A DNA stretch of 64,000 nt from Kangiella shandongensis. Lineage in GTDB: Bacteria > Pseudomonadota > Gammaproteobacteria > Enterobacterales > Kangiellaceae. The DNA lies in contig NZ_JACNML010000008.1 of assembly GCF_020005365.1 (NCBI RefSeq), positions 62,001 through 126,000 on the forward strand. The letters run 5' to 3'. The notes beneath the pieces were generated by a model. That model was given only the letters and a program-made list of their open reading frames with translations, made no database searches and was not told the origin of the DNA. Below are positions 1 to 64,000 of this stretch, in pieces (within the stretch, counting starts at the first letter, position 1; the number at the start of each line of letters is the position of its first letter). The translations under genes were made by a program, and so were the position numbers.

Positions 1-61
1 CCGACGTGGTGAGAAGGGAAAGAGCCAAGCCCATGCCCATGCCTAATAAATACCTGATCAT
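1..61 (-). CDS. Partial CDS, N-terminus only (signal peptide or membrane anchor)
   Basis: The ATG at 61-59 overlaps the TGA of the upstream lipoprotein gene (ATGA overlap), so the two are translationally coupled. Only about 20 codons lie in the window. They encode a short basic start (MIRY) followed by a Leu/Gly/Met-rich hydrophobic stretch, as expected for a signal peptide or first membrane helix. The family cannot be told from this fragment. Its position suggests one more envelope protein of the lipid-modification cluster; DUF3833-type lipoproteins often occur in related clusters, but that is only a guess. Confidence 0.55.
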   Translation of the reverse strand, partial: MIRYLLGMGMGLALSLLTTS

Positions 62-621
62 AAGCTGTCTCTCACCTTACGAACGAAATATCCGATGTAT
101 GGCAGGTGTTGGTAAAAACCTTCGGCACCGTCCCAGTAGTCCTGATGTAAAATAATTTTGCCATCGTCGTTAAAGCGTAACTGGGTCATACCGACGGACT
201 CTGATTCAATTTTTTTACCTTTTGCCATAAAAACCATCGACATTTTCCAGCGAAGATAATAATCACTATGGCTTTTGCTGACATCGAGTATCTCTACGAT
301 GGTTGTTTCGACGTTTTTTGCGGTCTCTTCCATATAGGGAATGAGCTGGTCAATATGGTGGAAGGTTTTAAAGGTATCGTTAAAATAGAATTCTTCCGCA
401 TACACCTCTCTTATGACTTGCTCTGTGGCATCTTGGTGAAAGTTCTTGAAAAGCTTTGCAAAGTGATCACTGGGGGCCGGGTGGTCCTCGGTTTTAGGGA
501 TGGTTTTTAGCGTTTCTAAAAAATTGTTAACCCTGTCGTTATACATGGTGCCTCCTGAGTGACTGCAACTAAATGCTAACAATGCCAAAAGTAGGAGCGG
601 TAATAAATACTTTACTGTCAT
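58..621 (-). CDS. NTF2/SnoaL-like putative lipoprotein
   Basis: A 187-residue protein. Residues 1-19 form a hydrophobic signal segment ending in AFSC, a slightly atypical lipobox, so it is probably exported and lipidated at Cys19. The remainder resembles SnoaL/NTF2-fold proteins: a helical N-terminus with HxxDxT (about residues 62-67), then strands including a YYLRWKM segment and a closing GxEGFYQHLPYIG stretch. NTF2-like proteins commonly accompany desaturase/FAD-oxidoreductase/DUF1365/CFA clusters. It is transcribed divergently from the desaturase across a 135-base gap that holds a dyad. Its substrate is unknown. Confidence 0.7.
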   Translation of the reverse strand: MTVKYLLPLLLLALLAFSCSHSGGTMYNDRVNNFLETLKTIPKTEDHPAPSDHFAKLFKNFHQDATEQVIREVYAEEFYFNDTFKTFHHIDQLIPYMEETAKNVETTIVEILDVSKSHSDYYLRWKMSMVFMAKGKKIESESVGMTQLRFNDDGKIILHQDYWDGAEGFYQHLPYIGYFVRKVRDSL

Positions 622-646
622 TAGTTGGGACCTGGGTTATGCTGTA

Positions 647-673
647 TTCATACCATAATTGTTGCAGTGTCAA
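647..673 (-). promoter_or_regulatory. Putative sigma70 promoter of the lipoprotein gene
   Basis: On the minus strand TTGACA (673-668) is followed by 15 bases and then TATGAA (652-647). A TG two bases upstream of the -10 makes it an extended -10 promoter. It lies 26 bases upstream of the ATG at 621. The spacer is short but acceptable for an extended -10. Confidence 0.5.
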
Positions 674-678
674 AAAGG

Positions 679-706
679 TGTGAAGAAATATCAGTCATAC
701 TTCACA
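679..706. promoter_or_regulatory. Inverted repeat in divergent lipid-cluster promoter region
   Basis: TGTGAAG (679-685) and CTTCACA (700-706) form a perfect 7-base inverted repeat with a 14-base spacer. It lies just upstream of the TTGACA box for the leftward gene and about 50 bases before the desaturase start, which is a good place for an operator that serves both directions. The regulator is unknown; the response regulator encoded at 8626-9321 is a candidate by proximity only. Confidence 0.45.
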
Positions 707-756
707 GGAAATTCACAATAAGCAACCTAACCTATAGGAAAGTTGCAGAGGTATGA

Positions 757-1641
757 ATGATTTTGAAACAATGGTTTGATAATCGGGTGGTAGCCACTCA
801 AGAAGCTGATGAAGTCGATTGGCCACGAGTCATTCCCTATATTGTAATACACTTGGCGTGCTTATTCGTGCTGGTGGTCGGCGTCAGCTGGGTAGCTATC
901 GCCGTGTGTCTGGTGAGTTACTTTATTCGTATGTTTGCGATTACGGCATTTTACCACCGCTACTTTTCACATAAGAGCTTTAAAACCAGTCGTGTTATGC
1001 AGACTGTGTTCGCATTCCTTGGCGCGACAGCAACTCAGCGCGGCCCTCTATGGTGGGCAGCGCACCACCGTGATCACCACAAGCATGCTGACACCGATAA
1101 AGATGCGCATTCGCCAAAACATGGCTTCCTGCGGAGTCATACGCTGTGGTTCTTGACCAAGAAAAACTTTCCTACTAAAGAACAACGAGTGAAGGACTTA
1201 TTAAAGTTTAAAGAATTACGTTGGCTTGATCGGTTTGATATTGTGCCGCCAATTATTTATGCAGCCCTGATTTTAGGTCTGGGAAGCTATATTGAAGCGG
1301 TTTTCCCAGAGTGGGGAGCGACCAAGTGGCAGGTTCTGATCTGGGGATATTTTGTCTCCACTATCTTGTTGTCCCATGTTACTTTTTTGATTAATTCTTT
1401 GGCCCATCGTTGGGGTTATCGTCGCTTTGACACTGATGATAACAGCCGAAACAATCCATTACTGGCGGTATTAACTTTAGGTGAGGGATGGCACAACAAC
1501 CATCACAAGTACCCGGCTCTGGTGAGGCAGGGGCTTAAATGGTGGGAAATTGATATCAGTTATTATATCTTGCTGGTGATGGAAAAAATGGGACTGGTCT
1601 GGGACTTGAAAAAGACCAATAAAAAATTGGCTCAGGAGTAA
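757..1641 (+). CDS. Membrane fatty acyl (acyl-CoA type) desaturase
   Basis: A 294-residue integral-membrane di-iron desaturase of the delta-9 acyl-CoA/acyl-lipid type. It should introduce a cis double bond into acyl chains at the inner membrane. All three histidine boxes are present: HRYFSH (67-72), HRDHHKHAD (104-112) and HNNHH (246-250). Hydrophobic segments near 27-60, 80-98, 160-178 and 190-212 flank the boxes. The ATG at 757 follows a GAGG-like Shine-Dalgarno sequence; an earlier ATG at 753 is out of frame. First gene of a tightly packed operon that runs to 7340. A double bond made here would be the substrate for the CFA synthase encoded downstream. Confidence 0.9.
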   Translation: MILKQWFDNRVVATQEADEVDWPRVIPYIVIHLACLFVLVVGVSWVAIAVCLVSYFIRMFAITAFYHRYFSHKSFKTSRVMQTVFAFLGATATQRGPLWWAAHHRDHHKHADTDKDAHSPKHGFLRSHTLWFLTKKNFPTKEQRVKDLLKFKELRWLDRFDIVPPIIYAALILGLGSYIEAVFPEWGATKWQVLIWGYFVSTILLSHVTFLINSLAHRWGYRRFDTDDNSRNNPLLAVLTLGEGWHNNHHKYPALVRQGLKWWEIDISYYILLVMEKMGLVWDLKKTNKKLAQE

Positions 1642-1645
1642 GGCT

Positions 1646-2908
1646 GTGAAAGTAGCAGTAGTTGGCGCAGGTATTTCAGGGATATCAGCAGCAGAGTATC
1701 TTAGTGAGTTTTGTGATGTAACAGTTTTCGAGAAGAATGTCCGTATTGGTGGACATGCTGATACTCAGTGTATCGATGTGGATGGGCAAACGATTGATGT
1801 CGATACCGGTTTTATTGTTTTTAATCCAGAAAACTATCCTCGTTTTTATCAGTTATTAAAAAAATATCGGGTGGAATATCAAGATAGTGATATGAGCTTT
1901 GCGGTTAGCAACAGACTATCTGGACTGGAATATAACGCGACTTCCGTTAATCGTTTATTCTGTCAGCGCAAGAACCTGTTAAATCCCAAGTTTTATCGCA
2001 TGATTAAGGATATTACCCGATTTTATAAAGAAGCCTATGAATTGCTGAAAGCGGATTATTCTAAACCAAATATTAGTCTTGGAGAGTATCTGAAAATAAA
2101 TCAGTACGGGGACTACTTTATTCACGAGCATATTATTCCTATGGCCAGTGCGTTATGGTCTGGAGAAGCTAAACTGATCATGGAGTTCCCAGCACGATAT
2201 CTGGTCGCGTTTATGAATAATCATAAAATGATGCAATTGGATCAGCGTCCGGTATGGAAGACTATTCGCGGTGGCTCGAAAAATTACTTAGAAGCAATTT
2301 CGAAGCAAGCGGCATTCGAAATTAAAACAGCTGCTTCAATTCGAACTATTAAGCGTAAGGAAGACGGTGTTGACATTGTGTTTAATGATGAAACCGAAAA
2401 ATTTAATGCCGTAATTATGGCTTGTCATAGCGATCAGGTGCTGTCGTTATTGGAGACACCAAGTAAGAAAGAACAAGAAGTCTTGTCAGCGATTCGGTAT
2501 CAGAAAAATGAAGTGTGTTTGCACCGAGACACTTCATGCTTGCCCGAAAATCGTAAGGCCTGGGCCAGCTGGAATGTCATTCGTGATGAAAAGAGCAAAG
2601 ACAGATGCACGGTCAGTTATTATATGAATTTGCTGCAGTCATTACCAACCGAGACCCCGGTTATCGTCAGCTTGAATATGAATGACGACATTGAGCCAAA
2701 CAAAGCGTGGAAGTACCTTGAGTATGAACATCCGGTTTATACGCAGGAAACGATCGATGCTCAGCAAAAAAGAAAGTTAATTCAGGGAAAAGCGCATACC
2801 TATTTTTGTGGTGCCTATTGGGGCTGGGGATTTCATGAAGATGGGGCCAGAAGCGGTATGGAAGCAGCCCAGGCCTTACTGGACGATATGAATTATGTTA
2901 GAGAATAG
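1646..2908 (+). CDS. FAD-dependent amine-oxidase-family oxidoreductase of the lipid cluster
   Basis: A 420-residue flavoprotein. A Rossmann dinucleotide fold starts at once with GAGISG (7-12), followed by an acidic strand end (FEKN), and the C-terminal FAD signature is AYWGWGFHEDGARSG (about 394-408). It is related to the NAD(P)-binding oxidoreductases found beside DUF1365 and CFA-like methyltransferases, some of which act in furan fatty-acid synthesis in Rhodobacter; that role here is inference. The start is a GTG at 1646 with GGAG eight bases before it, four bases after the desaturase stop. Its end overlaps the next gene by 14 bases. Confidence 0.85.
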   Translation: MKVAVVGAGISGISAAEYLSEFCDVTVFEKNVRIGGHADTQCIDVDGQTIDVDTGFIVFNPENYPRFYQLLKKYRVEYQDSDMSFAVSNRLSGLEYNATSVNRLFCQRKNLLNPKFYRMIKDITRFYKEAYELLKADYSKPNISLGEYLKINQYGDYFIHEHIIPMASALWSGEAKLIMEFPARYLVAFMNNHKMMQLDQRPVWKTIRGGSKNYLEAISKQAAFEIKTAASIRTIKRKEDGVDIVFNDETEKFNAVIMACHSDQVLSLLETPSKKEQEVLSAIRYQKNEVCLHRDTSCLPENRKAWASWNVIRDEKSKDRCTVSYYMNLLQSLPTETPVIVSLNMNDDIEPNKAWKYLEYEHPVYTQETIDAQQKRKLIQGKAHTYFCGAYWGWGFHEDGARSGMEAAQALLDDMNYVRE

Positions 2909-3695
2909 TTTAGTCAACGGCTGGATACGACACAGACGTTATTATCCCAAGCGGCATGAATTTGACTATGACATGCATTGGACACTTCTGGACTTGGATA
3001 AGATAGAGCAACAGTTTGAGCTTTCCAGGCTATGGTCTGTTGAGCGGTTTAACCTGGTTTCATATCGAAGCACAGACTTTCATCAAGGACTGTCTGCAAA
3101 GGAAGCTTTTCAGTCCAAATCTGGGGCTCAGGAAAATAAGCAGGCGGTAGTTAATAGCATTAAAGAAAAAACGGGTAAAACATTCAGCGGCAAAGTTTTT
3201 ATGCTATCGCATTTACGCAGCTATGGTTATAACTTTAACTCTGTCTGTTTCTATTTTTGTTATGCCCAATACCAGCTGCAATTTATTATCTGTGAAATTA
3301 CAAATACCCCATGGGGTGAACGTCATAGCTATATTCTGGACTGCGAAGAAAAGCAGAGAACAAATAATCCAGAAGACGTATTTCAATTTGAGTTTGATAA
3401 AGCCTTTCATGTTTCACCGTTCCTTCAAATGAATATGACATACCGCTGGACTTTTAAGATCAACGAGCAGGGCGTTCGTGTTCATATGGTGGTGTTAAAA
3501 GATGACAAAGAAAAATACTTTGACGCCACATTCACAGGGCAATTTGTATCCTTGAATAAGAAAGCTATGACACGAATCGCGACTCGTTATGCCTTGCAAC
3601 CTTTAAAGATGAGTCTGTGTATTTATTGGCAGGCATTTAAATTATGGTTAAAGCGAGTGACATTTTACGAACATCCGAAGCACCACCAATCATAG
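2895..3695 (+). CDS. DUF1365 family protein
   Basis: A 266-residue cytoplasmic protein of the DUF1365 family. Recognisable features are the N-terminal IRHRRYYPKRHEFDY segment (about 11-25), LSHLRSYGYNFNSVCFYFCY (about 104-123), which is the most conserved part of the family, and FHVSPFLQMNMTY (about 172-184). The biochemical role is not established, but the gene nearly always sits between the FAD oxidoreductase and the CFA-type methyltransferase, as here. The start overlaps the previous gene by 14 bases, which indicates translational coupling. Confidence 0.85.
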   Translation: MLENSLVNGWIRHRRYYPKRHEFDYDMHWTLLDLDKIEQQFELSRLWSVERFNLVSYRSTDFHQGLSAKEAFQSKSGAQENKQAVVNSIKEKTGKTFSGKVFMLSHLRSYGYNFNSVCFYFCYAQYQLQFIICEITNTPWGERHSYILDCEEKQRTNNPEDVFQFEFDKAFHVSPFLQMNMTYRWTFKINEQGVRVHMVVLKDDKEKYFDATFTGQFVSLNKKAMTRIATRYALQPLKMSLCIYWQAFKLWLKRVTFYEHPKHHQS

Positions 3696-3704
3696 GAGTT
3701 GATG

Positions 3705-4988
3705 ATGCCAGAAGCATCCCGTACAGAAAAAACGATACCAGCGATGGAGAGGCAAGGCCAGAGAAAATTGAGCGCTATGATGAGATTGATACGTCAGCAG
3801 GTAAAAGGGCATCTTGATCAGCTTGAGAATGGTTTTATTACGGTATCAGATCCTATGGAAACCTATGCTTGTGGTGCCCAGCAGTCTGAGCTGGCGGTGA
3901 ACTTAACGGTGCGCGATATGGACTTTTATCGAGCGGTTGCTATGGAAGGTAGCAACGGTGCCGCGCAAGCGTATATCGATGGCAAATGGACGGTCGATGA
4001 CTTAACTGGGTTGATACGAATTTTAGTGCGTAATATAGAGGTGCTGGATGATATGGAGGGCGGCCTGGCCTGGGTAAAAAATAGTATCCTGAAGATCTGG
4101 CATTACTTTAATAAAAACAGTAAGGACGGTAGTCGTCAGAATATTGCGGCACATTATGATCTCGGTAATGACTTCTTTAAGTTGTTTCTGGATAAGCACA
4201 TGATGTATTCCTCAGCAATCTTCACCCAAGAAACGACCAGTCTGGAAGAAGCCTCGGAGCTAAAATTAACGACCATTTGTGAAAAGTTAGCACTAAATTC
4301 CGGAGATCATTTACTGGAGATCGGCACTGGCTGGGGTGGTATGGCTCTTTTTGCCGTCAAGCATTATGGCTGCCATGTAACAACTACCACCATTTCTAAT
4401 GAGCAGTACCAGTATGCTAAGTCGCGTGTCGAAGAAGAAGGTTTAAGTGATAAAGTTACTGTACTTAAAGCGGATTATCGCGACTTAACGGGACAGTATG
4501 ACAAACTGGTGTCCGTGGAAATGATTGAGGCTGTTGGTCATCAATATTTGGATACCTATACCAGGAAGTGCAGTGATTTATTAAAGCCAGATGGTTTAGC
4601 CTTAATCCAGGCGATTACGATTCAGGACTATCGCTATCAGCAAGCATTAAAATCGGTTGATTTCATTAAGCGCTATATCTTTCCTGGCAGTTTTATCCCC
4701 TGCGTTTCAGCGGTGGTGTCGAGTGCTGCGAAACAGTCGGATTTACGGCTGATCAACTTGGAGGACTTTGGCGAGAGTTATGCCAAAACGTTGCATCACT
4801 GGCATCAACGTTTTAGGGATGAATTGGATGAAATTCGTAAACAGGGTTTTAACGATGAGTTCATTCGCATGTGGGAGTTTTATTTTTGTTATTGCGAGGG
4901 TGGCTTTATTGAGAAGTCGATCAGTGACACTCACATGCTATTTGCAAAAGACAGAAATATGAGGCCACAATGGCTAGCCTTACGTTAA
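3705..4988 (+). CDS. cfa: Cyclopropane-fatty-acyl-phospholipid synthase family methyltransferase
   Basis: A roughly 427-residue SAM-dependent methyltransferase that adds a methylene (or related one-carbon) group across a cis double bond of phospholipid acyl chains. It has the family motif AHYDLGNDFFKLFLD (about 149-163), followed by YSSAIF and the SAM-binding loop EIGTGWGG (about 205-212). The reading frame opens at TTG 3699, but AGGAG at 3694-3698 is best spaced for ATG 3705 (or ATG 3702). Nine bases after DUF1365. Its 3' end overlaps DUF2878 by 19 bases. True cyclopropanation rather than furan or methyl-branched product formation cannot be decided from sequence. Confidence 0.87.
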   Translation: MPEASRTEKTIPAMERQGQRKLSAMMRLIRQQVKGHLDQLENGFITVSDPMETYACGAQQSELAVNLTVRDMDFYRAVAMEGSNGAAQAYIDGKWTVDDLTGLIRILVRNIEVLDDMEGGLAWVKNSILKIWHYFNKNSKDGSRQNIAAHYDLGNDFFKLFLDKHMMYSSAIFTQETTSLEEASELKLTTICEKLALNSGDHLLEIGTGWGGMALFAVKHYGCHVTTTTISNEQYQYAKSRVEEEGLSDKVTVLKADYRDLTGQYDKLVSVEMIEAVGHQYLDTYTRKCSDLLKPDGLALIQAITIQDYRYQQALKSVDFIKRYIFPGSFIPCVSAVVSSAAKQSDLRLINLEDFGESYAKTLHHWHQRFRDELDEIRKQGFNDEFIRMWEFYFCYCEGGFIEKSISDTHMLFAKDRNMRPQWLALR

Positions 4989-5524
4989 GCAAAAATCTGG
5001 TTAACTTCTTACTGTTTCAGTTGGCATGGGTTGGTTTTGTCGTTGGTGCCGCCAATGACTTTATCGTCCTGGGTGTGGTTGCATTATTGATCATGCTGCT
5101 ATGGCAATTATGGCCGTCGAGAAGAGCTGACAGCGACATCGGGCTAATCGTCACTAGTATGCTGATAGGTAGTGTTACAGGAACCGTATGGGCTGCTACC
5201 GGTTTAATCGAATTCCGCTCTCACTGGCCACTGGACTGGTTGGCGCCCTGGTGGATTGTCGCCATGTGGGCATCTTTTGGCGCGACCTTAAACCATTCTC
5301 TGTTGTGGATACAGCGCTCGCCCTGGTTAGCCGCCGTGCTGGGGGCAATCGGCGGGCCAGCATCGTATGCAGCAGCAGCAAGGATTGGCGCCGTCACAAT
5401 TGAAGATTTTTGGCTGACCATGGCTTTAATGTCAGTAGCCTGGTTCCTGGCGCTATTGGTCTTAATGCGTGTGGCTGGCGTGTGCTCTGCAATAAAGAAG
5501 GAGAGGCTGGCCGATGTCTGGTAG
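4970..5524 (+). CDS. DUF2878 integral membrane protein
   Basis: A 184-residue, Trp- and Ala-rich polytopic membrane protein with about five or six hydrophobic segments (near 10-30, 34-48, 62-80, 95-112, 118-138, 145-172). It matches the small DUF2878 family, which is almost confined to this gene neighbourhood. It starts inside the end of cfa and overlaps the next gene by 11 bases. No catalytic motif is visible; an accessory or membrane-anchoring role for the modification enzymes is inference. Confidence 0.75.
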   Translation: MASLTLSKNLVNFLLFQLAWVGFVVGAANDFIVLGVVALLIMLLWQLWPSRRADSDIGLIVTSMLIGSVTGTVWAATGLIEFRSHWPLDWLAPWWIVAMWASFGATLNHSLLWIQRSPWLAAVLGAIGGPASYAAAARIGAVTIEDFWLTMALMSVAWFLALLVLMRVAGVCSAIKKERLADVW

Positions 5525-6302
5525 CTCAATTTTGTGGTGGCTACTGGCTGCAAATATCACTGCCCAGCTGTTAGCCTGGCTATGGCAGGTTAGAGTCCGG
5601 CATGCCGATATTGCCGATATCGTATGGGCCGGAATGTTAGCACTCAATGGCTGTGTACTGTTTATCTTAAGCGATGCCAGCTGGCACCATCGATATGTCT
5701 TACTCATTATTCCTGTTCTCTGGTATTTACGATTATTTATTCACCTGCTTTCTCGTTATGACTTGCAGCACGAAGACGGACGCTATCAGTATTTACGACA
5801 GCATTGGCATCAAAGCACTCAGCTAAAGTTTTTATTATTCTTTATTGGTCAGGGTGTGTTGATAAGCCTGTTCAGTATTCCGGCCTGGGTGTTATCTCAA
5901 GAGCAGAGCGAACTTAATGCCTTAGACGTTATAGCGGTTATGATTCTGATTGTTTCATACATTGGTATTTGGCTATCGGATAAGCAGTTAGCACAGTTTA
6001 AGAAGAAGCATAAAACTTCTGGCAACGTTTGTCGTATCGGCTTGTGGCGTTATTCTCGTCATCCGAATTATTTCTTCGAGTGGTTGCACTGGTTTGCTTA
6101 CCCTTTGTTGGTTTCCGGTAATGACTGGAGTTGGCTGCTGTGGATTTATCCATTCATTATGCTGGTTTTTTTGCTCAAGCTCACGGGCATACCCTTTAAC
6201 GAGCAACAGAATATTCGTAGCAAGGGAGAAGCGTATCGACAATATCAACGTGAGACCAGTATGTTTTTTCCTATGCCTCCACAAACTTCGCATAAGGAGT
6301 GA
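5514..6302 (+). CDS. DUF1295 (steroid 5-alpha-reductase-like) membrane enzyme
   Basis: A 262-residue membrane protein of the DUF1295 family, related to steroid 5-alpha-reductases and isoprenylcysteine methyltransferases. The signature RHPNYFFEW occurs at 182-190, preceded by GLWRYS and followed by a hydrophobic stretch and a C-terminal GEAYRQYQRETSMFFP motif that normally forms the cofactor site. Related proteins reduce double bonds or methylate lipids at the membrane. It overlaps DUF2878 by 11 bases and precedes the methyltransferase by three bases. The substrate is presumably the cluster's modified lipid, which is inference. Confidence 0.8.
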   Translation: MSGSSILWWLLAANITAQLLAWLWQVRVRHADIADIVWAGMLALNGCVLFILSDASWHHRYVLLIIPVLWYLRLFIHLLSRYDLQHEDGRYQYLRQHWHQSTQLKFLLFFIGQGVLISLFSIPAWVLSQEQSELNALDVIAVMILIVSYIGIWLSDKQLAQFKKKHKTSGNVCRIGLWRYSRHPNYFFEWLHWFAYPLLVSGNDWSWLLWIYPFIMLVFLLKLTGIPFNEQQNIRSKGEAYRQYQRETSMFFPMPPQTSHKE

Positions 6303-6305
6303 TTT

Positions 6306-7340
6306 GTGATTAGAACCTTGATTCAACTGATGGAGTCAGGAAAGCTGCCTGACTTTATGATAAGAGCGGGTATCCGTAAGCTTTGTCAGCAACGTCTCAA
6401 AGAAGAATTTATTGATGAGGTTGAACAGCAAAGCGGTAAGTATAAGACATTCTTAAATGAGCTACGAAAAAGTCAGTTAGCGATTCAGACCGATAAAGCT
6501 AATGAGCAACACTATGAAGTACCGGCAGATTTCTATCTAAAAGCACTGGGTGAGCACTTGAAATATAGTGGCTGTTTGTGGGAGCAGCAGACCAATAGTC
6601 TTGAGCAGGCGGAAGTGGCAATGCTTGAGCTATATACTCAGCGTGGTCAGTTTAAGGATGGTCAGGAGATACTGGAGTTAGGTTGTGGCTGGGGTTCCTT
6701 AACGCTGTATTTAGCGCATAAGTATCCAAACAGTCATATTACGACGTTATCAAATTCTAACTCGCAGCGAGAGTTTATCGAACAAAAAGCACGCGAGCGA
6801 GGTTTGAATAATATTGAGGTGCTTACGGTCGATATAAACGACTTTGATACTGAACGCCTCTATGATCGAATCGTCTCGATTGAGATGTTTGAGCACATCC
6901 GCAATTATCAGCACCTGTTTAATAATATTGCTAAATGGCTAAACGATACAGGAAAGGTATTCATTCATATTTTCTGTCACCGCTACTTAATGTACCCGTT
7001 TGAAGAAGAGGGTGACGATAACTGGATGGGAAAATATTTTTTCAGCGGTGGGCAGATGCCGGCTGCTGACACTTTCTTAAATTTTCAGCACAGTTTGTGC
7101 CTCGATGAGCGTTGGCTACTCAGTGGGCAGCACTATGAGAAAACCGCTAATGCATGGTTAGAAAACATGGATCGCAACTCAACGGAGATTTTATCTATCT
7201 TTGAAAAGGTGTATGGTGGCAGTGAGGCGAAAGTCTGGTTGCAACGATGGCGAATCTTTTTTATGGCTTGTGCTGAGCTGTTCGGGTATCGCCAAGGCAA
7301 TGAATGGGTTATTGCTCACTACCGATTCACCAGGAAATAA
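6306..7340 (+). CDS. CFA-like SAM-dependent methyltransferase (second copy)
   Basis: A 344-residue class I methyltransferase with the SAM loop ILELGCGWGS (122-131), preceded by EQHYEVPADFYLKALG (about 67-82), the CFA/coclaurine N-methyltransferase type of substrate region. VSIEMFEHI (about 190-198) is the post-II motif. It is diverged from the CFA synthase upstream and shorter, so it probably acts on a different acceptor. The GTG start at 6306 follows AAGGAG by seven bases, and the gap to the DUF1295 gene is three bases. Having two CFA-type methyltransferases in one operon is typical of this cluster. Confidence 0.82.
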   Translation: MIRTLIQLMESGKLPDFMIRAGIRKLCQQRLKEEFIDEVEQQSGKYKTFLNELRKSQLAIQTDKANEQHYEVPADFYLKALGEHLKYSGCLWEQQTNSLEQAEVAMLELYTQRGQFKDGQEILELGCGWGSLTLYLAHKYPNSHITTLSNSNSQREFIEQKARERGLNNIEVLTVDINDFDTERLYDRIVSIEMFEHIRNYQHLFNNIAKWLNDTGKVFIHIFCHRYLMYPFEEEGDDNWMGKYFFSGGQMPAADTFLNFQHSLCLDERWLLSGQHYEKTANAWLENMDRNSTEILSIFEKVYGGSEAKVWLQRWRIFFMACAELFGYRQGNEWVIAHYRFTRK

Positions 7341-7351
7341 AGAGTGATGAT

Positions 7352-8629
7352 ATGGCGCGTAAGCAACGGGGAATACATTATAAACTGATCAAGGCCATGG
7401 CTATCCAGCTGGTATTGATCAGCGGTGTTACCTTGTTAAGTGTTTATGGTGCAGGAAAAGTTGTTGAGAAAGTCCTGATCAAAGAAGCGTTGGATGGCGA
7501 AGCTGAATTTTACTGGAATCATTATCAAAACGATCCCGACTTTCATCTACCAAGAACATTGAACCTGACGGGGTACATGGAAGATGCGGTGCATTCCGAG
7601 TCGGTGCCAGAAGATATCGCACAGCTTCCGGTGGGCTATCAGCGATTGGAAACACGGGAAAAGAGACCCCTGGTTCATGTCTCGGAACGCTATGGCAAAA
7701 AACTCTACCTGGTGTTTGAAGAGGGACAGGTGGCCCGCCTGGCATTATTTTTCGGTATTACGCCGTTAGCATTGGTACTGCTGATTATTTATTTGCCAGC
7801 CTGGATTAGTTATTTAATGGCTAAGCGTGCGGTTTCTCCGGTTATTAAACTGTCGCGCAAAATGGAGAATGTCGATGGTAATGATGGCTTTGAAATCGAC
7901 TTTTCAGATCTTGAGGAAAATGCCGACGCTGAAGTTACCGTTCTGCTCGATGCATTTAAGCAGTATGCGAAAAAAGTCTCTGAATATATCGAGCGAGAGA
8001 AAAATTTTACCCGTTACGCCAGTCATGAACTGAGAACCCCCTTAGCGGTGTTAAAGGGCTCCATTGCCGTACTGGAGCGGCAGTCGTTAGAGCCAAGGCA
8101 GCAGGCCGTGGTTGATCGTATGCGACCCATGATTCAGGAGATGGAAGATCTGTTGGAAGCCCTGTTACTGTTATCGAGAGAGCAACAACCAGAGCTTCCG
8201 GAGCAGCCGATTCTATTGAATGAACTGGTCAGCCAGCAACTGCGGCAGATCCAAAAGTTAAATCAGGATAAAGACATTAAAGTAATTACTGACTTCCAGC
8301 AAAAGCTGGAACGAGTCGTACCAGAGCGATTGTTCTGTATCTGTATTAACAATCTTATTAGTAATGCCTTTAATTACACTGATAAGGGTAAAATACTTGT
8401 CTTAATCAACAGTGACTCGATCGTGATTGAAGATACAGGCTGTGGGATTAGTGAGAAAGCTTTAAAACGTATCCATGAGCCTTTTTTCCGGGTAAACCGA
8501 GAGAATAGCACTGTGAAAGGTTTTGGTCTGGGCCTGTCCATAGTCTATCGCATCTGTGAGCAACTCGATTGGGAGCTGTCGATTGAGAGTCAGCCTGGCG
8601 AAGGCACTAGAGTAACGCTAAAATTTTAG
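7352..8629 (+). CDS. Sensor histidine kinase of the lipid cluster
   Basis: A 425-residue membrane histidine kinase. Transmembrane helix 1 is near 14-34, a periplasmic sensor of about 95 residues follows, and helix 2 is near 129-154. A short HAMP-like linker leads to the HisKA helix with phospho-acceptor His225 in YASHELRTPL. The ATPase domain has the N box (NLISNAFNYT), G1 (DTGCGI) and G2 (GFGLGLSI). ATG 7352 is preferred over the frame opening at 7304 because it follows the methyltransferase stop by 11 bases. It is the last rightward gene and converges on the response regulator, with overlapping stop codons. Confidence 0.9.
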   Translation: MARKQRGIHYKLIKAMAIQLVLISGVTLLSVYGAGKVVEKVLIKEALDGEAEFYWNHYQNDPDFHLPRTLNLTGYMEDAVHSESVPEDIAQLPVGYQRLETREKRPLVHVSERYGKKLYLVFEEGQVARLALFFGITPLALVLLIIYLPAWISYLMAKRAVSPVIKLSRKMENVDGNDGFEIDFSDLEENADAEVTVLLDAFKQYAKKVSEYIEREKNFTRYASHELRTPLAVLKGSIAVLERQSLEPRQQAVVDRMRPMIQEMEDLLEALLLLSREQQPELPEQPILLNELVSQQLRQIQKLNQDKDIKVITDFQQKLERVVPERLFCICINNLISNAFNYTDKGKILVLINSDSIVIEDTGCGISEKALKRIHEPFFRVNRENSTVKGFGLGLSIVYRICEQLDWELSIESQPGEGTRVTLKF

Positions 8630-9321
8630 TCGTTATTGTTTTCTGGTGGTGTTATCTTAATACCGAGACTTGGCACCGTATGCAGCAAAGAGCAGCTAAA
8701 AGGTTTATCGATAACTTTTCGCAAGTTGTAGAGGTGGCTGCGTAAAACATCGCTGTTCGGCACTATATCGCCCCACAGTTCACGTTCTAATTCTTCTCGT
8801 GTGACCAGCTCCGGTGAGCGGCGCATTAGCATCTTCAGAATTTGCAGACCGGTTGGAGAGAGCTTCAGTTTTTTTCCAGCTCGAGTGACCTGCATGGTTT
8901 TCGGGTTCAGCTCCAGGTCGTGGATCTTTAAAGATTTACTGCTGAACTCGCCTTTATGTCGTTTAATGATCGACTGTAGACGGGCGTTAAGTTCTTCAAA
9001 ATCAAAAGGTTTTATCAGGTAATCATCGGCGCCAGTATCGAAGCCTTCCAGCTTGTCTTTTAATTGATCGCGAGCCGTTAGCATTAAAACCGGAATATCT
9101 GACTCTTCTTCTTCCCTGATTTTTCGGCAAATTTCATAACCATTCATCCCTGGCAGCATAATATCCAGTATCAGTGCATCGTAATCATTGGTCTGGGCCA
9201 GATTAAGACCCGTAGGGCCATCACTGGCGTAATCGACAATATAACCGCAAAGCTCAAGAAACTCGCCTGTGGTAGCTGCTAATTCAGCATGATCTTCCAC
9301 TAAAAGAACACTATAGGCCAC
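8626..9321 (-). CDS. OmpR-family response regulator, likely partner of the adjacent kinase
   Basis: A 231-residue regulator. The receiver domain has acidic residues E9/D10, phospho-acceptor Asp53 (ILDIMLPG) and Lys104 (YLIKPF). A winged-helix DNA-binding domain spans about 125-228 (LSPTGLQILKML, REELERELWG, RSHLYNLRKVID, TVPSLGIKI). It starts at GTG 9321 with AGG just upstream. Its stop (8628-8626) overlaps the kinase stop (8627-8629), so the pair is convergent rather than in one operon, which is unusual. It may control the lipid cluster, but no binding site can be proven from sequence. Confidence 0.88.
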   Translation of the reverse strand: MAYSVLLVEDHAELAATTGEFLELCGYIVDYASDGPTGLNLAQTNDYDALILDIMLPGMNGYEICRKIREEEESDIPVLMLTARDQLKDKLEGFDTGADDYLIKPFDFEELNARLQSIIKRHKGEFSSKSLKIHDLELNPKTMQVTRAGKKLKLSPTGLQILKMLMRRSPELVTREELERELWGDIVPNSDVLRSHLYNLRKVIDKPFSCSLLHTVPSLGIKITPPENNND

Positions 9322-9338
9322 GATCCTGCCCTTTAATT

Positions 9339-9635
9339 TTATTTAGGTAGGATGATTTTTGCATCATCTGAGCGGCGGTACAAGGCTAAAATATGACCAA
9401 TTACTTGTACTTCTTGAGCCTTACATTTGTCACAGATAGCTTTTATGATAGATTTCTTGTCTTCCCGTTCTTCGGTACGAATACGAATTTTGATGAGTTC
9501 GTGATGGTTTAGGGCGTTATTGATTTCTTCCAGCACGTTTTCGGTAAGCCCTTTGTCACCTATCATGACAACTGGTTTGAGCTTGTGGGCCTTGCTGCGA
9601 AGGAATTTGAGTTGTGTTTTACTGAGTTTGGACAT
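9339..9635 (-). CDS. yhbY: YhbY ribosome-assembly RNA-binding protein (CRM domain)
   Basis: A 98-residue single CRM-domain protein that associates with pre-50S ribosomal particles. It shows LSKTQLKFLRSKAHKLKPVV at the N-terminus, the GxxG-type loop MIGDKGLTENV (about 22-32) and KIRI, with the closing QVIGHILALYRR segment. Its length is normal for the family. It is divergent from rlmE, as in many gammaproteobacteria, and lies 17 bases upstream of the response-regulator start on the same strand. Confidence 0.92.
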   Translation of the reverse strand: MSKLSKTQLKFLRSKAHKLKPVVMIGDKGLTENVLEEINNALNHHELIKIRIRTEEREDKKSIIKAICDKCKAQEVQVIGHILALYRRSDDAKIILPK

Positions 9636-9731
9636 TTAATAAACTAAAGTAGTGAGAATGGAAGTTATTTTAACGCAAAAAAGGTACAATAGAGACCTTA
9701 TTTTAACCGATAAAAGTAATTTCCTAAATTT

Positions 9732-10355
9732 ATGTCTCGTACTAAAAGCAGTCAGCGCTGGATGAAAGAGCATTTTGATGATCCCTATGTCAAGCGTTCA
9801 CAAAAAGAAGGCTATCGCTCGCGCGCTGTATACAAGCTGGAAGAGCTGGATAAAAAGTACAAATTAATTAAGCCAGGGTGTACTATTGTGGACTTGGGGG
9901 CGGCACCAGGCGGATGGTCACAATACGCCGCTTATAAAGTGGGGGATAGGGGGGCAATCTTTGCCTTAGATATACTGGCAATGGATCCGTTACCGGATGT
10001 GTCCTTTATTCAGGGGGATTTCAGAGAAGAGTCGGTCTTGAATCAGCTGATGGAAGCCATTGGCGAACAGAAGGCTACCCTTGTTTTATCCGATATGGCC
10101 CCCAATATGAGTGGAATGGATGCGATTGATCAGCCAAAAGCTATGTATTTGGCTGAGCTGGCGTTAGAGCTGGCACGAGATGTGTTAAGCCAGGGCGGCA
10201 GCTACGTGGTTAAGGTATTTCAGGGAGAAGGTTTTGACGACTATATTCGTCAGTGCCGAGAGAGTTTTAGTAAAGTGATGATTCGTAAACCCGATGCTTC
10301 ACGCGCTCGTTCGCGCGAAGTCTATGTTATAGGGCAAGGGTTTAAAGCGGTATAA
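9732..10355 (+). CDS. rlmE: 23S rRNA 2'-O-ribose U2552 methyltransferase RlmE (FtsJ)
   Basis: A 207-residue SAM methyltransferase that modifies U2552 in the peptidyl-transferase A-loop. It begins with [20 protein letters not shown], which is nearly invariant. Lys37 near [13 protein letters not shown], the SAM loop [12 protein letters not shown] (about 54-65), catalytic Asp in [10 protein letters not shown] (about 119-128) and Lys in [10 protein letters not shown] form the K-D-K(-E) set. The usual partner ftsH follows 133 bases downstream. Confidence 0.95.
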
Positions 10356-10488
10356 CGCCTACCGTAAAGTAAGGTTATGGACAATGTTACGTTTTGTTAA
10401 TATTTTGGGCTTATCAATAACGCAAAGCGTGGCATAATGTTGAGTCAGAATTTAAAGACAGGATGCTGTCAAAGTTGAGGTTCGAATT

Positions 10489-12405
10489 TTGAGCGATTTA
10501 GTGAAAAATATTCTATTTTGGGTAATAGCGGCGGTGATTTTGTTCGTCGTCATCGATGCCATTCAGGAAAAACAGCTCGATGATAGTAAAGTTGCGTTTT
10601 CTGAATTTGTAGAGAAGATTGAAGCGAAAGAAGTCGAAGACGTTGTCATTAATCCCAATAATGCCGTTGTTTCTGGTAGAGACTCGGGTTCGAATCGTGA
10701 AGTGAGAGCGGAAATTCCAGCAGGCGGCTCTGAAAAGCTGAATGAAATCTTACTGGATAATAAAGTAAAATATTCTGGTAAAAAACGTGAAAGTGGCGGT
10801 TTTGGCACTTTCCTGTTGAGCTTTGGTCCGATTTTATTGTTGATTGCGGTATGGATTTATTTCATGCGCCAAATGCAGGGCGGCGGTAAAGGTGGCGGCG
10901 CTTTATCCTTCGGTAAGAGTAAAGCCCGTATGCTGAGCGAAGATCAGGTGAAAACAACTTTTGCTGACGTAGCGGGCGTGGAAGAAGCCAAAGAGGAAGT
11001 TGGTGAATTGGTCGACTTCCTGCGTGACCCACGTAAGTTCCAGCGTCTGGGCGGTAAAATTCCGCGTGGCGTGTTGATGGTAGGCCCTCCCGGTACTGGT
11101 AAAACGTTGCTGGCGAGAGCGATTGCAGGCGAAGCCAAAGTGCCTTTCTTTACCATTTCGGGTTCCGATTTCGTGGAAATGTTTGTCGGTGTCGGTGCCT
11201 CGCGGGTTCGTGATATGTTTGAACAGGCGAAAAAGCATGCGCCATGTATTATTTTCATCGATGAGATTGACGCTGTTGGTCGTCATCGTGGCGCTGGTCT
11301 TGGTGGTGGCCACGACGAGCGTGAACAAACCTTGAACCAGTTATTGGTCGAAATGGATGGTTTTGAAGGCGGTGAAGGCGTGATTGTTATTGCCGCCACT
11401 AACCGTCCGGATGTACTCGATCCGGCGTTATTACGTCCGGGCCGATTTGATCGCCAAGTGATTGTTGGTCTGCCAGATATTAAAGGGCGTGAACAAATTA
11501 TTAAAGTTCACATGCGTAAAATTCCAATTGACGATGATGTTGAGCCGAGCTTGATTGCTCGTGGTACACCGGGCTTTTCTGGTGCCGACTTGGCAAATCT
11601 GGTTAATGAAGCTGCTTTATTCGCTGCACGCGATAATAAGCGTACGGTTGGCATGGAGCAGTTTGAGAAGGCTAAAGATAAAATCCTGATGGGCGCTGAG
11701 CGCCGCTCTATGGTGATGACCGAAGAGGAAAAACTCAACACGGCTTACCATGAGGCTGGCCATGCTATCGTTGGTTTACGTGTTCCGAGCCATGACCCTG
11801 TGTATAAGGTTAGTATTATTCCTCGTGGCCGCGCGCTTGGTGTAACCATGTATTTACCCGAGCAGGACAGATACTCATTGTCCAAAGAAGCGCTGGAAAG
11901 TCAGTTATCATCACTGTTCGGTGGCCGTATCGCTGAAGAAATATTAAACGGCGCTGATAAAGTCACTACCGGAGCTTCTAATGATATTGAACGTGCCACA
12001 GACATTGCACGTAATATGGTGACGAAATGGGGCTTATCGGAGAAGTTAGGGCCTTTATCTTATGCGGAAGATGAGGATGAGGTCTTCCTCGGTCGTTCAG
12101 TGACACAGCATAAGAATATTTCTGATGATACCGCTCGTCTGATTGATGCCGAAATTCGTGATATTATCGATCGTAACTATGGTCGCGCGAAGAAAATATT
12201 AACGGATGATATCGACAAGTTACATGCTATGGCTAAGGCCTTGATGAAGTATGAGACCATTGATGCTAAGCAGATTGATGACATCATGAAGGGGGATGAA
12301 CCTCAACCTCCTGCAGACTGGTCTGAAAAGAGTGCTCAAAAGGATGAGCGAGACAATGAGAAGGAACAATCTGAAGGCGAGAGTCCAAACCAAACTGAAG
12401 ATTAA
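10489..12405 (+). CDS. ftsH: ATP-dependent zinc metalloprotease FtsH
   Basis: A 638-residue hexameric inner-membrane AAA+ protease that degrades membrane and regulatory proteins. Two N-terminal transmembrane helices (about 5-24 and 105-125) flank a periplasmic domain. Walker A GPPGTGKT is at 199-206, followed by the Walker [12 protein letters not shown] and the SRH arginine finger region. The zinc site HEAGH is at 421-425. The start is TTG 10489 (MSDLVKN), eight bases after GAGG, and matches the usual N-terminus of enterobacterial FtsH. The acidic C-terminal tail is family-typical. An intrinsic terminator follows at once. Confidence 0.96.
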
Positions 12406-12409
12406 ACGT

Positions 12410-12432
12410 AAGGGCCTTCGTGGCCCTTTTTT
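12410..12432 (+). terminator. Rho-independent terminator after ftsH
   Basis: AAGGGCC and GGCCCTT form a perfect 7-base-pair stem with the loop TTCGT, followed by four more T. It sits directly after the ftsH stop and 21 bases before folP, so it should reduce read-through into folP-glmM. Confidence 0.8.
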
Positions 12433-12453
12433 CATGGAGCAGTTCACAATTCT

Positions 12454-13275
12454 ATGAAGACGATGGAAGCTTTATTATCTCAGGATCGTCCCCTGATCAT
12501 GGGGATCTTAAACACCACCCCTGACTCCTTTTCAGATGGCGGAAAGTACTTACAGCGAGAAGAAGCCATTCGGCAAATCGAAGCTATGATGCAAAGTGGA
12601 GCCGACATCATTGATATTGGCGGCGAGTCAACAAGACCCGGCGCATCAGACGTTTCGTTGCAGCAGGAGCTAGAACGAGTGCTGCCTTTGATTGAGGCTG
12701 CAAAAGGCATGGGCGCCGTGGTTTCAGCAGATACCAGCAAAGCAGGCGTTATGCAGGAAGCGATTAAGTTGGGCGCTGATCTGATAAACGATGTTCGGGC
12801 GTTACAAGAGCCAGATACAATTGATGTTGTTGCGATGAGCAATGTGCATGTCTGCTTGATGCATATGCAGGGAAGTCCACGAACGATGCAACAGTCACCA
12901 CATTATGATGATGTGGTAGCCGAGATTCAGGATATGTTAAGGAAGCGAATTGCAGAATGCGCTCAACATGGTATCGATAAGAGTCGCATCATTATTGACC
13001 CTGGTTTTGGTTTCGGTAAAACACTGAGCCATAATTGCCAATTAATGCGTTCGTTAGCTGAACTGCAAGCTTTGGGCTGCCCTGTTCTGGTTGGTGTGTC
13101 GAGGAAACGAATGATTGGTGACATCCTTGATGTTGAAGTGAATGAGCGTCTGGTGGGGAGCGTTACCGCTGCAGTATACGCTGTTCAAAAGGGCGCTAAG
13201 ATTGTACGTGTACACGACGTTAAAGAAACCGTACAGGCAGTAAAGATTATTCAGACATTTGAAAATTATAAGTAG
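12454..13275 (+). CDS. folP: Dihydropteroate synthase
   Basis: A 273-residue TIM-barrel enzyme joining p-aminobenzoate to dihydropterin pyrophosphate in folate synthesis; it is the sulfonamide target. It shows [14 protein letters not shown] (about 18-31), [12 protein letters not shown] (about 50-61), the Asn in DLINDVRA (about 108-115), DPGFGFGKT (about 181-189), GVSRKRMIG (about 214-222) and RVHDVKET near the end. ATG 12454 gives a family-standard length. It is followed by glmM after five bases, the conserved gammaproteobacterial pairing. Confidence 0.95.
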
Positions 13276-13280
13276 GCAAC

Positions 13281-14618
13281 ATGACAATGAATGAAAGACG
13301 ATATTTTGGTACCGATGGCATACGGGGCACGGTTGGGCAGTTTCCAATTACGCCAGAGTTTGTATTGAAACTGGGCTGGGCTTTGGGACAGGTACTTGGC
13401 AATAATGGCAAGGTGGTTATTGGGAAAGATACCCGTATTTCTGGTTATATGTTTGAGTCGGTGCTGGAAGCCGGATTGACTGCTGCTGGTGTGGATAGTC
13501 TGTTAGTCGGACCTATGCCAACGCCTGCTATAGCCTATTTAACGAGGACTTTGCGAGCTGATGCCGGGATCGTCATCAGCGCTTCTCATAACCCGTACCA
13601 CGATAATGGCATTAAGTTTTTTGCTGCGGATGGTACCAAGTTTCCAGATGAAGTTGAGTTAGAAATTGAGTTGTTACTGGATAAAGACATGGTTACTTTA
13701 GACAGTAAACAATTAGGTAAGGCATTCCGTATCAGTGATGCGGCGGCTCGTTACATTGAATTTTGCAAAGCCAGTTTTCCCAATAATTTGTCACTAAAAG
13801 GACAGAAACTGGTGGTAGATTGTGCACATGGAGCAACGTATCACATCGCACCTTACGTCTTTAGAGAGTTAGGTGCAGAGGTTATTGAGATTGGTAATAA
13901 ACCCGATGGGTTGAATATTAATTTAGAGTGTGGCGCGACTGATACCGAAGCGTTATCGCAGAAAGTAATTAAAGAGCAGGCAGATTTAGGCGTTGCTTTT
14001 GATGGCGATGGCGACAGAGTCATGATGGTTGATAGCCAGGGTCGCTTGGTCAACGGCGATCAACTTATTTGGTTGTTGGCAAAATATTTGCAAGACAACA
14101 AAAGATTGAATGGTGGTGTCGCTGGTACGCAAATGACTAACATGGCATTGGAGGTTGATTTCGAACAGCATGGCATCCCATTCGTTCGAACAAAAGTTGG
14201 TGATCGCTATGTGATGCAGGCTTTAAAAGAGCATCAATGGAAACTGGGTGGTGAGTCTTCTGGACATGTTATTTGTCTGGATTATAACTCAACGGGTGAC
14301 GGGATAATTTCGGCGCTACAGCTGCTGAAAGCTCTTTCGTCTTCACAGCAAACATTACAACAGTTTGTCGATGAGCACCCACTTTTTCCGCAAACTCTGA
14401 TTAATGTAAGAGTAAAAAATGCGGATAAGATTTTACAAAGTGATACTTTGAAAAATGTTATAGCTGAGGTCGAAAAAGAGTTAAAGGATTCTGGTCGAGT
14501 GCTCATTCGCAAGTCAGGCACAGAGCCATTAATCCGGGTTATGGTTGAGGCGAGAGACAAAGATTTAGCAGATAAGTTTGCAGAAAAGATTGCAGGCGAA
14601 GTCGAGCAACTTGTGTAG
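13281..14618 (+). CDS. glmM: Phosphoglucosamine mutase
   Basis: A 445-residue alpha-D-phosphohexomutase that converts glucosamine-6-phosphate to glucosamine-1-phosphate for peptidoglycan and LPS precursors. The phospho-serine Ser102 lies in [12 protein letters not shown], the metal loop is DGDGDRVM (about 241-248), the sugar loop GGESSGH (about 322-328) and the phosphate loop [12 protein letters not shown] near 411-422. All four domains are present. It is normally followed by tpiA-secG; here that block lies 10 kb further on. Confidence 0.95.
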
Positions 14619-14665
14619 AACATTGTAAAATTGTACAAAGTTGCGTATATTTTTGAGTGTAAGTT

Positions 14666-14688
14666 ATTGTATTACTATATAATACAAT
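14666..14688 (+). promoter_or_regulatory. Promoter/dyad upstream of ompA
   Basis: A perfect 9-base inverted repeat, ATTGTATTA (14666-14674) and TAATACAAT (14680-14688) around CTATA, contains a perfect TATAAT -10 hexamer at 14678-14683. A weak TTGAGT at 14653-14658 could be the -35 with a 19-base spacer. The dyad covers the -10, so it may be an operator or simply an AT-rich core promoter. The ompA start is 41 bases downstream. Confidence 0.5.
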
Positions 14689-14728
14689 CTCTTTGAAACA
14701 TAGGAAAAGAAGGAAAGAGGGCAATATT

Positions 14729-15859
14729 ATGAAGAAGAAACTGATTGCAGCAGCATGCATGTTGGCTCTGGGTTCAACAGCATACGCTGGAGAAAGTGAA
14801 GTGAAAGACCGCCATGGTTTTTATAGTTATATCGGTATCCATCAGCTTGACCTGGATGTAGCTAGAGAAACGAATGAACGTGTCGGTGGTAACTTTGGTC
14901 TTGGCTGGGCTTTTAATAAGAACTGGCAGATCGAAGGCTTATATAACTACACCGATGATGCATTTAATAGTGCTGTTGGCGCTCGTACTGACATTGAAAC
15001 TTACGGTCTGGATGTCATGTATAACGATACTAACTGGTTCGGTAGTACCCAAACGCATCCATTTGTCAAAGTTGGTTATGGTAAACATGAAGATAAGTAC
15101 GATGTGTACCATGAAGATTTTGAAGATGAGTTTTATAAAGTTGGTTTAGGTATACAGCACTTCGCTAACGATAATGTATTCATGCGTGTTGGCCTGGATT
15201 TCTTAGATTCGGGTGAGCGTGGTGATGACAAGAATGCATACTTCAACATTGGTTATTTCTTCGGGGAAACTGTTCGTGCTGGAGCAGCACCGAAAGTTGA
15301 GCCAAAGGAAGAAGCGAAAGATTCTGATGGTGACGGCGTATTAGACGCTGACGATCGCTGTCCGGGCACTCCAGCTGGTGCTGCAGTCGATGCTTATGGC
15401 TGCGCTTTAGACAGTGATGGAGACGGCGTTGCAGATTACAAAGACGCATGTCCAAACACTGAAGCTGGTGCACAGGTTGACGAGAAAGGTTGTAAAATTC
15501 AACCGAAAGAAGAAGTTGTCGTCGATATGCGTTTGAACTTCGCTGTTGATAAATACGCAATCAAACCGGAAATGGTTTCTGAAATTGCAAAAGTAGCTGA
15601 GTTCTTGCGTCAATATCCAGACGTAAACGCGCAGATCCAAGGCCATACTGATAGCACTGGTTCAAATAAATATAACCAGGGGCTTTCTGAGCGTCGCGCA
15701 AATTCAGTGAAAGATTACTTAATCAATAACTTCGGTATTGATGCTTCACGTTTGAGCGCTGTAGGTTATGGTGAAGAGCGTCCAATCGCTGATAACGCAA
15801 CCGAAGAAGGCCGTGCACTGAATCGTCGTGCTGAGGCTCATGCTGAAACTATGAAATAA
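14729..15859 (+). CDS. OmpA/OprF-family outer membrane porin with calcium-binding linker
   Basis: A 376-residue outer-membrane protein. The signal peptide spans residues 1-20 (ends AYA). An eight-stranded OmpA-type beta-barrel follows to about 185. The linker holds two thrombospondin type-3 repeats, each with DSDGDGV and a Cys-containing CPGT/CPNT loop, expected to bind calcium. The C-terminal OmpA domain has the peptidoglycan-binding residues (IQGHTDSTGSNKYN, LSERRANSVKDYL, NRRAEA). The longer reading frame opens at 14693, but ATG 14729 follows AAGGAAAGAGG and starts the signal peptide. It tethers the outer membrane to the wall. An intrinsic terminator follows. Confidence 0.93.
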   Translation: MKKKLIAAACMLALGSTAYAGESEVKDRHGFYSYIGIHQLDLDVARETNERVGGNFGLGWAFNKNWQIEGLYNYTDDAFNSAVGARTDIETYGLDVMYNDTNWFGSTQTHPFVKVGYGKHEDKYDVYHEDFEDEFYKVGLGIQHFANDNVFMRVGLDFLDSGERGDDKNAYFNIGYFFGETVRAGAAPKVEPKEEAKDSDGDGVLDADDRCPGTPAGAAVDAYGCALDSDGDGVADYKDACPNTEAGAQVDEKGCKIQPKEEVVVDMRLNFAVDKYAIKPEMVSEIAKVAEFLRQYPDVNAQIQGHTDSTGSNKYNQGLSERRANSVKDYLINNFGIDASRLSAVGYGEERPIADNATEEGRALNRRAEAHAETMK

Positions 15860-15890
15860 TTATTAGTTCTACAATAATTATTGAGTATTA

Positions 15891-15922
15891 CAAAGCCCGG
15901 CATCTGCCGGGCTTTGTTTTTT
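15891..15922 (+). terminator. Rho-independent terminator after ompA
   Basis: CAAAGCCCGG and CCGGGCTTTG form a 10-base-pair stem with the loop CATCTG and run into six T. This is a strong terminator, 32 bases after the ompA stop. Confidence 0.9.
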
Positions 15923-15986
15923 GAAACAAATAAGCTACTATCAAAGTGAGCTAATAAAAAATATCAATACCGAAAAGGAGTTGCCT

Positions 15987-16382
15987 ATGCTTAAATCGGT
16001 TACTGTGCGTGACTATATGACTTCAGCGATGATTACTTTAAAGCCAGAGACGGATGTTGTTGAAGCAGCACAAACCATGATGGAGTACAGACTTACAGGA
16101 GCTCCAGTGCTCGACAACCATAATCGTCTGGTTGGCTTCTTATCAGAGAAGGATTGTCTGCACACAGTGTTAAGTGCAATTTATCATGGGGACTTAGGCG
16201 ATAGAGTTATGGATCGGATGACCAAGGAAGTTAGAACGGTTCATCCTGACGACAGTATTGCGGACGTTGCTGAACGTTATTTACAGGACAATTGCCGTAT
16301 GTATCCTGTGGTGGAGAAAAGCCAATTAGTAGGTATGATTTCCAGACAGAGTATTTTGAAAGCATTTCAACATTTTTCGTAA
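15987..16382 (+). CDS. CBS-domain protein
   Basis: A 131-residue protein made of two CBS domains (about 5-60 and 70-128), which form one adenosine-nucleotide-binding Bateman module. Typical motifs are TVRDYMTSAMITLKPETDV, RLTGAPVLDNHNRLVGFLSE and RMYPVVEKSQLVGMISR. There is no catalytic domain attached, so it probably acts as a small sensor or regulator of another protein. ATG 15987 is chosen because AGGAG lies six bases before it; the frame itself opens at 15921. The target is unknown. Confidence 0.85.
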   Translation: MLKSVTVRDYMTSAMITLKPETDVVEAAQTMMEYRLTGAPVLDNHNRLVGFLSEKDCLHTVLSAIYHGDLGDRVMDRMTKEVRTVHPDDSIADVAERYLQDNCRMYPVVEKSQLVGMISRQSILKAFQHFS

Positions 16383-16409
16383 CGGTGCTGGGTAGAAGAG
16401 AAAGCCTGT

Positions 16410-16631
16410 TTACTCTTCTACTACAGTAACATCGAGCCGATGCTCATTATTTCTTAAGCGAGCGCGCTTCTTCGCGCAGGGCTTTTCACAATCGCAGGCT
16501 TTTTCAATCCCAAGGGCGTCTAATCCCCCGCAACTCCCGCTAATTCGCTTTTGCTGCACAAGATAACCGATGGCCATAATGACAATAACGGCGATAAATA
16601 GAAAAAAAGCTAAGAAGAACGTGCTACTCAT
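16410..16631 (-). CDS. nqrM: Na+-NQR maturation protein NqrM
   Basis: A 73-residue membrane protein of the former DUF539 family. One N-terminal transmembrane helix (about 4-24) is followed by RISGSCGGL and the cysteine group ACDCEKPCAKK; the Cys33, Cys46, Cys48 and Cys52 set is expected to deliver iron to the centre between NqrD and NqrE. It usually directly follows apbE in the nqr operon. Here an oppositely oriented gene separates it from apbE, so it must have its own promoter. Confidence 0.88.
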   Translation of the reverse strand: MSSTFFLAFFLFIAVIVIMAIGYLVQQKRISGSCGGLDALGIEKACDCEKPCAKKRARLRNNEHRLDVTVVEE

Positions 16632-16839
16632 AATGGTGTGGGCTTGCTGTCTGAGCCCTCATTCTACCATAGCTTTCAGTTAGATTTATAGTCTAAAAAA
16701 CATGCAAAAAAGAGCAAGGGTAAAAATGGGTAAGGACCGAAATTTGCCCGTTTTTGACCGGGAAATTGCTATTTCAGGCCCAAGCTCTGCTGCTAACCTG
16801 AGCGCTCCCTTATACGTCAGAATAAAACAGGAGAGTCTA

Positions 16840-17217
16840 ATGAAGTACTTATTGAGTTTAGCTATATTAGCTGGGGCGGGTCTTAGCCATGCTCAGGAGT
16901 TTAACCATGGCGATCATAATGATCCCTATAACCAATTCTATGATGGTACTGAAAGCGTCAATTGCGGCAGTATGAGTTTGTCACAATGTTCATCCAGTGG
17001 TGTGCTACTGCCAATATTAGATACGCGTTGTACTAACAAGGTAACGACTACCGATAATGGAGGATTGGTGGCTTATGGCGATCCCTATTATCACTCAGTG
17101 AGTGAGTTTGATGTGGTTATTCAATCGGCCAGCGGTCCGTCACCTTATCTCTTAACGGTAAGTTTCAAGTGTGGAGGCTACTTACATCCTGGTATCAGAT
17201 ACTCGTTTTCAGAGTAG
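16840..17217 (+). CDS. Small secreted protein of unknown function
   Basis: A 125-residue exported protein with a signal peptide (1-18, cleavage after SHA). The mature part has four cysteines (NCGS, SQCSSS, DTRCTN, FKCGG) that could form two disulfides after export, where DsbB is available. ATG 16840 has ACAGGAG upstream; the longer frame from 16702 lacks coding character. I do not recognise the family. It lies between nqrM and apbE on the opposite strand, apparently inserted into a normally contiguous operon. A hairpin follows its stop. Confidence 0.65.
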   Translation: MKYLLSLAILAGAGLSHAQEFNHGDHNDPYNQFYDGTESVNCGSMSLSQCSSSGVLLPILDTRCTNKVTTTDNGGLVAYGDPYYHSVSEFDVVIQSASGPSPYLLTVSFKCGGYLHPGIRYSFSE

Positions 17218-17222
17218 GCTAG

Positions 17223-17250
17223 AAAAGCTGGAGCAACTGCTCCAGCTTTC
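17223..17250. terminator. Bidirectional terminator-like hairpin between the secreted-protein gene and apbE
   Basis: AAAGCTGGAGC (17224-17234) and GCTCCAGCTTT (17239-17249) form an 11-base-pair stem with the loop AACT. A's precede and T's follow, so it can act for both convergent genes. The T tracts are short. Confidence 0.6.
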
Positions 17251-18254
17251 TATTGCTGCAAAATAAGAGAGGAAAACAGGGACGACTGCTGAGTTATCAA
17301 CTTATCATCCTGATAATCGATTAAGAAGACGGGCAGCTGGTGCTTCTCTGCGAATACCAGGGCCTTATCGGATCCCATTACCGTCAGGGCGGTAGCGTAC
17401 GCATCAGCATACATGTTGCTCGCATGGACTACTGAAACGGAGGTTAGTGTATGGGTGACAGGATAGCCGGTGTTAGGAGCAATCGTATGTGAAAAACGTT
17501 TCCCATCAACTTTAAAGTAGTTTCGGTAGTCACCCGATGTGGCAATAGAAGTGTCAGACAGCCCCACCAGGAGCATTTTTTGTTGTTTGACACCAGTGGG
17601 TTTCTCGATAGCTATACGCCAGGCAGCGCCCGTAGGATTCACTCCTTTTGCTTTAGTTTCACCACCAATCTCGACCAGATAGTCGTGTACACCGTGTTGC
17701 TCTACGATGTTAGCGACTCGATCAACGCCATACCCTTTAGCAATTGCCGACAGGTTGATTGTAATGTCCGGATGTTTTTTGCTGATACATTGCTGTGCTA
17801 CATCATAGTGAAGCTTGTCGGTACCGACCTGCGCCAATAATTTCTCTATTTCATCATCGGAAGGAAGCCTCTCGTCATACTCGTCTGCGTCAAAGCCCCA
17901 GCGTGAGATGAGTGGACCTAAGGTAATGTCGAAGGCCCCATTGGTTTCCTCATAGACGGTTTTAGCAGCAAGCAGCACTTCCCATGTTTTATCAGAAAAA
18001 GTAAAACACGTGTCATCCTGTAATTGGTTGAACTGATTGATTTCACTATCAGGGATGTAAGTGGACATCAGTTGGTTAATATCTTTCAGTTCCACCTCAA
18101 GATCCTGATAAATCGCTTGAGGAGAAGCCTGATCGGATTTGACGATGACACTGTAGGTAGTGCCCATGGTACTGCCAGTTATTTTACTGTACTGAGGCTC
18201 TTCTGAGCATGCTAAGAGCACTAAAGAAAGTATAAACAAAATGGTTAAACGCAT
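17250..18254 (-). CDS. apbE: FAD:protein FMN transferase ApbE
   Basis: A 334-residue periplasmic lipoprotein that covalently attaches FMN to threonines of NqrB and NqrC. The signal peptide ends in the lipobox LLAC (Cys16). Family motifs include TGSTMGTTYSV (about 26-36), NLSAIAKGYGVDRVA (about 171-185), the EIGGETKAKG loop (about 197-206) and SGDYRNYFKVDGKRFSHTI with the flavin-site His (about 240-258). The C-terminal DAYATALTVMGSDKAL is the Mg-binding region. Downstream of nqrF but separated from it by an intrinsic terminator. Confidence 0.94.
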   Translation of the reverse strand: MRLTILFILSLVLLACSEEPQYSKITGSTMGTTYSVIVKSDQASPQAIYQDLEVELKDINQLMSTYIPDSEINQFNQLQDDTCFTFSDKTWEVLLAAKTVYEETNGAFDITLGPLISRWGFDADEYDERLPSDDEIEKLLAQVGTDKLHYDVAQQCISKKHPDITINLSAIAKGYGVDRVANIVEQHGVHDYLVEIGGETKAKGVNPTGAAWRIAIEKPTGVKQQKMLLVGLSDTSIATSGDYRNYFKVDGKRFSHTIAPNTGYPVTHTLTSVSVVHASNMYADAYATALTVMGSDKALVFAEKHQLPVFLIDYQDDKLITQQSSLFSSLILQQ

Positions 18255-18283
18255 AGTGATAAACCTTAGAAATAAGCAGGCAC

Positions 18284-18308
18284 AAAAAAGGCGACCTTGA
18301 GGCCGCCT
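18284..18308 (-). terminator. Rho-independent terminator between nqrF and apbE
   Basis: Read on the minus strand, AGGCGGCC and GGTCGCCT pair around TCAA (one mismatch) and run into TTTTTT. It lies right after the nqrF stop, so apbE is likely expressed by partial read-through. Confidence 0.75.
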
Positions 18309-18330
18309 ATTTTAGAAGAGTTCTCAGTGA

Positions 18331-19557
18331 TTAGCCACCAAAGTCATCCAGCAGGATGTTTTCAGGCTCAACACCAAGATCTTCCAACATCTTGATACAT
18401 GCGGCATTCATCATTGGAGGTCCACACATGTAGAACTCGCAATCTTCTGGCGCAGGATGATCTTTCAGATAGTTGTCATACAGAACATTATGAATAAAGC
18501 CTGTATAGCCTTCCCAGTTATCTTCTGGAAGGGGATCTGAAAGGGCCACGTGCCATTCGAAATTTTCGTTTTCTTCAGCCAGCATGTCGAAATCTTCTTC
18601 GTAGAACATTTCGCGCTTACTTCGTGCACCGTACCAGAAAGAAATCTTACGGTCAGTCTTAATACGACGCAGTTGGTCGAAGATGTGTGAGCGCATCGGA
18701 GCCATACCAGCACCACCACCGATAAAGACCATCTCAGCATCTGTATCTTTGGCGAAGAATTCACCGTAAGGACCCGAAATCGTAACTTTGTCACCTTCTT
18801 TCAGGTTCCAGATATAGGATGACATTTTACCGGCTGGCAATGACATATCGCGCGGCGGAGGCGTTGCGATACGGACGTTGAGCATAATGATGCCTTCTTC
18901 TTCCGGGTAGTTAGCCATCGAATAAGCTCTAATCACTTCTTCTTTTGACTCGGCTTCAACATCAAACAGGTTGAACTGTTCCCAGTCAGGACGATACTCT
19001 TCAGGAATATCGAATTCGCTGTACTTTAATTTGTACGGAGGACATTCGATCTGAATATAACCACCGGCACGGAACGGCACGCTTTCACCGTGAGGAATTT
19101 TCAACACCAACTCTTTAATGAAGGTGGCTTTGTTATCGTTTGAGATAACTTCACATTCCCACTTCTTAGTACCAAAGACTTCCTCTGGTACTTCAATTTT
19201 CATGTCTTGTTTAACCGCTACCTGACATGATAAACGATAGCCTTCAGCCGCTTCACGTTTAGTAATGTGGCCTTCCTCGGTAGGTAGAATTGAACCACCA
19301 CCTTCAGTCACTTTACACACACATTGGCCGCAAGTACCACCGCCACCACAGGCCGACGATACGAAGATGCCACTGTTGGCGAGAGCACCCAGTAATTTAC
19401 CGCCAGCTTCGGTAGTAATCGACTTCTCAGGATCGTCGTTAATATTGATTGTAACGTCACCAGTAGCCACCAGCTGCTTGCGTGCGAACAAAATGATCAG
19501 CACCAGGGCAAGGATAACTACGGTAAATAAGGCAACGCCTAGAATAATTTCACTCAT
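18331..19557 (-). CDS. nqrF: Na+-translocating NADH:quinone reductase subunit F
   Basis: A 408-residue NADH-oxidising entry subunit. One N-terminal transmembrane helix (about 4-25). A plant-ferredoxin-type 2Fe-2S domain has ligands Cys70, Cys76, Cys79 and Cys111. An FAD domain contains [11 protein letters not shown], and an NADH domain has [26 protein letters not shown] and the terminal LLDDFGG. Full length and intact. Last gene of the nqrABCDEF operon, 18 bases after nqrE. Confidence 0.97.
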
Positions 19558-19575
19558 TAGTTGTTTCCTTATAAA

Positions 19576-20184
19576 TTACAATTTAATACCAGAGAACGAC
19601 ATAAAGCCGATTGCCATGAGTCCTACCGTGATGAAGGTAATACCTAGACCACGCAGACCGTCTGGTACATCAGAATATTTCATTTTCTCGCGAATACCAG
19701 CCAGTGCTGCAATCGCCAGCGCCCAACCAAAACCTGAGCCGAGACCGAAGACTACAGACTCAGGGAAGTTGTAATCACGCTCTACCATGAACAGGGAACC
19801 ACCCATGATGGCACAGTTCACCGTGATCAATGGCAGGAAAATACCTAACGACTGGTACAGTGCAGGGAAGAACTTATCCAGAGTCATTTCAAGGATCTGA
19901 ACCAGTGCTGCAATCACGCCGATGTAAACAATCAGACCAAGGAAGCTGAGATCTGCATCCGGGAAACCTGCCCAGGCTAATGCGCCATCGGCCAGTAGGT
20001 TATGAACCAGTAAGTTATTCACTGGAACCGTGATCGTTTGTACGATAATCACGGCGATACCAAGACCAATCGCTGTTTGGACTTTCTTAGAAACCGCCAG
20101 GAAAGTACACATTCCCAGAAGGAATGCCAACGCCATGTTTTCAACGAAAACAGAGCGGATAAATAGTGATAGATAATGTTCCAT
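19576..20184 (-). CDS. nqrE: Na+-NQR subunit E
   Basis: A 202-residue polytopic subunit with six hydrophobic segments. Together with NqrD it forms a pseudo-symmetric pair binding a shared iron or 2Fe-2S centre; the conserved cysteine motifs MCTF (about 25) and NCAIMGG (about 120) are present. The start at 20184 overlaps the nqrD stop by one base, so translation is coupled. Confidence 0.96.
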
Positions 20185-20819
20185 TATTCGTTATCCTCCA
20201 CTTGGTCTTTTTTCCAGGTACGGAGTGCCCAGATCAGAAAACCAATGATAAAGAATGAACTTGCTGGAAGAACCAACATGCCGTTTGTTTCGTACCAACC
20301 GCCATTAGCTGTCGATGGCAGAATCGTGTAGCCCAGCAGTTCGCCAGAACCGAATAGCTCACGGATAATACCCACAACGATAAGCAGTACCGAGTAACCC
20401 AGACCATTACCCAGACCATCGAGGAAGCTCATCACAGGGCCATTCTTCATGGCGTAAGCTTCAGCGCGTCCCATCACGATACAGTTAGTAATAATCAGAC
20501 CGACGAAGACCGACAGTTGCTTCGATACTTCATAGGCATAGGCTTTCAGTACCTGATCAACCAAGATTACCAGCGAAGCAATGATGGTCATTTGCACGAT
20601 AATGCGAATGCTTGAAGGGATCTGGTTACGAATCATACTGATCAGGAAGTTTGATAAGGCAACAACGGTCGTTAGTGCCAAACTCATGACCAGTGCTGTC
20701 TCCAGCTTACTGGTTACCGCCAGCGCAGAACAGATACCCAGTACCTGCAGTGCGATAGGGTTGTTATTGAAAATCGGTGAAAATAAGACCGATTTGGCTT
20801 CTTGTGTATCAAATGCCAT
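20184..20819 (-). CDS. nqrD: Na+-NQR subunit D
   Basis: A 211-residue six-helix membrane subunit homologous to NqrE and RnfE. The half-site cysteines lie in [18 protein letters not shown] (about 27-44) and [14 protein letters not shown] (about 110-123). It starts one base after the nqrC stop and couples to nqrE by a one-base overlap. Confidence 0.96.
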
Positions 20820-20820
20820 C

Positions 20821-21582
20821 TTAAATTTCTCCCGCTCTTATTTTTGCCAGAAATGGGCCAAAGCCATCTTTTCCCAACCAGTAGTGCAAGGTGTTCTCAA
20901 CACCGTTACTGGTCAGGGTAGCGCCTGACAGGCCATCCACCTGGTGCTCGTTTTGTGCAGCTCCTTTAACTAGCTTAATCACAGGCTCGCCTTGTTCATT
21001 AAGAACTTCTTTACCAGGCCAAAATGCGCGCCACGTTGGGTTTTCGACCTCACCACCCAGGCCGGCGGTTTCACCCTGCTCGTAGTACTTAAAACCAACA
21101 ACGGTTGTGGTATCAGGCTCCAGTGCCAGGAAACCGTACATGGTCGACCATAGGCCATAACCGTGAACAGGAAGAATAACCGTGTCCAGCTGCTGACCGT
21201 CACGAACCAGATAAACATTGGCCAGTTGTGAGCGCTTTTTAATACCGGCGATATCCGCTTTTCCCTCTAAGACTTTGTTTGTCTCAGGATCTTTTGCGAA
21301 TTTACGCTGATTAAAGTTTTTCGGAGGTTCAACCAGCTCGCCCGTTTCCAGATCAACGACGTGAGTTTCTACTTGCTTGAACAACTCTTCGATTTCGCCC
21401 TGAGTACCGCCTTGCTCAAGTAGTCCGGCAGCAATCAGAATATTGCGTTTACGGTCGAGTTCTTTATTTAACTCTTGTTGCGGCTTTAGCTTAATCGCAG
21501 CGAACGATACAACGATCGAACAGACTAAGCTCAGAACCACCGCAACAATAATGGTTTTGATAGGACTTTCTTTCTTAGACAT
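20821..21582 (-). CDS. nqrC: Na+-NQR subunit C, covalent FMN carrier
   Basis: A 253-residue subunit with one N-terminal transmembrane helix and a periplasmic FMN domain. The flavinylation motif [10 protein letters not shown] near the C-terminus carries the acceptor threonine used by ApbE. ATG 21582 (MSKKESPIK) is preferred over an upstream in-frame start because GGAGG precedes it. It overlaps the nqrB 3' end by eight bases. Confidence 0.95.
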
Positions 21583-22780
21583 GACGACGAGTCCTCCGTT
21601 TGATGTTCGCCTGAACCACAAAGTGGTCAATTAACGGTGCAAACAGGTTAGCGAATAAGATAGCCAGCATCATACCTTCAGGGAATGCCGGGTTAACCAC
21701 ACGAATCATCACAACCATGAAACCGATAAGTGCACCAAAGATCCACTTACCTTTATTGGTTAGTGCGGCCGAGACCGGATCGGTAGCCATAAAGAGCATA
21801 CCGAAAGCAAAACCACCAGTAACCAGGTGCCAGTACCATGGCATGGCAAACATAGCATTGGACTCACTGCCAATACCATTGAGGATGTAGCTGGTTGCGA
21901 TCATGCCCAGCAGCACACCTAGAACGATACGCCATGAAGCGATTCGCATGTAAATGATGAAGAGACCGCCAATCATCAGCATTAAGGTCGATACTTCACC
22001 AATCGAGCCAGGAATACGGCCCATGAAAGCGTCCCACCAGCTGGCGTTGATGCTGTAATCAGTGATAGCACCTTGCGCAGCCGCTGCTAACGGTGTTGCG
22101 CCTGAGAAGCTGTCAACCGCTGCCCATACGGTTTCACCGGAAATGTCCGCTGGATAGGCAAAGAATAAGAAGGCACGACCCGCCAAGGCTGGATTCATAA
22201 AGTTCTTACCAGTACCACCAAAGATTTCTTTAGCGACCACCACACCGAAGGAAATACCGATGGCGACTTGCCATAGTGGAATTTTCGCAGGTAGGATCAA
22301 GGCGAATAGGATTGAAGTGACGAAGAAGCCCTCGTTGATCTCGTGACCACGAACCGACGCGAATACAACTTCCCAGAAGCCACCCACAATAAAGGTGACG
22401 GCATAAATTGGGATGAAGAAGCAAGCACCGTAGAACATCAGGCCAAAGATACCAGTTTCAGGAGTAATGGCACCGCCGAGGAATTGGAAGAAGTCGACTT
22501 GCCACATATCCGGCAGGCTCATGCCAGCCTGTAAGGCCGTTTGAGCTTGATAACCAACATTCCACATACCCCAGAACATGGCAGGGAAAGTAGCGAACCA
22601 GACCATGATCATAATACGTTTCAGGTCAATATTATCCCGAATATGAGTGGTGCCTTTGGTAACGTGACCTGGCGTGTAGAAAATCGTCGCCGCTGCTTCG
22701 TAAAGCGCGTACCACTTTTCCCACTTGCCGCCTTTCTCAAAATGCGGCTCGATTTTTTCAATAAAATTCTTTAAACCCAT
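21575..22780 (-). CDS. nqrB: Na+-NQR subunit B, Na+ channel and covalent FMN subunit
   Basis: A 401-residue, roughly ten-helix subunit that houses the sodium path. The ApbE flavinylation motif SGAT occurs in [10 protein letters not shown] about residue 225, and [19 protein letters not shown] follows the family pattern. The start [19 protein letters not shown] aligns with the usual N-terminus (MALKKFLE... in Vibrio), so ATG 22780 is preferred over ATG 22789 or an in-frame TTG at 22798. Only one base separates it from the nqrA stop. Confidence 0.95.
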
Positions 22781-22781
22781 C

Positions 22782-24128
22782 TTAGCCATCCTTCTCAATC
22801 TTAGTCAGATTTTCGCGGAGAATTGAGCCATACTCGTATTTGCCTGGGCAAACGAAGGTACACAATGCGAGATCTTCTTCATCCAGCTCAAGGCAACCAA
22901 GCGCCTGCGCCGTATCAGTGTCGCCTGTCACCAGGGCACGGATCAGCTGAGTAGGCAAAATATCCAATGGCAAAACGCGCTCATAGTTGCCGATAGGCAT
23001 GATAGCGCGAGGAGAACCGCCGGTAGAGGTGGTCATCTTGAACTTTTTGCTTGGGAAAATATGACCAAGGAAAGCACGAGTCACCGAGAATTTATCGCTA
23101 CCCGGCATTGCCCAGCCGAAGAATTCTTTGTCACGACCTTCTGGAATCACCGTAATCTGGTTGTGGTAACGACCGATAAACGCTCGTGAATCAACGGCAT
23201 GCGTACCGTTTAGCACTGAGCCGGAAATTTGACGACTGTCGTTATCGTTAATCTCGTTGGTCAAAAGCTGGTCCACACTAGCACCCATACGAGTCTTTAC
23301 AAGACGTGGGTTGTTAACTTCGGTACCGCCTAACGCAATAACACGCTCAACAAACAGTTCACCGTCAGTAAACAGACGTCCTAGAGCGATAACGTCCTGA
23401 TAGCCCATGTGCCAAACGAAGTTATCGCCTGCTGCAGGGAATAGGTGATGAATGTGAGTACCAACCAGTCCCGCCGGGTGAGGGCCAGAGAAGCTTTCAT
23501 AACTGACCTTTGAGTTGGAAGATTTCTCAAGAGCTGAGTCGACTTTCGTACCAACAAACACTTTTTCTTCAGCTAAAACGCTCAATAATGCCAAGCCGTT
23601 GTTGAAGTCAGCATTATGTTCTTTGAGTACGACTTCTGGATCGCCCGCTAGTGGATTGGTATCCATAGCGCTGACAAAGATAGCCTTAGTCGTTGAGTCA
23701 ATTGTTGGAACTTTTGAATAAGGGCGAGTGCGTAGCGCTGTCCACATGCCTGATTCGACCATTTGGTCAACAACTGCTTGTCTATCCAGTTGGGCAAGTT
23801 GATCAGCGGAGTATTTGTCAAAAGCTACTGCCTCTTCCTGGTCGGCAATATCGACTACAACAGAGAGTAACTTTCTTTTGGCACCACGATTGACCGCAGA
23901 GATGGTACCTGCAGCTGGAGCGGTATATTTCACTCCCGGTGTTTTCTTATCTTCGAAGATCAGTTGGCCTTTCTTTACAACGTCACCGACTTGAACATGC
24001 ATTGTCGGTTTCATGCCAACGTAATCTTCGCCTAAGATGGCGACGGTTTTGACCGTAGCACCAGTTGAGATCGTTTGCTCTGGCTTTCCTTCGAGAGGAA
24101 GGTCCAGGCCTTTTTTAATCTTAATCAT
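22782..24128 (-). CDS. nqrA: Na+-NQR subunit A
   Basis: A 448-residue membrane-associated subunit at the start of the operon, with no transmembrane helices, as in the family. It starts [17 protein letters not shown], then a biotinyl-lipoyl-like segment ([20 protein letters not shown], about 52-71) and the C-terminal [21 protein letters not shown]. It begins at ATG 24128 with a weak ribosome-binding site. A roughly 180-base leader with a terminator-like hairpin lies upstream. Confidence 0.96.
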
Positions 24129-24190
24129 AGGTCGCTACTTTACATTTACCTAGTGGTTGTCACTTCAATAATTGCAATTTATGAATTTCC

Positions 24191-24228
24191 CAAAAACAAA
24201 AACCTGGTGTGTAGCAGGCTACAACCAG
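24191..24228 (-). terminator. Terminator-like hairpin in the nqr leader (possible attenuator)
   Basis: On the minus strand CTGGTTGTAGC and GCTACACACCAG pair over 11 base pairs with one bulged base (24228-24204) and run directly into GG-TTTTTG-TTTTT (to 24191). It stands 63 bases before the nqrA start and about 80 bases downstream of the only good -10 box. No other minus-strand gene upstream needs a terminator, so it is either an attenuator or an element that depends on an unseen promoter. Confidence 0.55.
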
Positions 24229-24313
24229 TCTAACTTTTTGTTTTATGGTATTTTTCCATTACAATCGCTCTAATTAAAGGTCAAAAAATAGTCAATGACC
24301 TTAAACGGCGCGT

Positions 24314-24319
24314 ATTATA
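24314..24319 (-). promoter_or_regulatory. Putative -10 box for the nqr operon
   Basis: A perfect TATAAT on the minus strand (24319-24314). Upstream spacing gives only a weak -35 (TGGATC with 18 bases), inside a GGATC...GATCC dyad, which may indicate activator dependence. Predicted transcription start is near 24307, about 180 bases before nqrA. Confidence 0.4.
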
Positions 24320-24403
24320 CTTGGATCACCACGGTAAGATCCATGGTTTTTGGGATAAAACACATTAATCCACTGAAAATCCACGGATCTTATGCATCAA
24401 AGC

Positions 24404-24432
24404 TTGTGTTAAAGCCGAGGCTCAGTTAATAT
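24404..24432 (+). promoter_or_regulatory. Putative promoter of tpiA-secG
   Basis: TTGTGT (24404-24409), 17 bases, TAATAT (24427-24432). Predicted start near 24439 gives a 110-base leader containing a GGCCTG/CAGGCC hairpin before the GTG start of tpiA. Confidence 0.5.
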
Positions 24433-24550
24433 TTGCGCCCTTTTGTAAAAAGGACGGGTGCGTTATGGCCTGACGTTTGGGTAAGTTCCCAGGCCACAGG
24501 TACAACAAGTACGCATGCCGAGCAATAGGTTGTAGATTTAGAGGTGGAGA

Positions 24551-25318
24551 GTGCGAAAAACACTAATAGCTGGTAACTGGAAGATGCATGGCAGCAAAGC
24601 ATCCATTGAGGCATTGCTTAATGGTATTAAGCAGCAGCTGGATGCGGCTTGGACGAGTGATTTATTGGTGTGTCCTCCTTCTCTTTATATGGACGGTGTT
24701 AGCCAGCAGCTTTCAGACACCCCGATCACCGTCGGTGCGCAAAATATGTCTGAGCAGGAACAGGGTGCTTTTACCGGTGAAATCAGTGGTGACATGCTGC
24801 AAGACTTCGGTGTCGATTATGTTCTTGTCGGGCACTCGGAGCGTCGTAGCCTGTATCATGAGTCGAATGAGCTGGTGGCTAGGAAGTTTGCTAAAGCACT
24901 TGAACAGGGCCTGAAGCCGATATTGTGTATCGGTGAAACCCTTGAAGAGCGTGAAAATGGCTCCACTATGGATGTAGTGAAGCAGCAAGTCGATGCTGTG
25001 ATTGATTTTTACGGTGATCGTTCTACGGGTTTAAACAAACTTGCTCAGGGCGTTATTGCCTATGAGCCGGTTTGGGCCATTGGTACGGGGGTTACAGCCA
25101 GTCCCGAACAAGCACAAGAGGTCCACGCTTCAATTCGCCGGTATTTAGCTGAAACGAAGCAGACGGTGGCTGATACAATACAGATTTTATACGGTGGTAG
25201 CATGAAAGCGGCAAACGCTGAACAGCTACTGGCTCAACAAGATATCGATGGCGGACTCATTGGGGGCGCATCCCTGAAAGCCGACGAGTTTATCGCAATT
25301 TGCAAAATAGCAGGTTAA
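24551..25318 (+). CDS. tpiA: Triose-phosphate isomerase
   Basis: A 255-residue TIM barrel interconverting dihydroxyacetone phosphate and glyceraldehyde-3-phosphate. The catalytic set is complete: N-K in GNWKMHGS (Lys12), His in VGHSERRS (about 94-101), Glu in AYEPVWAIGTG (about 169-179, loop 6) and YGGSMKAANA (about 215-224). The start is GTG 24551 (MRKTLIAGNWK) behind GAGGTGGAG. It is followed by secG after four bases. Confidence 0.96.
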   Translation: MRKTLIAGNWKMHGSKASIEALLNGIKQQLDAAWTSDLLVCPPSLYMDGVSQQLSDTPITVGAQNMSEQEQGAFTGEISGDMLQDFGVDYVLVGHSERRSLYHESNELVARKFAKALEQGLKPILCIGETLEERENGSTMDVVKQQVDAVIDFYGDRSTGLNKLAQGVIAYEPVWAIGTGVTASPEQAQEVHASIRRYLAETKQTVADTIQILYGGSMKAANAEQLLAQQDIDGGLIGGASLKADEFIAICKIAG

Positions 25319-25322
25319 GACT

Positions 25323-25847
25323 ATGGAATTATTTTTAATGATCAGCTTGTTAGTAGTGGCTTTACTACTGATTGGCGTTATCTTAATCCAACAAGGTAAG
25401 GGTGCCGAGATGGGCGCTTCTTTCGGTGCTGGTGCTTCGAACACATTGTTTGGCGCGCCGGGAGCGGGTAACTTTTTAACCAAGAGTACGACGGTTCTTG
25501 CAATTGTATTCTTTGCCATAGCTTTAGCTATTGGTGCCCTGAATGCTCATGAGCAGGAGAATAAATCGAGCCTGCTTGATGACGCTGCTCAAACAGAAGA
25601 AACTCAACAGGGTACATCTGCTCAGTCTTCAGAAATTCCGAGTGAAACGAACGATGACATCAGCACAGAGATTCCGGCAGAAGATAATGCGGCGATCAGC
25701 ACAGAAATTCCAACGGAGGAGCAGTCTGCTGACGACATCGCTGAGTCGATCGATGCCGCGGCTAAAGACGCAGAAGCAGCGACAGACGAGCTAGAGCAAA
25801 AAGCTGCTGAAGCTGAAGAAGAACTGAAAGACGACGACAAGCAATAA
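25323..25847 (+). CDS. secG: Preprotein translocase subunit SecG with long acidic C-terminal tail
   Basis: A 174-residue SecG. Residues 1-75 match the family: two transmembrane helices (about 3-24 and 54-73) around the conserved loop LIQQGKGAEMGASFGAGASN. The remaining 100 residues are a low-complexity acidic tail rich in Glu, Asp, Ala and Ser. It contains three diverged copies of (S/T)EIP(S/A/T)E in a row and ends in a predicted helical Ala/Glu segment. E. coli SecG is 110 residues, so the tail is long. It forms the accessory subunit of SecYEG. tRNA-Leu follows, as in E. coli. Confidence 0.92.
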   Translation: MELFLMISLLVVALLLIGVILIQQGKGAEMGASFGAGASNTLFGAPGAGNFLTKSTTVLAIVFFAIALAIGALNAHEQENKSSLLDDAAQTEETQQGTSAQSSEIPSETNDDISTEIPAEDNAAISTEIPTEEQSADDIAESIDAAAKDAEAATDELEQKAAEAEEELKDDDKQ

Positions 25848-25863
25848 CAATCTGAAATTTTAA

Positions 25864-25949
25864 GCTCAGGTGGTGGAATTGGTAGACACGCTACCTTGAG
25901 GGGGTAGTGGCCTTAGGCTGTGCGGGTTCAAGTCCCGCCCTGAGCACCA
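25864..25949 (+). tRNA. leuU: tRNA-Leu (anticodon GAG)
   Basis: An 86-base class II tRNA with encoded CCA. Acceptor arm GCTCAGG/CCTGAGC, D-loop GAATTGGTAGACACG, anticodon arm CTACC-TTGAGGG-GGTAG with GAG at positions 34-36, long variable arm (TGGCCTTAGGCTGT) and T-arm GCGGG-TTCAAGT-CCCGC. It reads CUC and CUU. Its place directly after secG equals the position of leuU in E. coli. A terminator follows. Confidence 0.96.
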
Positions 25950-25960
25950 AGAAATAGATA

Positions 25961-25993
25961 AAACGGCTATCGGTAACGGTGGCCGTTTTTTTT
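25961..25993 (+). terminator. Rho-independent terminator after tRNA-Leu
   Basis: AAACGGC (25961-25967) and GCCGTTT (25982-25988) pair, with a 14-base loop that can itself fold, and end in a run of eight T. It closes the tpiA-secG-leuU transcription unit. Confidence 0.8.
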
Positions 25994-26361
25994 AGCCTGA
26001 AAACCAGCAAACTACTTTCAAGAGTGAAGATCGTATCAGTTGAACCTCAACTAAAGTACAGGTTTTATGCTTATATACTAGTCTCTACTCGAGGTTTTAA
26101 AGATGAGAAAGCTTCTTAATTAAGAGCGGTAAGGTGTCCTAAAATCTGACAATTGAGTTATCAAAGTTGTTAGGTTACTTTACAGTCGAAACATAATCTT
26201 ACTGATTTCATTCTTTATTATTTTCGATTTGGTTAGCGCCTCGCATTACCCAGCAGTAACTCAACATGAATAGTGAGGCTTTGGTAAAATATCACCTCAA
26301 GCTCAGCCGTTCATATTCAGAAGATGGGTTTGTGTTTTTTTTTTATGCAGAGGATTTGCTT
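25994..26361. other. Non-coding stretch before the small membrane-protein gene
   Basis: No convincing gene. It holds a MerR/SoxR-type promoter at 26040-26071 and then about 290 bases of AT-rich sequence. A 6-codon ORF (MRKLLN) at 26102 follows a GAGG, and a TCTTAATTAAGA palindrome lies near 26114-26125. It could be a long leader of the small gene or an unannotated small RNA; nothing in sequence decides. Confidence 0.4.
26040..26071 (+). promoter_or_regulatory. SoxR/MerR-type promoter with extended spacer
   Basis: TTGAAC (26040-26045) and TATGCT (26066-26071) are separated by 20 bases, the over-long spacing typical of MerR-family activated promoters. The spacer holds the imperfect dyad ACCTCAACTA/AAGTACAGGT (26044-26063; 7 of 10 positions symmetric), similar to SoxR boxes. 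soxR is encoded 550 bases downstream. Confidence 0.5.
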
Positions 26362-26487
26362 ATGAAACACACTGTCTCCCCGAAAAAAGTGCATCATCAT
26401 GATGCAGAAGAAATCTTTCTCGATGTTTGTAAAGTCGTGATCGCCTTGTTATTAATTGGCGTTCTTGGGTATTCGTTTTTCTTATAA
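26362..26487 (+). CDS. Small single-pass membrane protein (41 aa), family unknown
   Basis: A 41-residue protein: a basic, His-rich N-terminus (KKVHHHDAEE), then one transmembrane helix (about 22-41) containing LDVCKVVIALLLIGVLGYS. ATG 26362 has AGAGGA nine bases upstream. It is clearly similar to the 43-residue protein at 42046-42177 (shared pattern D-x-C-x-VVI-x-L-x-LIG-x2-Y), which supports real coding. Function unknown. It lies downstream of a SoxR-like promoter and upstream of soxR. A perfect hairpin follows its stop. Confidence 0.65.
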   Translation: MKHTVSPKKVHHHDAEEIFLDVCKVVIALLLIGVLGYSFFL

Positions 26488-26498
26488 ATGATGTCAAA

Positions 26499-26522
26499 GC
26501 ATAACAGCTAATGCTGTTATGC
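26499..26522. repeat. Perfect 10-bp hairpin after the small gene
   Basis: GCATAACAGC and GCTGTTATGC form a perfect stem with loop TAAT, 11 bases after the small-protein stop. There is no T tract, so it is either an mRNA-stabilising 3' structure or an operator upstream of soxR. Confidence 0.6.
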
Positions 26523-26620
26523 CGTCGAGATACCGCTATGTTACTATCGAAGTAATGATCCGCATTACTCTTTGGTCGTCTTAGATTGAAGTCATTACCT
26601 GGACGCTGGACTGCTAGTTT

Positions 26621-27082
26621 ATGGGAAAAAACGATAAATACATATTATCTGTAGGTGATGTGGCCAGGCGTAGTGGTGTGCCTGTCTCAACTCTGCATTA
26701 TTATGAAGATGAGGGGCTGATTTTTTCTACCAGAACTGCTGGTAACCAGCGTCGTTATGCAAAAGATGTACTGCGTCGGATCGGAGTCATTAAAGCTGCC
26801 CAAACCGTCGGGATTCCACTCAAAGAAATCAAGCAGGCGTTATCATCATTACCAGAGCGAAGAACGCCGAATGCTAAGGACTGGCAGCTATTGGCTCAGG
26901 ACTGGAAGGAAGAGTTGAATGAGCGGATTGACAGGCTTTGTTTATTAAGGGACCGGTTGTCTGGCTGCATTGGTTGCGGCTGTCTGTCGGTCGATGCCTG
27001 TCCGCTGTTTAACCCCGAAGATGAGCAGGGCGAGCTGGGGCCAGGCCCTCGTCTATTGGAGCCCGGTTCGAAAAAATTATAA
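26621..27082 (+). CDS. soxR: Redox-sensitive transcriptional activator SoxR
   Basis: A 153-residue MerR-family regulator. The helix-turn-helix and wing (about 9-45: VGDVARRSGVPVSTLHYYED, GNQRRY) are followed by a dimerisation helix and the 2Fe-2S motif CIGCGCLSVDACPL with Cys116, Cys119, Cys121 and Cys127. Oxidation or nitrosylation of the cluster by redox-cycling compounds activates transcription from promoters with 19-20 base spacers. Two such promoters are visible nearby (26040-26071 and 28600-28630). No soxS is seen, consistent with direct regulation of enzymes as in most non-enteric bacteria. Confidence 0.96.
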   Translation: MGKNDKYILSVGDVARRSGVPVSTLHYYEDEGLIFSTRTAGNQRRYAKDVLRRIGVIKAAQTVGIPLKEIKQALSSLPERRTPNAKDWQLLAQDWKEELNERIDRLCLLRDRLSGCIGCGCLSVDACPLFNPEDEQGELGPGPRLLEPGSKKL

Positions 27083-27101
27083 TCATCCTTATGCCCAGCT
27101 A

Positions 27102-27977
27102 TTAAACTGCCTTTCGGATCGTCTGCGTGCAGGTGTTAGCGTTCACATCATGAAATAAACGATGATTTAATACTTCATTGAGATGCTGGGGCTTAGCCAC
27201 TTGAATGGCAAAGTGCTTATGCAGACACTGAATGACTTGCTGCGACGACGTTAATTGCTGAGATTCTTTCAATCCATCCCTGACATAGATCTTGAGTTCG
27301 TTATTCTGTAACGAGATACGACCTTCCGGGGTAAGCTTTGTTGCAATCAGGTTATTTCTAAATTTGGATTCAGGATGGGTGGTCAAATACCAGTTGGCCA
27401 TATCAAAGTCAGCTTCCTGAGCCGGTGTTCGAGTAAAACGGTACAGTTCTTTCCACTTACCCTGGTATCGGCTACGAAGTTGGTAATAATGACCGTTCAG
27501 GACGGCCATATAGCTGTTACTATGATACTCCACTTCTGCCCCAGTAGTTGATAATGGCACCGCAACGGGTGGGGTATGCAGACCGAAGCCAACATCAGCA
27601 ATATAGCGCTCATCACCTAGAGTCACAATGCTCATACGGTGGGTAGGGGCCACATCAGGCTGGTCTGATTGCTGGTTCAACGTTACTCGTGCGGCATAGC
27701 TTTCAACCCTAAACCCGAGTTGCAGTAATATCTGTGAAAAGAGTTTATTATGCTCGAAACAATAGCCCCCTCGCTGTGAATGCAGTAACTTTTTCTGTAA
27801 TGCAAAGTCTTCGAGCTCAACACCAATGCCCAAAAAGGGATTGATGCTTTCGAAGGGGATTGTCCGTTGATGACTTTCAATCAGTTGATTGAGTAATGTC
27901 AAGCTTGGTGTAAGGTCATGGGTGTCCGAGTTAAAATGAATACGCTTTAGATACTGTTGTAGATAACTTGGTTGCAT
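27102..27977 (-). CDS. Arylamine N-acetyltransferase
   Basis: A 291-residue enzyme that transfers acetyl from acetyl-CoA to arylamines, hydrazines or N-hydroxyarylamines. The Cys-His-Asp triad is present: Cys73 in RGGYCFEHN, His113 in PTHRMS and Asp128 in IADVGFG. ATG 27977 (MQPSYLQQYLKRI) fits the family N-terminus; the reading frame extends further upstream, over the FMN-reductase 3' end. It follows the FMN reductase by 20 bases in an apparent two-gene operon behind a SoxR promoter, which points to detoxification of redox-active aromatics. Confidence 0.92.
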   Translation of the reverse strand: MQPSYLQQYLKRIHFNSDTHDLTPSLTLLNQLIESHQRTIPFESINPFLGIGVELEDFALQKKLLHSQRGGYCFEHNKLFSQILLQLGFRVESYAARVTLNQQSDQPDVAPTHRMSIVTLGDERYIADVGFGLHTPPVAVPLSTTGAEVEYHSNSYMAVLNGHYYQLRSRYQGKWKELYRFTRTPAQEADFDMANWYLTTHPESKFRNNLIATKLTPEGRISLQNNELKIYVRDGLKESQQLTSSQQVIQCLHKHFAIQVAKPQHLNEVLNHRLFHDVNANTCTQTIRKAV

Positions 27978-27997
27978 GATTCTGTCCTTATGAAATG

Positions 27998-28573
27998 TTA
28001 TGGCGCTGCTGGTACTTCGTGCCGGGCTCGTCGTAATGCTTGGCCCCACCACTTAAGGTGCTCTAACATAAAGTCTAAATTGTTCGATAACGGTTCAGCC
28101 TGTTTGAGGTTTCCCGAGCTGTCGAATAGCTCCCATGGGTTGGCAAAACTGACGGAGTCTCGCATACTGACGGAGTGCAGTTCGGCAAACACCTGTCTCA
28201 ATTGCTCGACCGCTCTCAGTCCTCCGGAAATACCACCGTATGAAACAAACGCCACCGGTTTGCGTTGCCACTCTTTCTTCGCTGCATCAATCAGTACTTT
28301 TAATGGTGCTGGATAGCCGTGATTATATTCAGGGGTGACGACGATAAAAGCATCACAGGCAGCCAGACGGGATTTAAAAGCCATGGTGGCTTCGTCGTCT
28401 GACGGTGGCAGATCGTAAGGTAAATTGAGTTGCTTCGGATCCAGCGTATCAACGCTAAATGTACTGTCCTTAACGATATGCGCTAAAACCCATTGCGCAA
28501 TGGTGTCACAGAAGCGCCCCTGGCGAGCACTACCATAAATTAGGCCGATATGAAGTTGTTTTTTATTCATCAT
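27998..28573 (-). CDS. NADPH-dependent FMN reductase (flavodoxin-like)
   Basis: A 191-residue flavodoxin-fold oxidoreductase of the NADPH-dependent FMN/azo/quinone reductase family. The FMN phosphate loop is YGSARQGRF (about 14-22). The second flavin motif is VTPEYNHGYPAPLKVLIDA (about 79-97), and FVSYGGISGGLRAVEQLR (about 108-125) is the conserved third region. It likely reduces quinones or related compounds with two electrons. First gene of the operon with the N-acetyltransferase; a textbook SoxR promoter sits 27 bases upstream. Confidence 0.92.
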   Translation of the reverse strand: MMNKKQLHIGLIYGSARQGRFCDTIAQWVLAHIVKDSTFSVDTLDPKQLNLPYDLPPSDDEATMAFKSRLAACDAFIVVTPEYNHGYPAPLKVLIDAAKKEWQRKPVAFVSYGGISGGLRAVEQLRQVFAELHSVSMRDSVSFANPWELFDSSGNLKQAEPLSNNLDFMLEHLKWWGQALRRARHEVPAAP

Positions 28574-28599
28574 CTTTCCTCAGTAAACGGTGAGTCTGA

Positions 28600-28630
28600 A
28601 TTGTAAAACCTCAAGCTTGCTTTAGGTCAA
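28600..28630 (-). promoter_or_regulatory. SoxR box and promoter of the FMN reductase-acetyltransferase operon
   Basis: On the minus strand TTGACC (28630-28625), exactly 19 bases, TACAAT (28605-28600). The spacer is covered by ACCTCAAGCTTGCTTTAGGT (plus-strand 28608-28627), which closely follows the SoxR operator pattern CCTCAAG-N4-CTTGAGG. The 19-base spacing with a centred dyad is diagnostic of MerR-type activation. Confidence 0.85.
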
Positions 28631-28696
28631 TGCTGCCGGCGATGAGTCATCATTGAAAATATCTTTTGAACGATTAACTCGTTATATCATTCATTG

Positions 28697-29077
28697 CTAA
28701 CCGTGACCGCCGGCAATATTGTCCTCCAGTTGCAGCTCGCGTACAGGACGGATTTCTATTGAGCCGAAGCGTGCCGGCGGGATTTTACTGGCAATCTGGA
28801 TGGCATGATTAAGATCATCGGCTTCCAGCAGGTAGAATCCGGCAAGTTGCTCTTTGGTTTCAGCAAAAGGACCATCCATAGTTAAAGCTTTTCCATCTCG
28901 TACTCGCACGGTTGTGGCGGTTGAAACCTGTTGCAGTGCTTGGCCAGCCAGTAAATTATTGCTCTCGGTGAGACGCTCACTACAGTCCATGCACTCGTGA
29001 TTTAATGAATCCCACTCTTGCTGTGTCATGCCATTCATAATGTCTTCTTGATAATAAACTAGTGCAATATATTTCAT
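28697..29077 (-). CDS. YCII/DGPF-domain protein
   Basis: A 126-residue ferredoxin-like-fold protein of the YCII-related family. The diagnostic DGPFAETKEQLAGFYLLEADD (split: DGPF at about 69-72, then AETKEQLAGF) and the C-terminal GSIEIRPVREL are present. A His/Asp pair expected in the active site is plausible but unproven. Proteins of this type accompany ECF42 sigma factors, as here. It lies downstream of the YCII-VOC fusion gene on the same strand, with 47 bases between them. The reaction is unknown. Confidence 0.88.
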   Translation of the reverse strand: MKYIALVYYQEDIMNGMTQQEWDSLNHECMDCSERLTESNNLLAGQALQQVSTATTVRVRDGKALTMDGPFAETKEQLAGFYLLEADDLNHAIQIASKIPPARFGSIEIRPVRELQLEDNIAGGHG

Positions 29078-29124
29078 GTCTGATCCTTAAGCGCCCTAAA
29101 TAACTTAAGGCGCAGATGATTAAA

Positions 29125-29943
29125 TTATTCGTAATTGATGATCCAGGGAATATTGAATTGATCCGTTAACATGGCAAAACGTTTTGCCCAGAACGTTTTA
29201 TCCAAAGGTACCTGAACATTGCCGCCTGCGGCTAACGCTTTATAAATGCGCTCTGCTTCAGACTCGGATGCTGGAACAATTTGCACATGCATACCTTGCG
29301 GGGAAGCATAATACTCTTTAGGTGAATCGGAACCCATCAGGGTGAGGCTACCTAAATTTAGCCGTGCATGTAGCACTTTATCCAGATCCTCTTCAGCGGT
29401 TTCTTCTGCAACAGGAGAGTCACGGTGCGTCATCATTTCTTCAATAGTTCCTCCCAGAACATCTTCGTAGTACTCGAATGCTGCTTTGCAATCGCCATTA
29501 AATACTAAATACGGGCAGCCATTTTGGGGGCGCTTTTCATTGCGTGTAAACTGCTCCTCAATGTGATCGAGGGCATCGCTGGGTTCAAAATCGCTCAGCT
29601 CAAATAACTGACGTACTTCTAACTGGGCATTAGCTTCGCCATCAATGGTAGGCCATTTTTTTGCCCAGGCGAGAGCTGCTTCCTTAGAGTCAACTTCTAT
29701 CATGGTGTAACCGGCCAGTAGCTCTTTGGTTTCGGTAAAAGGACCGTCGGTTATGACGGGTGTGCCCTGATTGAAACTAACCCGAAAACCGTACTTGCTG
29801 GACTTTAATCCTTCTCCTCTTAGCATCACGCCTGCCTGAATCATTTCTTCGTTATAGTCGCCCATAGCTTTAAGTAATGCTTCAGTAGGCATAACCTCTG
29901 CTTCGGTTTGCTCGTCGGCTTTGCGTATAATCATGTACTTCAT
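29125..29943 (-). CDS. YCII/DGPF domain fused to VOC (PhnB-like) domain
   Basis: A 272-residue two-domain protein. Residues 1-115 form a YCII domain with DGPFTETKELLAGYTMIE (about 67-84) and a closing AQLEVRQLFEL. Residues about 139-272 form a PhnB/glyoxalase-like VOC domain (PYLVFNGDCKAAFEYYEDVLGG, LMGSD, MHVQI, DKTFWAKRFAMLTDQF). These domains are usually separate genes near ECF42 sigma factors. A promoter matching the ECF42 pattern lies 36-62 bases upstream. Enzymatic activity is unknown. Confidence 0.88.
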   Translation of the reverse strand: MKYMIIRKADEQTEAEVMPTEALLKAMGDYNEEMIQAGVMLRGEGLKSSKYGFRVSFNQGTPVITDGPFTETKELLAGYTMIEVDSKEAALAWAKKWPTIDGEANAQLEVRQLFELSDFEPSDALDHIEEQFTRNEKRPQNGCPYLVFNGDCKAAFEYYEDVLGGTIEEMMTHRDSPVAEETAEEDLDKVLHARLNLGSLTLMGSDSPKEYYASPQGMHVQIVPASESEAERIYKALAAGGNVQVPLDKTFWAKRFAMLTDQFNIPWIINYE

Positions 29944-29978
29944 AACGTTTCCTTAATTTTGCGAGAATTCATGGGGTA

Positions 29979-30005
29979 GTCGAATGAGCTGAATCGATTT
30001 CGACA
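29979..30005 (-). promoter_or_regulatory. Putative ECF42 sigma-factor promoter
   Basis: On the minus strand TGTCGA (30005-30000), 17 bases, CGAC (29982-29979), 36 bases before the YCII-VOC start. From memory of the literature, ECF42 factors recognise TGTCGA at -35 and a CGA-type -10, so this is a good match and the cognate sigma gene lies just upstream. Confidence 0.65.
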
Positions 30006-30009
30006 AACA

Positions 30010-31236
30010 TTATGAAATTTTTTTAATTCTTTCCTGAATGAAACGCTTTTCTGCTTCCTGTTCGGTCAGAGACAGGGCTTTGACAAAGGCTTGGCGAGCT
30101 TTATCATGCTGCTCCAGCTTAGTGTAGAAGTCACCCTGAGCCGCATACAGGAGGTGGTAATTCAATAATTGTTTTCGCTGAATTAAGTCATTAACCAGCG
30201 TTAAGCCAGACTGGGGACCATGGTGCATGGCAATAGCTACTGCTCGATTAAGCTCGATAACCGGGGATGGTTGTATGCTCAAAAGCACATCATACAGTTC
30301 GATAATTTGTGCCCAGTCGGTTTGCATAAAACTTTTTGCTTCAGCATGAACCGCTGCGATGGCGGCCTGTAGTGTAAATGGGTGTCTTATCCGGCTTTGT
30401 AAGGATGCCACCAATAGTTGTTGGCCTTGTTGAATATCATCCTGATGCCATAGTGAGCGGTCCTGATATTCGAGAGTGATGATATCTCCATTATCGTCAT
30501 GCCGGGCGTCACGCCGTGAATGCTGTATTAGAATAAGAGCGAGCAGCGCTTTAGTTTCTGGACGTGGCATTAACTGTTCCAGTTGTTGGCACAGCTCAAT
30601 GGCGTGCTGCACAAGGTGAACTCGGATTGGAAGCTCTCCCTGAGTGGCGTTATAACCTTCATTAAACAATAAGTAGATTACGTGCAGAACGATATCGAGG
30701 CGCTCGGGAATATCGCTGAGATGTGGAACCTCATAAGGAATATTGGCATCGCGGATTTTATTTTTTGCTCTGACAATGCGTTGAGCAATAGTGGGTGCTT
30801 TGGTTAAGAAAGCTTGAGCGATTTCTTCAGTAGTGAGGCCACATATTTCACGTAACGTCAGTGCTATTTGAGCTTCAGTGGTAAGAGAGGGGTGGCAACA
30901 AGTAAAGATGAGCCGTAACTGATCGTCATGAAAGAGTTTGTAAGTGTCAAAGTCCTGTTGTTCAACTTCCTGTATTTGCTGCTCAGACAGTTGATGGCTA
31001 ATCGTGCGAAGCTTTTGTTGCCGTCGGATGTGGTCAATGGCTTTAAAGCGACCGGTTGAGACTAACCATTCTCGAGGTTTTTCGGGGATGCCTGTTTCTG
31101 GCCACTGGTTAAGAGCAGCGATAAACGCTTCGTGTAGTGCTTCTTCTGCAAGATCAAAATCACCAAGAAGCCGAATGAGAGTAGCTAAAACCCATCGTGA
31201 TTCCTGGTGATACAGTTTTGAAATCTGTTGTTCCAT
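30010..31236 (-). CDS. ECF42-type RNA polymerase sigma factor with TPR-like C-terminal extension
   Basis: A 408-residue sigma factor, about twice the usual ECF length. Region 2 spans about 8-75 (LLGDFDLAEEALHEAFIAAL, REWLVSTGRFKAIDHIRR). Region 4 spans about 105-160 (LRLIFTCCHPSLTTEAQIALTL, GLTTEEIAQAFL). The long C-terminal part (DUF6596 and TPR-like repeats, about 180-400) is the ECF42 hallmark and is needed for activity in studied members. No anti-sigma gene is visible, also typical. The start is ATG 31236; the frame opens one codon earlier at TTG. Confidence 0.9.
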   Translation of the reverse strand: MEQQISKLYHQESRWVLATLIRLLGDFDLAEEALHEAFIAALNQWPETGIPEKPREWLVSTGRFKAIDHIRRQQKLRTISHQLSEQQIQEVEQQDFDTYKLFHDDQLRLIFTCCHPSLTTEAQIALTLREICGLTTEEIAQAFLTKAPTIAQRIVRAKNKIRDANIPYEVPHLSDIPERLDIVLHVIYLLFNEGYNATQGELPIRVHLVQHAIELCQQLEQLMPRPETKALLALILIQHSRRDARHDDNGDIITLEYQDRSLWHQDDIQQGQQLLVASLQSRIRHPFTLQAAIAAVHAEAKSFMQTDWAQIIELYDVLLSIQPSPVIELNRAVAIAMHHGPQSGLTLVNDLIQRKQLLNYHLLYAAQGDFYTKLEQHDKARQAFVKALSLTEQEAEKRFIQERIKKIS

Positions 31237-31318
31237 CAATCAGCCTAACTTATCGACAAAGAAAGTAATGTAACACACCTTTTTGAACTTGATGAGATCC
31301 CTCACACGACCAGAATAA

Positions 31319-33148
31319 TTACTCAATGACTCGTGCGGCACCTCTATCGGCACTGAGCGCATGTTGCGCATAAACTTTGAGTGCCGATGACACCGGGCGC
31401 TGTCGTGAACGAGGATACCAGCCTAACGCATTTTGCTCATTACGCCTTGCTGTGAGTTCATCGTCTTTGACATGCAGTGATAAGTCACGCTGGGCAATAT
31501 TGATAGCGATAGTGTCACCATCCCTGATCAGTCCAATAACACCTTCGCTCGCTGCCTCTGGTGACACATGACCAATGGACAGGCCTGAAGTGCCTCCAGA
31601 AAACCGGCCGTCCGTAATGAGTGCACAATGTTGATCCAGCCCTTTCGATTTTAGATAGCTGGTGGGGTAGAGCATTTCCTGCATACCCGGTCCACCCGAT
31701 GGACCTTCGTAGCGGATAACCACGACGTCACCTTTCTGTATTTGATTGCTCAGAATGGCTTCGACGGCGCTATCCTGACTTTCAAATACTCGCGCTTTGC
31801 CGGTAAAAGTTAAAAGCTCCTGTGGTACCGCAGCTGTTTTGATGATGGCACCATTGGGAGCAAGGTTACCGTATAAAACAGCAAGACCACCGTCCTGACT
31901 GTAGGCGTGCTCGATATTTCGAATGCAACCGTTCGAGCGATCGCTGTCTACAGAGTCATAATGGCAGGACTGACTGAAGGCCTGTTGAGTTGGGATGCCG
32001 GCAGGTCCTGCCTGATAAAATTGTTTAATCGCATCATCGGTGGCTGTCTGGATATCCCACTGTTGAATAAGATCCCCTATCGTTTTTTGTAAAACGGTTG
32101 GCTGGGTGGTATTGAGGAGATTCGCTCGGCTAAGTTCACCGAGAATGGCCATAACCCCGCCAGCGCGATGGACATCTTCCATATGATAGTTTTTTGTGGC
32201 CGGAGCAACTTTGCACAGGTTGGGTACTTGTCGGGATAAACGATCGATATCCTGTAAGCTAAAGTCGATCTGACCTTCATGAGCTGCTGCTAACAAATGC
32301 AGCACCGTGTTGGTCGATCCGCCCATGGCAATATCGAGGCTCATGGCGTTGATAAACGATTTTCGGTTGGCGATATTGCGTGGCAATACGGATTCATCGC
32401 CTTGCTCATAATAGTGGCGACAAAGGTCGACAATCTGGCGCCCGGCGGTTAAGAATAATTCCTTGCGATCAGAGTGTGTTGCCAAGAGCGAGCCGTTGCC
32501 CGGTAAGGCTAATCCCAAGGCTTCGGTAAGACAGTTCATGGAATTGGCGGTGAACATACCGGAGCAGGAACCGCAAGTAGGGCAGGCGCTACGCTCGACC
32601 TGTTCGCAATCTTCATCACTGACATCAGGATCTGCCGCTGTGACCATAGCGTCAACCAAGTCGAGCTTAATCAGTTGATCTGACAGTTTGGTTTTACCGG
32701 CTTCCATCGGACCACCTGAGACAAAAATGACAGGGATGTTAAGACGCATGGCTGCCAGCAGCATGCCCGGTGTAATCTTGTCGCAATTTGAGATGCAGAT
32801 CAGCGCATCGGCACAATGAGCATTAGCCATATACTCGACCGAGTCGGCAATAATTTCACGCGACGGTAGTGAGTAGAGCATGCCAGCATGGCCCATGGCG
32901 ATGCCGTCATCGATAGCGATGGTATTAAACTCTTTAGCAATACCACCGGCTTTCTCAATTTCTGTGGCGACTAACTGCCCCATGTCTTTTAAGTGGACGT
33001 GACCGGGAACAAATTGCGTGAATGAATTACAGACCGCGATGATGGGTTTACCAAAATCTTGATCTTTAACGCCAGTGGCTCGCCACAGGGCGCGAGCACC
33101 CGCCATGTTCCTGCCGTGAGTAGAAGTCTTAGAGCGATAGTCAGGCAT
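31319..33148 (-). CDS. ilvD: Dihydroxy-acid dehydratase
   Basis: A 609-residue Fe-S dehydratase that makes the 2-keto acids of valine and isoleucine. Cluster-ligand motifs are CNSFTQF (about 49), [10 protein letters not shown] (about 120-129) and [17 protein letters not shown] (about 191-207). Mg-site residues and the C-terminal [20 protein letters not shown] are present. ATG 33148 overlaps the ilvE 3' end by eight bases; the frame extends upstream into ilvE without coding meaning. Last gene of the ilv operon. Confidence 0.96.
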
Positions 33149-34091
33149 AAGATGTTTCCTCAATAGCGTTGACGGTTTCCAGCCAGCCGTATTCATCTTC
33201 AGTGGTGCCGTTAAACAGGCCAAAAAAGGCTTGTTGTAATTTTGCCGTAATGGGGCCGCGTGTACCCGAGCCAACCGCCAGATCATCAACACTTTTTATG
33301 GGCACAATTTCGGCTGCTGTACCAGTCATAAAAGCTTCGTCGGCGAGATATAGCGCTTCACGTGTCATGTTTTGCTCGATGACTTCATAGCCCATCTGGC
33401 GTGCTAAGGTCATCACCGTATCGCGTGTAATGCCCGGCAAAATAGAGGCGGTAAATGGTGGTGTATAAAGTGTTTTGTTTCTCACCACAAAAATATTTTC
33501 GCCAGAGCCTTCGGAAATATAACCGTTCACATCAAGAGCGATACCTTCAACATAACCTTTACGTGTGGCTTCACCGACGATCAGTTGTGACGACAGGTAA
33601 TTACCTCCTGCCTTGGCCGCCGCCGGAATAGTATTAGGCGCGACCCGGTTCCAGGAGGAAATACAGACATCAACACCCTGCTCAATGGAATCATTGCCTA
33701 AATAGGAGTCCCATGGAAACGCCGCAATGGATACGTCAACCGGGTTGTTGCTTGGACTGACACCGATAGAGCCATAGCCAAAAAATGCCACTGGACGCAA
33801 GTAAGCATCACGCAAGGTGTTGCTACTGATTACCTGGTGGCATGCTTCGAGCAGTTCGTCGAAAGAGTAGGGGATGCTCATGCGATAAATTTTAGCCGAC
33901 AAATATAAACGTTCGATGTGTTCACGCAAACGAAAAAATGCGGGGCCCTTATCCGTATCGTAACAGCGAATGCCTTCGAACACAGATGAGCCATAATGGA
34001 TAGCATGACTAAGGACATGAACCTGTGCCTGTTGCCATGGAACTGTCTTACCGTTAAACCAGATATATTCAGGGGGATTAATTTTAGCCAT
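33141..34091 (-). CDS. ilvE: Branched-chain amino acid aminotransferase
   Basis: A 316-residue fold-type IV PLP enzyme for the last step of valine, isoleucine and leucine synthesis. It shows [21 protein letters not shown] (family start region, in two parts), the PLP lysine in [12 protein letters not shown] (about 157), [10 protein letters not shown] (about 193-202) and the substrate loop GTAAEIVPI (about 255-263). ATG 34091 is chosen because it aligns with the family N-terminus ([15 protein letters not shown]). It overlaps cimA by eight bases. Confidence 0.95.
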
Positions 34092-35730
34092 TAAGAGTCT
34101 CCTCGTTGTCGTCGGTATTGGTCGGTACGTCAACGGCGTTTGAATGATGACGATACTTAATTAAAAAGAGTTCATAGCTGTCCACCAGCGCCTGCGTGCT
34201 GGCCTGAATGATATTGTCAGAGCAGCCGATGGTCGCCCAGTGGTGGCCGTTAAAACCGGACTGGATCCAGACGCGTGTGGTGGCAGCCGAAGCTTTTTGT
34301 GGATTAATAATTGATACTTTGTAGTCAGTTAGCTTCATTGCCTTGAGTTGCGGATAAAATCCTATTAAGGATTTCTTCAGGGCTCGATTCAGTGCATCAA
34401 CCGGCCCGGGAGCTTCTGCCGCAACGTGTGATACCGTATTACCCACCTCGAGCTTCACCGTAGCGATGCAGGGGTGTGTTTGTTTATCGGCAGCAAGAAC
34501 AACATCACTGGTGTGGATCTGAATGTTTAAAATGTTAAAGCTTGCCTGGTAAGACGGCTCTTGTTTTCGCAATAGCATCTCGAAGGAGCCGGGAGCATTT
34601 TCCAAGGTCAACCCTGTTTGTTCGAGCGACTTAATATTGCTTAACACTTGCTGGAAATTACGCGACACGTCGAGCCCCAGCTTTTTTGCCTGCAATTTAA
34701 TGTTTGCCTTACCAGACAGCTCTGATATAGAAATTTGACGGTGGTTACCGACCAGCTCAGGGGCAATATGTTCATAGGTATCGCTCGCTTCGCTGATAGC
34801 GGCAACATGAATTCCCCCTTTGTGATTAAATGCATGATGACCAACAAAAGCCGCGCTATTGTTCAGCGGAATGTTAGTTATGTCGGCAACATCATGTGCC
34901 AGCTGGGTAAGGCGCCCTGAATCAATGGTTGAGGTGAGTTTGAACTCATCGTTATAGGGTGACTTTAGCTGAAGGTTGGCTAATACACTGAGTAGGTTAG
35001 CGTTACCGCAGCGCTCGCCGTAACCATTGACGGTTCCCTGGATCAGAGATGCACCGGAGCTCACGGCGAGTAAACTGTTGGCCACAGCCATATCACAGTC
35101 ATTATGACAATGAATGCCTAAACTTAACTGAGGGAACTGTTGCCGAATGGATGTTACCGCCGCGGCTATTTCCTGCGGCATACTGCCGCCATTGGTATCA
35201 CACAGCGTGACATTATCAACCCCGGCATTGAGCGCTACCTGTATGCACTGCTCAACATATTCACGGTTGTGTTTAAAACCATCGAAAAAATGCTCGGCAT
35301 CAAGAATAACTTCGCGCCGATGCTGTTTTAAGAAGCGAATGGTGTCATAAATCATTTCCAGGTTTTCGCTCAACTCGGTTCGCAGTACTTTTTCAACATG
35401 ATAGCTCCAAAACTTACAGACAATAGCGATAACAGGAGTGTCAGCATCAAGCAGTGCTTTGACCTGTGGATCATGTTCGACTGCTATGTAAGGCTTGCGC
35501 GTCGAACCAAAGGCAACTAATTTTGTATGCTTCAGTTTGAGTCGTTTTACGCGTTGAAAGTAGGCTTCATCTTTCGGGTTCGAGCCAGGCCAGCCCCCTT
35601 CGATATAATCAAAACCAAAATCGTCTAATTTCTGCGTAAGCGTCAGTTTATCGTCTAACGAATAACTGATGCCTTTGCTCTGGGCACCATCTCTCAGTGT
35701 CGTGTCGTATAGATAAAGTCGTTTATTCAT
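34084..35730 (-). CDS. cimA: Citramalate synthase
   Basis: A 548-residue enzyme of the isopropylmalate/citramalate synthase superfamily, citramalate type (TIGR00977-like). It condenses pyruvate and acetyl-CoA into (R)-citramalate, the start of threonine-independent isoleucine synthesis. The catalytic barrel begins YDTTLRDGAQ, then GGWPGSNPKDE (about 43-53), the metal-binding HCHNDCDMAVANS (about 205-217) and GYGERCGNANL. The C-terminal LeuA-type regulatory domain spans about 400-520. It occupies the place of ilvA in the enterobacterial ilvGMEDA order. It overlaps ilvM and ilvE by eight bases each. Confidence 0.92.
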   Translation of the reverse strand: MNKRLYLYDTTLRDGAQSKGISYSLDDKLTLTQKLDDFGFDYIEGGWPGSNPKDEAYFQRVKRLKLKHTKLVAFGSTRKPYIAVEHDPQVKALLDADTPVIAIVCKFWSYHVEKVLRTELSENLEMIYDTIRFLKQHRREVILDAEHFFDGFKHNREYVEQCIQVALNAGVDNVTLCDTNGGSMPQEIAAAVTSIRQQFPQLSLGIHCHNDCDMAVANSLLAVSSGASLIQGTVNGYGERCGNANLLSVLANLQLKSPYNDEFKLTSTIDSGRLTQLAHDVADITNIPLNNSAAFVGHHAFNHKGGIHVAAISEASDTYEHIAPELVGNHRQISISELSGKANIKLQAKKLGLDVSRNFQQVLSNIKSLEQTGLTLENAPGSFEMLLRKQEPSYQASFNILNIQIHTSDVVLAADKQTHPCIATVKLEVGNTVSHVAAEAPGPVDALNRALKKSLIGFYPQLKAMKLTDYKVSIINPQKASAATTRVWIQSGFNGHHWATIGCSDNIIQASTQALVDSYELFLIKYRHHSNAVDVPTNTDDNEETLNG

Positions 35731-35992
35731 TACCGAGACAACTCCTGAGTTTAGAGTGTGCCTGTTGATGCACCTCAACAACGTCTACCAATTTATGCAG
35801 CTGGTGATAAAGGTTCTCAGCGGAGCGTTCGCTGGTGAGTTGTAAGGTCACGCTCATGCCATTTTCCAAAGCTTCTTCGCGAGCCAGGCAGTAATTTACT
35901 TCGAATCCTCGGTGGCGAATGAGACGAAGAATTCGTTCCAAACTACCGGTTGATTGGCGAAGAATGATTTTGAACGTATTGGTATTCATCAT
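35723..35992 (-). CDS. ilvM: Acetolactate synthase small subunit (IlvM type)
   Basis: An 89-residue regulatory subunit with one ACT domain (about 5-78), including RQSTGSLERILRLIRHRGF near the start and a long second helix. Short one-domain subunits of this kind belong to the AHAS II (IlvG-IlvM) type. The ATG at 35992 overlaps the ilvG stop (ATGA), so the subunits are translationally coupled. Confidence 0.92.
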   Translation of the reverse strand: MMNTNTFKIILRQSTGSLERILRLIRHRGFEVNYCLAREEALENGMSVTLQLTSERSAENLYHQLHKLVDVVEVHQQAHSKLRSCLGNE

Positions 35993-37686
35993 GTTTTGAT
36001 CTCCTCAATATAATCACTATTACTTTTACCGGGTGGAACTAATGGCCAGACGTTGTCGTCAGGATCGATGGCAACGTGTAGCAGAAAGCTTCCTTTCGTA
36101 TTCAGGAAGGTTTGTAGCGCGTGTTCGACTTCTTCAGCTTTATTAATCGACAGGCTTGGTACCTCGAAAGCTTGCGCTAAACGGCAGAAATCTGGGTTAT
36201 CGGAAAGGTCGATTTCACTAAAGCGTTTATCGAAAAATAAGCTCTGCCACTGTCTGACCATACCCAGCCGCTGGTTGTCGAGTAGCAGAATTTTGACGTC
36301 AATGTTGTAGCGCTTCAGGGTCGCCAGTTCTTGAATATTCATCATGATAGAGCCGTCGCCTGAGACATTGATTACGGTGCATTCAGGTTGAGCCAGCTTG
36401 GCTCCTATTGCGGCCGGTAGCCCATAACCCATGGCCCCCAGGCCCCCACTGCTGAGGTGGTGGTGGGGGGCGTGGAATTGCATGTGTTGAGCCACCCACA
36501 TTTGGTGTTGGCCAACATCGCAGCTGATGAAAGTGTTACTACCTGAACTTAAACACGATAGGCGATGCAGTAATGCCGGTGCATAGATCGATGTAAACGG
36601 TGCGTCATAACGAGCCGCCAGTCGAGCCTTATCCTGCAGGCATTGATAACGCCACTGATGAGCATTGTGATGCTGAAAACGAGGTAAGGTGTGTTGGTGC
36701 AATTGCCGCAATACAGTGCTCATGGAGCCGACCAGACTGACATCGGTTTGGCGCAGTTTATTAATTTCGGCACGATCACAGTCGATGTGAATCACTTTGG
36801 CGTCGGGAGCGAACAACTGCAGATTGCCTGTCGCGCGATCATCGAGGCGAGCCCCTACTACCAGCAACAGGTCACAGGCCTGAACGGCATTATTAGCTGT
36901 CTTAGTGCCGTGCATACCCAGCATTCCCAGGTTGTAACTATGGTCGCTTGGAATAGCGCCAATACCTTTCAGGGTAGTCACCGTGGGTAGTTTAAACTCG
37001 TCCACCAGCTGCTTCAGTTCGCCGCAGGACTGGGCCAGCCCAACGCCACCGCCGGCATAAACCAGTGGCCTGCTGCTTTGTGATAGCAGTAAGCTGGCAC
37101 TCTCAATGCTTTCTGCTGGTAGCTCGGAGGTTGAATGTGCCTTGAGCTGAGTATCCAGTTGCTGACTATAAGCCAAACTGGCCGCAGGTAACTCCGCTAG
37201 TTGTACATCTTTGGCTATATCAACCAAAACCGGTCCCGGACGACCATGTTGTGCCAGCTGGATGGCTTCATTCAGCATACGCGGCAGATCTTCAATCCGC
37301 TGCACTAAATAACTGTGTTTAACGATGGGTAAGGATAACCCGTAGGTATCGACTTCCTGAAAAGCATCGGTGCCGATCAACTGCGAATTAACCTGTCCGG
37401 TTATGGTAAGTAATGGAACCGAGTCCATATAGGCATTCGCGATCCCAGTAACTAGGTTGGTCGCACCCGGCCCGGAGGTTGCCATACATACCCCCAGCCG
37501 AGCCGAAGCCCGGGCATAGCCGTCAGCAGCAAATACTGCTCCTTGTTCGTGTCGACAGAGCACATGCTTGATGCCGCTGCCTAAGAGCGCATCATAAATT
37601 GGCATGATGGCACCGCCAGGGTAGCCAAACACCGTCTCAACCTGATGTCGTTTTAAAGTTTTGATTAAGTAATCTGCACCACGCAT
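35989..37686 (-). CDS. ilvG: Acetolactate synthase large subunit (IlvG type)
   Basis: A 565-residue thiamine-diphosphate enzyme forming acetolactate and acetohydroxybutyrate. The catalytic glutamate lies in CRHEQGAVFAADGYARA (about 45-61). The FAD-binding middle domain (TTLKGIGAIPSDH) and the ThDP/Mg motif GDGSIMMNIQELATLKRYN (about 427-445) are present. ATG 37686 (MRGADYLIKTLKRH) follows GAAGGTG and fits the family; the frame opens at 37719 inside the ilvC end. It pairs with the ACT subunit next to it. Confidence 0.95.
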   Translation of the reverse strand: MRGADYLIKTLKRHQVETVFGYPGGAIMPIYDALLGSGIKHVLCRHEQGAVFAADGYARASARLGVCMATSGPGATNLVTGIANAYMDSVPLLTITGQVNSQLIGTDAFQEVDTYGLSLPIVKHSYLVQRIEDLPRMLNEAIQLAQHGRPGPVLVDIAKDVQLAELPAASLAYSQQLDTQLKAHSTSELPAESIESASLLLSQSSRPLVYAGGGVGLAQSCGELKQLVDEFKLPTVTTLKGIGAIPSDHSYNLGMLGMHGTKTANNAVQACDLLLVVGARLDDRATGNLQLFAPDAKVIHIDCDRAEINKLRQTDVSLVGSMSTVLRQLHQHTLPRFQHHNAHQWRYQCLQDKARLAARYDAPFTSIYAPALLHRLSCLSSGSNTFISCDVGQHQMWVAQHMQFHAPHHHLSSGGLGAMGYGLPAAIGAKLAQPECTVINVSGDGSIMMNIQELATLKRYNIDVKILLLDNQRLGMVRQWQSLFFDKRFSEIDLSDNPDFCRLAQAFEVPSLSINKAEEVEHALQTFLNTKGSFLLHVAIDPDDNVWPLVPPGKSNSDYIEEIKT

Positions 37687-37699
37687 AACATCACCTTCG

Positions 37700-38716
37700 C
37701 TAATTGATGGTTTGATCAACCAACGGCTTTTTCTTAATCCATGGCATCATGCCGCGCAGCTGCTCACCAACCGTTTCAATCGGGTGCTGGGCGTGAGCGC
37801 CTCTAAGCTGAAGTAACGTTTGGTAGTCGTTTCGACAGTCGTCGACATATTCTTTGGCGAATTGGCCGTTTTGGATCTCTTGCAGGATATCTTTCATCGC
37901 CGCTTTGGTATCTTTCGTGACCAGTCGATTACCGCGGGTTAAATCACCGTACTCAGCAGTGTTGGAAATTGAGTAGCGCATGGTGTTAATGCCACCTTCG
38001 TACATCAGATCGACGATCAATTTAAGTTCGTGTAGGCATTCGAAGTAAGCCATTTCCGGGGCGTAGCCTGCTTCGACCAAAGTTTCAAAACCAGCTTGAA
38101 CCAGAGCTGCAGTACCGCCACACAGAACGGCCTGCTCGCCGAATAGATCGGTTTCGGTTTCTTCTTTAAAGGTCGTTTCGATAATGCCGGCACGGCCGCC
38201 ACCGATAGCGCTAGCGTAGGCGTAGGCTTGCTGTTTCGTATCGCCAGTAACATCCTGATGAATGGCTACGAGGCAGGGTACGCCGCTACCTTCGGTATAA
38301 GTCGAGCGAACCGTATGACCGGGGCCTTTAGGCGCCACCATAAATACATTGATATCGTCGCGGGGATTGATTTGCTCAAAATGAACATTAAAGCCATGGG
38401 CGAAACCGAGGCTGGCACCAGCTTTTAAATTTGGCTTAACATACTGCTCGTAAACCGTGGGTTGATGTTCGTCTGGAAGTAACATCATAACCAGATCGGC
38501 GTCCTGCAATGCTTCTTCTATGGCGGCGCCGGGCATATTGCTGCGGCGTAACTTTTCAAAACTGCCTGAGCCCTGACGCAAGCCAACGGTAACGTCGAAA
38601 TCACTGTCTTTTAGATTATTCGAATGGGCGTAGCCTTGCGAGCCATAGCCTAGAATAACGATTTTCTTGTCGTTAAGTACTTCGGTCTTAATGTCGTTGT
38701 CGTATGTCACTTTCAT
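37700..38716 (-). CDS. ilvC: Ketol-acid reductoisomerase
   Basis: A 338-residue class I (short) enzyme for the second common step of valine and isoleucine synthesis. The NADPH-binding loop is GYGSQGYAHSNNLKDS (about 24-39) followed by VGLRQGS. The catalytic knotted domain has DLFGEQAVLCGGTAAL (about 191-206), ELKLIVDLMYEGG and SNTAEYG. First structural gene of the operon ilvC-G-M-cimA-E-D, preceded by two attenuator modules. Only 13 bases separate it from the ilvG ATG. Confidence 0.96.
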   Translation of the reverse strand: MKVTYDNDIKTEVLNDKKIVILGYGSQGYAHSNNLKDSDFDVTVGLRQGSGSFEKLRRSNMPGAAIEEALQDADLVMMLLPDEHQPTVYEQYVKPNLKAGASLGFAHGFNVHFEQINPRDDINVFMVAPKGPGHTVRSTYTEGSGVPCLVAIHQDVTGDTKQQAYAYASAIGGGRAGIIETTFKEETETDLFGEQAVLCGGTAALVQAGFETLVEAGYAPEMAYFECLHELKLIVDLMYEGGINTMRYSISNTAEYGDLTRGNRLVTKDTKAAMKDILQEIQNGQFAKEYVDDCRNDYQTLLQLRGAHAQHPIETVGEQLRGMMPWIKKKPLVDQTIN

Positions 38717-38744
38717 GATTGCTCCTGAACTTTTTTTGCTAAGT

Positions 38745-38780
38745 AAAAAAAAGCCCCCGGACTTTTCAGTGCGGGGGCTT
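38745..38780 (-). terminator. ilv attenuator terminator, proximal copy
   Basis: On the minus strand AAGCCCCCG (38780-38772) and CGGGGGCTT (38759-38751) form a nine-base-pair GC-rich stem that runs into a tract of eight T. A CGGGGGC sequence inside the leader-peptide end (38817-38811) is complementary to the 5' arm and can form the competing antiterminator. Confidence 0.88.
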
Positions 38781-38802
38781 GGTTATTTGTTATGCTTCTA
38801 AC

Positions 38803-38880
38803 TCACATGCGCCCCCGTTGCGGTAATAAAATCACCACAATAATTAAGACGACGATAATGTTTGAAGTTAGAAAATTCAT
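38803..38880 (-). CDS. ilv operon leader peptide, proximal copy (25 aa)
   Basis: A 25-codon ORF with 13 Ile, Val or Leu residues (core IIVVLIIVVILL) ending PQRGRM. Its stop lies 23 bases before the terminator hairpin. Ribosome stalling at the Ile/Val/Leu codons when charged tRNA is scarce would expose CGGGGGC and prevent terminator formation. The pattern resembles enterobacterial IlvL. The ribosome-binding site (AAGTAG) is weak. It lies 87 bases upstream of ilvC. Confidence 0.8.
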   Translation of the reverse strand: MNFLTSNIIVVLIIVVILLPQRGRM

Positions 38881-39002
38881 AATATAAAAAGCTACTTACA
38901 TGAGTTGCACAGTGTCACTTGCACCATTTCGCTGGTGGTGTGCTTTACTTCAGTTTGTTGCTTGTCTCCTTCAGTACTGTGTACATATTCATTTGTTGGG
39001 GC
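38881..39002 (-). other. Spacer between the two ilv attenuator modules
   Basis: There is no repeat of the neighbouring modules here. A 15-codon ORF (MNMYTVLKETSNKLK) begins at 38991 but has no regulatory codon bias. A second promoter feeding only the proximal module could lie here, for example around GTGACA near 38915, but no convincing -10 follows. Confidence 0.35.
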
Positions 39003-39040
39003 CAAAAAAAAAGCCCCCGGACTTTTCAGTGCGGGGGCTT
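39003..39040 (-). terminator. ilv attenuator terminator, distal copy
   Basis: The same hairpin sequence as the proximal copy: AAGCCCCCG (39040-39032) and CGGGGGCTT (39019-39011) with an identical loop, followed by nine T on the minus strand. It ends 123 bases upstream of the proximal leader ATG. Confidence 0.88.
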
Positions 39041-39062
39041 GGTCATTCGTCAGGTTTCTAAC

Positions 39063-39137
39063 TCACACGCGCCCCCGTTGCGGTAATAAAATCACCACAA
39101 TCACGTTGACGATAATGTTAGAAACTTGTTTTAGCAT
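39063..39137 (-). CDS. ilv operon leader peptide, distal copy (24 aa)
   Basis: A 24-codon ORF with 13 Ile, Val or Leu residues (core IIVNVIVVILL) ending PQRGRV. From the GTGGTGATT codons through the terminator it is almost identical to the proximal copy, with only scattered changes, while the N-terminal codons and the DNA upstream differ. A GAG lies about ten bases before the ATG. The promoter should lie between 39140 and 39272; a TTGCAA near 39203-39208 and GATAGT near 39183-39188 are tentative boxes. Confidence 0.8.
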   Translation of the reverse strand: MLKQVSNIIVNVIVVILLPQRGRV

Positions 39138-39272
39138 TTGAATGAACTCAATAATAATCGGTTAAATTTTTTCACCACTCGAGACTATCACAGTACTTGC
39201 GCTTTGCAAATAAAAAAGTGCGTTATGCCATGTGGTCAGATTAGTTGTATGTTGTTTGGTTATAAAGGGCTG

Positions 39273-40082
39273 CTAGTGAGTTACTGATATTTCAGTTATT
39301 TCCGGTGATAGAAGTTCGCTGCGCAGCTGGTGCCAGTCCAAAATGCTCAGGTGACCATCAAAGTCTTCCGCCAGTGCGGTACAGCTTTCGACCCAATCTC
39401 CGTCGTTGTAATAATTAATGCCATGAAACTGGCGTATCTCGGCATGATGGATGTGACCACAGACGATCCCATCTGCTTGTTTTTTGCTAGCGTGTTCGGC
39501 TGCTATTTTTTCAAACTGAGAGATATAACTGACGGCGTTTTTTACTTTCATCTTCAAGTGTGCGGATAGTGACCAGTAACCTTTATCGAAGCGTTCGCGA
39601 AATTTATTGATGGGACGGTTAAGTTTTAATAAGAACTCGTAGAGGTGATCACCAATTGTTGCCAGCCAAGGTGTAAAACGCATCACGTTATCGAAAATAT
39701 CTCCATGCAAGACCAGCAGCCGCTCACCTCGAGCTGTCACATGAATATCATCTTCCAGGATCTTGACGCTACCCAGTGACATACCGGTATAGTTTCTAAC
39801 AAGGGAGTCATGGTTGCCTGGAATAAAGATCACTTCGCAGCCTTTACGTCCTTTGCGGAGAATTTTTTGTACTACATCATTGTGTAGCTGAGGCCAGTAC
39901 CAGCGATTTTTAAGCCGCCAGCAATCAATAATATCACCAACCAGGTATAACTTTTTGCACTCAATGTGCTGCAAAAATTCGAGAAGTAACTGTGCTTGGC
40001 AACCTTTGCTGCCGAGATGGGTATCGGAGAGCCAGATGGTACGGTAACGACGCTTTGTGCCGGGGTTCGAAGGTAACGTCAT
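39273..40082 (-). CDS. LpxH-like UDP-2,3-diacylglucosamine diphosphatase family phosphoesterase
   Basis: A 269-residue calcineurin-like phosphoesterase of the LpxH (COG2908) family. Metal-site motifs are LSDTHLGSKG (about 18-27), VGDIIDCWRL (about 48-57), PGNHDSL (about 89-95), LHGDIFDN (about 124-131) and CGHIHHAE (about 207-214). It is longer than canonical LpxH (about 240) and has the GTKRRYRTIWLSDTH start of the second, LpxH2-like branch. It probably hydrolyses UDP-diacylglucosamine or a related membrane nucleotide; which one cannot be decided without knowing whether a canonical lpxH exists elsewhere. Confidence 0.8.
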   Translation of the reverse strand: MTLPSNPGTKRRYRTIWLSDTHLGSKGCQAQLLLEFLQHIECKKLYLVGDIIDCWRLKNRWYWPQLHNDVVQKILRKGRKGCEVIFIPGNHDSLVRNYTGMSLGSVKILEDDIHVTARGERLLVLHGDIFDNVMRFTPWLATIGDHLYEFLLKLNRPINKFRERFDKGYWSLSAHLKMKVKNAVSYISQFEKIAAEHASKKQADGIVCGHIHHAEIRQFHGINYYNDGDWVESCTALAEDFDGHLSILDWHQLRSELLSPEITEISVTH

Positions 40083-40252
40083 ACTGCTAACCTTATCAAT
40101 GCGATGAGGTTACTGTAACCATATCATATGACTATTTGATTACAGCTGGCCTACAATTTGATGTATGTTATGGAGTGTGTGACAGTTATTAGGGTAAATA
40201 ATTATTTTACACTATGATGACTGTGAGAGTAATCAGACAAGACTAAAACTAT

Positions 40253-41845
40253 ATGCGACTGATATTTGGCGCAGTAACCTATATTCTATTGTTCACTGCA
40301 GCTATTTCAGCAACTGCTGCTGATAAGAATAAACGGTATAAGATCAACGATATTCAGATCGTGACGCAGCCTATCTTTAGTGAAGAGGAGCGAACCGGCT
40401 GGATCTATCAGACTGCCGATGAGTTGCATATTGATACTAAGCCTTATGTTATCGAGCGGCTGTTACCTTTTAAAACTGGTGATATGGTGAGTCCTCGTAT
40501 GCTGGAGGAGGCTGCCCGAATTTTAAGACAGCAGGATTTTTTCAGGGACGCCGAGATTCGTTGGGAGGCTTCGGACGGGGGGATTAATCTTCTGGTGGAA
40601 GTCTGGGAAACCTGGACGCTGATACCAACAGTGGATATCAGCCGAGAAGGGGGCGTCACCGAATATACTTACGGTATTGAAGACGACAATCTGCTAGGGC
40701 ATGGCCTCAGAGCAACATTGGAATACTTTAAAGAAGATGATCGTACCGGTTATACCTTTGTTCTGGCGTCCGATGTTTCAACCGAACACCATATTCAAAG
40801 CGCGGTTGCCTTATCCAATAATTCGGATGGCGAGCAATATTCTTTTTCCGTCAGAAGACCTTTTTATACCCTGGAAGACACCTGGGCCGCAGGCGTGAAT
40901 TTTAATTCCCAGCGACTACGCGATACGATTTATAGCAACGACGAGGCAGCAAATATATTTGAGCAGGAAATTGATGAGTACGATTTATCCTACGGCCTGT
41001 CTCAAGGAATTATAGATGACCACATTGTGCGTTTTTTGCTGGGTTACAGTTATGAAGAAAACTACTTTGAGCCAGTGGCCGAGACAGTCGCGCTACCCTA
41101 TGATCGTGGTCTGGAGTATTTCTGGGCGGGATTAGAATATCAGCAGGACCGATTCATTAAGACTAAAAACCTTTATCTCATAGATCGCACTGAGGACGTG
41201 CAGCTGGGGTGGTACCATCAGCTTAAGCTCGGTTATAACAGCTCGAGGCTGGGCAAGGAAAAAGGGGTTGTGGGATTCTGGCGTGGCCGGTTTGTTGAAA
41301 AGCCCGATGATGATCATTTGTTGCATTTTTTTGCTCGTTTGAGCTCAGAAGGAAAGAGCATTGACCGGGGCGGTAACGATGTTGGGACGACCGCTTATTA
41401 TGGGGTAGGGCTTGAGCATTTTTATCATTCGAGCAGAGAGCATATCTGGTATACTAGATTACAGTATCGTGGTGCGGATAATCCGTATATTGACCGGCCG
41501 ATTTCATTGGGTGGAGAGTCCGGTTTAAGAGGATACCCACTGGAGTATCTACACGGTGAAGAAAGCTATCTGATCAATCTCGAGCGACGCTTCTATCCGG
41601 GAGTGACCTGGTTTAAATTATTAAATGTTGGTTATGCCGGTTTTATTGATGCTGGCAAGGTAAGCGGCTTTACACCTTACACGAATCAGGAGAGCGGCTT
41701 ACTGGCCAGTGCCGGAGTCGGGTTGCGTTTGTTTATTGCTCGTTCCAGTGGTCGCAAGGTGATCAACATCGACTTTGCTTCGCCGATAAACTCGGATTTC
41801 TTAAGCGGAGTTGACGTCAGTATTACCTTAAAAGCCAGCTTTTAG
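40253..41845 (+). CDS. Omp85/BamA-TamA-like outer membrane protein with one POTRA domain
   Basis: A 530-residue exported protein with a signal peptide (about 1-22, ending ATAA). One POTRA-like domain spans about 30-115 (YVIERLLPFKTGDMVSPRML, ARILRQQDFFRDAEIRWE). A predicted 16-stranded barrel follows, with SLGGESGLRGYPLEYL (about 420-435), the Omp85 RGY motif, and a terminal aromatic residue (KASF). It is smaller than BamA or TamA (both with more POTRA repeats), so it is probably a specialised secretion or lipid-transfer pore. The partner is unknown. Confidence 0.8.
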   Translation: MRLIFGAVTYILLFTAAISATAADKNKRYKINDIQIVTQPIFSEEERTGWIYQTADELHIDTKPYVIERLLPFKTGDMVSPRMLEEAARILRQQDFFRDAEIRWEASDGGINLLVEVWETWTLIPTVDISREGGVTEYTYGIEDDNLLGHGLRATLEYFKEDDRTGYTFVLASDVSTEHHIQSAVALSNNSDGEQYSFSVRRPFYTLEDTWAAGVNFNSQRLRDTIYSNDEAANIFEQEIDEYDLSYGLSQGIIDDHIVRFLLGYSYEENYFEPVAETVALPYDRGLEYFWAGLEYQQDRFIKTKNLYLIDRTEDVQLGWYHQLKLGYNSSRLGKEKGVVGFWRGRFVEKPDDDHLLHFFARLSSEGKSIDRGGNDVGTTAYYGVGLEHFYHSSREHIWYTRLQYRGADNPYIDRPISLGGESGLRGYPLEYLHGEESYLINLERRFYPGVTWFKLLNVGYAGFIDAGKVSGFTPYTNQESGLLASAGVGLRLFIARSSGRKVINIDFASPINSDFLSGVDVSITLKASF

Positions 41846-41891
41846 CCCGTGAAATTGCGTAAAAAACTATGAGAGTTATGACATATCTAGA

Positions 41892-41933
41892 CACACTTTG
41901 GCGTTATCTGGTTGAAAGTGTGGCTATCTTTTT
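41892..41933 (+). terminator. Possible terminator after the Omp85 gene
   Basis: CACACTTT (41892-41899) and AAAGTGTG (41915-41922) pair over eight bases with a 15-base loop, followed by GCTATCTTTTT. The T tract is offset, so this is only moderately convincing. Confidence 0.45.
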
Positions 41934-42045
41934 GCCCCCGCAATAGTTATTTACATTTACAAACACACATATCCTCAAAAATGGTATTTCATAGACCTAA
42001 AGCGCAAGACATTGATTGTTTAAAAACTGTAGTGAGGATATGACC

Positions 42046-42177
42046 ATGAAACAGAATAGAAAGGTTCCGGTCCATTTTGACGACGACGCCTATGATGTAC
42101 AGGATTTATTTTTTGATGCCTGTACGGTAGTGATTACGCTGGTTCTTATCGGTATGGTGTTATACGCTATCGTCTAA
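42046..42177 (+). CDS. Small single-pass membrane protein (43 aa), paralogue of the one at 26362
   Basis: A 43-residue protein with an acidic N-terminal half (FDDDAYDVQD) and one transmembrane helix (about 24-43: DACTVVITLVLIGMVLYAIV, exactly 20 residues). GTGAGGA lies about seven bases before ATG 42046; another ATG at 42040 is closer to it and less likely. It aligns over about 27 residues with the 26362-26487 protein, with D-x-C-x-VVI-x-L-x-LIG-x2-Y in common. Too short for ordinary gene finders. Its stop overlaps that of the convergent glycosyltransferase. Function unknown. Confidence 0.7.
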   Translation: MKQNRKVPVHFDDDAYDVQDLFFDACTVVITLVLIGMVLYAIV

Positions 42178-43253
42178 TGAGCTTCTTCATCCAGTGGTTG
42201 CTCTAGGCCATAGAAATCGATGGCCTTTGTGACCAGCTGTTGAACCTGCTCTACGCTAATGTCTTCCATTAAAGCGTCGCCTTTCAGGCGATAGCCCCAG
42301 GGAATGTCGTCGACGGAGCAACTGAGCTCCTCTGACGCTCTTGGAGAATAAGCATCGGCGATAAAGCGCTGATAAAGGTAGGGACCGGTTCTATTGGGAT
42401 TGCTGTGGGCATACAGACCTATCACTGGCGTGTTCTGTGTTACTGCCATGTGCGCCGGACCTGAGTCGGGGGCAATTACCAACTGGGCTTTGTTTAAGGT
42501 GAGCAGTAGCTGTTTTAGATCGGTCTGGCCCGCGAGATTAATCATGTAGGCGCGAGAAGCCTGATCAATATCGTGACAGAGCTGTTTTTCTGTATCCGAG
42601 GGGCCGCCGGTTAACAGCACCACATACCCCAGCTGATGACAAAAGTCTGCGATGGCGGCATAGCGCTCGGTTAACCAGTTTCGCTCGGCTTTGCTCGCCG
42701 CCGGCGAAATAACAATAAACGGCTCTTTGGGTAAATAGTTGGTCGCCCAGGCTTTTGCTTCATGCGGAATGGGGATGTCCCAGCGAGGTAATTCGTCTTC
42801 TACTCCTACAGCGCGAACAAAATCACGGAAGCCGTCCAGTACATGAAAGCCGCGGCTGTCATGGATATGTTCGTTAACGAACACTGAATGCAACTCTTTA
42901 CTGCGCTCTTTGGCAAACCCGATTTTGCGGCTGGCAGGGATAAAGAATGCGGCCAGGTTGGCGCGGAATGCCAGTTGCATATGCAGTAGTACATCAAACT
43001 GACGTCCTTTCATGGCTTTGCTCAGGTCGCGATAGGCTTTCCATCCGCGGCTTTTATCGAATACCACAAACTCGATCCCCGGCAAGTCACCGATCAGCTT
43101 TTCTTCGACTTTACCAATGACCCAGGTTATGGAGGTCTTTGGGTTTGCTCGCTGCATGGCTTGAATTGATGATACTGCATGGCACACATCGCCAATTGCA
43201 GAAAGACGCAATACACAAATAGATCTCAGACTGGTGGTGGTTTGGGCCGTCAA
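42174..43253 (-). CDS. Glycosyltransferase family 9 (ADP-heptose:LPS heptosyltransferase type)
   Basis: A 359-residue GT-B glycosyltransferase. The N-terminal CVLRLSAIGDVCHAVSSIQ (about 13-31), the acceptor motif RANLAAFFIPASRKIGF (about 98-114), ISPAASKAERNW (about 182-193) and the nucleotide-sugar signature PDSGPAHMAVTQNTPVIGLY (about 262-281) are typical. It probably adds heptose to the Kdo-lipid A core (WaaC or WaaF class). It is divergent from the Kdo kinase gene, which fits a core-LPS role. The frame is intact, unlike the GT9 gene at 50915. Confidence 0.88.
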   Translation of the reverse strand: MTAQTTTSLRSICVLRLSAIGDVCHAVSSIQAMQRANPKTSITWVIGKVEEKLIGDLPGIEFVVFDKSRGWKAYRDLSKAMKGRQFDVLLHMQLAFRANLAAFFIPASRKIGFAKERSKELHSVFVNEHIHDSRGFHVLDGFRDFVRAVGVEDELPRWDIPIPHEAKAWATNYLPKEPFIVISPAASKAERNWLTERYAAIADFCHQLGYVVLLTGGPSDTEKQLCHDIDQASRAYMINLAGQTDLKQLLLTLNKAQLVIAPDSGPAHMAVTQNTPVIGLYAHSNPNRTGPYLYQRFIADAYSPRASEELSCSVDDIPWGYRLKGDALMEDISVEQVQQLVTKAIDFYGLEQPLDEEAH

Positions 43254-43335
43254 AGCATTGCTCAGAATGTTAGGGATAGATCAGATTTTAATGTATAGTA
43301 TGGCATAAACCAACCGCGTAATTGATTGAGTTTAC

Positions 43336-44064
43336 GTGAAAATTCAACAAATCGATAAAAACCGCTATCTGGTGGCAGTGGATAAGTACCGAGATAAGGT
43401 GACAAAGGATTGGTTTGACCCGGAGCAGCTTAGGCGCAATGATGAAATCATCGGTCAGTCGGTAGGACGTAATACGACGTATTTCTTCCAGAAAGACGAG
43501 CAGCGTTTTGTGCTGCGACGTTACTGTCGAGGCGGTATGGTCGCCCGATGGATTGAAGATAGCTACTTCTTTCTTGGCATAAAGAAGACCCGAGCTTACC
43601 GTGAACAGGCGATGTTACAGAAAATGCGTGAGCTGGCGTTGCCGGTGCCGGAGCCAGTGGCTTTACTGATCAGCAAAAAAGGTCTGAGCTACCGAGCATC
43701 CATTATTATCCGCTTGATTAAGGACTCGCAAGACCTGTTTCACATCTTACGTAAGCGAGCGCTTACTGATAGTGAATGGGGCGCGGTTGGAAACTTAATT
43801 CGACGCTTTCATCGGCAGGGCGTTTACCATGCCGATTTGAATATCCATAATATTTTGACGAACCATGATGGGGCTATGTGGTTGATCGACTTTGATCGCG
43901 GGCGCTTTGTCGAACCCAATGCGACGAATTTAGAAAGCAACCTGAGTCGGCTTAAACGTTCATTAGAAAAAGAAAGCAGGAAATGGCCGCAATTTCACTG
44001 GCGCGCGCCTGACTGGGAGCTGCTGATGAAAGGGTACCAGCAGTCCTCAGGACAAAACGACTAG
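43336..44064 (+). CDS. kdkA: 3-deoxy-D-manno-octulosonic acid kinase
   Basis: A 242-residue LPS kinase that phosphorylates Kdo at O-4. It has TTYFFQKDEQRFVLRRYCRG (about 47-66), the catalytic loop VYHADLNIHNIL (163-174, with Asp167) and the DFD motif in WLIDFDRGRF (182-191). KdkA is characteristic of bacteria with a single phosphorylated Kdo. Starts at GTG 43336. Its catalytic region is a useful reference for the kinase-like domain of the acyltransferase fusion at 51891-53441. It ends one base before the convergent DUF3667 gene. Confidence 0.92.
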   Translation: MKIQQIDKNRYLVAVDKYRDKVTKDWFDPEQLRRNDEIIGQSVGRNTTYFFQKDEQRFVLRRYCRGGMVARWIEDSYFFLGIKKTRAYREQAMLQKMRELALPVPEPVALLISKKGLSYRASIIIRLIKDSQDLFHILRKRALTDSEWGAVGNLIRRFHRQGVYHADLNIHNILTNHDGAMWLIDFDRGRFVEPNATNLESNLSRLKRSLEKESRKWPQFHWRAPDWELLMKGYQQSSGQND

Positions 44065-45072
44065 TTATACGGAAATTAATGCCGCCATCATGGCAAACAG
44101 AGTAATGAAGCCGAACACGACCAGATAGATCAGACTGAAGGCGACAAATTTCAGACTGGTACGCCAATAGTTCTGACCGTAAAACCGTTTCATTGATATA
44201 AATAGATAGATCACCACCCAGAACAATAGAAGCCAGCCAAGTGGAATGACCTCAAGCCAACTCAAGCTTTGCCGCAGCTGATACCAGCCAAGGTAAAGTA
44301 GAATCATGGCAAACATGTAACAGTGAGAATGAATCAGCAGTACCAGATGTTCGACATAGAGGTGTCGTTTCATAAAGTACAGCAGCTGCAGCACCAACGC
44401 CAACAGAGGCATGGTAAAGAGAAAGGTTTGCGGTAATGCTTCGATTGCACTCTGGCCAAGCGATAACCCAAAGTGAACTTTGGCTTTGGCCTGTTTATCT
44501 TCTGGTAGATATTGGATGTTCTCGTAGGCTTCGCATAAGGCGGTGGCTTTTTTATCAAAGTAATCATCAAGCCACTGTGGCCATAGCTGAATAATTTGCT
44601 CACTATTGACGCACCTGCCGTTAAGCATGGCGGTTTGACCATTAATCGTAATGTTGTCACCTGTGCCGGGTATATCTCCGGGCTTTTCTGCCTCTTGCTG
44701 AACCTCTTCAATTGTTTGTTTTGCTTTTTTTTCAGCCAGTACTGTTTGCACATCAATTTCGATTTCAGTAAGGTTCAAGCCGCCAAAACTGGTCAGAAGA
44801 AAGAAAATGATGGAAAGAAAAATATATAGCCGGATCGGCGTTACGTAATGATTATTATGGTGGGAATTTTTGAAGTAGTCGATACTCAGTGCCGCAGGCT
44901 TAGCCAGAGCGGCAGCGGTCTTGTAGGCCTTTGAGTCGTAGCCAAACCAGTTCTCAACAAACTCCCACAATAGCTCTTTTACACTGCGGTGTGGGCGAAA
45001 CGTCTTTTGCCCACACTGGCTGCAGTATTTATCTGGAGACGACGTTAAGGCGTTAGTCTTTTGTTGGCTCAT
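44065..45072 (-). CDS. DUF3667 zinc-ribbon membrane protein
   Basis: A 335-residue protein. The start (about 16-60) has CSQCGQ, half of a zinc ribbon, and RSVKELLWEFVENWFGYDSK, followed by TAAALAKPAALSIDYF and VTPIRLYIFLSIIFFL, the DUF3667 core. About five transmembrane helices lie at 85-105, 215-235, 240-262, 270-295 and 305-330. A soluble loop of about 100 residues follows helix 1. It overlaps the DUF2909 gene end by 20 bases. Function unknown. Confidence 0.82.
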   Translation of the reverse strand: MSQQKTNALTSSPDKYCSQCGQKTFRPHRSVKELLWEFVENWFGYDSKAYKTAAALAKPAALSIDYFKNSHHNNHYVTPIRLYIFLSIIFFLLTSFGGLNLTEIEIDVQTVLAEKKAKQTIEEVQQEAEKPGDIPGTGDNITINGQTAMLNGRCVNSEQIIQLWPQWLDDYFDKKATALCEAYENIQYLPEDKQAKAKVHFGLSLGQSAIEALPQTFLFTMPLLALVLQLLYFMKRHLYVEHLVLLIHSHCYMFAMILLYLGWYQLRQSLSWLEVIPLGWLLLFWVVIYLFISMKRFYGQNYWRTSLKFVAFSLIYLVVFGFITLFAMMAALISV

Positions 45073-45313
45073 CTTGGATTGACTCCTCGGCCTGATCCAC
45101 CGGTAAGACGCCTTCCCGCATATTGATGAGATCGAAATGGTCGAGCAGCAGGACGAGTATAAATAGAGCTAAACTCAGGCCAATACGCCACATCAGAGAC
45201 TTTAGCAGCTGCTTACTATTCTCTTCACCACCCTTGGTCAGGAAGAATAAACCTCGAAAAAGGCTGAATAATATAGCCAGCATCAATATAATAACGACAA
45301 TTTTAACCCACAT
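45053..45313 (-). CDS. DUF2909 twin-transmembrane protein
   Basis: An 86-residue protein with two membrane helices (about 4-26 and 43-62), the small DUF2909 family usually encoded among cytochrome c oxidase assembly genes beside SURF1. Here it is divergent from SURF1 rather than co-transcribed, across a 116-base gap. Its acidic C-terminal tail (DQAEESIQDEPTKD) overlaps the DUF3667 start. Its role is unknown. Confidence 0.82.
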   Translation of the reverse strand: MWVKIVVIILMLAILFSLFRGLFFLTKGGEENSKQLLKSLMWRIGLSLALFILVLLLDHFDLINMREGVLPVDQAEESIQDEPTKD

Positions 45314-45330
45314 AGTGTGCTCTGCGATAA

Positions 45331-45358
45331 TTTACGGCTTTTGTCGGCTCATTATACG
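45331..45358 (+). promoter_or_regulatory. Putative promoter of the cox-assembly operon
   Basis: TTTACG (45331-45336), 16 bases, TATACG (45353-45358). Predicted start near 45365. That would leave no room for a ribosome-binding site before the GTG at 45373 and supports the TTG at 45430 as the SURF1 start. Confidence 0.45.
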
Positions 45359-45429
45359 AGAAATGTTGATGAGTGGAAGCTTTGAGATCAAGTGGTTATC
45401 GAGAGCGATGCATCATCACAGGTGTTGTT

Positions 45430-46230
45430 TTGAATGAATCTCCTGTAAAACCGCGGTTTTGGCAAAAGCCGTTAGTTAAAGTTAAAGTCGGTAAACGGAC
45501 ATTCCAGCCTCGCTTAATTCCAACGCTGGGCTTTATCCTGCTGTTGCCAGTATTATTGCGACTGGGTGTGTGGCAGCTCGACCGCGCCGAAGAAAAGCGT
45601 AACCTGATTAATGAGCTGGAAACCAAGTCGCAGGCAGAGCCAGTCCCGCTATCTGAAGCTCTGGAAACTGACGAACCGGATATGATGGCCGTACTGACCG
45701 AAGGGCAGCCGGTTTCGGGCGTAACCTTAGTTACTGATAACCAGACTCGAAACGGGCGCCTGGGTTACGAAGTGTACGGTTTGTGGCAGGCGAATGAGCT
45801 GCAGCAGCCAGTGCTGGTGAGCCGTGGCTGGCTGCCGCGTAAAGATTTTTACCAAAAGGTACCGGAAATTCCTCCTTTTAAGGCAAAGCAGCTGGCAGGA
45901 ACCTTGTATTACTCCAAAGGAGCCAATGCCGTTGTTGCTAATAATGCTGTTTGGCAGGAGTTCGATGGTGTCTGGCTTTTAGGGCAATTCGATTTTCAAA
46001 CTCTTGCAGAAAAAGTGAAGCAAATGGGGTATCATAGCGCCCCGTTTATCATCAGACTCAAGCCTGATGTGGACAGTGAATTCGTTCGGCAGTGGGAGGT
46101 TGTTGCCAGCCCGCCCGAAAAACACATCGCTTATGCGATCCAATGGTTTGCCATGGCCTTAGCTCTGGTAGTGTTATTTATCATTCTCAATTTGAAGCGA
46201 GTAAAGCACAATGAGTCAACAAGCAGTTGA
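45430..46230 (+). CDS. SURF1-family cytochrome oxidase biogenesis protein
   Basis: A 266-residue protein with SURF1 topology: an N-terminal helix (LIPTLGFILLLPVLLRLG, about 33-50) followed by VWQLDRAEEK, a periplasmic domain with VTLVTDNQTRNGRLGYEV and VLVSRGWLP, and a C-terminal helix (about 238-258). SURF1 proteins aid heme a insertion into cytochrome oxidase. The frame is open from GTG 45373; TTG 45430 (LNESPVKPRF), preceded by AGGTG, gives a more usual length. It overlaps the next gene by 20 bases. Confidence 0.85.
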   Translation: MNESPVKPRFWQKPLVKVKVGKRTFQPRLIPTLGFILLLPVLLRLGVWQLDRAEEKRNLINELETKSQAEPVPLSEALETDEPDMMAVLTEGQPVSGVTLVTDNQTRNGRLGYEVYGLWQANELQQPVLVSRGWLPRKDFYQKVPEIPPFKAKQLAGTLYYSKGANAVVANNAVWQEFDGVWLLGQFDFQTLAEKVKQMGYHSAPFIIRLKPDVDSEFVRQWEVVASPPEKHIAYAIQWFAMALALVVLFIILNLKRVKHNESTSS

Positions 46231-46813
46231 TCCTAAACAAAGGGCAAGTAACCGCCGGGTAGTTTCTGGTTTGGTACTACTTTTTGCTGCCCCTGTCATT
46301 TTAGCTTACATAGCCCATTATATGGGGTGGTTTAATGTTGCAACGCAAAACAACGGTAAATTGTTGGATGCACCATACCCTCATTTCGAGCAGTTCGAGT
46401 GGTCTTCAGCCGAAGGCGAACCTCTGCATTTTCGTGACTTCGAAACGCTTTGGTGGTGGATTTATGTGCCACGGTCGGATGAGTGTGAGACCACCTGTGA
46501 GACGACGGTTAAATGGTTAACCCGTACGCACTTAACTCTGGGCAAAGAAGCCGATAAGTTGAAGCGTTTGGTGGTGTTTCCATCCAAGGTGAATTATCAG
46601 GAAAAGGTCGAGAATACGGATAATATTATCCTGGCGCAGGGGCCGGTTAAAAGCAGTGCGACAGAATTAGAGCGCGGTAAGGTCTATCTGATGGATCCGC
46701 ATGGCAATATTTTTATGCAGTATGAGCCGGTTAGCACCCAGGAAGAGGCTAAGGCAAGTAGTAAGGGAATTCGTGACGATGTCCGCAAGGCAATGAAAGT
46801 AACAGGGCTATAG
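46211..46813 (+). CDS. Cox-operon membrane protein with periplasmic CxxxC motif
   Basis: A 200-residue protein with one N-terminal membrane helix (about 17-38) and a periplasmic domain. Cys92 and Cys96 (ECETTC) form a CxxxC motif like the copper-binding site of SCO proteins, in the same position relative to a preceding beta-strand (WWIYVP). No later SCO-type histidine is obvious. The gene is embedded between SURF1 and ctaA, so an accessory role in copper or thiol handling for cytochrome oxidase is likely by context. No established name. Confidence 0.72.
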   Translation: MSQQAVDPKQRASNRRVVSGLVLLFAAPVILAYIAHYMGWFNVATQNNGKLLDAPYPHFEQFEWSSAEGEPLHFRDFETLWWWIYVPRSDECETTCETTVKWLTRTHLTLGKEADKLKRLVVFPSKVNYQEKVENTDNIILAQGPVKSSATELERGKVYLMDPHGNIFMQYEPVSTQEEAKASSKGIRDDVRKAMKVTGL

Positions 46814-46823
46814 CGAGTATCTT

Positions 46824-47918
46824 ATGCAAAAACGTACATTACGCCGCTTAGCGGTTTTCGGCTGCTTTTTGGCCCTGTGTGTCATTTTATTAGGTGCCTG
46901 GACACGCCTGAGTGATGCCGGACTGGGTTGTCCTGACTGGCCGGGCTGCTATGGTCATTATACTGTGCCGGTCGATGCCGAATACATCAATGCGGCGGAA
47001 TTAGAGTTCAACCAGAAGTTTGAAGCAGAAAAAGCATGGCCAGAAATGATCCATCGTTATTTTGCTTCAACCATCGGTTTAGTGATTATTGTATTATTCG
47101 TTGGTGCGCTACTGGGGCGTCGCAAAGATTCCAGCATACCGATTCTGTTACCGAGTATTTTGCTACCACTAGTGATATTTCAGGGATTATTAGGCATGTG
47201 GACGGTGACCTTGAAAGTGCATCCGTTTATTGTGATGGCCCACCTGCTCGGTGGCTTTTCAGTGCTGGCGCTGCTGTTCCTGTATGTGCTGCAACTGAGA
47301 CCCAGGATTGTGTCGTTATCCGAAGTGGTGGCCAAGAAGTTTAAAAAACTGGCGTTAGCCGGTCTGGTGCTGGTTATTGTGCAAATCGCTCTCGGTGGCT
47401 GGACTGCATCCAACTATGCCGCCACGGCCTGTACCGAACTGCCTTTTTGTAATACGGGCTGGACCGATAATGCCGATTTTGCCGGTGGCTTTGACCTATG
47501 GCAGAAAGGCTTCGAGTTCGATGAGTTTAAACTGCATGAGCTGGAAAAAATGCAGGCGGATCTGGCGCACGCCCGTGGCGAAACCTTTATTAATTACGAA
47601 GGTGGCGTGTTAGCGCATGATGCCAAAGTGGCGATACACGTGACTCATCGTATCGGTGCCTATGTTGTCTTGATTCTGATCGGGCTGCTTGCCATCTTAT
47701 TAATGCGTGAGCGCGATAGTGTGCTGTTGCGTCATCTCGGGCGAGTGTTAACGGTGGTTTTATTGGCACAAATGTTACTGGGTATCAGTAACGTTGTCTT
47801 TGGCTTACCATTATATGTGGCTGTCGCTCATAATGGCGGCGGTGCGATTCTGTTGCTAACCATGATAGCCGTGAACTTCGTGGTCAACTGGCAATTTAGG
47901 GGGAAGAATGTCAGCTGA
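46824..47918 (+). CDS. ctaA: Heme A synthase (COX15/CtaA)
   Basis: A 364-residue eight-helix membrane oxygenase converting heme O to heme A. It has LGAWTRLSDAGLGCPDWPGCYGH (in two overlapping parts near 24-46) with the conserved cysteine pair, the heme-ligand histidines in MIHRYFAS (about 76-83), MAHLLGG (about 138-144), HVTHRIG (about 273-279) and VAHNGGG (about 333-339). Internal symmetry is typical. It overlaps ctaB by 11 bases. Confidence 0.94.
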   Translation: MQKRTLRRLAVFGCFLALCVILLGAWTRLSDAGLGCPDWPGCYGHYTVPVDAEYINAAELEFNQKFEAEKAWPEMIHRYFASTIGLVIIVLFVGALLGRRKDSSIPILLPSILLPLVIFQGLLGMWTVTLKVHPFIVMAHLLGGFSVLALLFLYVLQLRPRIVSLSEVVAKKFKKLALAGLVLVIVQIALGGWTASNYAATACTELPFCNTGWTDNADFAGGFDLWQKGFEFDEFKLHELEKMQADLAHARGETFINYEGGVLAHDAKVAIHVTHRIGAYVVLILIGLLAILLMRERDSVLLRHLGRVLTVVLLAQMLLGISNVVFGLPLYVAVAHNGGGAILLLTMIAVNFVVNWQFRGKNVS

Positions 47919-48822
47919 AACTCAGTATAAAAATCCACGACCAATTACCTGGCGTGACTATTACGAACTCACCAAGCCCAAAGTGGTTTATCTGCTGGTT
48001 TTTACTGCCGTGGTGGGTATGTTTTTAGCGAATGACGTAACGCAAAGTTGGTTCCCACCTCTAAGTGCGTTGATTTTTGGTACCATCGGGATTGCACTGG
48101 CTTCTGGCGCGGCGGCGGTGGTGAACCATGTGGTGGATGCCCGTATTGATACCATGATGGCGCGAACACAGCAGCGCCCAGTCGCTCAAGGGCGCGTCAG
48201 CTCGGGCAAAGCGATCATGTTTTCGGCTGTGCTGGCGTTGATTGCTATGGGGCTGTTGTGGTTTCTGGTAAACCCGTTAACGGCAGTATTAACGCTGGGT
48301 GGCCTGGTTGGTTACGCTTTTATTTACACCATGTTCCTCAAGCGTGCGACGCCACAGAATATTGTGATTGGTGGTCTGTCAGGCGCTATTCCGCCATTGT
48401 TGGGTTGGACTTCTGTTACGGGCAGTGCCGATCCGCACGCCTGGCTGCTGGTACTGATTATCTTTACCTGGACACCACCGCATTTCTGGGCCTTGTCGAT
48501 CCACCGCATTGAAGATTACGCTAAAGCTGAAATTCCTATGCTGCCAGTAACTCACGGCGAGGATTTCACTAAAACATCGATCGTGTTGTATACGGTGCTG
48601 TTAATTCTATCGACGTTGCTACCGTACCTGACACATATGAGCGGTATTATTTACCTGATTGGTGCGATAGCTCTTGGCCTGTGGTTCCTGTATTACACCA
48701 TGGTGTTGAAGTATCGGGAGAAGGAAGGCATTGCCATGAAAACCTTTGGCGTTTCCATCGGTTATTTGACCTTATTGTTCGCGGTGTTGTTGATCGACCA
48801 TTATGTGGATCCTTTTATCTAA
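47908..48822 (+). CDS. ctaB: Protoheme IX farnesyltransferase (heme O synthase)
   Basis: A 304-residue UbiA-family prenyltransferase adding farnesyl to heme B. The first Asp-rich motif NHVVDARIDTMMARTQQRP (about 71-89) and the second, HFWALSIHRIEDYAKAEIPM (about 192-211), are complete. About seven to nine transmembrane helices. The product is the substrate of CtaA encoded just upstream. It is also called CyoE; the ctaA neighbour favours the aa3-type oxidase context. Confidence 0.95.
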   Translation: MSAETQYKNPRPITWRDYYELTKPKVVYLLVFTAVVGMFLANDVTQSWFPPLSALIFGTIGIALASGAAAVVNHVVDARIDTMMARTQQRPVAQGRVSSGKAIMFSAVLALIAMGLLWFLVNPLTAVLTLGGLVGYAFIYTMFLKRATPQNIVIGGLSGAIPPLLGWTSVTGSADPHAWLLVLIIFTWTPPHFWALSIHRIEDYAKAEIPMLPVTHGEDFTKTSIVLYTVLLILSTLLPYLTHMSGIIYLIGAIALGLWFLYYTMVLKYREKEGIAMKTFGVSIGYLTLLFAVLLIDHYVDPFI

Positions 48823-48859
48823 TTGAAGAATAACTGAATTGGTTTAAGCGAGAGTGTTT

Positions 48860-49528
48860 ATGACAAAACAAGTTGGCTCAGCACGATTAATTATTATTTT
48901 AGTTGCCCTGCTGTCGATAGTCGTCGGTGTGGTTGGCTATCAGGTGCTGTTTGCTGAAAAGAAAATGGAGCTGATCCGTAATTTCGATCAACCTCGCTCA
49001 GTGATTGCTTTCGAGGGCAAAGCTCATAACGGGGAAACTTTCTCTGAGAGTAACCTTCTGGGGCAGTGGAGCATCGTGTTTTTTGGTTTTACGACCTGCC
49101 CTGATATCTGTCCGACAGCGATGACCAATATCAATGCCATGATGAACAACATCGATCCTGAGTTTGCTAAGGATACGCAGGTGGTGATGATGTCGGTCGA
49201 TCCGGAGCGGGACACCTTAGACAAATTAGCGACATATGTACCTGCTTTTAACCCGGACTTTATTGGCGTCAATGCCGGCTGGGATGAAACGCAGAAACTG
49301 TCTAAGTCGATTGGTGTGAGTTTTTATAAAGCACCTATTGATGGGCGCCCGGATGATTATACGATCGATCACACGGCCCGCTGGTTTGTCATCGACCCGC
49401 TGGGGCGTCGCTATGCTTATATTTCCCCGAGCCAGATTCAACCGGGAAAAGATTTAATAAAGGTGGTTTCGAGCGACTACAACATTTTGCGCGAAAAGGC
49501 GGGTGAGCTGCACGCTACTGGACAATAA
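48860..49528 (+). CDS. SCO1/SenC-family copper chaperone
   Basis: A 222-residue membrane-anchored thioredoxin-fold protein for CuA-site assembly of cytochrome c oxidase. One N-terminal helix (about 9-30), the copper motif FTTCPDICPTAM with Cys80 and Cys84, SVDPERDT (about 113-120) and the copper-binding His in YTIDHTARWFVI (about 164-175). ATG 48860 is preferred over an in-frame GTG six bases earlier. Last gene of the cox-assembly set. Confidence 0.93.
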   Translation: MTKQVGSARLIIILVALLSIVVGVVGYQVLFAEKKMELIRNFDQPRSVIAFEGKAHNGETFSESNLLGQWSIVFFGFTTCPDICPTAMTNINAMMNNIDPEFAKDTQVVMMSVDPERDTLDKLATYVPAFNPDFIGVNAGWDETQKLSKSIGVSFYKAPIDGRPDDYTIDHTARWFVIDPLGRRYAYISPSQIQPGKDLIKVVSSDYNILREKAGELHATGQ

Positions 49529-49531
49529 CTG

Positions 49532-50911
49532 GTGAGTATCTGGTCGTTCGCTGACGTCCGGGAGGATTTAAGCGACAAGCAGCAACACCGCAGTACCTGG
49601 CGTATTGCCGCGCCTATGCTGCTGTCGAATATGACGGTGCCTCTGGTGGGTTTAGTCGATTCCGGCGTCATGGGGCACCTTCCTGAATCCTATCATCTGG
49701 CGGCCGTTGGTCTTGGTGCTGCATTATTTACCTTCATCGTCTGGACCATGGGCTTTTTGCGCATGATTACCACCGGACTGGTAGCTCAGGCTTACGGCGC
49801 CAGCAATAATCATGATATTCGCCAGTGGCTTTACCTGTCTTCTATTCTCGCTCTCGCGGTTGCCTTTCTAACGTTACTGCTTAACCCGTGGATTATTGAT
49901 GTCATCCTGTGGTGGGTTGAAGGCTCGAGTGATGTTGAACAGAGTGTATTGCTGTACTGGAATACACGCATCTGGGGACTGCCTTTTACTTTGCTTAATG
50001 CGGTGATGATCGGCTGGTTTATCGGGATGCAGAATGCCCGCGTGCCGTTCGTCATGTTATTAATCATTAATTTGTGCAACGTTGGGCTCGATCTATTATT
50101 CGTACAAGGCTTCGGTATGACCGTCGATGGGGTTGCCATTGCCAGTGTGATATCAGAAATTCTGGGGTTCAGCTATGCCGCATTATGCCTCAAAAAACTG
50201 CTAAGCAAATACCCGATTAAAGATAAGTTTCAACTGGCGTGGGTTAAACTAAAACACTTATTGAGCCTCAACGGTGACCTGTTATTGCGTACCCTGTCAC
50301 TGGAGCTGGTCTTCTTCACCATTCACTCCAGGGGTGCGGAGCTAGGGGATGAAGTGATGGCAGTGAATGCGGTACTACTAAATTTCTTGCTGGTCATTTC
50401 CAATGGTCTGGATGGTTTTGCCAATGCCGTTGAAGCACAGGTGGGCCGAGCGGTGGGGCGGGATCGTTGGCGTGACTTTCGCTCCAGTATCAACGTGGGC
50501 GGTTTTTGGTCAATCATAACCAGTGTCCTGTTTTGTTTAGCCTTCTTATTGTTTGTCGAAACCTTCATTGGTTGGATCACCAATATTGAGTCGGTCCGAC
50601 AACAGGCCGAACCTTATCATATTTATATTATATTGATTCCCTTAGTGGCGATCTGGGGCTTTTGGCTGGATGGTGTGTTTGTCGGGGCCTCCGCTATCAC
50701 GACCATGCGCAACTCGATGATGTTAGCGGTTGTTATTGGCTTTATTCCGATGTACTTTCTAACCAAAGGTTTTGGCAACCATGGTTTATGGTGGGCATTT
50801 TTTGCCTTCCTCATGATGCGCGCCTTAACCTCTTTCTGGTTTCTATATAAAGGCATTATTGCTGGGCGCTATATTTCGTTAGAGCGAATTAAAGGCAATA
50901 ACATAGGATAA
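49532..50911 (+). CDS. MATE-family efflux transporter (DinF/NorM-like)
   Basis: A 459-residue twelve-helix transporter of the MATE family, DinF-like branch. It begins with STWRIAAPMLLSNMTVPLVG (about 21-40), the family's first helix, and includes DSGVMGHL, AQAYGASN, AVNAVLLNFLLVISNGLDGF and VEAQVGRAVG. It exports organic cations or drugs in exchange for Na+ or H+; the substrate is unknown. The start is GTG 49532, three bases after the SCO stop, with no good ribosome-binding site, so translation may depend on the upstream gene. Confidence 0.88.
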   Translation: MSIWSFADVREDLSDKQQHRSTWRIAAPMLLSNMTVPLVGLVDSGVMGHLPESYHLAAVGLGAALFTFIVWTMGFLRMITTGLVAQAYGASNNHDIRQWLYLSSILALAVAFLTLLLNPWIIDVILWWVEGSSDVEQSVLLYWNTRIWGLPFTLLNAVMIGWFIGMQNARVPFVMLLIINLCNVGLDLLFVQGFGMTVDGVAIASVISEILGFSYAALCLKKLLSKYPIKDKFQLAWVKLKHLLSLNGDLLLRTLSLELVFFTIHSRGAELGDEVMAVNAVLLNFLLVISNGLDGFANAVEAQVGRAVGRDRWRDFRSSINVGGFWSIITSVLFCLAFLLFVETFIGWITNIESVRQQAEPYHIYIILIPLVAIWGFWLDGVFVGASAITTMRNSMMLAVVIGFIPMYFLTKGFGNHGLWWAFFAFLMMRALTSFWFLYKGIIAGRYISLERIKGNNIG

Positions 50912-50914
50912 GCG

Positions 50915-51949
50915 GTGAAAATATTAGTAGTGCGACTCTCGGCTATCGGTGATTGTACATTAGTACTTCCAGTCGTTCGTGCCATACTGGAACAGTTGCC
51001 TGAGGCTGAAGTAACCTAGTTAATAGGGCGCGCCGCTTATGAATTGCTAAAGGATAGCGGGCATCCTCGTTTAACTTTTGTTGTTACCGACAAGCCAACA
51101 TCGCTCAGTGACTATCGAAATTTGAAGAAGCGCCTTGAAAGTCGTTATGACGTACTATTGGCAATGCAGGCCAGCACACGGGCCAACTTAATCTATCCAA
51201 TGGTGAAGGCCAAACGTAAGATTGGATTTGATAAAACTCGGGCTAGAGAGTTACAGTGGCTTTTCACCAATGAGCGGATTGAGTTTCAGCATGAGCATTT
51301 GCATGACATCTTCTGTCGGTTTGCACATAAACTTGGTGTGAGAACCGAAGCGTTGGACTGGCAGCTGGTCCTTACCGAGAATAGTGAAGATTTTGATTTG
51401 CCTGATGATTACTGGGTGTTGAATCCGGCAGCGAGTAAACTGGAGCGTAGCTGGTTTGCAGAGCATTATGCTGAAGTTATTGAGCACTGTTATCAGCGCT
51501 ACCGACTACCTGTCGTATTGACCGGTGGAACGGCTGAGTTTGAACGGCAGCTGGCAGCAGAGGTGACAGCTCTGGTATCAAGTCCAGTTATGAATTTAGT
51601 CGGGGAAACCAGCTTACAGCAATTAGCCTCGGTGTTGGCAAATGCTAAATTTTGTTTGACCCCTGATACTGGTCCCGCCCATATCGCAAACGCCATGAGT
51701 ACCCCCGTGATTGGACTGTATGCTGTTGCCTCCAGTACCTTGTCGGGGCCCTATTTTTATTCTGACCTGACTATTGACCGTTTTCCTCAAGCAGTGCGGG
51801 ATTTACTCGGTAAAGATCCAGTTAAAGTACCATGGCGCACACGAGTTCATGATCGGCAAGCCATGGCATTGGTTGAGGTGGATGACGTTATCAGGGTGAT
51901 TGCGACTCTGATGGAGCCGCATCCTGATCCTCGGAACGCAACTGATTAA
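50915..51949 (+). pseudogene. Glycosyltransferase family 9 gene interrupted by in-frame amber codon
   Basis: Translation from GTG 50915 gives a normal GT9 start (KILVVRLSAIGDCTLVLPVV), but codon 35 is TAG (51017-51019). It falls in EVT-stop-LIGR, where GT9 proteins normally have Trp (TGG), so a single G-to-A change explains it. The rest of the frame is open for 310 codons with intact motifs: RKIGFDKTRAREL, NPAASKLERSWFAEHY and TPDTGPAHIANAMSTPVIGLY (in two parts). It would be a 344-residue heptosyltransferase-like enzyme. Restart at TTG 51044 would lose the first beta-alpha unit. Either a recent pseudogene, read-through, or a sequence error. The 3' end overlaps the convergent fusion gene by 59 bases. 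Confidence 0.85.
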
Positions 51950-53441
51950 GTCGGTTCAGGCGGTACTGTTCATGGAACAGCTTACGGCTGGTATCGTCGG
52001 CATTAAGGAAGCCGATGGAGTCAATGAACATGGCGATATCTTTTTTACGTAGACTTTCTTTTAGCCCAGAGTCATAAAATTTACACTGCCTTGGGTTGAG
52101 CAAAATGGGACTACCGTTTGGCAGTAATTCAATATTGGTTTCGCGAATAGCGCACAAACGAACGCCTTCATTATGAAGGTGAGCTAACCAGCTGCCGAGA
52201 ATAATGGCTGTCGGTTGACGCCGACTATGCGGGATATGGTGTAAAGCAACCCCCGGGGTTTCTTGATAACGAAGCATATAGGCGTGACGTTCGGCACAGT
52301 AGGTAAACTCCTGTGGGGTGATGGTGTAAAAGCCGCGGAAGGTTAACTGAGCGCAGTTTTTGAGCATCGATTCGAGCTCTTTGCGAGTGATATCGACGCC
52401 CAGACTGGTTTGCCGATGAAAGACATTCAACAGCTGCCCATCAATGGTTCGGACTAACTTCGGCATGCCGGCAGACTGCGACAGAATATCGCCCGAGTAT
52501 AGCGCACCGTCGTGTAACTTTGAGTCGATTGACTTGAGTTTGGGTGGCTTCTGGAAGTAAATACTGCGCTGACCCTGTGGCAGCGTTTTAAAACGGCGGT
52601 GAACCCAATAATATTGCTCAGGGGCCTGCATGATACAGGCTTCCAGGATTTTATTGATCATGGTGCAGTCAATCTGATCATCTCCTGTGAACTCAATTTC
52701 AGGCAATACTTCGATAGTCATAATGCCCTTGTCATCCTTGTAATAGCAAACGGGCAATACCTTGGCCTTACCCAGCTTGGTGATCCGTGGCGGTGAGTTT
52801 AACGTACAGGCCGGGTTACCAAAGAAAGGTGCGAATACGGTGCTGTGACGGCCCATATCCTGATCGGGCATCAGCCATAAACCTTCACCACTTTTAAGCC
52901 ATTTGCCAATAGAGCGGATATCATTACGGCCCATGGTCTTGCTGCGATTATTTCGGCCTTGCTGGATATGCTTATCCAGAACCGGGTTCTTATTTGGACG
53001 GTAAAACGCAGCAAAATCCAGATAATTCGCCATTACGGCTCCGGCCAACTCTAAGCTGGTGGTGTGGTAACCGAGAAAGAGAATACCCTGATTAGAGTCT
53101 TTAGCCTTTTGATAGTGCTCCAGGCCTTTGATGCGGTGATATTTTTTCAGTTTATGGAATGGCTTATACCAGGCCAGTGCCAGTTCGGCAAAGCCTTCGC
53201 CTAACGAAAGAAAGTGACGCTTAGCCAATGCCTGTCGTTGATCAAAGGATTGGTTAGGAAAGCAATAGCGTAAATTGGCTTCGACAATAAGGCGACGACT
53301 TTTTATGCGGTATAACAGCCGACCGAGCAGTCGTCCACTGGCAACGACCACAGGATAAGGAAGTTTGGCAAATAACTTTAATAATCCAAAGGCAAAACCA
53401 AGACTAATTCGGGATGTTAGAGACGCTTTAGCTTTTGACAA
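51891..53441 (-). CDS. LpxL/HtrB-type lipid A acyltransferase fused to a kinase-like domain
   Basis: A 516-residue two-domain protein. Residues about 10-295 are a lysophospholipid/lipid A late acyltransferase: a membrane helix, HTTSLE (126-131; HX4E catalytic motif), FYRPNKNP (146-153), DQDMGRH (193-199) and YYWVHRRFK (277-285). Residues about 330-516 resemble an LPS kinase (KdkA/WaaP type): HLHNEGV (421-427) aligns with FHRQGV of KdkA and NIEL follows where NIL should be. The catalytic Asp is replaced (AIRETN), and the DFD motif is replaced by NPR (449-451), which suggests a pseudokinase. Canonical LpxL is about 300 residues. Confidence 0.8.
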   Translation of the reverse strand: MSKAKASLTSRISLGFAFGLLKLFAKLPYPVVVASGRLLGRLLYRIKSRRLIVEANLRYCFPNQSFDQRQALAKRHFLSLGEGFAELALAWYKPFHKLKKYHRIKGLEHYQKAKDSNQGILFLGYHTTSLELAGAVMANYLDFAAFYRPNKNPVLDKHIQQGRNNRSKTMGRNDIRSIGKWLKSGEGLWLMPDQDMGRHSTVFAPFFGNPACTLNSPPRITKLGKAKVLPVCYYKDDKGIMTIEVLPEIEFTGDDQIDCTMINKILEACIMQAPEQYYWVHRRFKTLPQGQRSIYFQKPPKLKSIDSKLHDGALYSGDILSQSAGMPKLVRTIDGQLLNVFHRQTSLGVDITRKELESMLKNCAQLTFRGFYTITPQEFTYCAERHAYMLRYQETPGVALHHIPHSRRQPTAIILGSWLAHLHNEGVRLCAIRETNIELLPNGSPILLNPRQCKFYDSGLKESLRKKDIAMFIDSIGFLNADDTSRKLFHEQYRLNRLNQLRSEDQDAAPSESQSP

Positions 53442-53489
53442 AATAAGAAAAAATTAGTGTTTTCGTCATTTTACCGTGTAACAGACCAA

Positions 53490-53517
53490 TTACAATCATT
53501 GCTAACTTTGACATAAT
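53490..53517 (+). promoter_or_regulatory. Putative promoter of the DUF423 gene
   Basis: TTACAA (53490-53495), 16 bases, CATAAT (53512-53517), about 27 bases before the ATG. It lies in the 102-base gap between divergent genes. Confidence 0.5.
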
Positions 53518-53543
53518 GCGGCTAGACCAACGAGAGGCATATT

Positions 53544-53930
53544 ATGAAGAGAAACTTTTTATTGCATGGCGCCATGTTTATGGCATTAGCCGTTGCCCTG
53601 GGAGCTGTCGGTTCACACGCGTTATCAGCCAAGTTGACTGATGATGCAATGCACTTATTTAACCTCGGGGTCAATTACCAGGTTTATCATGCTATTGGTC
53701 TGCTGGCGATAGGGATGGTGTTTGCGCAGTTCCCCAATAAAAAAACGGTTGTTGCTGGCTGGATGATGTTCGCCGGCATTATTGGGTTCAGTGGCGGCCT
53801 CTATTTTTATGCCATAACGCAACAGGAATGGGTACGAAGTATCATTCCAGTCGGTGGGGTCTTGCTAATTGGTAGCTGGCTCGCTTTAATACTGGCAATT
53901 TTTACAAGGCAAGTTACGAGTCATGACTAG
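53544..53930 (+). CDS. DUF423 small membrane protein
   Basis: A 128-residue protein with four membrane helices (about 4-24, 48-64, 70-90, 98-120). It has the DUF423 signatures LGAVGSHAL (about 19-27), YQVYHAIGLLAIG (about 46-58) and GGLYFYAIT (about 83-91). The gene follows AGAGG at the start. Function unknown; YwdK/YgdD-type proteins belong here. It overlaps the next gene by eight bases. Confidence 0.9.
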   Translation: MKRNFLLHGAMFMALAVALGAVGSHALSAKLTDDAMHLFNLGVNYQVYHAIGLLAIGMVFAQFPNKKTVVAGWMMFAGIIGFSGGLYFYAITQQEWVRSIIPVGGVLLIGSWLALILAIFTRQVTSHD

Positions 53931-54438
53931 TTTGGATATTGTTTTAGAAAAGAAGGATATTTCCGCAGCCGATTGGACCGATGAGTTTTGGGACTGGACC
54001 TGTGCGGTGTATGCTGATGGTGAGGTGCAGACCTTGTGTTTAGCAATGCAAAATCGCTTCAACTGTAATGTGAATTTTTTATTGCTGGCGATCTGGTTAG
54101 GTGAGCGACATTACCTTATTCCAAAAACTGGCTGGAGTGTGCTGATTAAGCGCACCGAAAAGCTACGGGCGGGGGTGAGAAGACTGCGCGAGCGGCGACG
54201 TAAAGTTAAGCTGAGTGACCGCGAAAAATACGAAGAGTTGCTTAACCTCGAACTGAAGGGAGAAAACTTGGTCCAGGCTAAAGCGATGGAAACGCTGCTC
54301 GGTTTTAATAACTCCATATTGGAAAAAGAAACGGTTGAACCCAATCTGCTTTCTTATGTCAGAGCGACCGATGGTGGTTATGAAGCCGAGAGTGTCGCTC
54401 AGGAATTGGGTGCTTTGGTTCAAAAGTTGAGCGATTAG
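53923..54438 (+). CDS. TIGR02444 family protein
   Basis: A 171-residue soluble protein of the TIGR02444 family. The N-terminal DEFWDWTCAVYADGEVQTLC (about 20-39) and NVNFLLLAIWLGER (about 50-63) are the conserved core. A basic helical segment (KLRAGVRRLRERRRKVK, about 84-100) follows. Members are confined to gammaproteobacteria and have no established function. It overlaps DUF423 by eight bases, so the two are co-transcribed. Confidence 0.85.
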   Translation: MTSLDIVLEKKDISAADWTDEFWDWTCAVYADGEVQTLCLAMQNRFNCNVNFLLLAIWLGERHYLIPKTGWSVLIKRTEKLRAGVRRLRERRRKVKLSDREKYEELLNLELKGENLVQAKAMETLLGFNNSILEKETVEPNLLSYVRATDGGYEAESVAQELGALVQKLSD

Positions 54439-54511
54439 GCTCGCATTTTGGATATTTCTATGCAAAATGGTAAGTTTCGAAACGATAAATTAACTATTTG
54501 GGGAAACCTCA

Positions 54512-55423
54512 ATGACACATATTTCAATTAAAAAAACAGCAGTTGCACTGGCGTTAGCAGGCGCTTTAGTGGCTTGTGACTCTGGCAATGAACAGAAAAA
54601 AGAGACTAAGGCTGCGGAAGAAAAAGTAGTCGAGCAAAAAGTTGAAACAAAAGCTGATGCTAAAGAGTCTACTAAATCTGAAGACATGTATGAAAAGGCC
54701 GCTTATTCAATGGGGGTAAACTTCTCTACGCAGATGTCTAAAAACTTCGATTCATTGAAAGAATACGGCGTTGAAATTGACAAAGAGTTGGTTGTTCAAG
54801 GTATGCGCGATGGCTTTGCAGGCGAAGCGAAGTATAGCGAAGAAGAAGTGATGGCCAATATCAATGAGTTCCAGTCGGCCTTGAATGAAAAAATGAAACA
54901 GCGTCAGGCCGAGTTGGCTGCTGAAGCGAAAAAGCAAGCCGAAGAAAATCTGAAAAAAGGTCAGGCGTTTGAAGCGGAGTATGCTGAAAAAGAAGGCGTG
55001 ACCAAGACGGAATCAGGTTTAATGTACCGCGCCATTACCGAAGCTGAAGGCGATGAGTCACCAACAGCTGAAGATGCTGTACGAGTGCATTATCGGGGTA
55101 CTTTTATTGATGGCGAAGAATTCGATAGTTCTTATAAGCGTGACCAGCCAATTGACTTTAACCTGAACGGCGTAATTCCTGGTTGGACCGAGGGTCTGCA
55201 GTACATGACTGTGGGCGATAAGTATGAGTTCGTCATTCCTGCGCCTCTGGCCTATGGTGAAAATGACCGTGGTAACATCCCGGGCAATTCAACGCTGGTT
55301 TTTGAAGTCGAGTTACTGGATATTAATCCTTCCGAGCCTTATGAAGCACCAGAAGCGGAAGGTGAAGCTTCTGAAGAAAAAGTTGAAGAAGAGGCGAAAG
55401 AAGAAACTGACGGAGAACAATAG
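54512..55423 (+). CDS. FKBP-type peptidyl-prolyl isomerase, lipoprotein (FkpA/Mip-like)
   Basis: A 303-residue periplasmic isomerase. The signal peptide ends in the lipobox LVAC (about 19-22), so it is lipid-anchored. A Glu/Lys-rich linker leads to the N-terminal dimerisation helices (KAAYSMGVNFSTQM, about 55-68). A long helix and the C-terminal FKBP domain follow (about 180-275: VRVHYRGTFIDGEEFDSS, VIPGWTEGLQYM, APLAYGEND, STLVFEVELLDI). An acidic tail of about 30 residues ends the protein. It assists folding of envelope proteins. DUF962 follows after three bases. Confidence 0.93.
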   Translation: MTHISIKKTAVALALAGALVACDSGNEQKKETKAAEEKVVEQKVETKADAKESTKSEDMYEKAAYSMGVNFSTQMSKNFDSLKEYGVEIDKELVVQGMRDGFAGEAKYSEEEVMANINEFQSALNEKMKQRQAELAAEAKKQAEENLKKGQAFEAEYAEKEGVTKTESGLMYRAITEAEGDESPTAEDAVRVHYRGTFIDGEEFDSSYKRDQPIDFNLNGVIPGWTEGLQYMTVGDKYEFVIPAPLAYGENDRGNIPGNSTLVFEVELLDINPSEPYEAPEAEGEASEEKVEEEAKEETDGEQ

Positions 55424-55426
55424 TTC

Positions 55427-55753
55427 ATGTCAGAAAAGGAACTCAAAACATTTTCTGAGTTCTGGCCTTATTATCTGGGCGAGCACCGCTTGCCCAGAAA
55501 TCGCTTCTTACATTATATGGGCACCAGTTTCTCAACGCTGATCTTTCTCTGGATGCTCCTTTCGCAAAACTGGTGGTTATTTCTTGTAGCGCTAGTTGCA
55601 GGCTATGGCCCTGCCTGGGTCGGTCATTTCTTTCTGGAAAAGAACCGTCCGGCGACTTTTACCTACCCGCTATGGTCGTTAGCAGCAGACTATAAAATGT
55701 TTTATTACGCCATCACCGGGCGTTTAAAGCGCGAATTGGCTAAATATTTTTAA
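55427..55753 (+). CDS. DUF962/Mpo1-like membrane protein
   Basis: A 108-residue protein with the DUF962 pattern: FSEFWPYYLGEHRLPRNRFL (about 9-28), then HYMGTS, two close membrane helices (about 32-65) and GPAWVGHFFLEKNRPATF (about 64-81) with the conserved histidine and HFFLEKN. Yeast Mpo1 of this family is an Fe(II)-dependent dioxygenase in fatty-acid alpha-oxidation; in bacteria the role is unproven. Confidence 0.88.
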   Translation: MSEKELKTFSEFWPYYLGEHRLPRNRFLHYMGTSFSTLIFLWMLLSQNWWLFLVALVAGYGPAWVGHFFLEKNRPATFTYPLWSLAADYKMFYYAITGRLKRELAKYF

Positions 55754-55833
55754 ACGCTCCTCGTCATGTGGAGTCATTACTTCATCATCGGCTCAATCCT
55801 GAAACAGCTTCCGATGGGCATATTAAACAGGCA

Positions 55834-55866
55834 TAAAAAAACCGCTCAGGTCGTATCTAAGCGGCT
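55834..55866 (-). terminator. Terminator for the leftward ABM-dsbB unit
   Basis: On the minus strand GCCGCT and AGCGGT pair around a 13-base loop and run into seven T (55840-55834). It lies just after the ABM gene stop. On the plus strand there is no T tract. Confidence 0.75.
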
Positions 55867-55886
55867 TGTGTGGCGCGGACGCACTT

Positions 55887-56186
55887 TCAATCTTTCTTGA
55901 TATTAGATGCTTCTAACACCATGATTTTTTCATCGCTTTGTAGCAGAGGACGCATTTCATCAAGCAGGTCTTGACGTTCTTCCGATTCAGCCCAAACCTC
56001 CCACGTATCGAATGAGTCCCAGCAGGACATGACAATCACCTGATTGGGACATTCTCTAACATGGAATATCTCTCCCGAAAGGAAACCGGGCATGTTACTG
56101 GCTTTATTTTTTGCTTGGCGAATCAGTGCATGATAATCGTCGAGCTTACCATCGAGGATATTGCGCTCAATAATAATACGAACCAT
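55887..56186 (-). CDS. Antibiotic biosynthesis monooxygenase (ABM) domain protein
   Basis: A 99-residue ferredoxin-like-fold ABM-family protein. It has the strand RIIIERNI, the helix DDYHALIRQAKNKASNMPGF (about 16-35) and SGEIFHVRECPNQVIVMSCWDSFDTWEVW (shown in parts, about 36-64), with the Trp-rich W-x-S motif. Members are small quinol or heme oxygenases, or structural dimers, so the reaction is uncertain. It lies 24 bases after dsbB on the same strand. Confidence 0.85.
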   Translation of the reverse strand: MVRIIIERNILDGKLDDYHALIRQAKNKASNMPGFLSGEIFHVRECPNQVIVMSCWDSFDTWEVWAESEERQDLLDEMRPLLQSDEKIMVLEASNIKKD

Positions 56187-56210
56187 TAGGACACCTAACT
56201 GTTGGGTTGA

Positions 56211-56723
56211 TTAAAACGGTTTAGGCTTTTGGAAAGACTTAAACAGTCTAAAGCCGATAACCAGGGTTGCAATAATGAAGATAATCAGCATCCATTCGGG
56301 CATGGATAAGCCGATAAAACTCCAGCTGATTTTTGCGCATTCGCCGTCACCGGAAAGCACCGTTTGGATCACTTCCATGAATGGCAACATATCCATCATG
56401 GTTTCGAGTGGGGCACCACAGGCCGGAACTTCGTCTTCTGGCAGGTGCTGTAAATAGACATGGCGGCCTGAAATGATGATACCACCGATTGCCGGTAACA
56501 GTGCTAAAATTTGATAAATACGGTTAGCCCACGAGAAAATCTTAGGATTATGGAGCGCATTGATGAGTAGAACAACACCCAGTGCAACCACCATAACCCG
56601 CTGGAATATACATAAAGGGCATGGCTCTAAGCCGTCAACGTATTGAAAATAAAGGGCTGTTACGATGAGCTGGTAGCAGATAAATGCACCCAGGAAATTC
56701 CAGCCTCGGTTGTTCAGATTCAT
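56211..56723 (-). CDS. dsbB: Disulfide bond formation protein DsbB
   Basis: A 170-residue four-helix inner-membrane protein that reoxidises DsbA using quinone. The first cysteine pair is Cys35-Cys38 (EPCPLCIFQR). The second pair lies in the periplasmic loop (PACGAP near 102 and GECAKISW near 128). Helices are near 10-30, 40-58, 66-84 and 140-160. Intact and of normal length. Confidence 0.94.
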   Translation of the reverse strand: MNLNNRGWNFLGAFICYQLIVTALYFQYVDGLEPCPLCIFQRVMVVALGVVLLINALHNPKIFSWANRIYQILALLPAIGGIIISGRHVYLQHLPEDEVPACGAPLETMMDMLPFMEVIQTVLSGDGECAKISWSFIGLSMPEWMLIIFIIATLVIGFRLFKSFQKPKPF

Positions 56724-56834
56724 GAGTTTGACTCTTTGTTAGACTCTTATGTGAGCAAACGATTTAGCGCACAGTACATGGACTTTTAGCAAAGTTCAAG
56801 TAGTTGTGCGCTCGTTGGAGCAGTTAAACTACTT

Positions 56835-59159
56835 TTAACTGTCTTTTTTCAAGGCAGCCGACAGGGCATCGGCAAAAGCGCCCTGTGGCTGCTTCTGCTG
56901 CTTTTTACGGGCTGGTTTGTTGCCGGGTTTGTGATTACTGCGCTTGGTTTTCGTCTGGTTTTGGCCTTGGGCATCAGGCCCTATCATTGAAAGACTGATG
57001 CGCTTACGCTGTAGATCAACGTCGATTACCCAGACACGGACGATATCACCTGCTTTCACCACTTCACTCGGATCTTTTACGAACTTATTGGCCATTACAG
57101 ACAAGTGGACTAAACCATCCTGGTGTACACCAACGTCAACAAAGGCACCAAAGGCAGTGACGTTGGTTACTACGCCTTCCAGTTCCATATTGGGTTTTAA
57201 ATCGTTTAAGGTCTCTACTCCCTCTTTGTATTGCACCATACGGAATTCGGGGCGAGGATCGCGGCCAGGTTTATCCAGCTCTTTTAAGATATCATTGATA
57301 GTATGTTCACCAAACTTTTCATCCGTATAGTCCTTTGGTGATACTTGCTTTAACTGCTTGTCATTACCAATTAACTGGTGGATATCCTGAAGCTGTAGAT
57401 CCTTAATGATTTTCTCAACGATCGGATAGGTCTCAGGGTGCACTCCGGAGCTGTCCAGTGCATTGTCGCCGTCGTTGATGCGCAGGAAACCAGCCGCCTG
57501 TTCAAAGGTTTTAGGGCCCATGCGCTCTACTTCGAGTAGCTGTTGACGTGAATTGAAGCGGCCATGCTCGTTGCGCCAGTTATAAATGTTCTGGGCTAAT
57601 GTCTTGCTCAGACCTGAAACGCGTGTCAGAAGCGGCACCGAGGCCATATTCAGATCAACGCCAACGGCATTTACACAGTCCTCGACTACACCATCAAGGC
57701 TTTTCGCCAGTTGGCTCTGGCTGACGTCGTGCTGGTATTGACCAACGCCAATAGACTTGGGCTCAATTTTAACCAGCTCGGCCAGCGGATCCTGTAGACG
57801 GCGAGCGATAGAGACTGCTCCGCGGTAACTGACATCCAGATCTGGGAATTCTTTAGCGGCTAACTCGGAAGCTGAATAAACCGATGCGCCTGCTTCACTG
57901 ACCATGATTTTTTGCAGTTTCAGTTGAGGAGCCTTTTTCATCAGCTCGGCAACCAATTTATCGGTTTCGCGCGAGGCGGTACCGTTACCAATACTGATCA
58001 GCTCCACTTTGTGCATCTCGCACATGGTTTCCAGCTTACGCAGTGACTGATCCCACTGGTTTTGTGGGGCATGGGGGAAAATAGTGCTGTGGGCCAGTAA
58101 TTTGCCGGTATCGTCAACAATCACTGCCTTTACCCCGGTCCGTAACCCCGGATCCAGCCCCATGGTGGTTTTGGCACCGGCCGGAGCTGCCATCAATAGG
58201 TCATTCAGGTTCTTGGCGAAAATTCGAATAGCTTCGGTTTCACCCTGCTCTCTGACCTTGGTCAGTAATTCTGTTTCCATGTACAGATGGAGTTTGATTT
58301 TCCACGTCCATAGAACGACCTGCTGTAGCCACTTATCGGCCGGGCGGCCCTGATCTTTGATATTAAAGTGCTGCGCAATCATGCCGAGGCAGGGATCATA
58401 GGCGTCTTCGTCTTTAATCAATTGCTGGTTGGAGACCATCTGCAATGACAGGATGTTCTCGTTGCGGCCACGCAATAACGCTAGAATTCGGTGTGATGGA
58501 ATGGCATTGAAAGCTTCGTTGTGATCGAAGTAATCGGAAAACTTGATGCCTTCTTTCTCTTTACCATCAATAACTTTGGCCTGAATAAAGGCATTGTCCC
58601 AGAGGTATTCACGCAGTTGTTTTAAGAGATCGGCGTTCTCGGCAAATTCTTCCATTAAGATTTGACGGGCGCCGTCCAGAGCATCTTTTGTGGTCGCGAT
58701 GTTTTTATCTTTGTCATCATTTTCGTTAAGATATTTTTCCGCTTCCTGCTCTGGGTCGAGACCAGGGTTTTGCCATAAATCATGAGCCAAAGGCTCTAAA
58801 CCTGCTTCACGAGCAATCTGGGCCTTGGTGCGACGCTTCGGCTTGTAGGGAAGGTATAAGTCTTCCAGTTCGCTTTTGGTGTCTGCTTTCTTGAGCGCTT
58901 CTTCCAGCTCTGGAGTCAGCTTTTCCTGCTCTTCGATACTTTTCAGAATGGCGCTGCGACGGTCTTCCAGTTCACGCAGGTAACCCAGCCTTTGCTCCAG
59001 ATCCCTGAGCTGGGTATCGTCCAGAGCACCGGTCACTTCTTTACGGTAGCGCGCGATAAATGGAACGGTCGAGCCTTCATCGAGAAGTTTGACCGCTGCT
59101 TCGACTTGCTGAGGACGAACGTTTAGCTCTTGAGCTATTTGCTGGTTAATTTGTAACAT
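56835..59159 (-). CDS. tex: Tex family RNA-binding transcription accessory protein
   Basis: A 774-residue nucleic-acid-binding protein. The N-terminal region has [20 protein letters not shown] and [16 protein letters not shown] (about 29-44). A YqgF-homologous RNase H-like domain includes [13 protein letters not shown] (about 328-340). Helix-hairpin-helix motifs lie near 490-560 ([19 protein letters not shown]). The C-terminal S1 domain spans about 650-720 ([21 protein letters not shown] in parts). A basic Gln/Lys-rich tail ends it. Intact, standard length. Confidence 0.95.
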
Positions 59160-59319
59160 CTTGTTTGCGTGTATTGGGAAAAATATGACGGCATAGTATA
59201 GTGCTTGTGGAAATATGAAAAAAGTCTAAATTGGATATTCCGTAAGCGTTTACGCAATTAATTATCAAATTTAGGCGTAGAATGATGACTGTATGGGGTT
59301 AATGGGGAAGGGTAGAAAC

Positions 59320-60048
59320 ATGACCATGACAGAAGAAACACCAAAAGTATTAGTGGTTGACGATGATGTGCGGTTAAGAAGTTTGCTTGAGCGTTACCTC
59401 AAAGAGCAGGACTTTATTGTTCGTACGGTTGAAAATGCCGAGCAGATGGATCGCTTTCTGGAGCGCGAGAATTACCATTTAATGGTGTTGGATTTAATGT
59501 TGCCGGGCGAAGATGGGCTGTCGATTTGCCGTCGCCTGCGCTCGCAGAATAACCCCATTCCAATCATTATGCTGACCGCTAAAGGGGATGAGGTCGATCG
59601 TATCGTTGGCCTGGAAGTTGGTGCTGATGATTATTTGGCCAAGCCTTTTAATCCGCGAGAACTGTTGGCTCGAATTCGTGCCGTGTTGCGTCGACAGGCG
59701 AAACATATCCCCGGTGCACCGAGCAATTCTGAGTCGGTGATTAGTTTTGGCCGTTTCACCTTGAATCTGGCAACTCGTGAAATGACCGATGATGGTAAGT
59801 CCATTTCTCTGACCAGTGGTGAGTTTGCGGTATTGAAGTCGCTGGTCGAACATGCCCGTCAGCCATTATCTCGAGACAAATTGATGAATTTGGCGCGTGG
59901 GCGCGACTACTCGGCGCTGGAGAGAAGTATTGACGTACAGGTTTCTCGTCTGCGTCGCTTGATTGAAGAAGATCCGGCGCATCCTCGTTATATTCAAACC
60001 GTTTGGGGCGTTGGTTATGTCTTTGTGCCAGATGGTGGCGAAGTTTAG
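59320..60048 (+). CDS. ompR: Osmoregulation response regulator OmpR
   Basis: A 242-residue response regulator. The receiver has DDD at 14-16, phospho-acceptor Asp58 (VLDLMLPGEDG) and Lys near 108 (YLAKPFNPREL). The winged-helix domain has SGEFAVLKSLVEH, SRDKLMNLARGRDYSALERS (the typical OmpR recognition-loop region) and TVWGVGYVFVPDG. ATG 59320 follows GGGGAAGGG; the frame opens at 59293. Followed by envZ after 16 bases. Confidence 0.94.
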   Translation: MTMTEETPKVLVVDDDVRLRSLLERYLKEQDFIVRTVENAEQMDRFLERENYHLMVLDLMLPGEDGLSICRRLRSQNNPIPIIMLTAKGDEVDRIVGLEVGADDYLAKPFNPRELLARIRAVLRRQAKHIPGAPSNSESVISFGRFTLNLATREMTDDGKSISLTSGEFAVLKSLVEHARQPLSRDKLMNLARGRDYSALERSIDVQVSRLRRLIEEDPAHPRYIQTVWGVGYVFVPDGGEV

Positions 60049-60064
60049 TTACTAGATCCTGTTC

Positions 60065-61372
60065 ATGCGAATTTTACCGAAAACTGCTTTTGGACGAATT
60101 GCTTTATTGGTAGGCGTTTTGTTGCTGATTAATCAGTGGGTGTCCTATCTGACCATCTCCTGGTATGTCGCCCAGCCATCAATGAAGCAATTAGTGCAGT
60201 TATTGGCGTCAGATGTGAAGACGGCGTTATCGATGCAGGAGCTTGAAATCGAAGGCAAGATGACACAGGAAGTGCGTCTTGAGATCCTCGACGACCAGCG
60301 CATTCAAATGGTGTCTACCCGTATGGGCGAACCTAAGCAGCTGCGCGAGGCTCGGCTGTATACGGTGTTAACATCGCAGTTGGCCGACAGTTTGGGCGTG
60401 GCTGAAGACAGCACCGAGATGCGCGTCGAAGAGTCCGATCAAATCTATTACTGGGTCAAGTCGCCGCAACATAGCAATGTCTGGTTCCGGATCGCCATGG
60501 AGCCGTTTGAGGGATTCTATATTCACCCGCCACTGGTCTACTTTACCGCTATCTTACTCTTGAGTCTGCTAGGGGGTTGGATCTTTACCAAACAGATCAG
60601 TCGACCCTTACGGCGACTGGAGTTTGCGGCGCGAGAAATTGGTCGCGGCGATAATCCGGGACAGCTGAAGGAAGAAGGCTTGGAAGAAATGGTGACGGTA
60701 ACTCGCGCTTTTAACCAGATGGCACGGAATGTACAGCAGCTGGAAGAGGATCGTACCATGCTGCTGGCCGGTGTGTCCCACGATTTACGCACGCCATTAA
60801 CACGAATACGGTTGTCTACCGAGTTTATGAGTGATGACGAAGCGGAAGTGCGGGAAGGGATTATTCGCGATACCGAAGATATGGACCAAATCATCGATCA
60901 GTTTATTTCATTTGTGCGTGATGGCCGTGATGAACGCGATCAGGTGGGCGATATTAATGCGTTGGTTGAAAACTGTGTCAAATCGGCGCGTCTACAGACT
61001 CAGGATATCAGTTATGAATTGGGCGAGGTTCCGCCGGTGGCATTTAAACCGATGGCAATGAAGCGACTGGTGACTAACTTGATTATGAATGGGCTGAAAT
61101 ACGCCGGTGCGCCGCTGCGTGTCGAAACGACAATGGTAGAAGATAAAGTGCGGGTGTCAGTGTTTGATCAGGGGCCTGGTATTGACGAAAAAGAAATTGA
61201 GCGGTTATTCCAACCATTTTCACGAGGTAATAGTGCGCGTAGTGGCGGTGGTTCAGGTCTTGGTTTGGCTATTGTACAACGGATCGCAGAGCTGCACCGG
61301 GGAAATGTGCGCCTGATTAATCTGGAAGAAGGGGGGCTGGAAGCTCGCCTCGAGTTCCCAGCCAAAAGTTAA
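60065..61372 (+). CDS. envZ: Osmosensor histidine kinase EnvZ
   Basis: A 435-residue inner-membrane kinase/phosphatase. Helix 1 is about 11-34, a periplasmic domain of about 120 residues follows, helix 2 is about 157-174, then HAMP. The HisKA helix carries His239 in AGVSHDLRTPLTRIRL. N box NLIMNGLKYAG, G1 DQGPGI and G2 GGSGLGLAIVQRI complete the ATPase domain. It pairs with OmpR encoded just upstream and probably controls porin genes such as the ompA-type one in this window, which is inference. Confidence 0.93.
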   Translation: MRILPKTAFGRIALLVGVLLLINQWVSYLTISWYVAQPSMKQLVQLLASDVKTALSMQELEIEGKMTQEVRLEILDDQRIQMVSTRMGEPKQLREARLYTVLTSQLADSLGVAEDSTEMRVEESDQIYYWVKSPQHSNVWFRIAMEPFEGFYIHPPLVYFTAILLLSLLGGWIFTKQISRPLRRLEFAAREIGRGDNPGQLKEEGLEEMVTVTRAFNQMARNVQQLEEDRTMLLAGVSHDLRTPLTRIRLSTEFMSDDEAEVREGIIRDTEDMDQIIDQFISFVRDGRDERDQVGDINALVENCVKSARLQTQDISYELGEVPPVAFKPMAMKRLVTNLIMNGLKYAGAPLRVETTMVEDKVRVSVFDQGPGIDEKEIERLFQPFSRGNSARSGGGSGLGLAIVQRIAELHRGNVRLINLEEGGLEARLEFPAKS

Positions 61373-61374
61373 CG

Positions 61375-62259
61375 TTAATTGATGCTGTCGGAAGGGGCAT
61401 TGCTGCTCAGCAATGTCATAATGTCCTCTTCACTGAACACTTCAGTGTTGCTACAAAAATCACACACCAGTTCCAGATTGCCATCGTTTTCCTGCACCAT
61501 ACTGATAAGTTCAGACGGCTCAATTGTCTTCAGGGCTCGTTCATTGCGCTCTCGTGAGCAGTTACATTGAAAAGCTATTGGTTTTTCCGGATATAGGGTG
61601 ACTTCATCCTGGTGGAATAAGCGATATAGCAGGTCTTCATGGCTCAGGCTCAGGGCTTCCTCGGGCTGCAGGGTTTCGGCTAGTGTTTTGACGTGCTCAA
61701 ATGCACCAGCTTTATCTTCAGGAGATACTTCGTTCTGAGAGTTGGCGGGTAATGCCTGTAGAAATAGTCCACTTACTTTGTCATCGTTAACAAATAACTG
61801 AATAAACGTTGGCAGTTGCTCTGAGCGATTAAAGTAATCCTCGAGACAGCTGGACAGTTCAGTATTTTCCAGCGGAACTACGCCCTGGTAACGTTTACCC
61901 TGCTCTGGCTCGATGGTGATAGCCATTTGCCCACCTCGGGTCCATGCATGAAAATCAAGTTCTGAGGATGCCATGTCCTGATTAATATGGGTTAATCCGC
62001 GGATGTGCCCTTGATGAGTACACTCGGTCAGTAACAACTTTACAGCCGCCTGGCTTTGTAATTGCAGCGCCACTTTGCCTTCGATTTTTATAATCTCGGC
62101 CATTAAGGCATTGGCAGCCAAAGCCTGCCCCAATAGTTGGCGTTCAGCCTGAGGGTATTGGTGTTGCTCGACGATAGTTTGATAACTTTGTTCCAGCGTG
62201 ATGATTTCACCACGGATCGGCAGCTTAGCGAATGTGAATCGTTGGATGGTGTCAGACAT
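61375..62259 (-). CDS. hslO: Redox-regulated chaperone Hsp33
   Basis: A 294-residue cytoplasmic holdase activated by oxidation. The folded domain spans about 1-180. The zinc/redox switch is FQCNCSRERNERAL (about 230-243) and VCDFCSNTEVF (about 262-272), giving the CxC-x27-CxxC set. DxLYRLFHQDEVTLY connects them. Intact. It is convergent with envZ and followed on the same strand, upstream, by hslR with 29 bases between. Confidence 0.95.
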   Translation of the reverse strand: MSDTIQRFTFAKLPIRGEIITLEQSYQTIVEQHQYPQAERQLLGQALAANALMAEIIKIEGKVALQLQSQAAVKLLLTECTHQGHIRGLTHINQDMASSELDFHAWTRGGQMAITIEPEQGKRYQGVVPLENTELSSCLEDYFNRSEQLPTFIQLFVNDDKVSGLFLQALPANSQNEVSPEDKAGAFEHVKTLAETLQPEEALSLSHEDLLYRLFHQDEVTLYPEKPIAFQCNCSRERNERALKTIEPSELISMVQENDGNLELVCDFCSNTEVFSEEDIMTLLSSNAPSDSIN

Positions 62260-62288
62260 AAAAAATCCAATTAGATAAAATGAGTGAT

Positions 62289-62669
62289 TTAGTTTTGCTC
62301 ACGTTTGAAGCGATGAATTTGACGACGTTGACGTTTGTCGGGCTTACCTTCGGTTTTCGGCATTGACTGTCGTTGTATCGCAAGTGTTTCGCGCTTCTTG
62401 ATACTTTCAGCAGTTTCTTCGTAAAGAGTTTGCGCAATTTTCGCTGGTCCGCGTTGCGATGACAAGCCTTTTACTGTGACTGTCTTTTCGTGAAAGCCCT
62501 GACGAATTTTGAGGGTCATGCCGACAGTCACGGCGCGACTGGCTTTGCCCTTTACGCCATCGCAATGAACCTTGCCGCCATCGATCGCCTCTTTGGCAAT
62601 GGAGCGGGTCTTGAAAAAACGGGCCGCCCATAACCACTTGTCTAACCTCACAAAATTGTCAACAGTCAT
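62289..62669 (-). CDS. hslR: Heat-shock ribosome-associated protein Hsp15
   Basis: A 126-residue S4-domain RNA-binding protein that rescues 50S subunits carrying peptidyl-tRNA. The N-terminal S4 domain (about 7-65) has VRLDKWLWAARFFKTRSIAK and GKVHCDGVKGKASRAV. The C-terminal third is very basic (KPDKRQRRQIHRFKREQ). The hslR-hslO pairing is conserved in gammaproteobacteria. Start at GTG or ATG; ATG 62669 (MTVDNFVRLDK) fits. Confidence 0.93.
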   Translation of the reverse strand: MTVDNFVRLDKWLWAARFFKTRSIAKEAIDGGKVHCDGVKGKASRAVTVGMTLKIRQGFHEKTVTVKGLSSQRGPAKIAQTLYEETAESIKKRETLAIQRQSMPKTEGKPDKRQRRQIHRFKREQN

Positions 62670-62787
62670 CTTGAACCTTACTAATCTTTACAGTATCTTA
62701 GCTTGCTTTTCCACGGTTTCAGTGGGAATATGATTATTATAAGCTATCTCGAAGAAAGATAGCTAAACAATTGACTTAGGACTTTAA

Positions 62788-63780
62788 TTGGGAAGTACGG
62801 AAACTCGTACAAATAATACCATGAATGTAGTGTTGAACAATTTTACACAATTTGTGCAGCAGCGGGGTAGGTTAATCGCACGAATTGTCGCACTGATCTT
62901 AGGGGTGATTAGCCTCTATGTCTTGGCGAAACTGGTCTGGTTATGGGTGGATTTTTTCCAGCCATTGCCGGATATTGCGCCCGTAAAGTCTATTCCTACC
63001 TCTACAAAACAGCCCACTGTTAATGTCGAGCGCATTGCCGCTTTGCATTTATTTGGTGAGGCCAATGCGCCCGTTGAAGAGCAGGTTGAAGCTGAAGAAA
63101 CCAAATTAAACTTAAAATTACTGGGTACCTATGTCTCGGAAGACGATGCTGTGAGTAGTGCTATTATTCAGTCCAGCGGTAACCAGGAAAACGTTTATTT
63201 TATTGGCGATAAACTGAAAGTTCGTGGCAATGTGACCCTGCATCAGGTGGAGACACTTAAAGTCATTATAAAAAATGGTGGAAAGTACGAAACCTTAACC
63301 CTGCTCGAGCAGTTAAATCAGCAGGTGATGTCAACGGCAAGAAAGCCTGAGCGTGCTAAAGGCCCCGAACGTACGATTGATAAACGGCGAGATGCACGGT
63401 TAAGTCGTGAGCTGGCGGAAATGAAGCAAAAACTTTATGACAATCCGCAGTCGATGATGGATATTGCCAAGGTTGAACGTGTGATCGATGATAGTGGTCA
63501 GGTCAGTGGCTATAAAGTATCGCCCGGCAAGGACCCGCGCATGTTTACCCGCCTCGGGCTGCGTCGAAATGATGTGATTACGTCCGTTAATGGGCAACCA
63601 TTGAACGATCAGGGTTTGATGGGAGTGTTAAACGAGTTAAACAACGCACAATCTGTGGAAGTAACAATTGAGCGTAATGGGCAGCCGGTGACCTTGTTGC
63701 TGGGAATTTCGGAATATAGTAACCAACGCCCTAAGCCGAACTTAGATAAGAGAGAAGGCAATGTTAGACAAATTAAATAA
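62788..63780 (+). CDS. gspC: Type II secretion system protein C
   Basis: A 330-residue inner-membrane protein linking the inner-membrane platform to the GspD secretin. One transmembrane helix (about 30-53), the homology region (about 85-170: LKLLGTYVSEDD, AIIQ, GDKLKVRGNVTLHQV) and a C-terminal PDZ domain (about 225-310: TRLGLRRNDVITSVNGQPLN). The TTG start at 62788 has AGGA six bases upstream; ATG 62821 is the alternative (319 aa) but has no ribosome-binding site. It overlaps gspD by 20 bases. Start of a T2SS operon. Confidence 0.92.
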   Translation: MGSTETRTNNTMNVVLNNFTQFVQQRGRLIARIVALILGVISLYVLAKLVWLWVDFFQPLPDIAPVKSIPTSTKQPTVNVERIAALHLFGEANAPVEEQVEAEETKLNLKLLGTYVSEDDAVSSAIIQSSGNQENVYFIGDKLKVRGNVTLHQVETLKVIIKNGGKYETLTLLEQLNQQVMSTARKPERAKGPERTIDKRRDARLSRELAEMKQKLYDNPQSMMDIAKVERVIDDSGQVSGYKVSPGKDPRMFTRLGLRRNDVITSVNGQPLNDQGLMGVLNELNNAQSVEVTIERNGQPVTLLLGISEYSNQRPKPNLDKREGNVRQIK

Positions 63781-64000
63781 ACAGGATCAAAGTAAACAAC
63801 AGCGAACCCAGTGGAAGCACGGAGTGACTATGGGGTTATGTGCCTTGTCGTTACTACTGTCTTCAGCCATGGTTAAAGCTGAACGTTTAAATGTTCGCGA
63901 CGCCGATATTCGAGAGGTGGTCGAGACGGTCGCCAGAATCACGGGCAAGACCATGATTGTGGACCCGCGGGTGAAGGGGCTTAAGGTCACCATCATTTCA
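63761..64000 (+). CDS. gspD: Type II secretion secretin GspD (N-terminal part only)
   Basis: The first 80 codons of the secretin, cut by the window edge. A basic N-terminus (KQQRTQWKHG) is followed by a signal peptide (about 22-40, MGLCALSLLLSSAMVKA) and the start of the N0 domain: ERLNVRDADIREVVETVARI, then TGKTMIVDPRVKG. ATG 63761 has AGAGAAGG seven bases upstream and lies inside the end of gspC. Together with gspC it marks the start of the T2SS gene cluster. Confidence 0.9.
   Translation, partial: MLDKLNKQDQSKQQRTQWKHGVTMGLCALSLLLSSAMVKAERLNVRDADIREVVETVARITGKTMIVDPRVKGLKVTIIS

Follow-up and report, generated by a model that had tools for sequence, protein, structure and literature searches.

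Two Ile/Val/Leu leader-peptide attenuators in series upstream of the ilvC operon of Kangiella shandongensis

Single attenuators of branched-chain amino acid (BCAA) operons are textbook matter, and the usual scheme of their mechanism shows a single leader peptide with a single switch. The window analysed here, a stretch of 64,000 nt from Kangiella shandongensis (contig NZ_JACNML010000008.1, positions 62,001 to 126,000), carries on its minus strand, upstream of ilvC, two complete Ile/Val/Leu leader-peptide attenuators in series. This raises the question of whether one transcript has to pass both, whether each belongs to a transcript of its own, or whether one copy has become redundant. We consider it probable (roughly 0.8) that the two ilv attenuators gate a single transcript in series and that both read the same signal. 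The modules sit between a metallophosphoesterase gene (39273-40082) and ilvC, and the operon behind them has the order ilvC-ilvB-ilvM-cimA-ilvE-ilvD (Table 1). The amino acids that would be sensed are the operon's own products, as judged by profile matches for ilvC, acetolactate synthase, citramalate synthase, ilvE, and ilvD. Threonine deaminase (ilvA) is none of the six genes and citramalate synthase is one of them, which suggests that isoleucine is made from pyruvate; threonine dehydratase has been reported to be absent from Kangiella genomes (PMC6000758).

Table 1. Features of the attenuator region and the operon behind it (window positions).
Feature	Position	Strand	Description or evidence
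Promoter-like element TTGCAA - 16 nt - TAGTCT (TGTGATAGTCT)	39182..39209	minus	presumed start of the operon transcript
Leader ORF 1, MLKQVSNIIVNVIVVILLPQRGRV then stop	39137-39063	minus	24 aa, 13 I/L/V; same position in 8 congeners
Control-codon hairpin, module 1, UUGUGGUGAU-UUU-AUUACCGCAA	39078..39100	minus	folding; pairing over 19 modules
Antiterminator arm CGGGGGC, module 1 (PQRGR codons)	39077-39071	minus	partner 39038-39032; covariation over modules
Intrinsic terminator 1	39004..39040	minus	9 bp plus inner ACU-GAAA-AGU, then 9 T (39012-39004)
Leader ORF 2, MNFLTSNIIVVLIIVVILLPQRGRM then stop	38880-38803	minus	25 aa, 13 I/L/V
Control-codon hairpin, module 2	38818..38840	minus	folding; pairing over 19 modules
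Antiterminator arm CGGGGGC, module 2	38817-38811	minus	covariation over modules
Intrinsic terminator 2	38745..38780	minus	same hairpin as terminator 1; 8 T (38752-38745)
ilvC, class I ketol-acid reductoisomerase	37700..38716	minus	NF004017 equivalog, 532 bits
Acetolactate synthase catalytic subunit (AHAS II / ilvG-like; ilvB in the operon order)	35989..37719	minus	NF006524 equivalog, 857 bits
Small ACT-like subunit, ilvM-like, 89 aa	35723..35992	minus	ORF and position; family presumed from these rather than from a profile scan
cimA, citramalate synthase	34084..35781	minus	TIGR00977 equivalog, 623 bits; likely start at internal ATG near 35730
ilvE, branched-chain aminotransferase	33141..34133	minus	TIGR01122
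ilvD, dihydroxy-acid dehydratase	31319..33292	minus	TIGR00110 / NF009103

Re-reading of the sequence bore out the first-pass annotation on the composition of the two modules: the coordinates, leader peptides (24-25 codons, 13 Ile/Val/Leu, PQRGR near the end), CGGGGGC arms, and terminators with 8-9 T were all recovered before ilvC on the minus strand. In both peptides PQRGR is followed by one further C-terminal residue. Both terminators have the hairpin sequence AAGCCCCCGCACTGAAAAGTCCGGGGGCTT and the layout GCCCCCG-CACTGAAAAGTC-CGGGGGC followed by the T tract; the terminator 26-mer has exactly two copies in the 2.8-Mb genome with 3 mismatches allowed, and both lie here. The direct repeat over the two modules covers 108 nt at 90% identity with a start-to-start spacing of 260. 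The repeat distance of 257 given earlier is that from ATG to ATG; leader 2 is longer by one codon. Near-identity does run from the GTGGTGATT codons to the T tract, and the N-termini and flanks differ, as had been described. So close a repeat could in principle arise as an assembly or repeat artefact; we rate this as close to negligible, since the spacer and both leaders differ between the copies and eight independent genomes, some of them closed, have the same arrangement with diverged sequence.

An ORF with a regulatory codon run, defined as at least nine Ile/Val/Leu in the best 12-residue window, was found in all 18 tandem modules. We also considered modules that sense different amino acids and rejected the idea: both keep ATT GTG GTG ATT TTA TTA or near variants of it. 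A search of the region for a T-box gave no match at the gathering score nor among matches with E up to 5, and none of the Rfam leader families searched (His, Phe, Trp, and Thr leaders) reached its gathering score, the best being His_leader with 30.6 bits against 49.

Next, relatives were surveyed for one versus two copies, as the first-pass annotation had proposed. Class I IlvC is encoded in 9 of the 20 genus genomes, the window species counted, and the tandem pair precedes ilvC in all nine congeners that retain this ilvC (75-100% identical). A covariance model built from the modules gave its strongest matches at exactly these nine pairs. Because the pair recurs in eight species besides the window species, it is not a chance arrangement. 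The ilvC operon itself is patchy in the genus, with about half of the congeners, closed genomes included, devoid of class I ilvC, which suggests that branched-chain amino acid synthesis has been lost repeatedly. Among the congeners that have no ilvC, a module is retained only in one genome (G017), which also has no close acetolactate synthase. Its single module (L122, G017:C1:897385-900484) is decayed, with the leader end LLRVVILLPREG and an arm AGAGGGC matched to GCCCTCG, and it precedes an ilvM-like ORF and ilvE in what is apparently an operon remnant. Decay of this module after the loss of ilvC and ilvB is as expected if the operon maintains the modules.

In the genomes searched outside the genus the module was found singly, before ilvB/ilvG-type or ilvC genes. 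The model had matches in 222 of 395 genomes of the order and a second tandem in none of them. Several weak matches each were present in 28 order genomes; a renewed search of these gave no two same-strand matches within 1 kb, the matches being widely separated, on different strands, or of very low score. Each of 20 loci inspected had one module at the match, and among 10 loci read for gene content, all nine that yielded an ORF had acetolactate synthase or ilvC after the module. The single order modules (e.g., G024/L011, G091/L140, and G023/L141) resemble those of the window in their terminator core of the GCACTGAAAAGTCC type, their I/V/L leader, and their position before ilvC or acetolactate synthase genes, but each is one copy only. 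A sample of 274 genomes of the class yielded only the pair of the window and, in a single genome of the order, two copies that stand apart, at a cut-off of E 1e-7 so strict that the search says little on diverged copies. As the tandem is present in all nine ilvC congeners and in no other of the order genomes searched, it looks, from these genome comparisons, genus-specific and older than the split of the nine species. Most family members carry class II IlvC, and one with class I IlvC (G024) has one module. The long class II ketol-acid reductoisomerase of most family relatives (e.g., G021-G036) and the class I enzyme of this genus and a few order members hint at replacement or differential loss of ilvC. 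Separately, a Selenomonadaceae MAG (L105:6660-7235, minus strand) has two Ile/Val/Leu-rich leader peptides, MVKIIIRIVVLTVIILWVLTKTAA and MTILKIVVRVIVLSGVILLVLSKTAA, 395 nt apart, each with a terminator and with the flanks duplicated as well; a TATAAT-like box precedes the second leader, and no obvious target gene lies downstream on that strand.

To assess the RNA structures, helix statistics were taken from 19 aligned modules. A GC hairpin and T tract lie between the leader ORF and the structural gene in all modules. The terminator helix was paired in 99.1% of cells, with 3 doubly changed pairs. The antiterminator helix CGGGGGC:GCCCCCG, which shares the 5' arm of the terminator, was paired in 90.2% of cells, and five module-1 copies have a G-C to A-U replacement in it (CGAGGGC:GCCCUCG). 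Shifting the helix partner by 1 base lowered pairing to 57-67% for the terminator and 50-62% for the antiterminator, and shifts of either helix by 1-3 nt lowered it to 24-67%. The control-codon hairpin UUGUGGUGAU/AUUACCGCAA was paired in 93.6% of cells with 2 pairs doubly changed, counts that are slightly low since MAFFT placed two modules one codon out of register. In module 1 of one species (G009) a U-A to A-U exchange in this hairpin replaces one Val by Asp and one Leu by Ile in the leader; it keeps the base pair while changing the residues, which argues that RNA structure was selected over the peptide there. Full-module folds were much more stable than shuffles (z about -5). In arm shuffles the observed antiterminator pairing was reached in 0-21 of 200 per module, so that it is only moderately unusual for a single module and the weight lies on conservation and covariation; the covariation events are few because the relatives are close.

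Folding of each module, another suggestion of the first-pass annotation, gave an antiterminator and a terminator helix that exclude each other, that covary, and whose formation in silico depends on where the ribosome stands. For this a ribosome was masked at each leader codon and the nascent RNA was folded up to the terminator loop, as a snapshot rather than a kinetic simulation. With the ribosome at or before the first Leu codon, the terminator 5' arm paired upstream almost fully in 18 of 18 tandem modules. At the second Leu, partial antiterminator pairing was left in most of the modules, and at the stop codon it was near 0. Changing the footprint by 3 nt shifted the loss of antiterminator pairing by about one codon. 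The modelled pattern is the one needed for attenuation that answers to starvation for Ile/Val (and Leu). The full-length fold contains a long 5' hairpin. At full length the terminator is thermodynamically favoured over the antiterminator; switching must therefore be kinetic. In the nascent snapshot with no ribosome the antiterminator still formed in most modules, so a classical protector that keeps the RNA terminated when its leader is untranslated is not evident. Shine-Dalgarno pairing at the leader starts ranged from +1.9 to -4.3 kcal/mol (background ATG median -1.5; ilvC -3.9 to -6.6), and translation of the leaders is not assured because this pairing is poor.

The products of the leaders could also matter by themselves: short terminated leader RNAs or peptides might act in trans as sRNA or peptide regulators, with duplication raising the dose. 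A precedent is outlined in PMC7298713, where the trp leader peptide peTrpL of Sinorhizobium acts in trans. For the Kangiella modules we think this very improbable. Conservation follows the cis switch, with the arm-to-arm match kept within a module and differing between modules; the peptide N-termini vary freely; and the module goes together with the ilv operon, G017 being the one congener lacking ilvC that has a copy, decayed and still upstream of ilvM-like and ilvE genes.

Whether one transcript crosses both modules depends on where transcription starts. Two promoters with two attenuators would be the alternative: module 2 would be under a promoter in the spacer, and each transcript would meet one attenuator, or a short transcript would meet module 2 only. 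The distance from the first T tract to the second ATG is 132 nt in the window species and between 108 and 191 nt in another five, which leaves room for a promoter; in three species it is 23, 36, and 37 nt, too short for -35 and -10 elements plus an untranslated leader. Upstream of module 1 a single block, TTTGCAAA-N-TGTGTTA, is conserved; it is present in nine of nine species and in the window reads TTGCAA - 16 nt - TAGTCT. No promoter-like block is common to the spacers of the nine, the long ones included. A simple sigma-70 scan gave no match on the minus strand and did not pick up the promoter-like element of Table 1 either. The separate internal promoter for module 2 that had been put forward earlier is thus disfavoured, because spacers are short in three species and the sole conserved promoter-like element precedes module 1; in the long-spacer species it is somewhat less improbable. 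Overall we regard the two-promoter arrangement as improbable.

In the preferred reading, in-series gating of one transcript, a single RNA would start upstream of module 1 and cross two independent ribosome-mediated terminators that respond to the same signal. In each module a ribosome would translate the Ile/Val/Leu-rich leader. When charged tRNA is plentiful, the ribosome at the stop codon would cover CGGGGGC, GCCCCCG would pair with the downstream CGGGGGC, and transcription would terminate at the T tract. A ribosome stalled at an Ile or Val codon, or at the first Leu codon, would leave CGGGGGC free to capture GCCCCCG before the terminator 3' arm exists, resulting in readthrough, and at module 2 a new ribosome would put the polymerase through the test again. 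For independent modules the readthrough would be Q1 x Q2; with similar modules the basal leak would be squared and the logarithmic starvation sensitivity doubled (pseudo-cooperative). The sharper, multiplicative response suggested by the first-pass annotation is on this basis a sound prediction. Hyper-sensitivity is within reach of one attenuator (PMC1183508), so lower leak may be the main gain.

The two modules are unequal in most species: eight of the nine have a less stable hairpin in module 1 than in module 2 (-17.5 to -19.0 vs about -20.5 kcal/mol), and in five of those eight the arm CGAGGGC fits its own terminator better than the module-2 terminator. The downstream hairpin (module 2) is identical in sequence in all nine species. 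These differences could mean that module 2 regulates and module 1 is a tolerated, redundant, drifting duplicate, and two further features of module 1 point the same way: two species have a break in its T tract, and other residues intervene at some points of its control run (K in G004, D in G009). Module 1 nevertheless keeps its ATG, I/L/V run, matched arms, and T tract in nine species, with compensatory changes; core identity between species is equal for the two modules (77.6% for module 1, 77.7% for module 2); and a useless copy should decay, as the single G017 module began to do after ilvC and ilvB were lost. We therefore hold the drifting duplicate to be unlikely by a wide measure. An extension of in-series gating is a tuned two-stage device, in which a leakier first gate is followed by an invariant strict gate, each with its own ribosome, and which opens on two consecutive stalls. 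The first gate would be leakier by virtue of its weaker terminator, and its antiterminator arm mostly fits its own module and pairs less well with module 2. We put this forward tentatively, as possible but with the odds somewhat against it; if true, it would be a proofreading, pseudo-cooperative form of ribosome-mediated attenuation not described before.

The window species itself has hairpins of equal strength in both modules. Its modules 1 and 2 are 91% identical, compared with 65-81% within the other genomes. Its module 2 is 83-90% identical to module 1 of other species and 80-84% to their module 2. Within 38745-39112, the stop-to-terminator stretch of module 2 is of the module-1 type, and terminator 1 carries the sequence of module 2. 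Gene conversion, a recent exchange between the two copies, accounts for the equal modules and near-identity in this species; for a two-stage device, it would have made both gates equal here.

Ribosome-mediated attenuators described as single units include ilvGMEDA, ilvBN, and leuABCD of E. coli (PMC1183508) and ilvBNC of Corynebacterium (PMC11857589). Each Kangiella module resembles these in its Ile/Val/Leu leader, its antiterminator competing with an intrinsic terminator, and its location upstream of BCAA genes. It differs in that two complete units stand in series before one operon, that most copies have no clear 1:2 protector, and that the final codons of the leader contain the antiterminator arm, which the ribosome would mask directly. 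The Salmonella mgtCBR leader has tandem attenuators, mgtM and mgtP, which sense ATP and proline, additively, and it has no intrinsic-terminator-like stem-loops (PMC3641672). The Kangiella leader would likewise have two attenuating short ORFs in one mRNA, but its modules share control codons and use intrinsic terminators. In our literature search, which covered few subscription papers and left aside the classic proteobacterial attenuator surveys, no report of same-signal leader-peptide attenuators in series was found. We conclude that the in-series ilv pair is real, conserved, and seemingly undescribed, with a likely mechanism and a quantitative benefit that we infer. Such a conserved same-signal pair indicates that ribosome-mediated attenuation lends itself to stacking, in the way known for riboswitches and T-boxes. 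The natural variants on offer (equal gates, leaky-then-strict gates, short or long spacers, and a decayed single copy) can be used to ask whether stacking cuts leak and steepens the starvation response. The closest parallels in architecture are the tandem T-boxes before BCAA/ilv operons in Bacillota, where two uncharged tRNAs are needed (PMC12452182), and tandem same-ligand riboswitches, called "pseudo-cooperative" on the same product-of-gates argument (PMC9481103). Like these, the Kangiella locus has two complete sensors and terminators in series with the same signal class, and a steeper response would be expected; unlike these, where the RNA senses uncharged tRNA or ligand directly, the sensor here would be the translating ribosome. 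The proteobacterial tandem is, by this analogy, apparently convergent with the Bacillota arrangement, and the T-box pairs in front of ilv operons there gain a counterpart in Proteobacteria.
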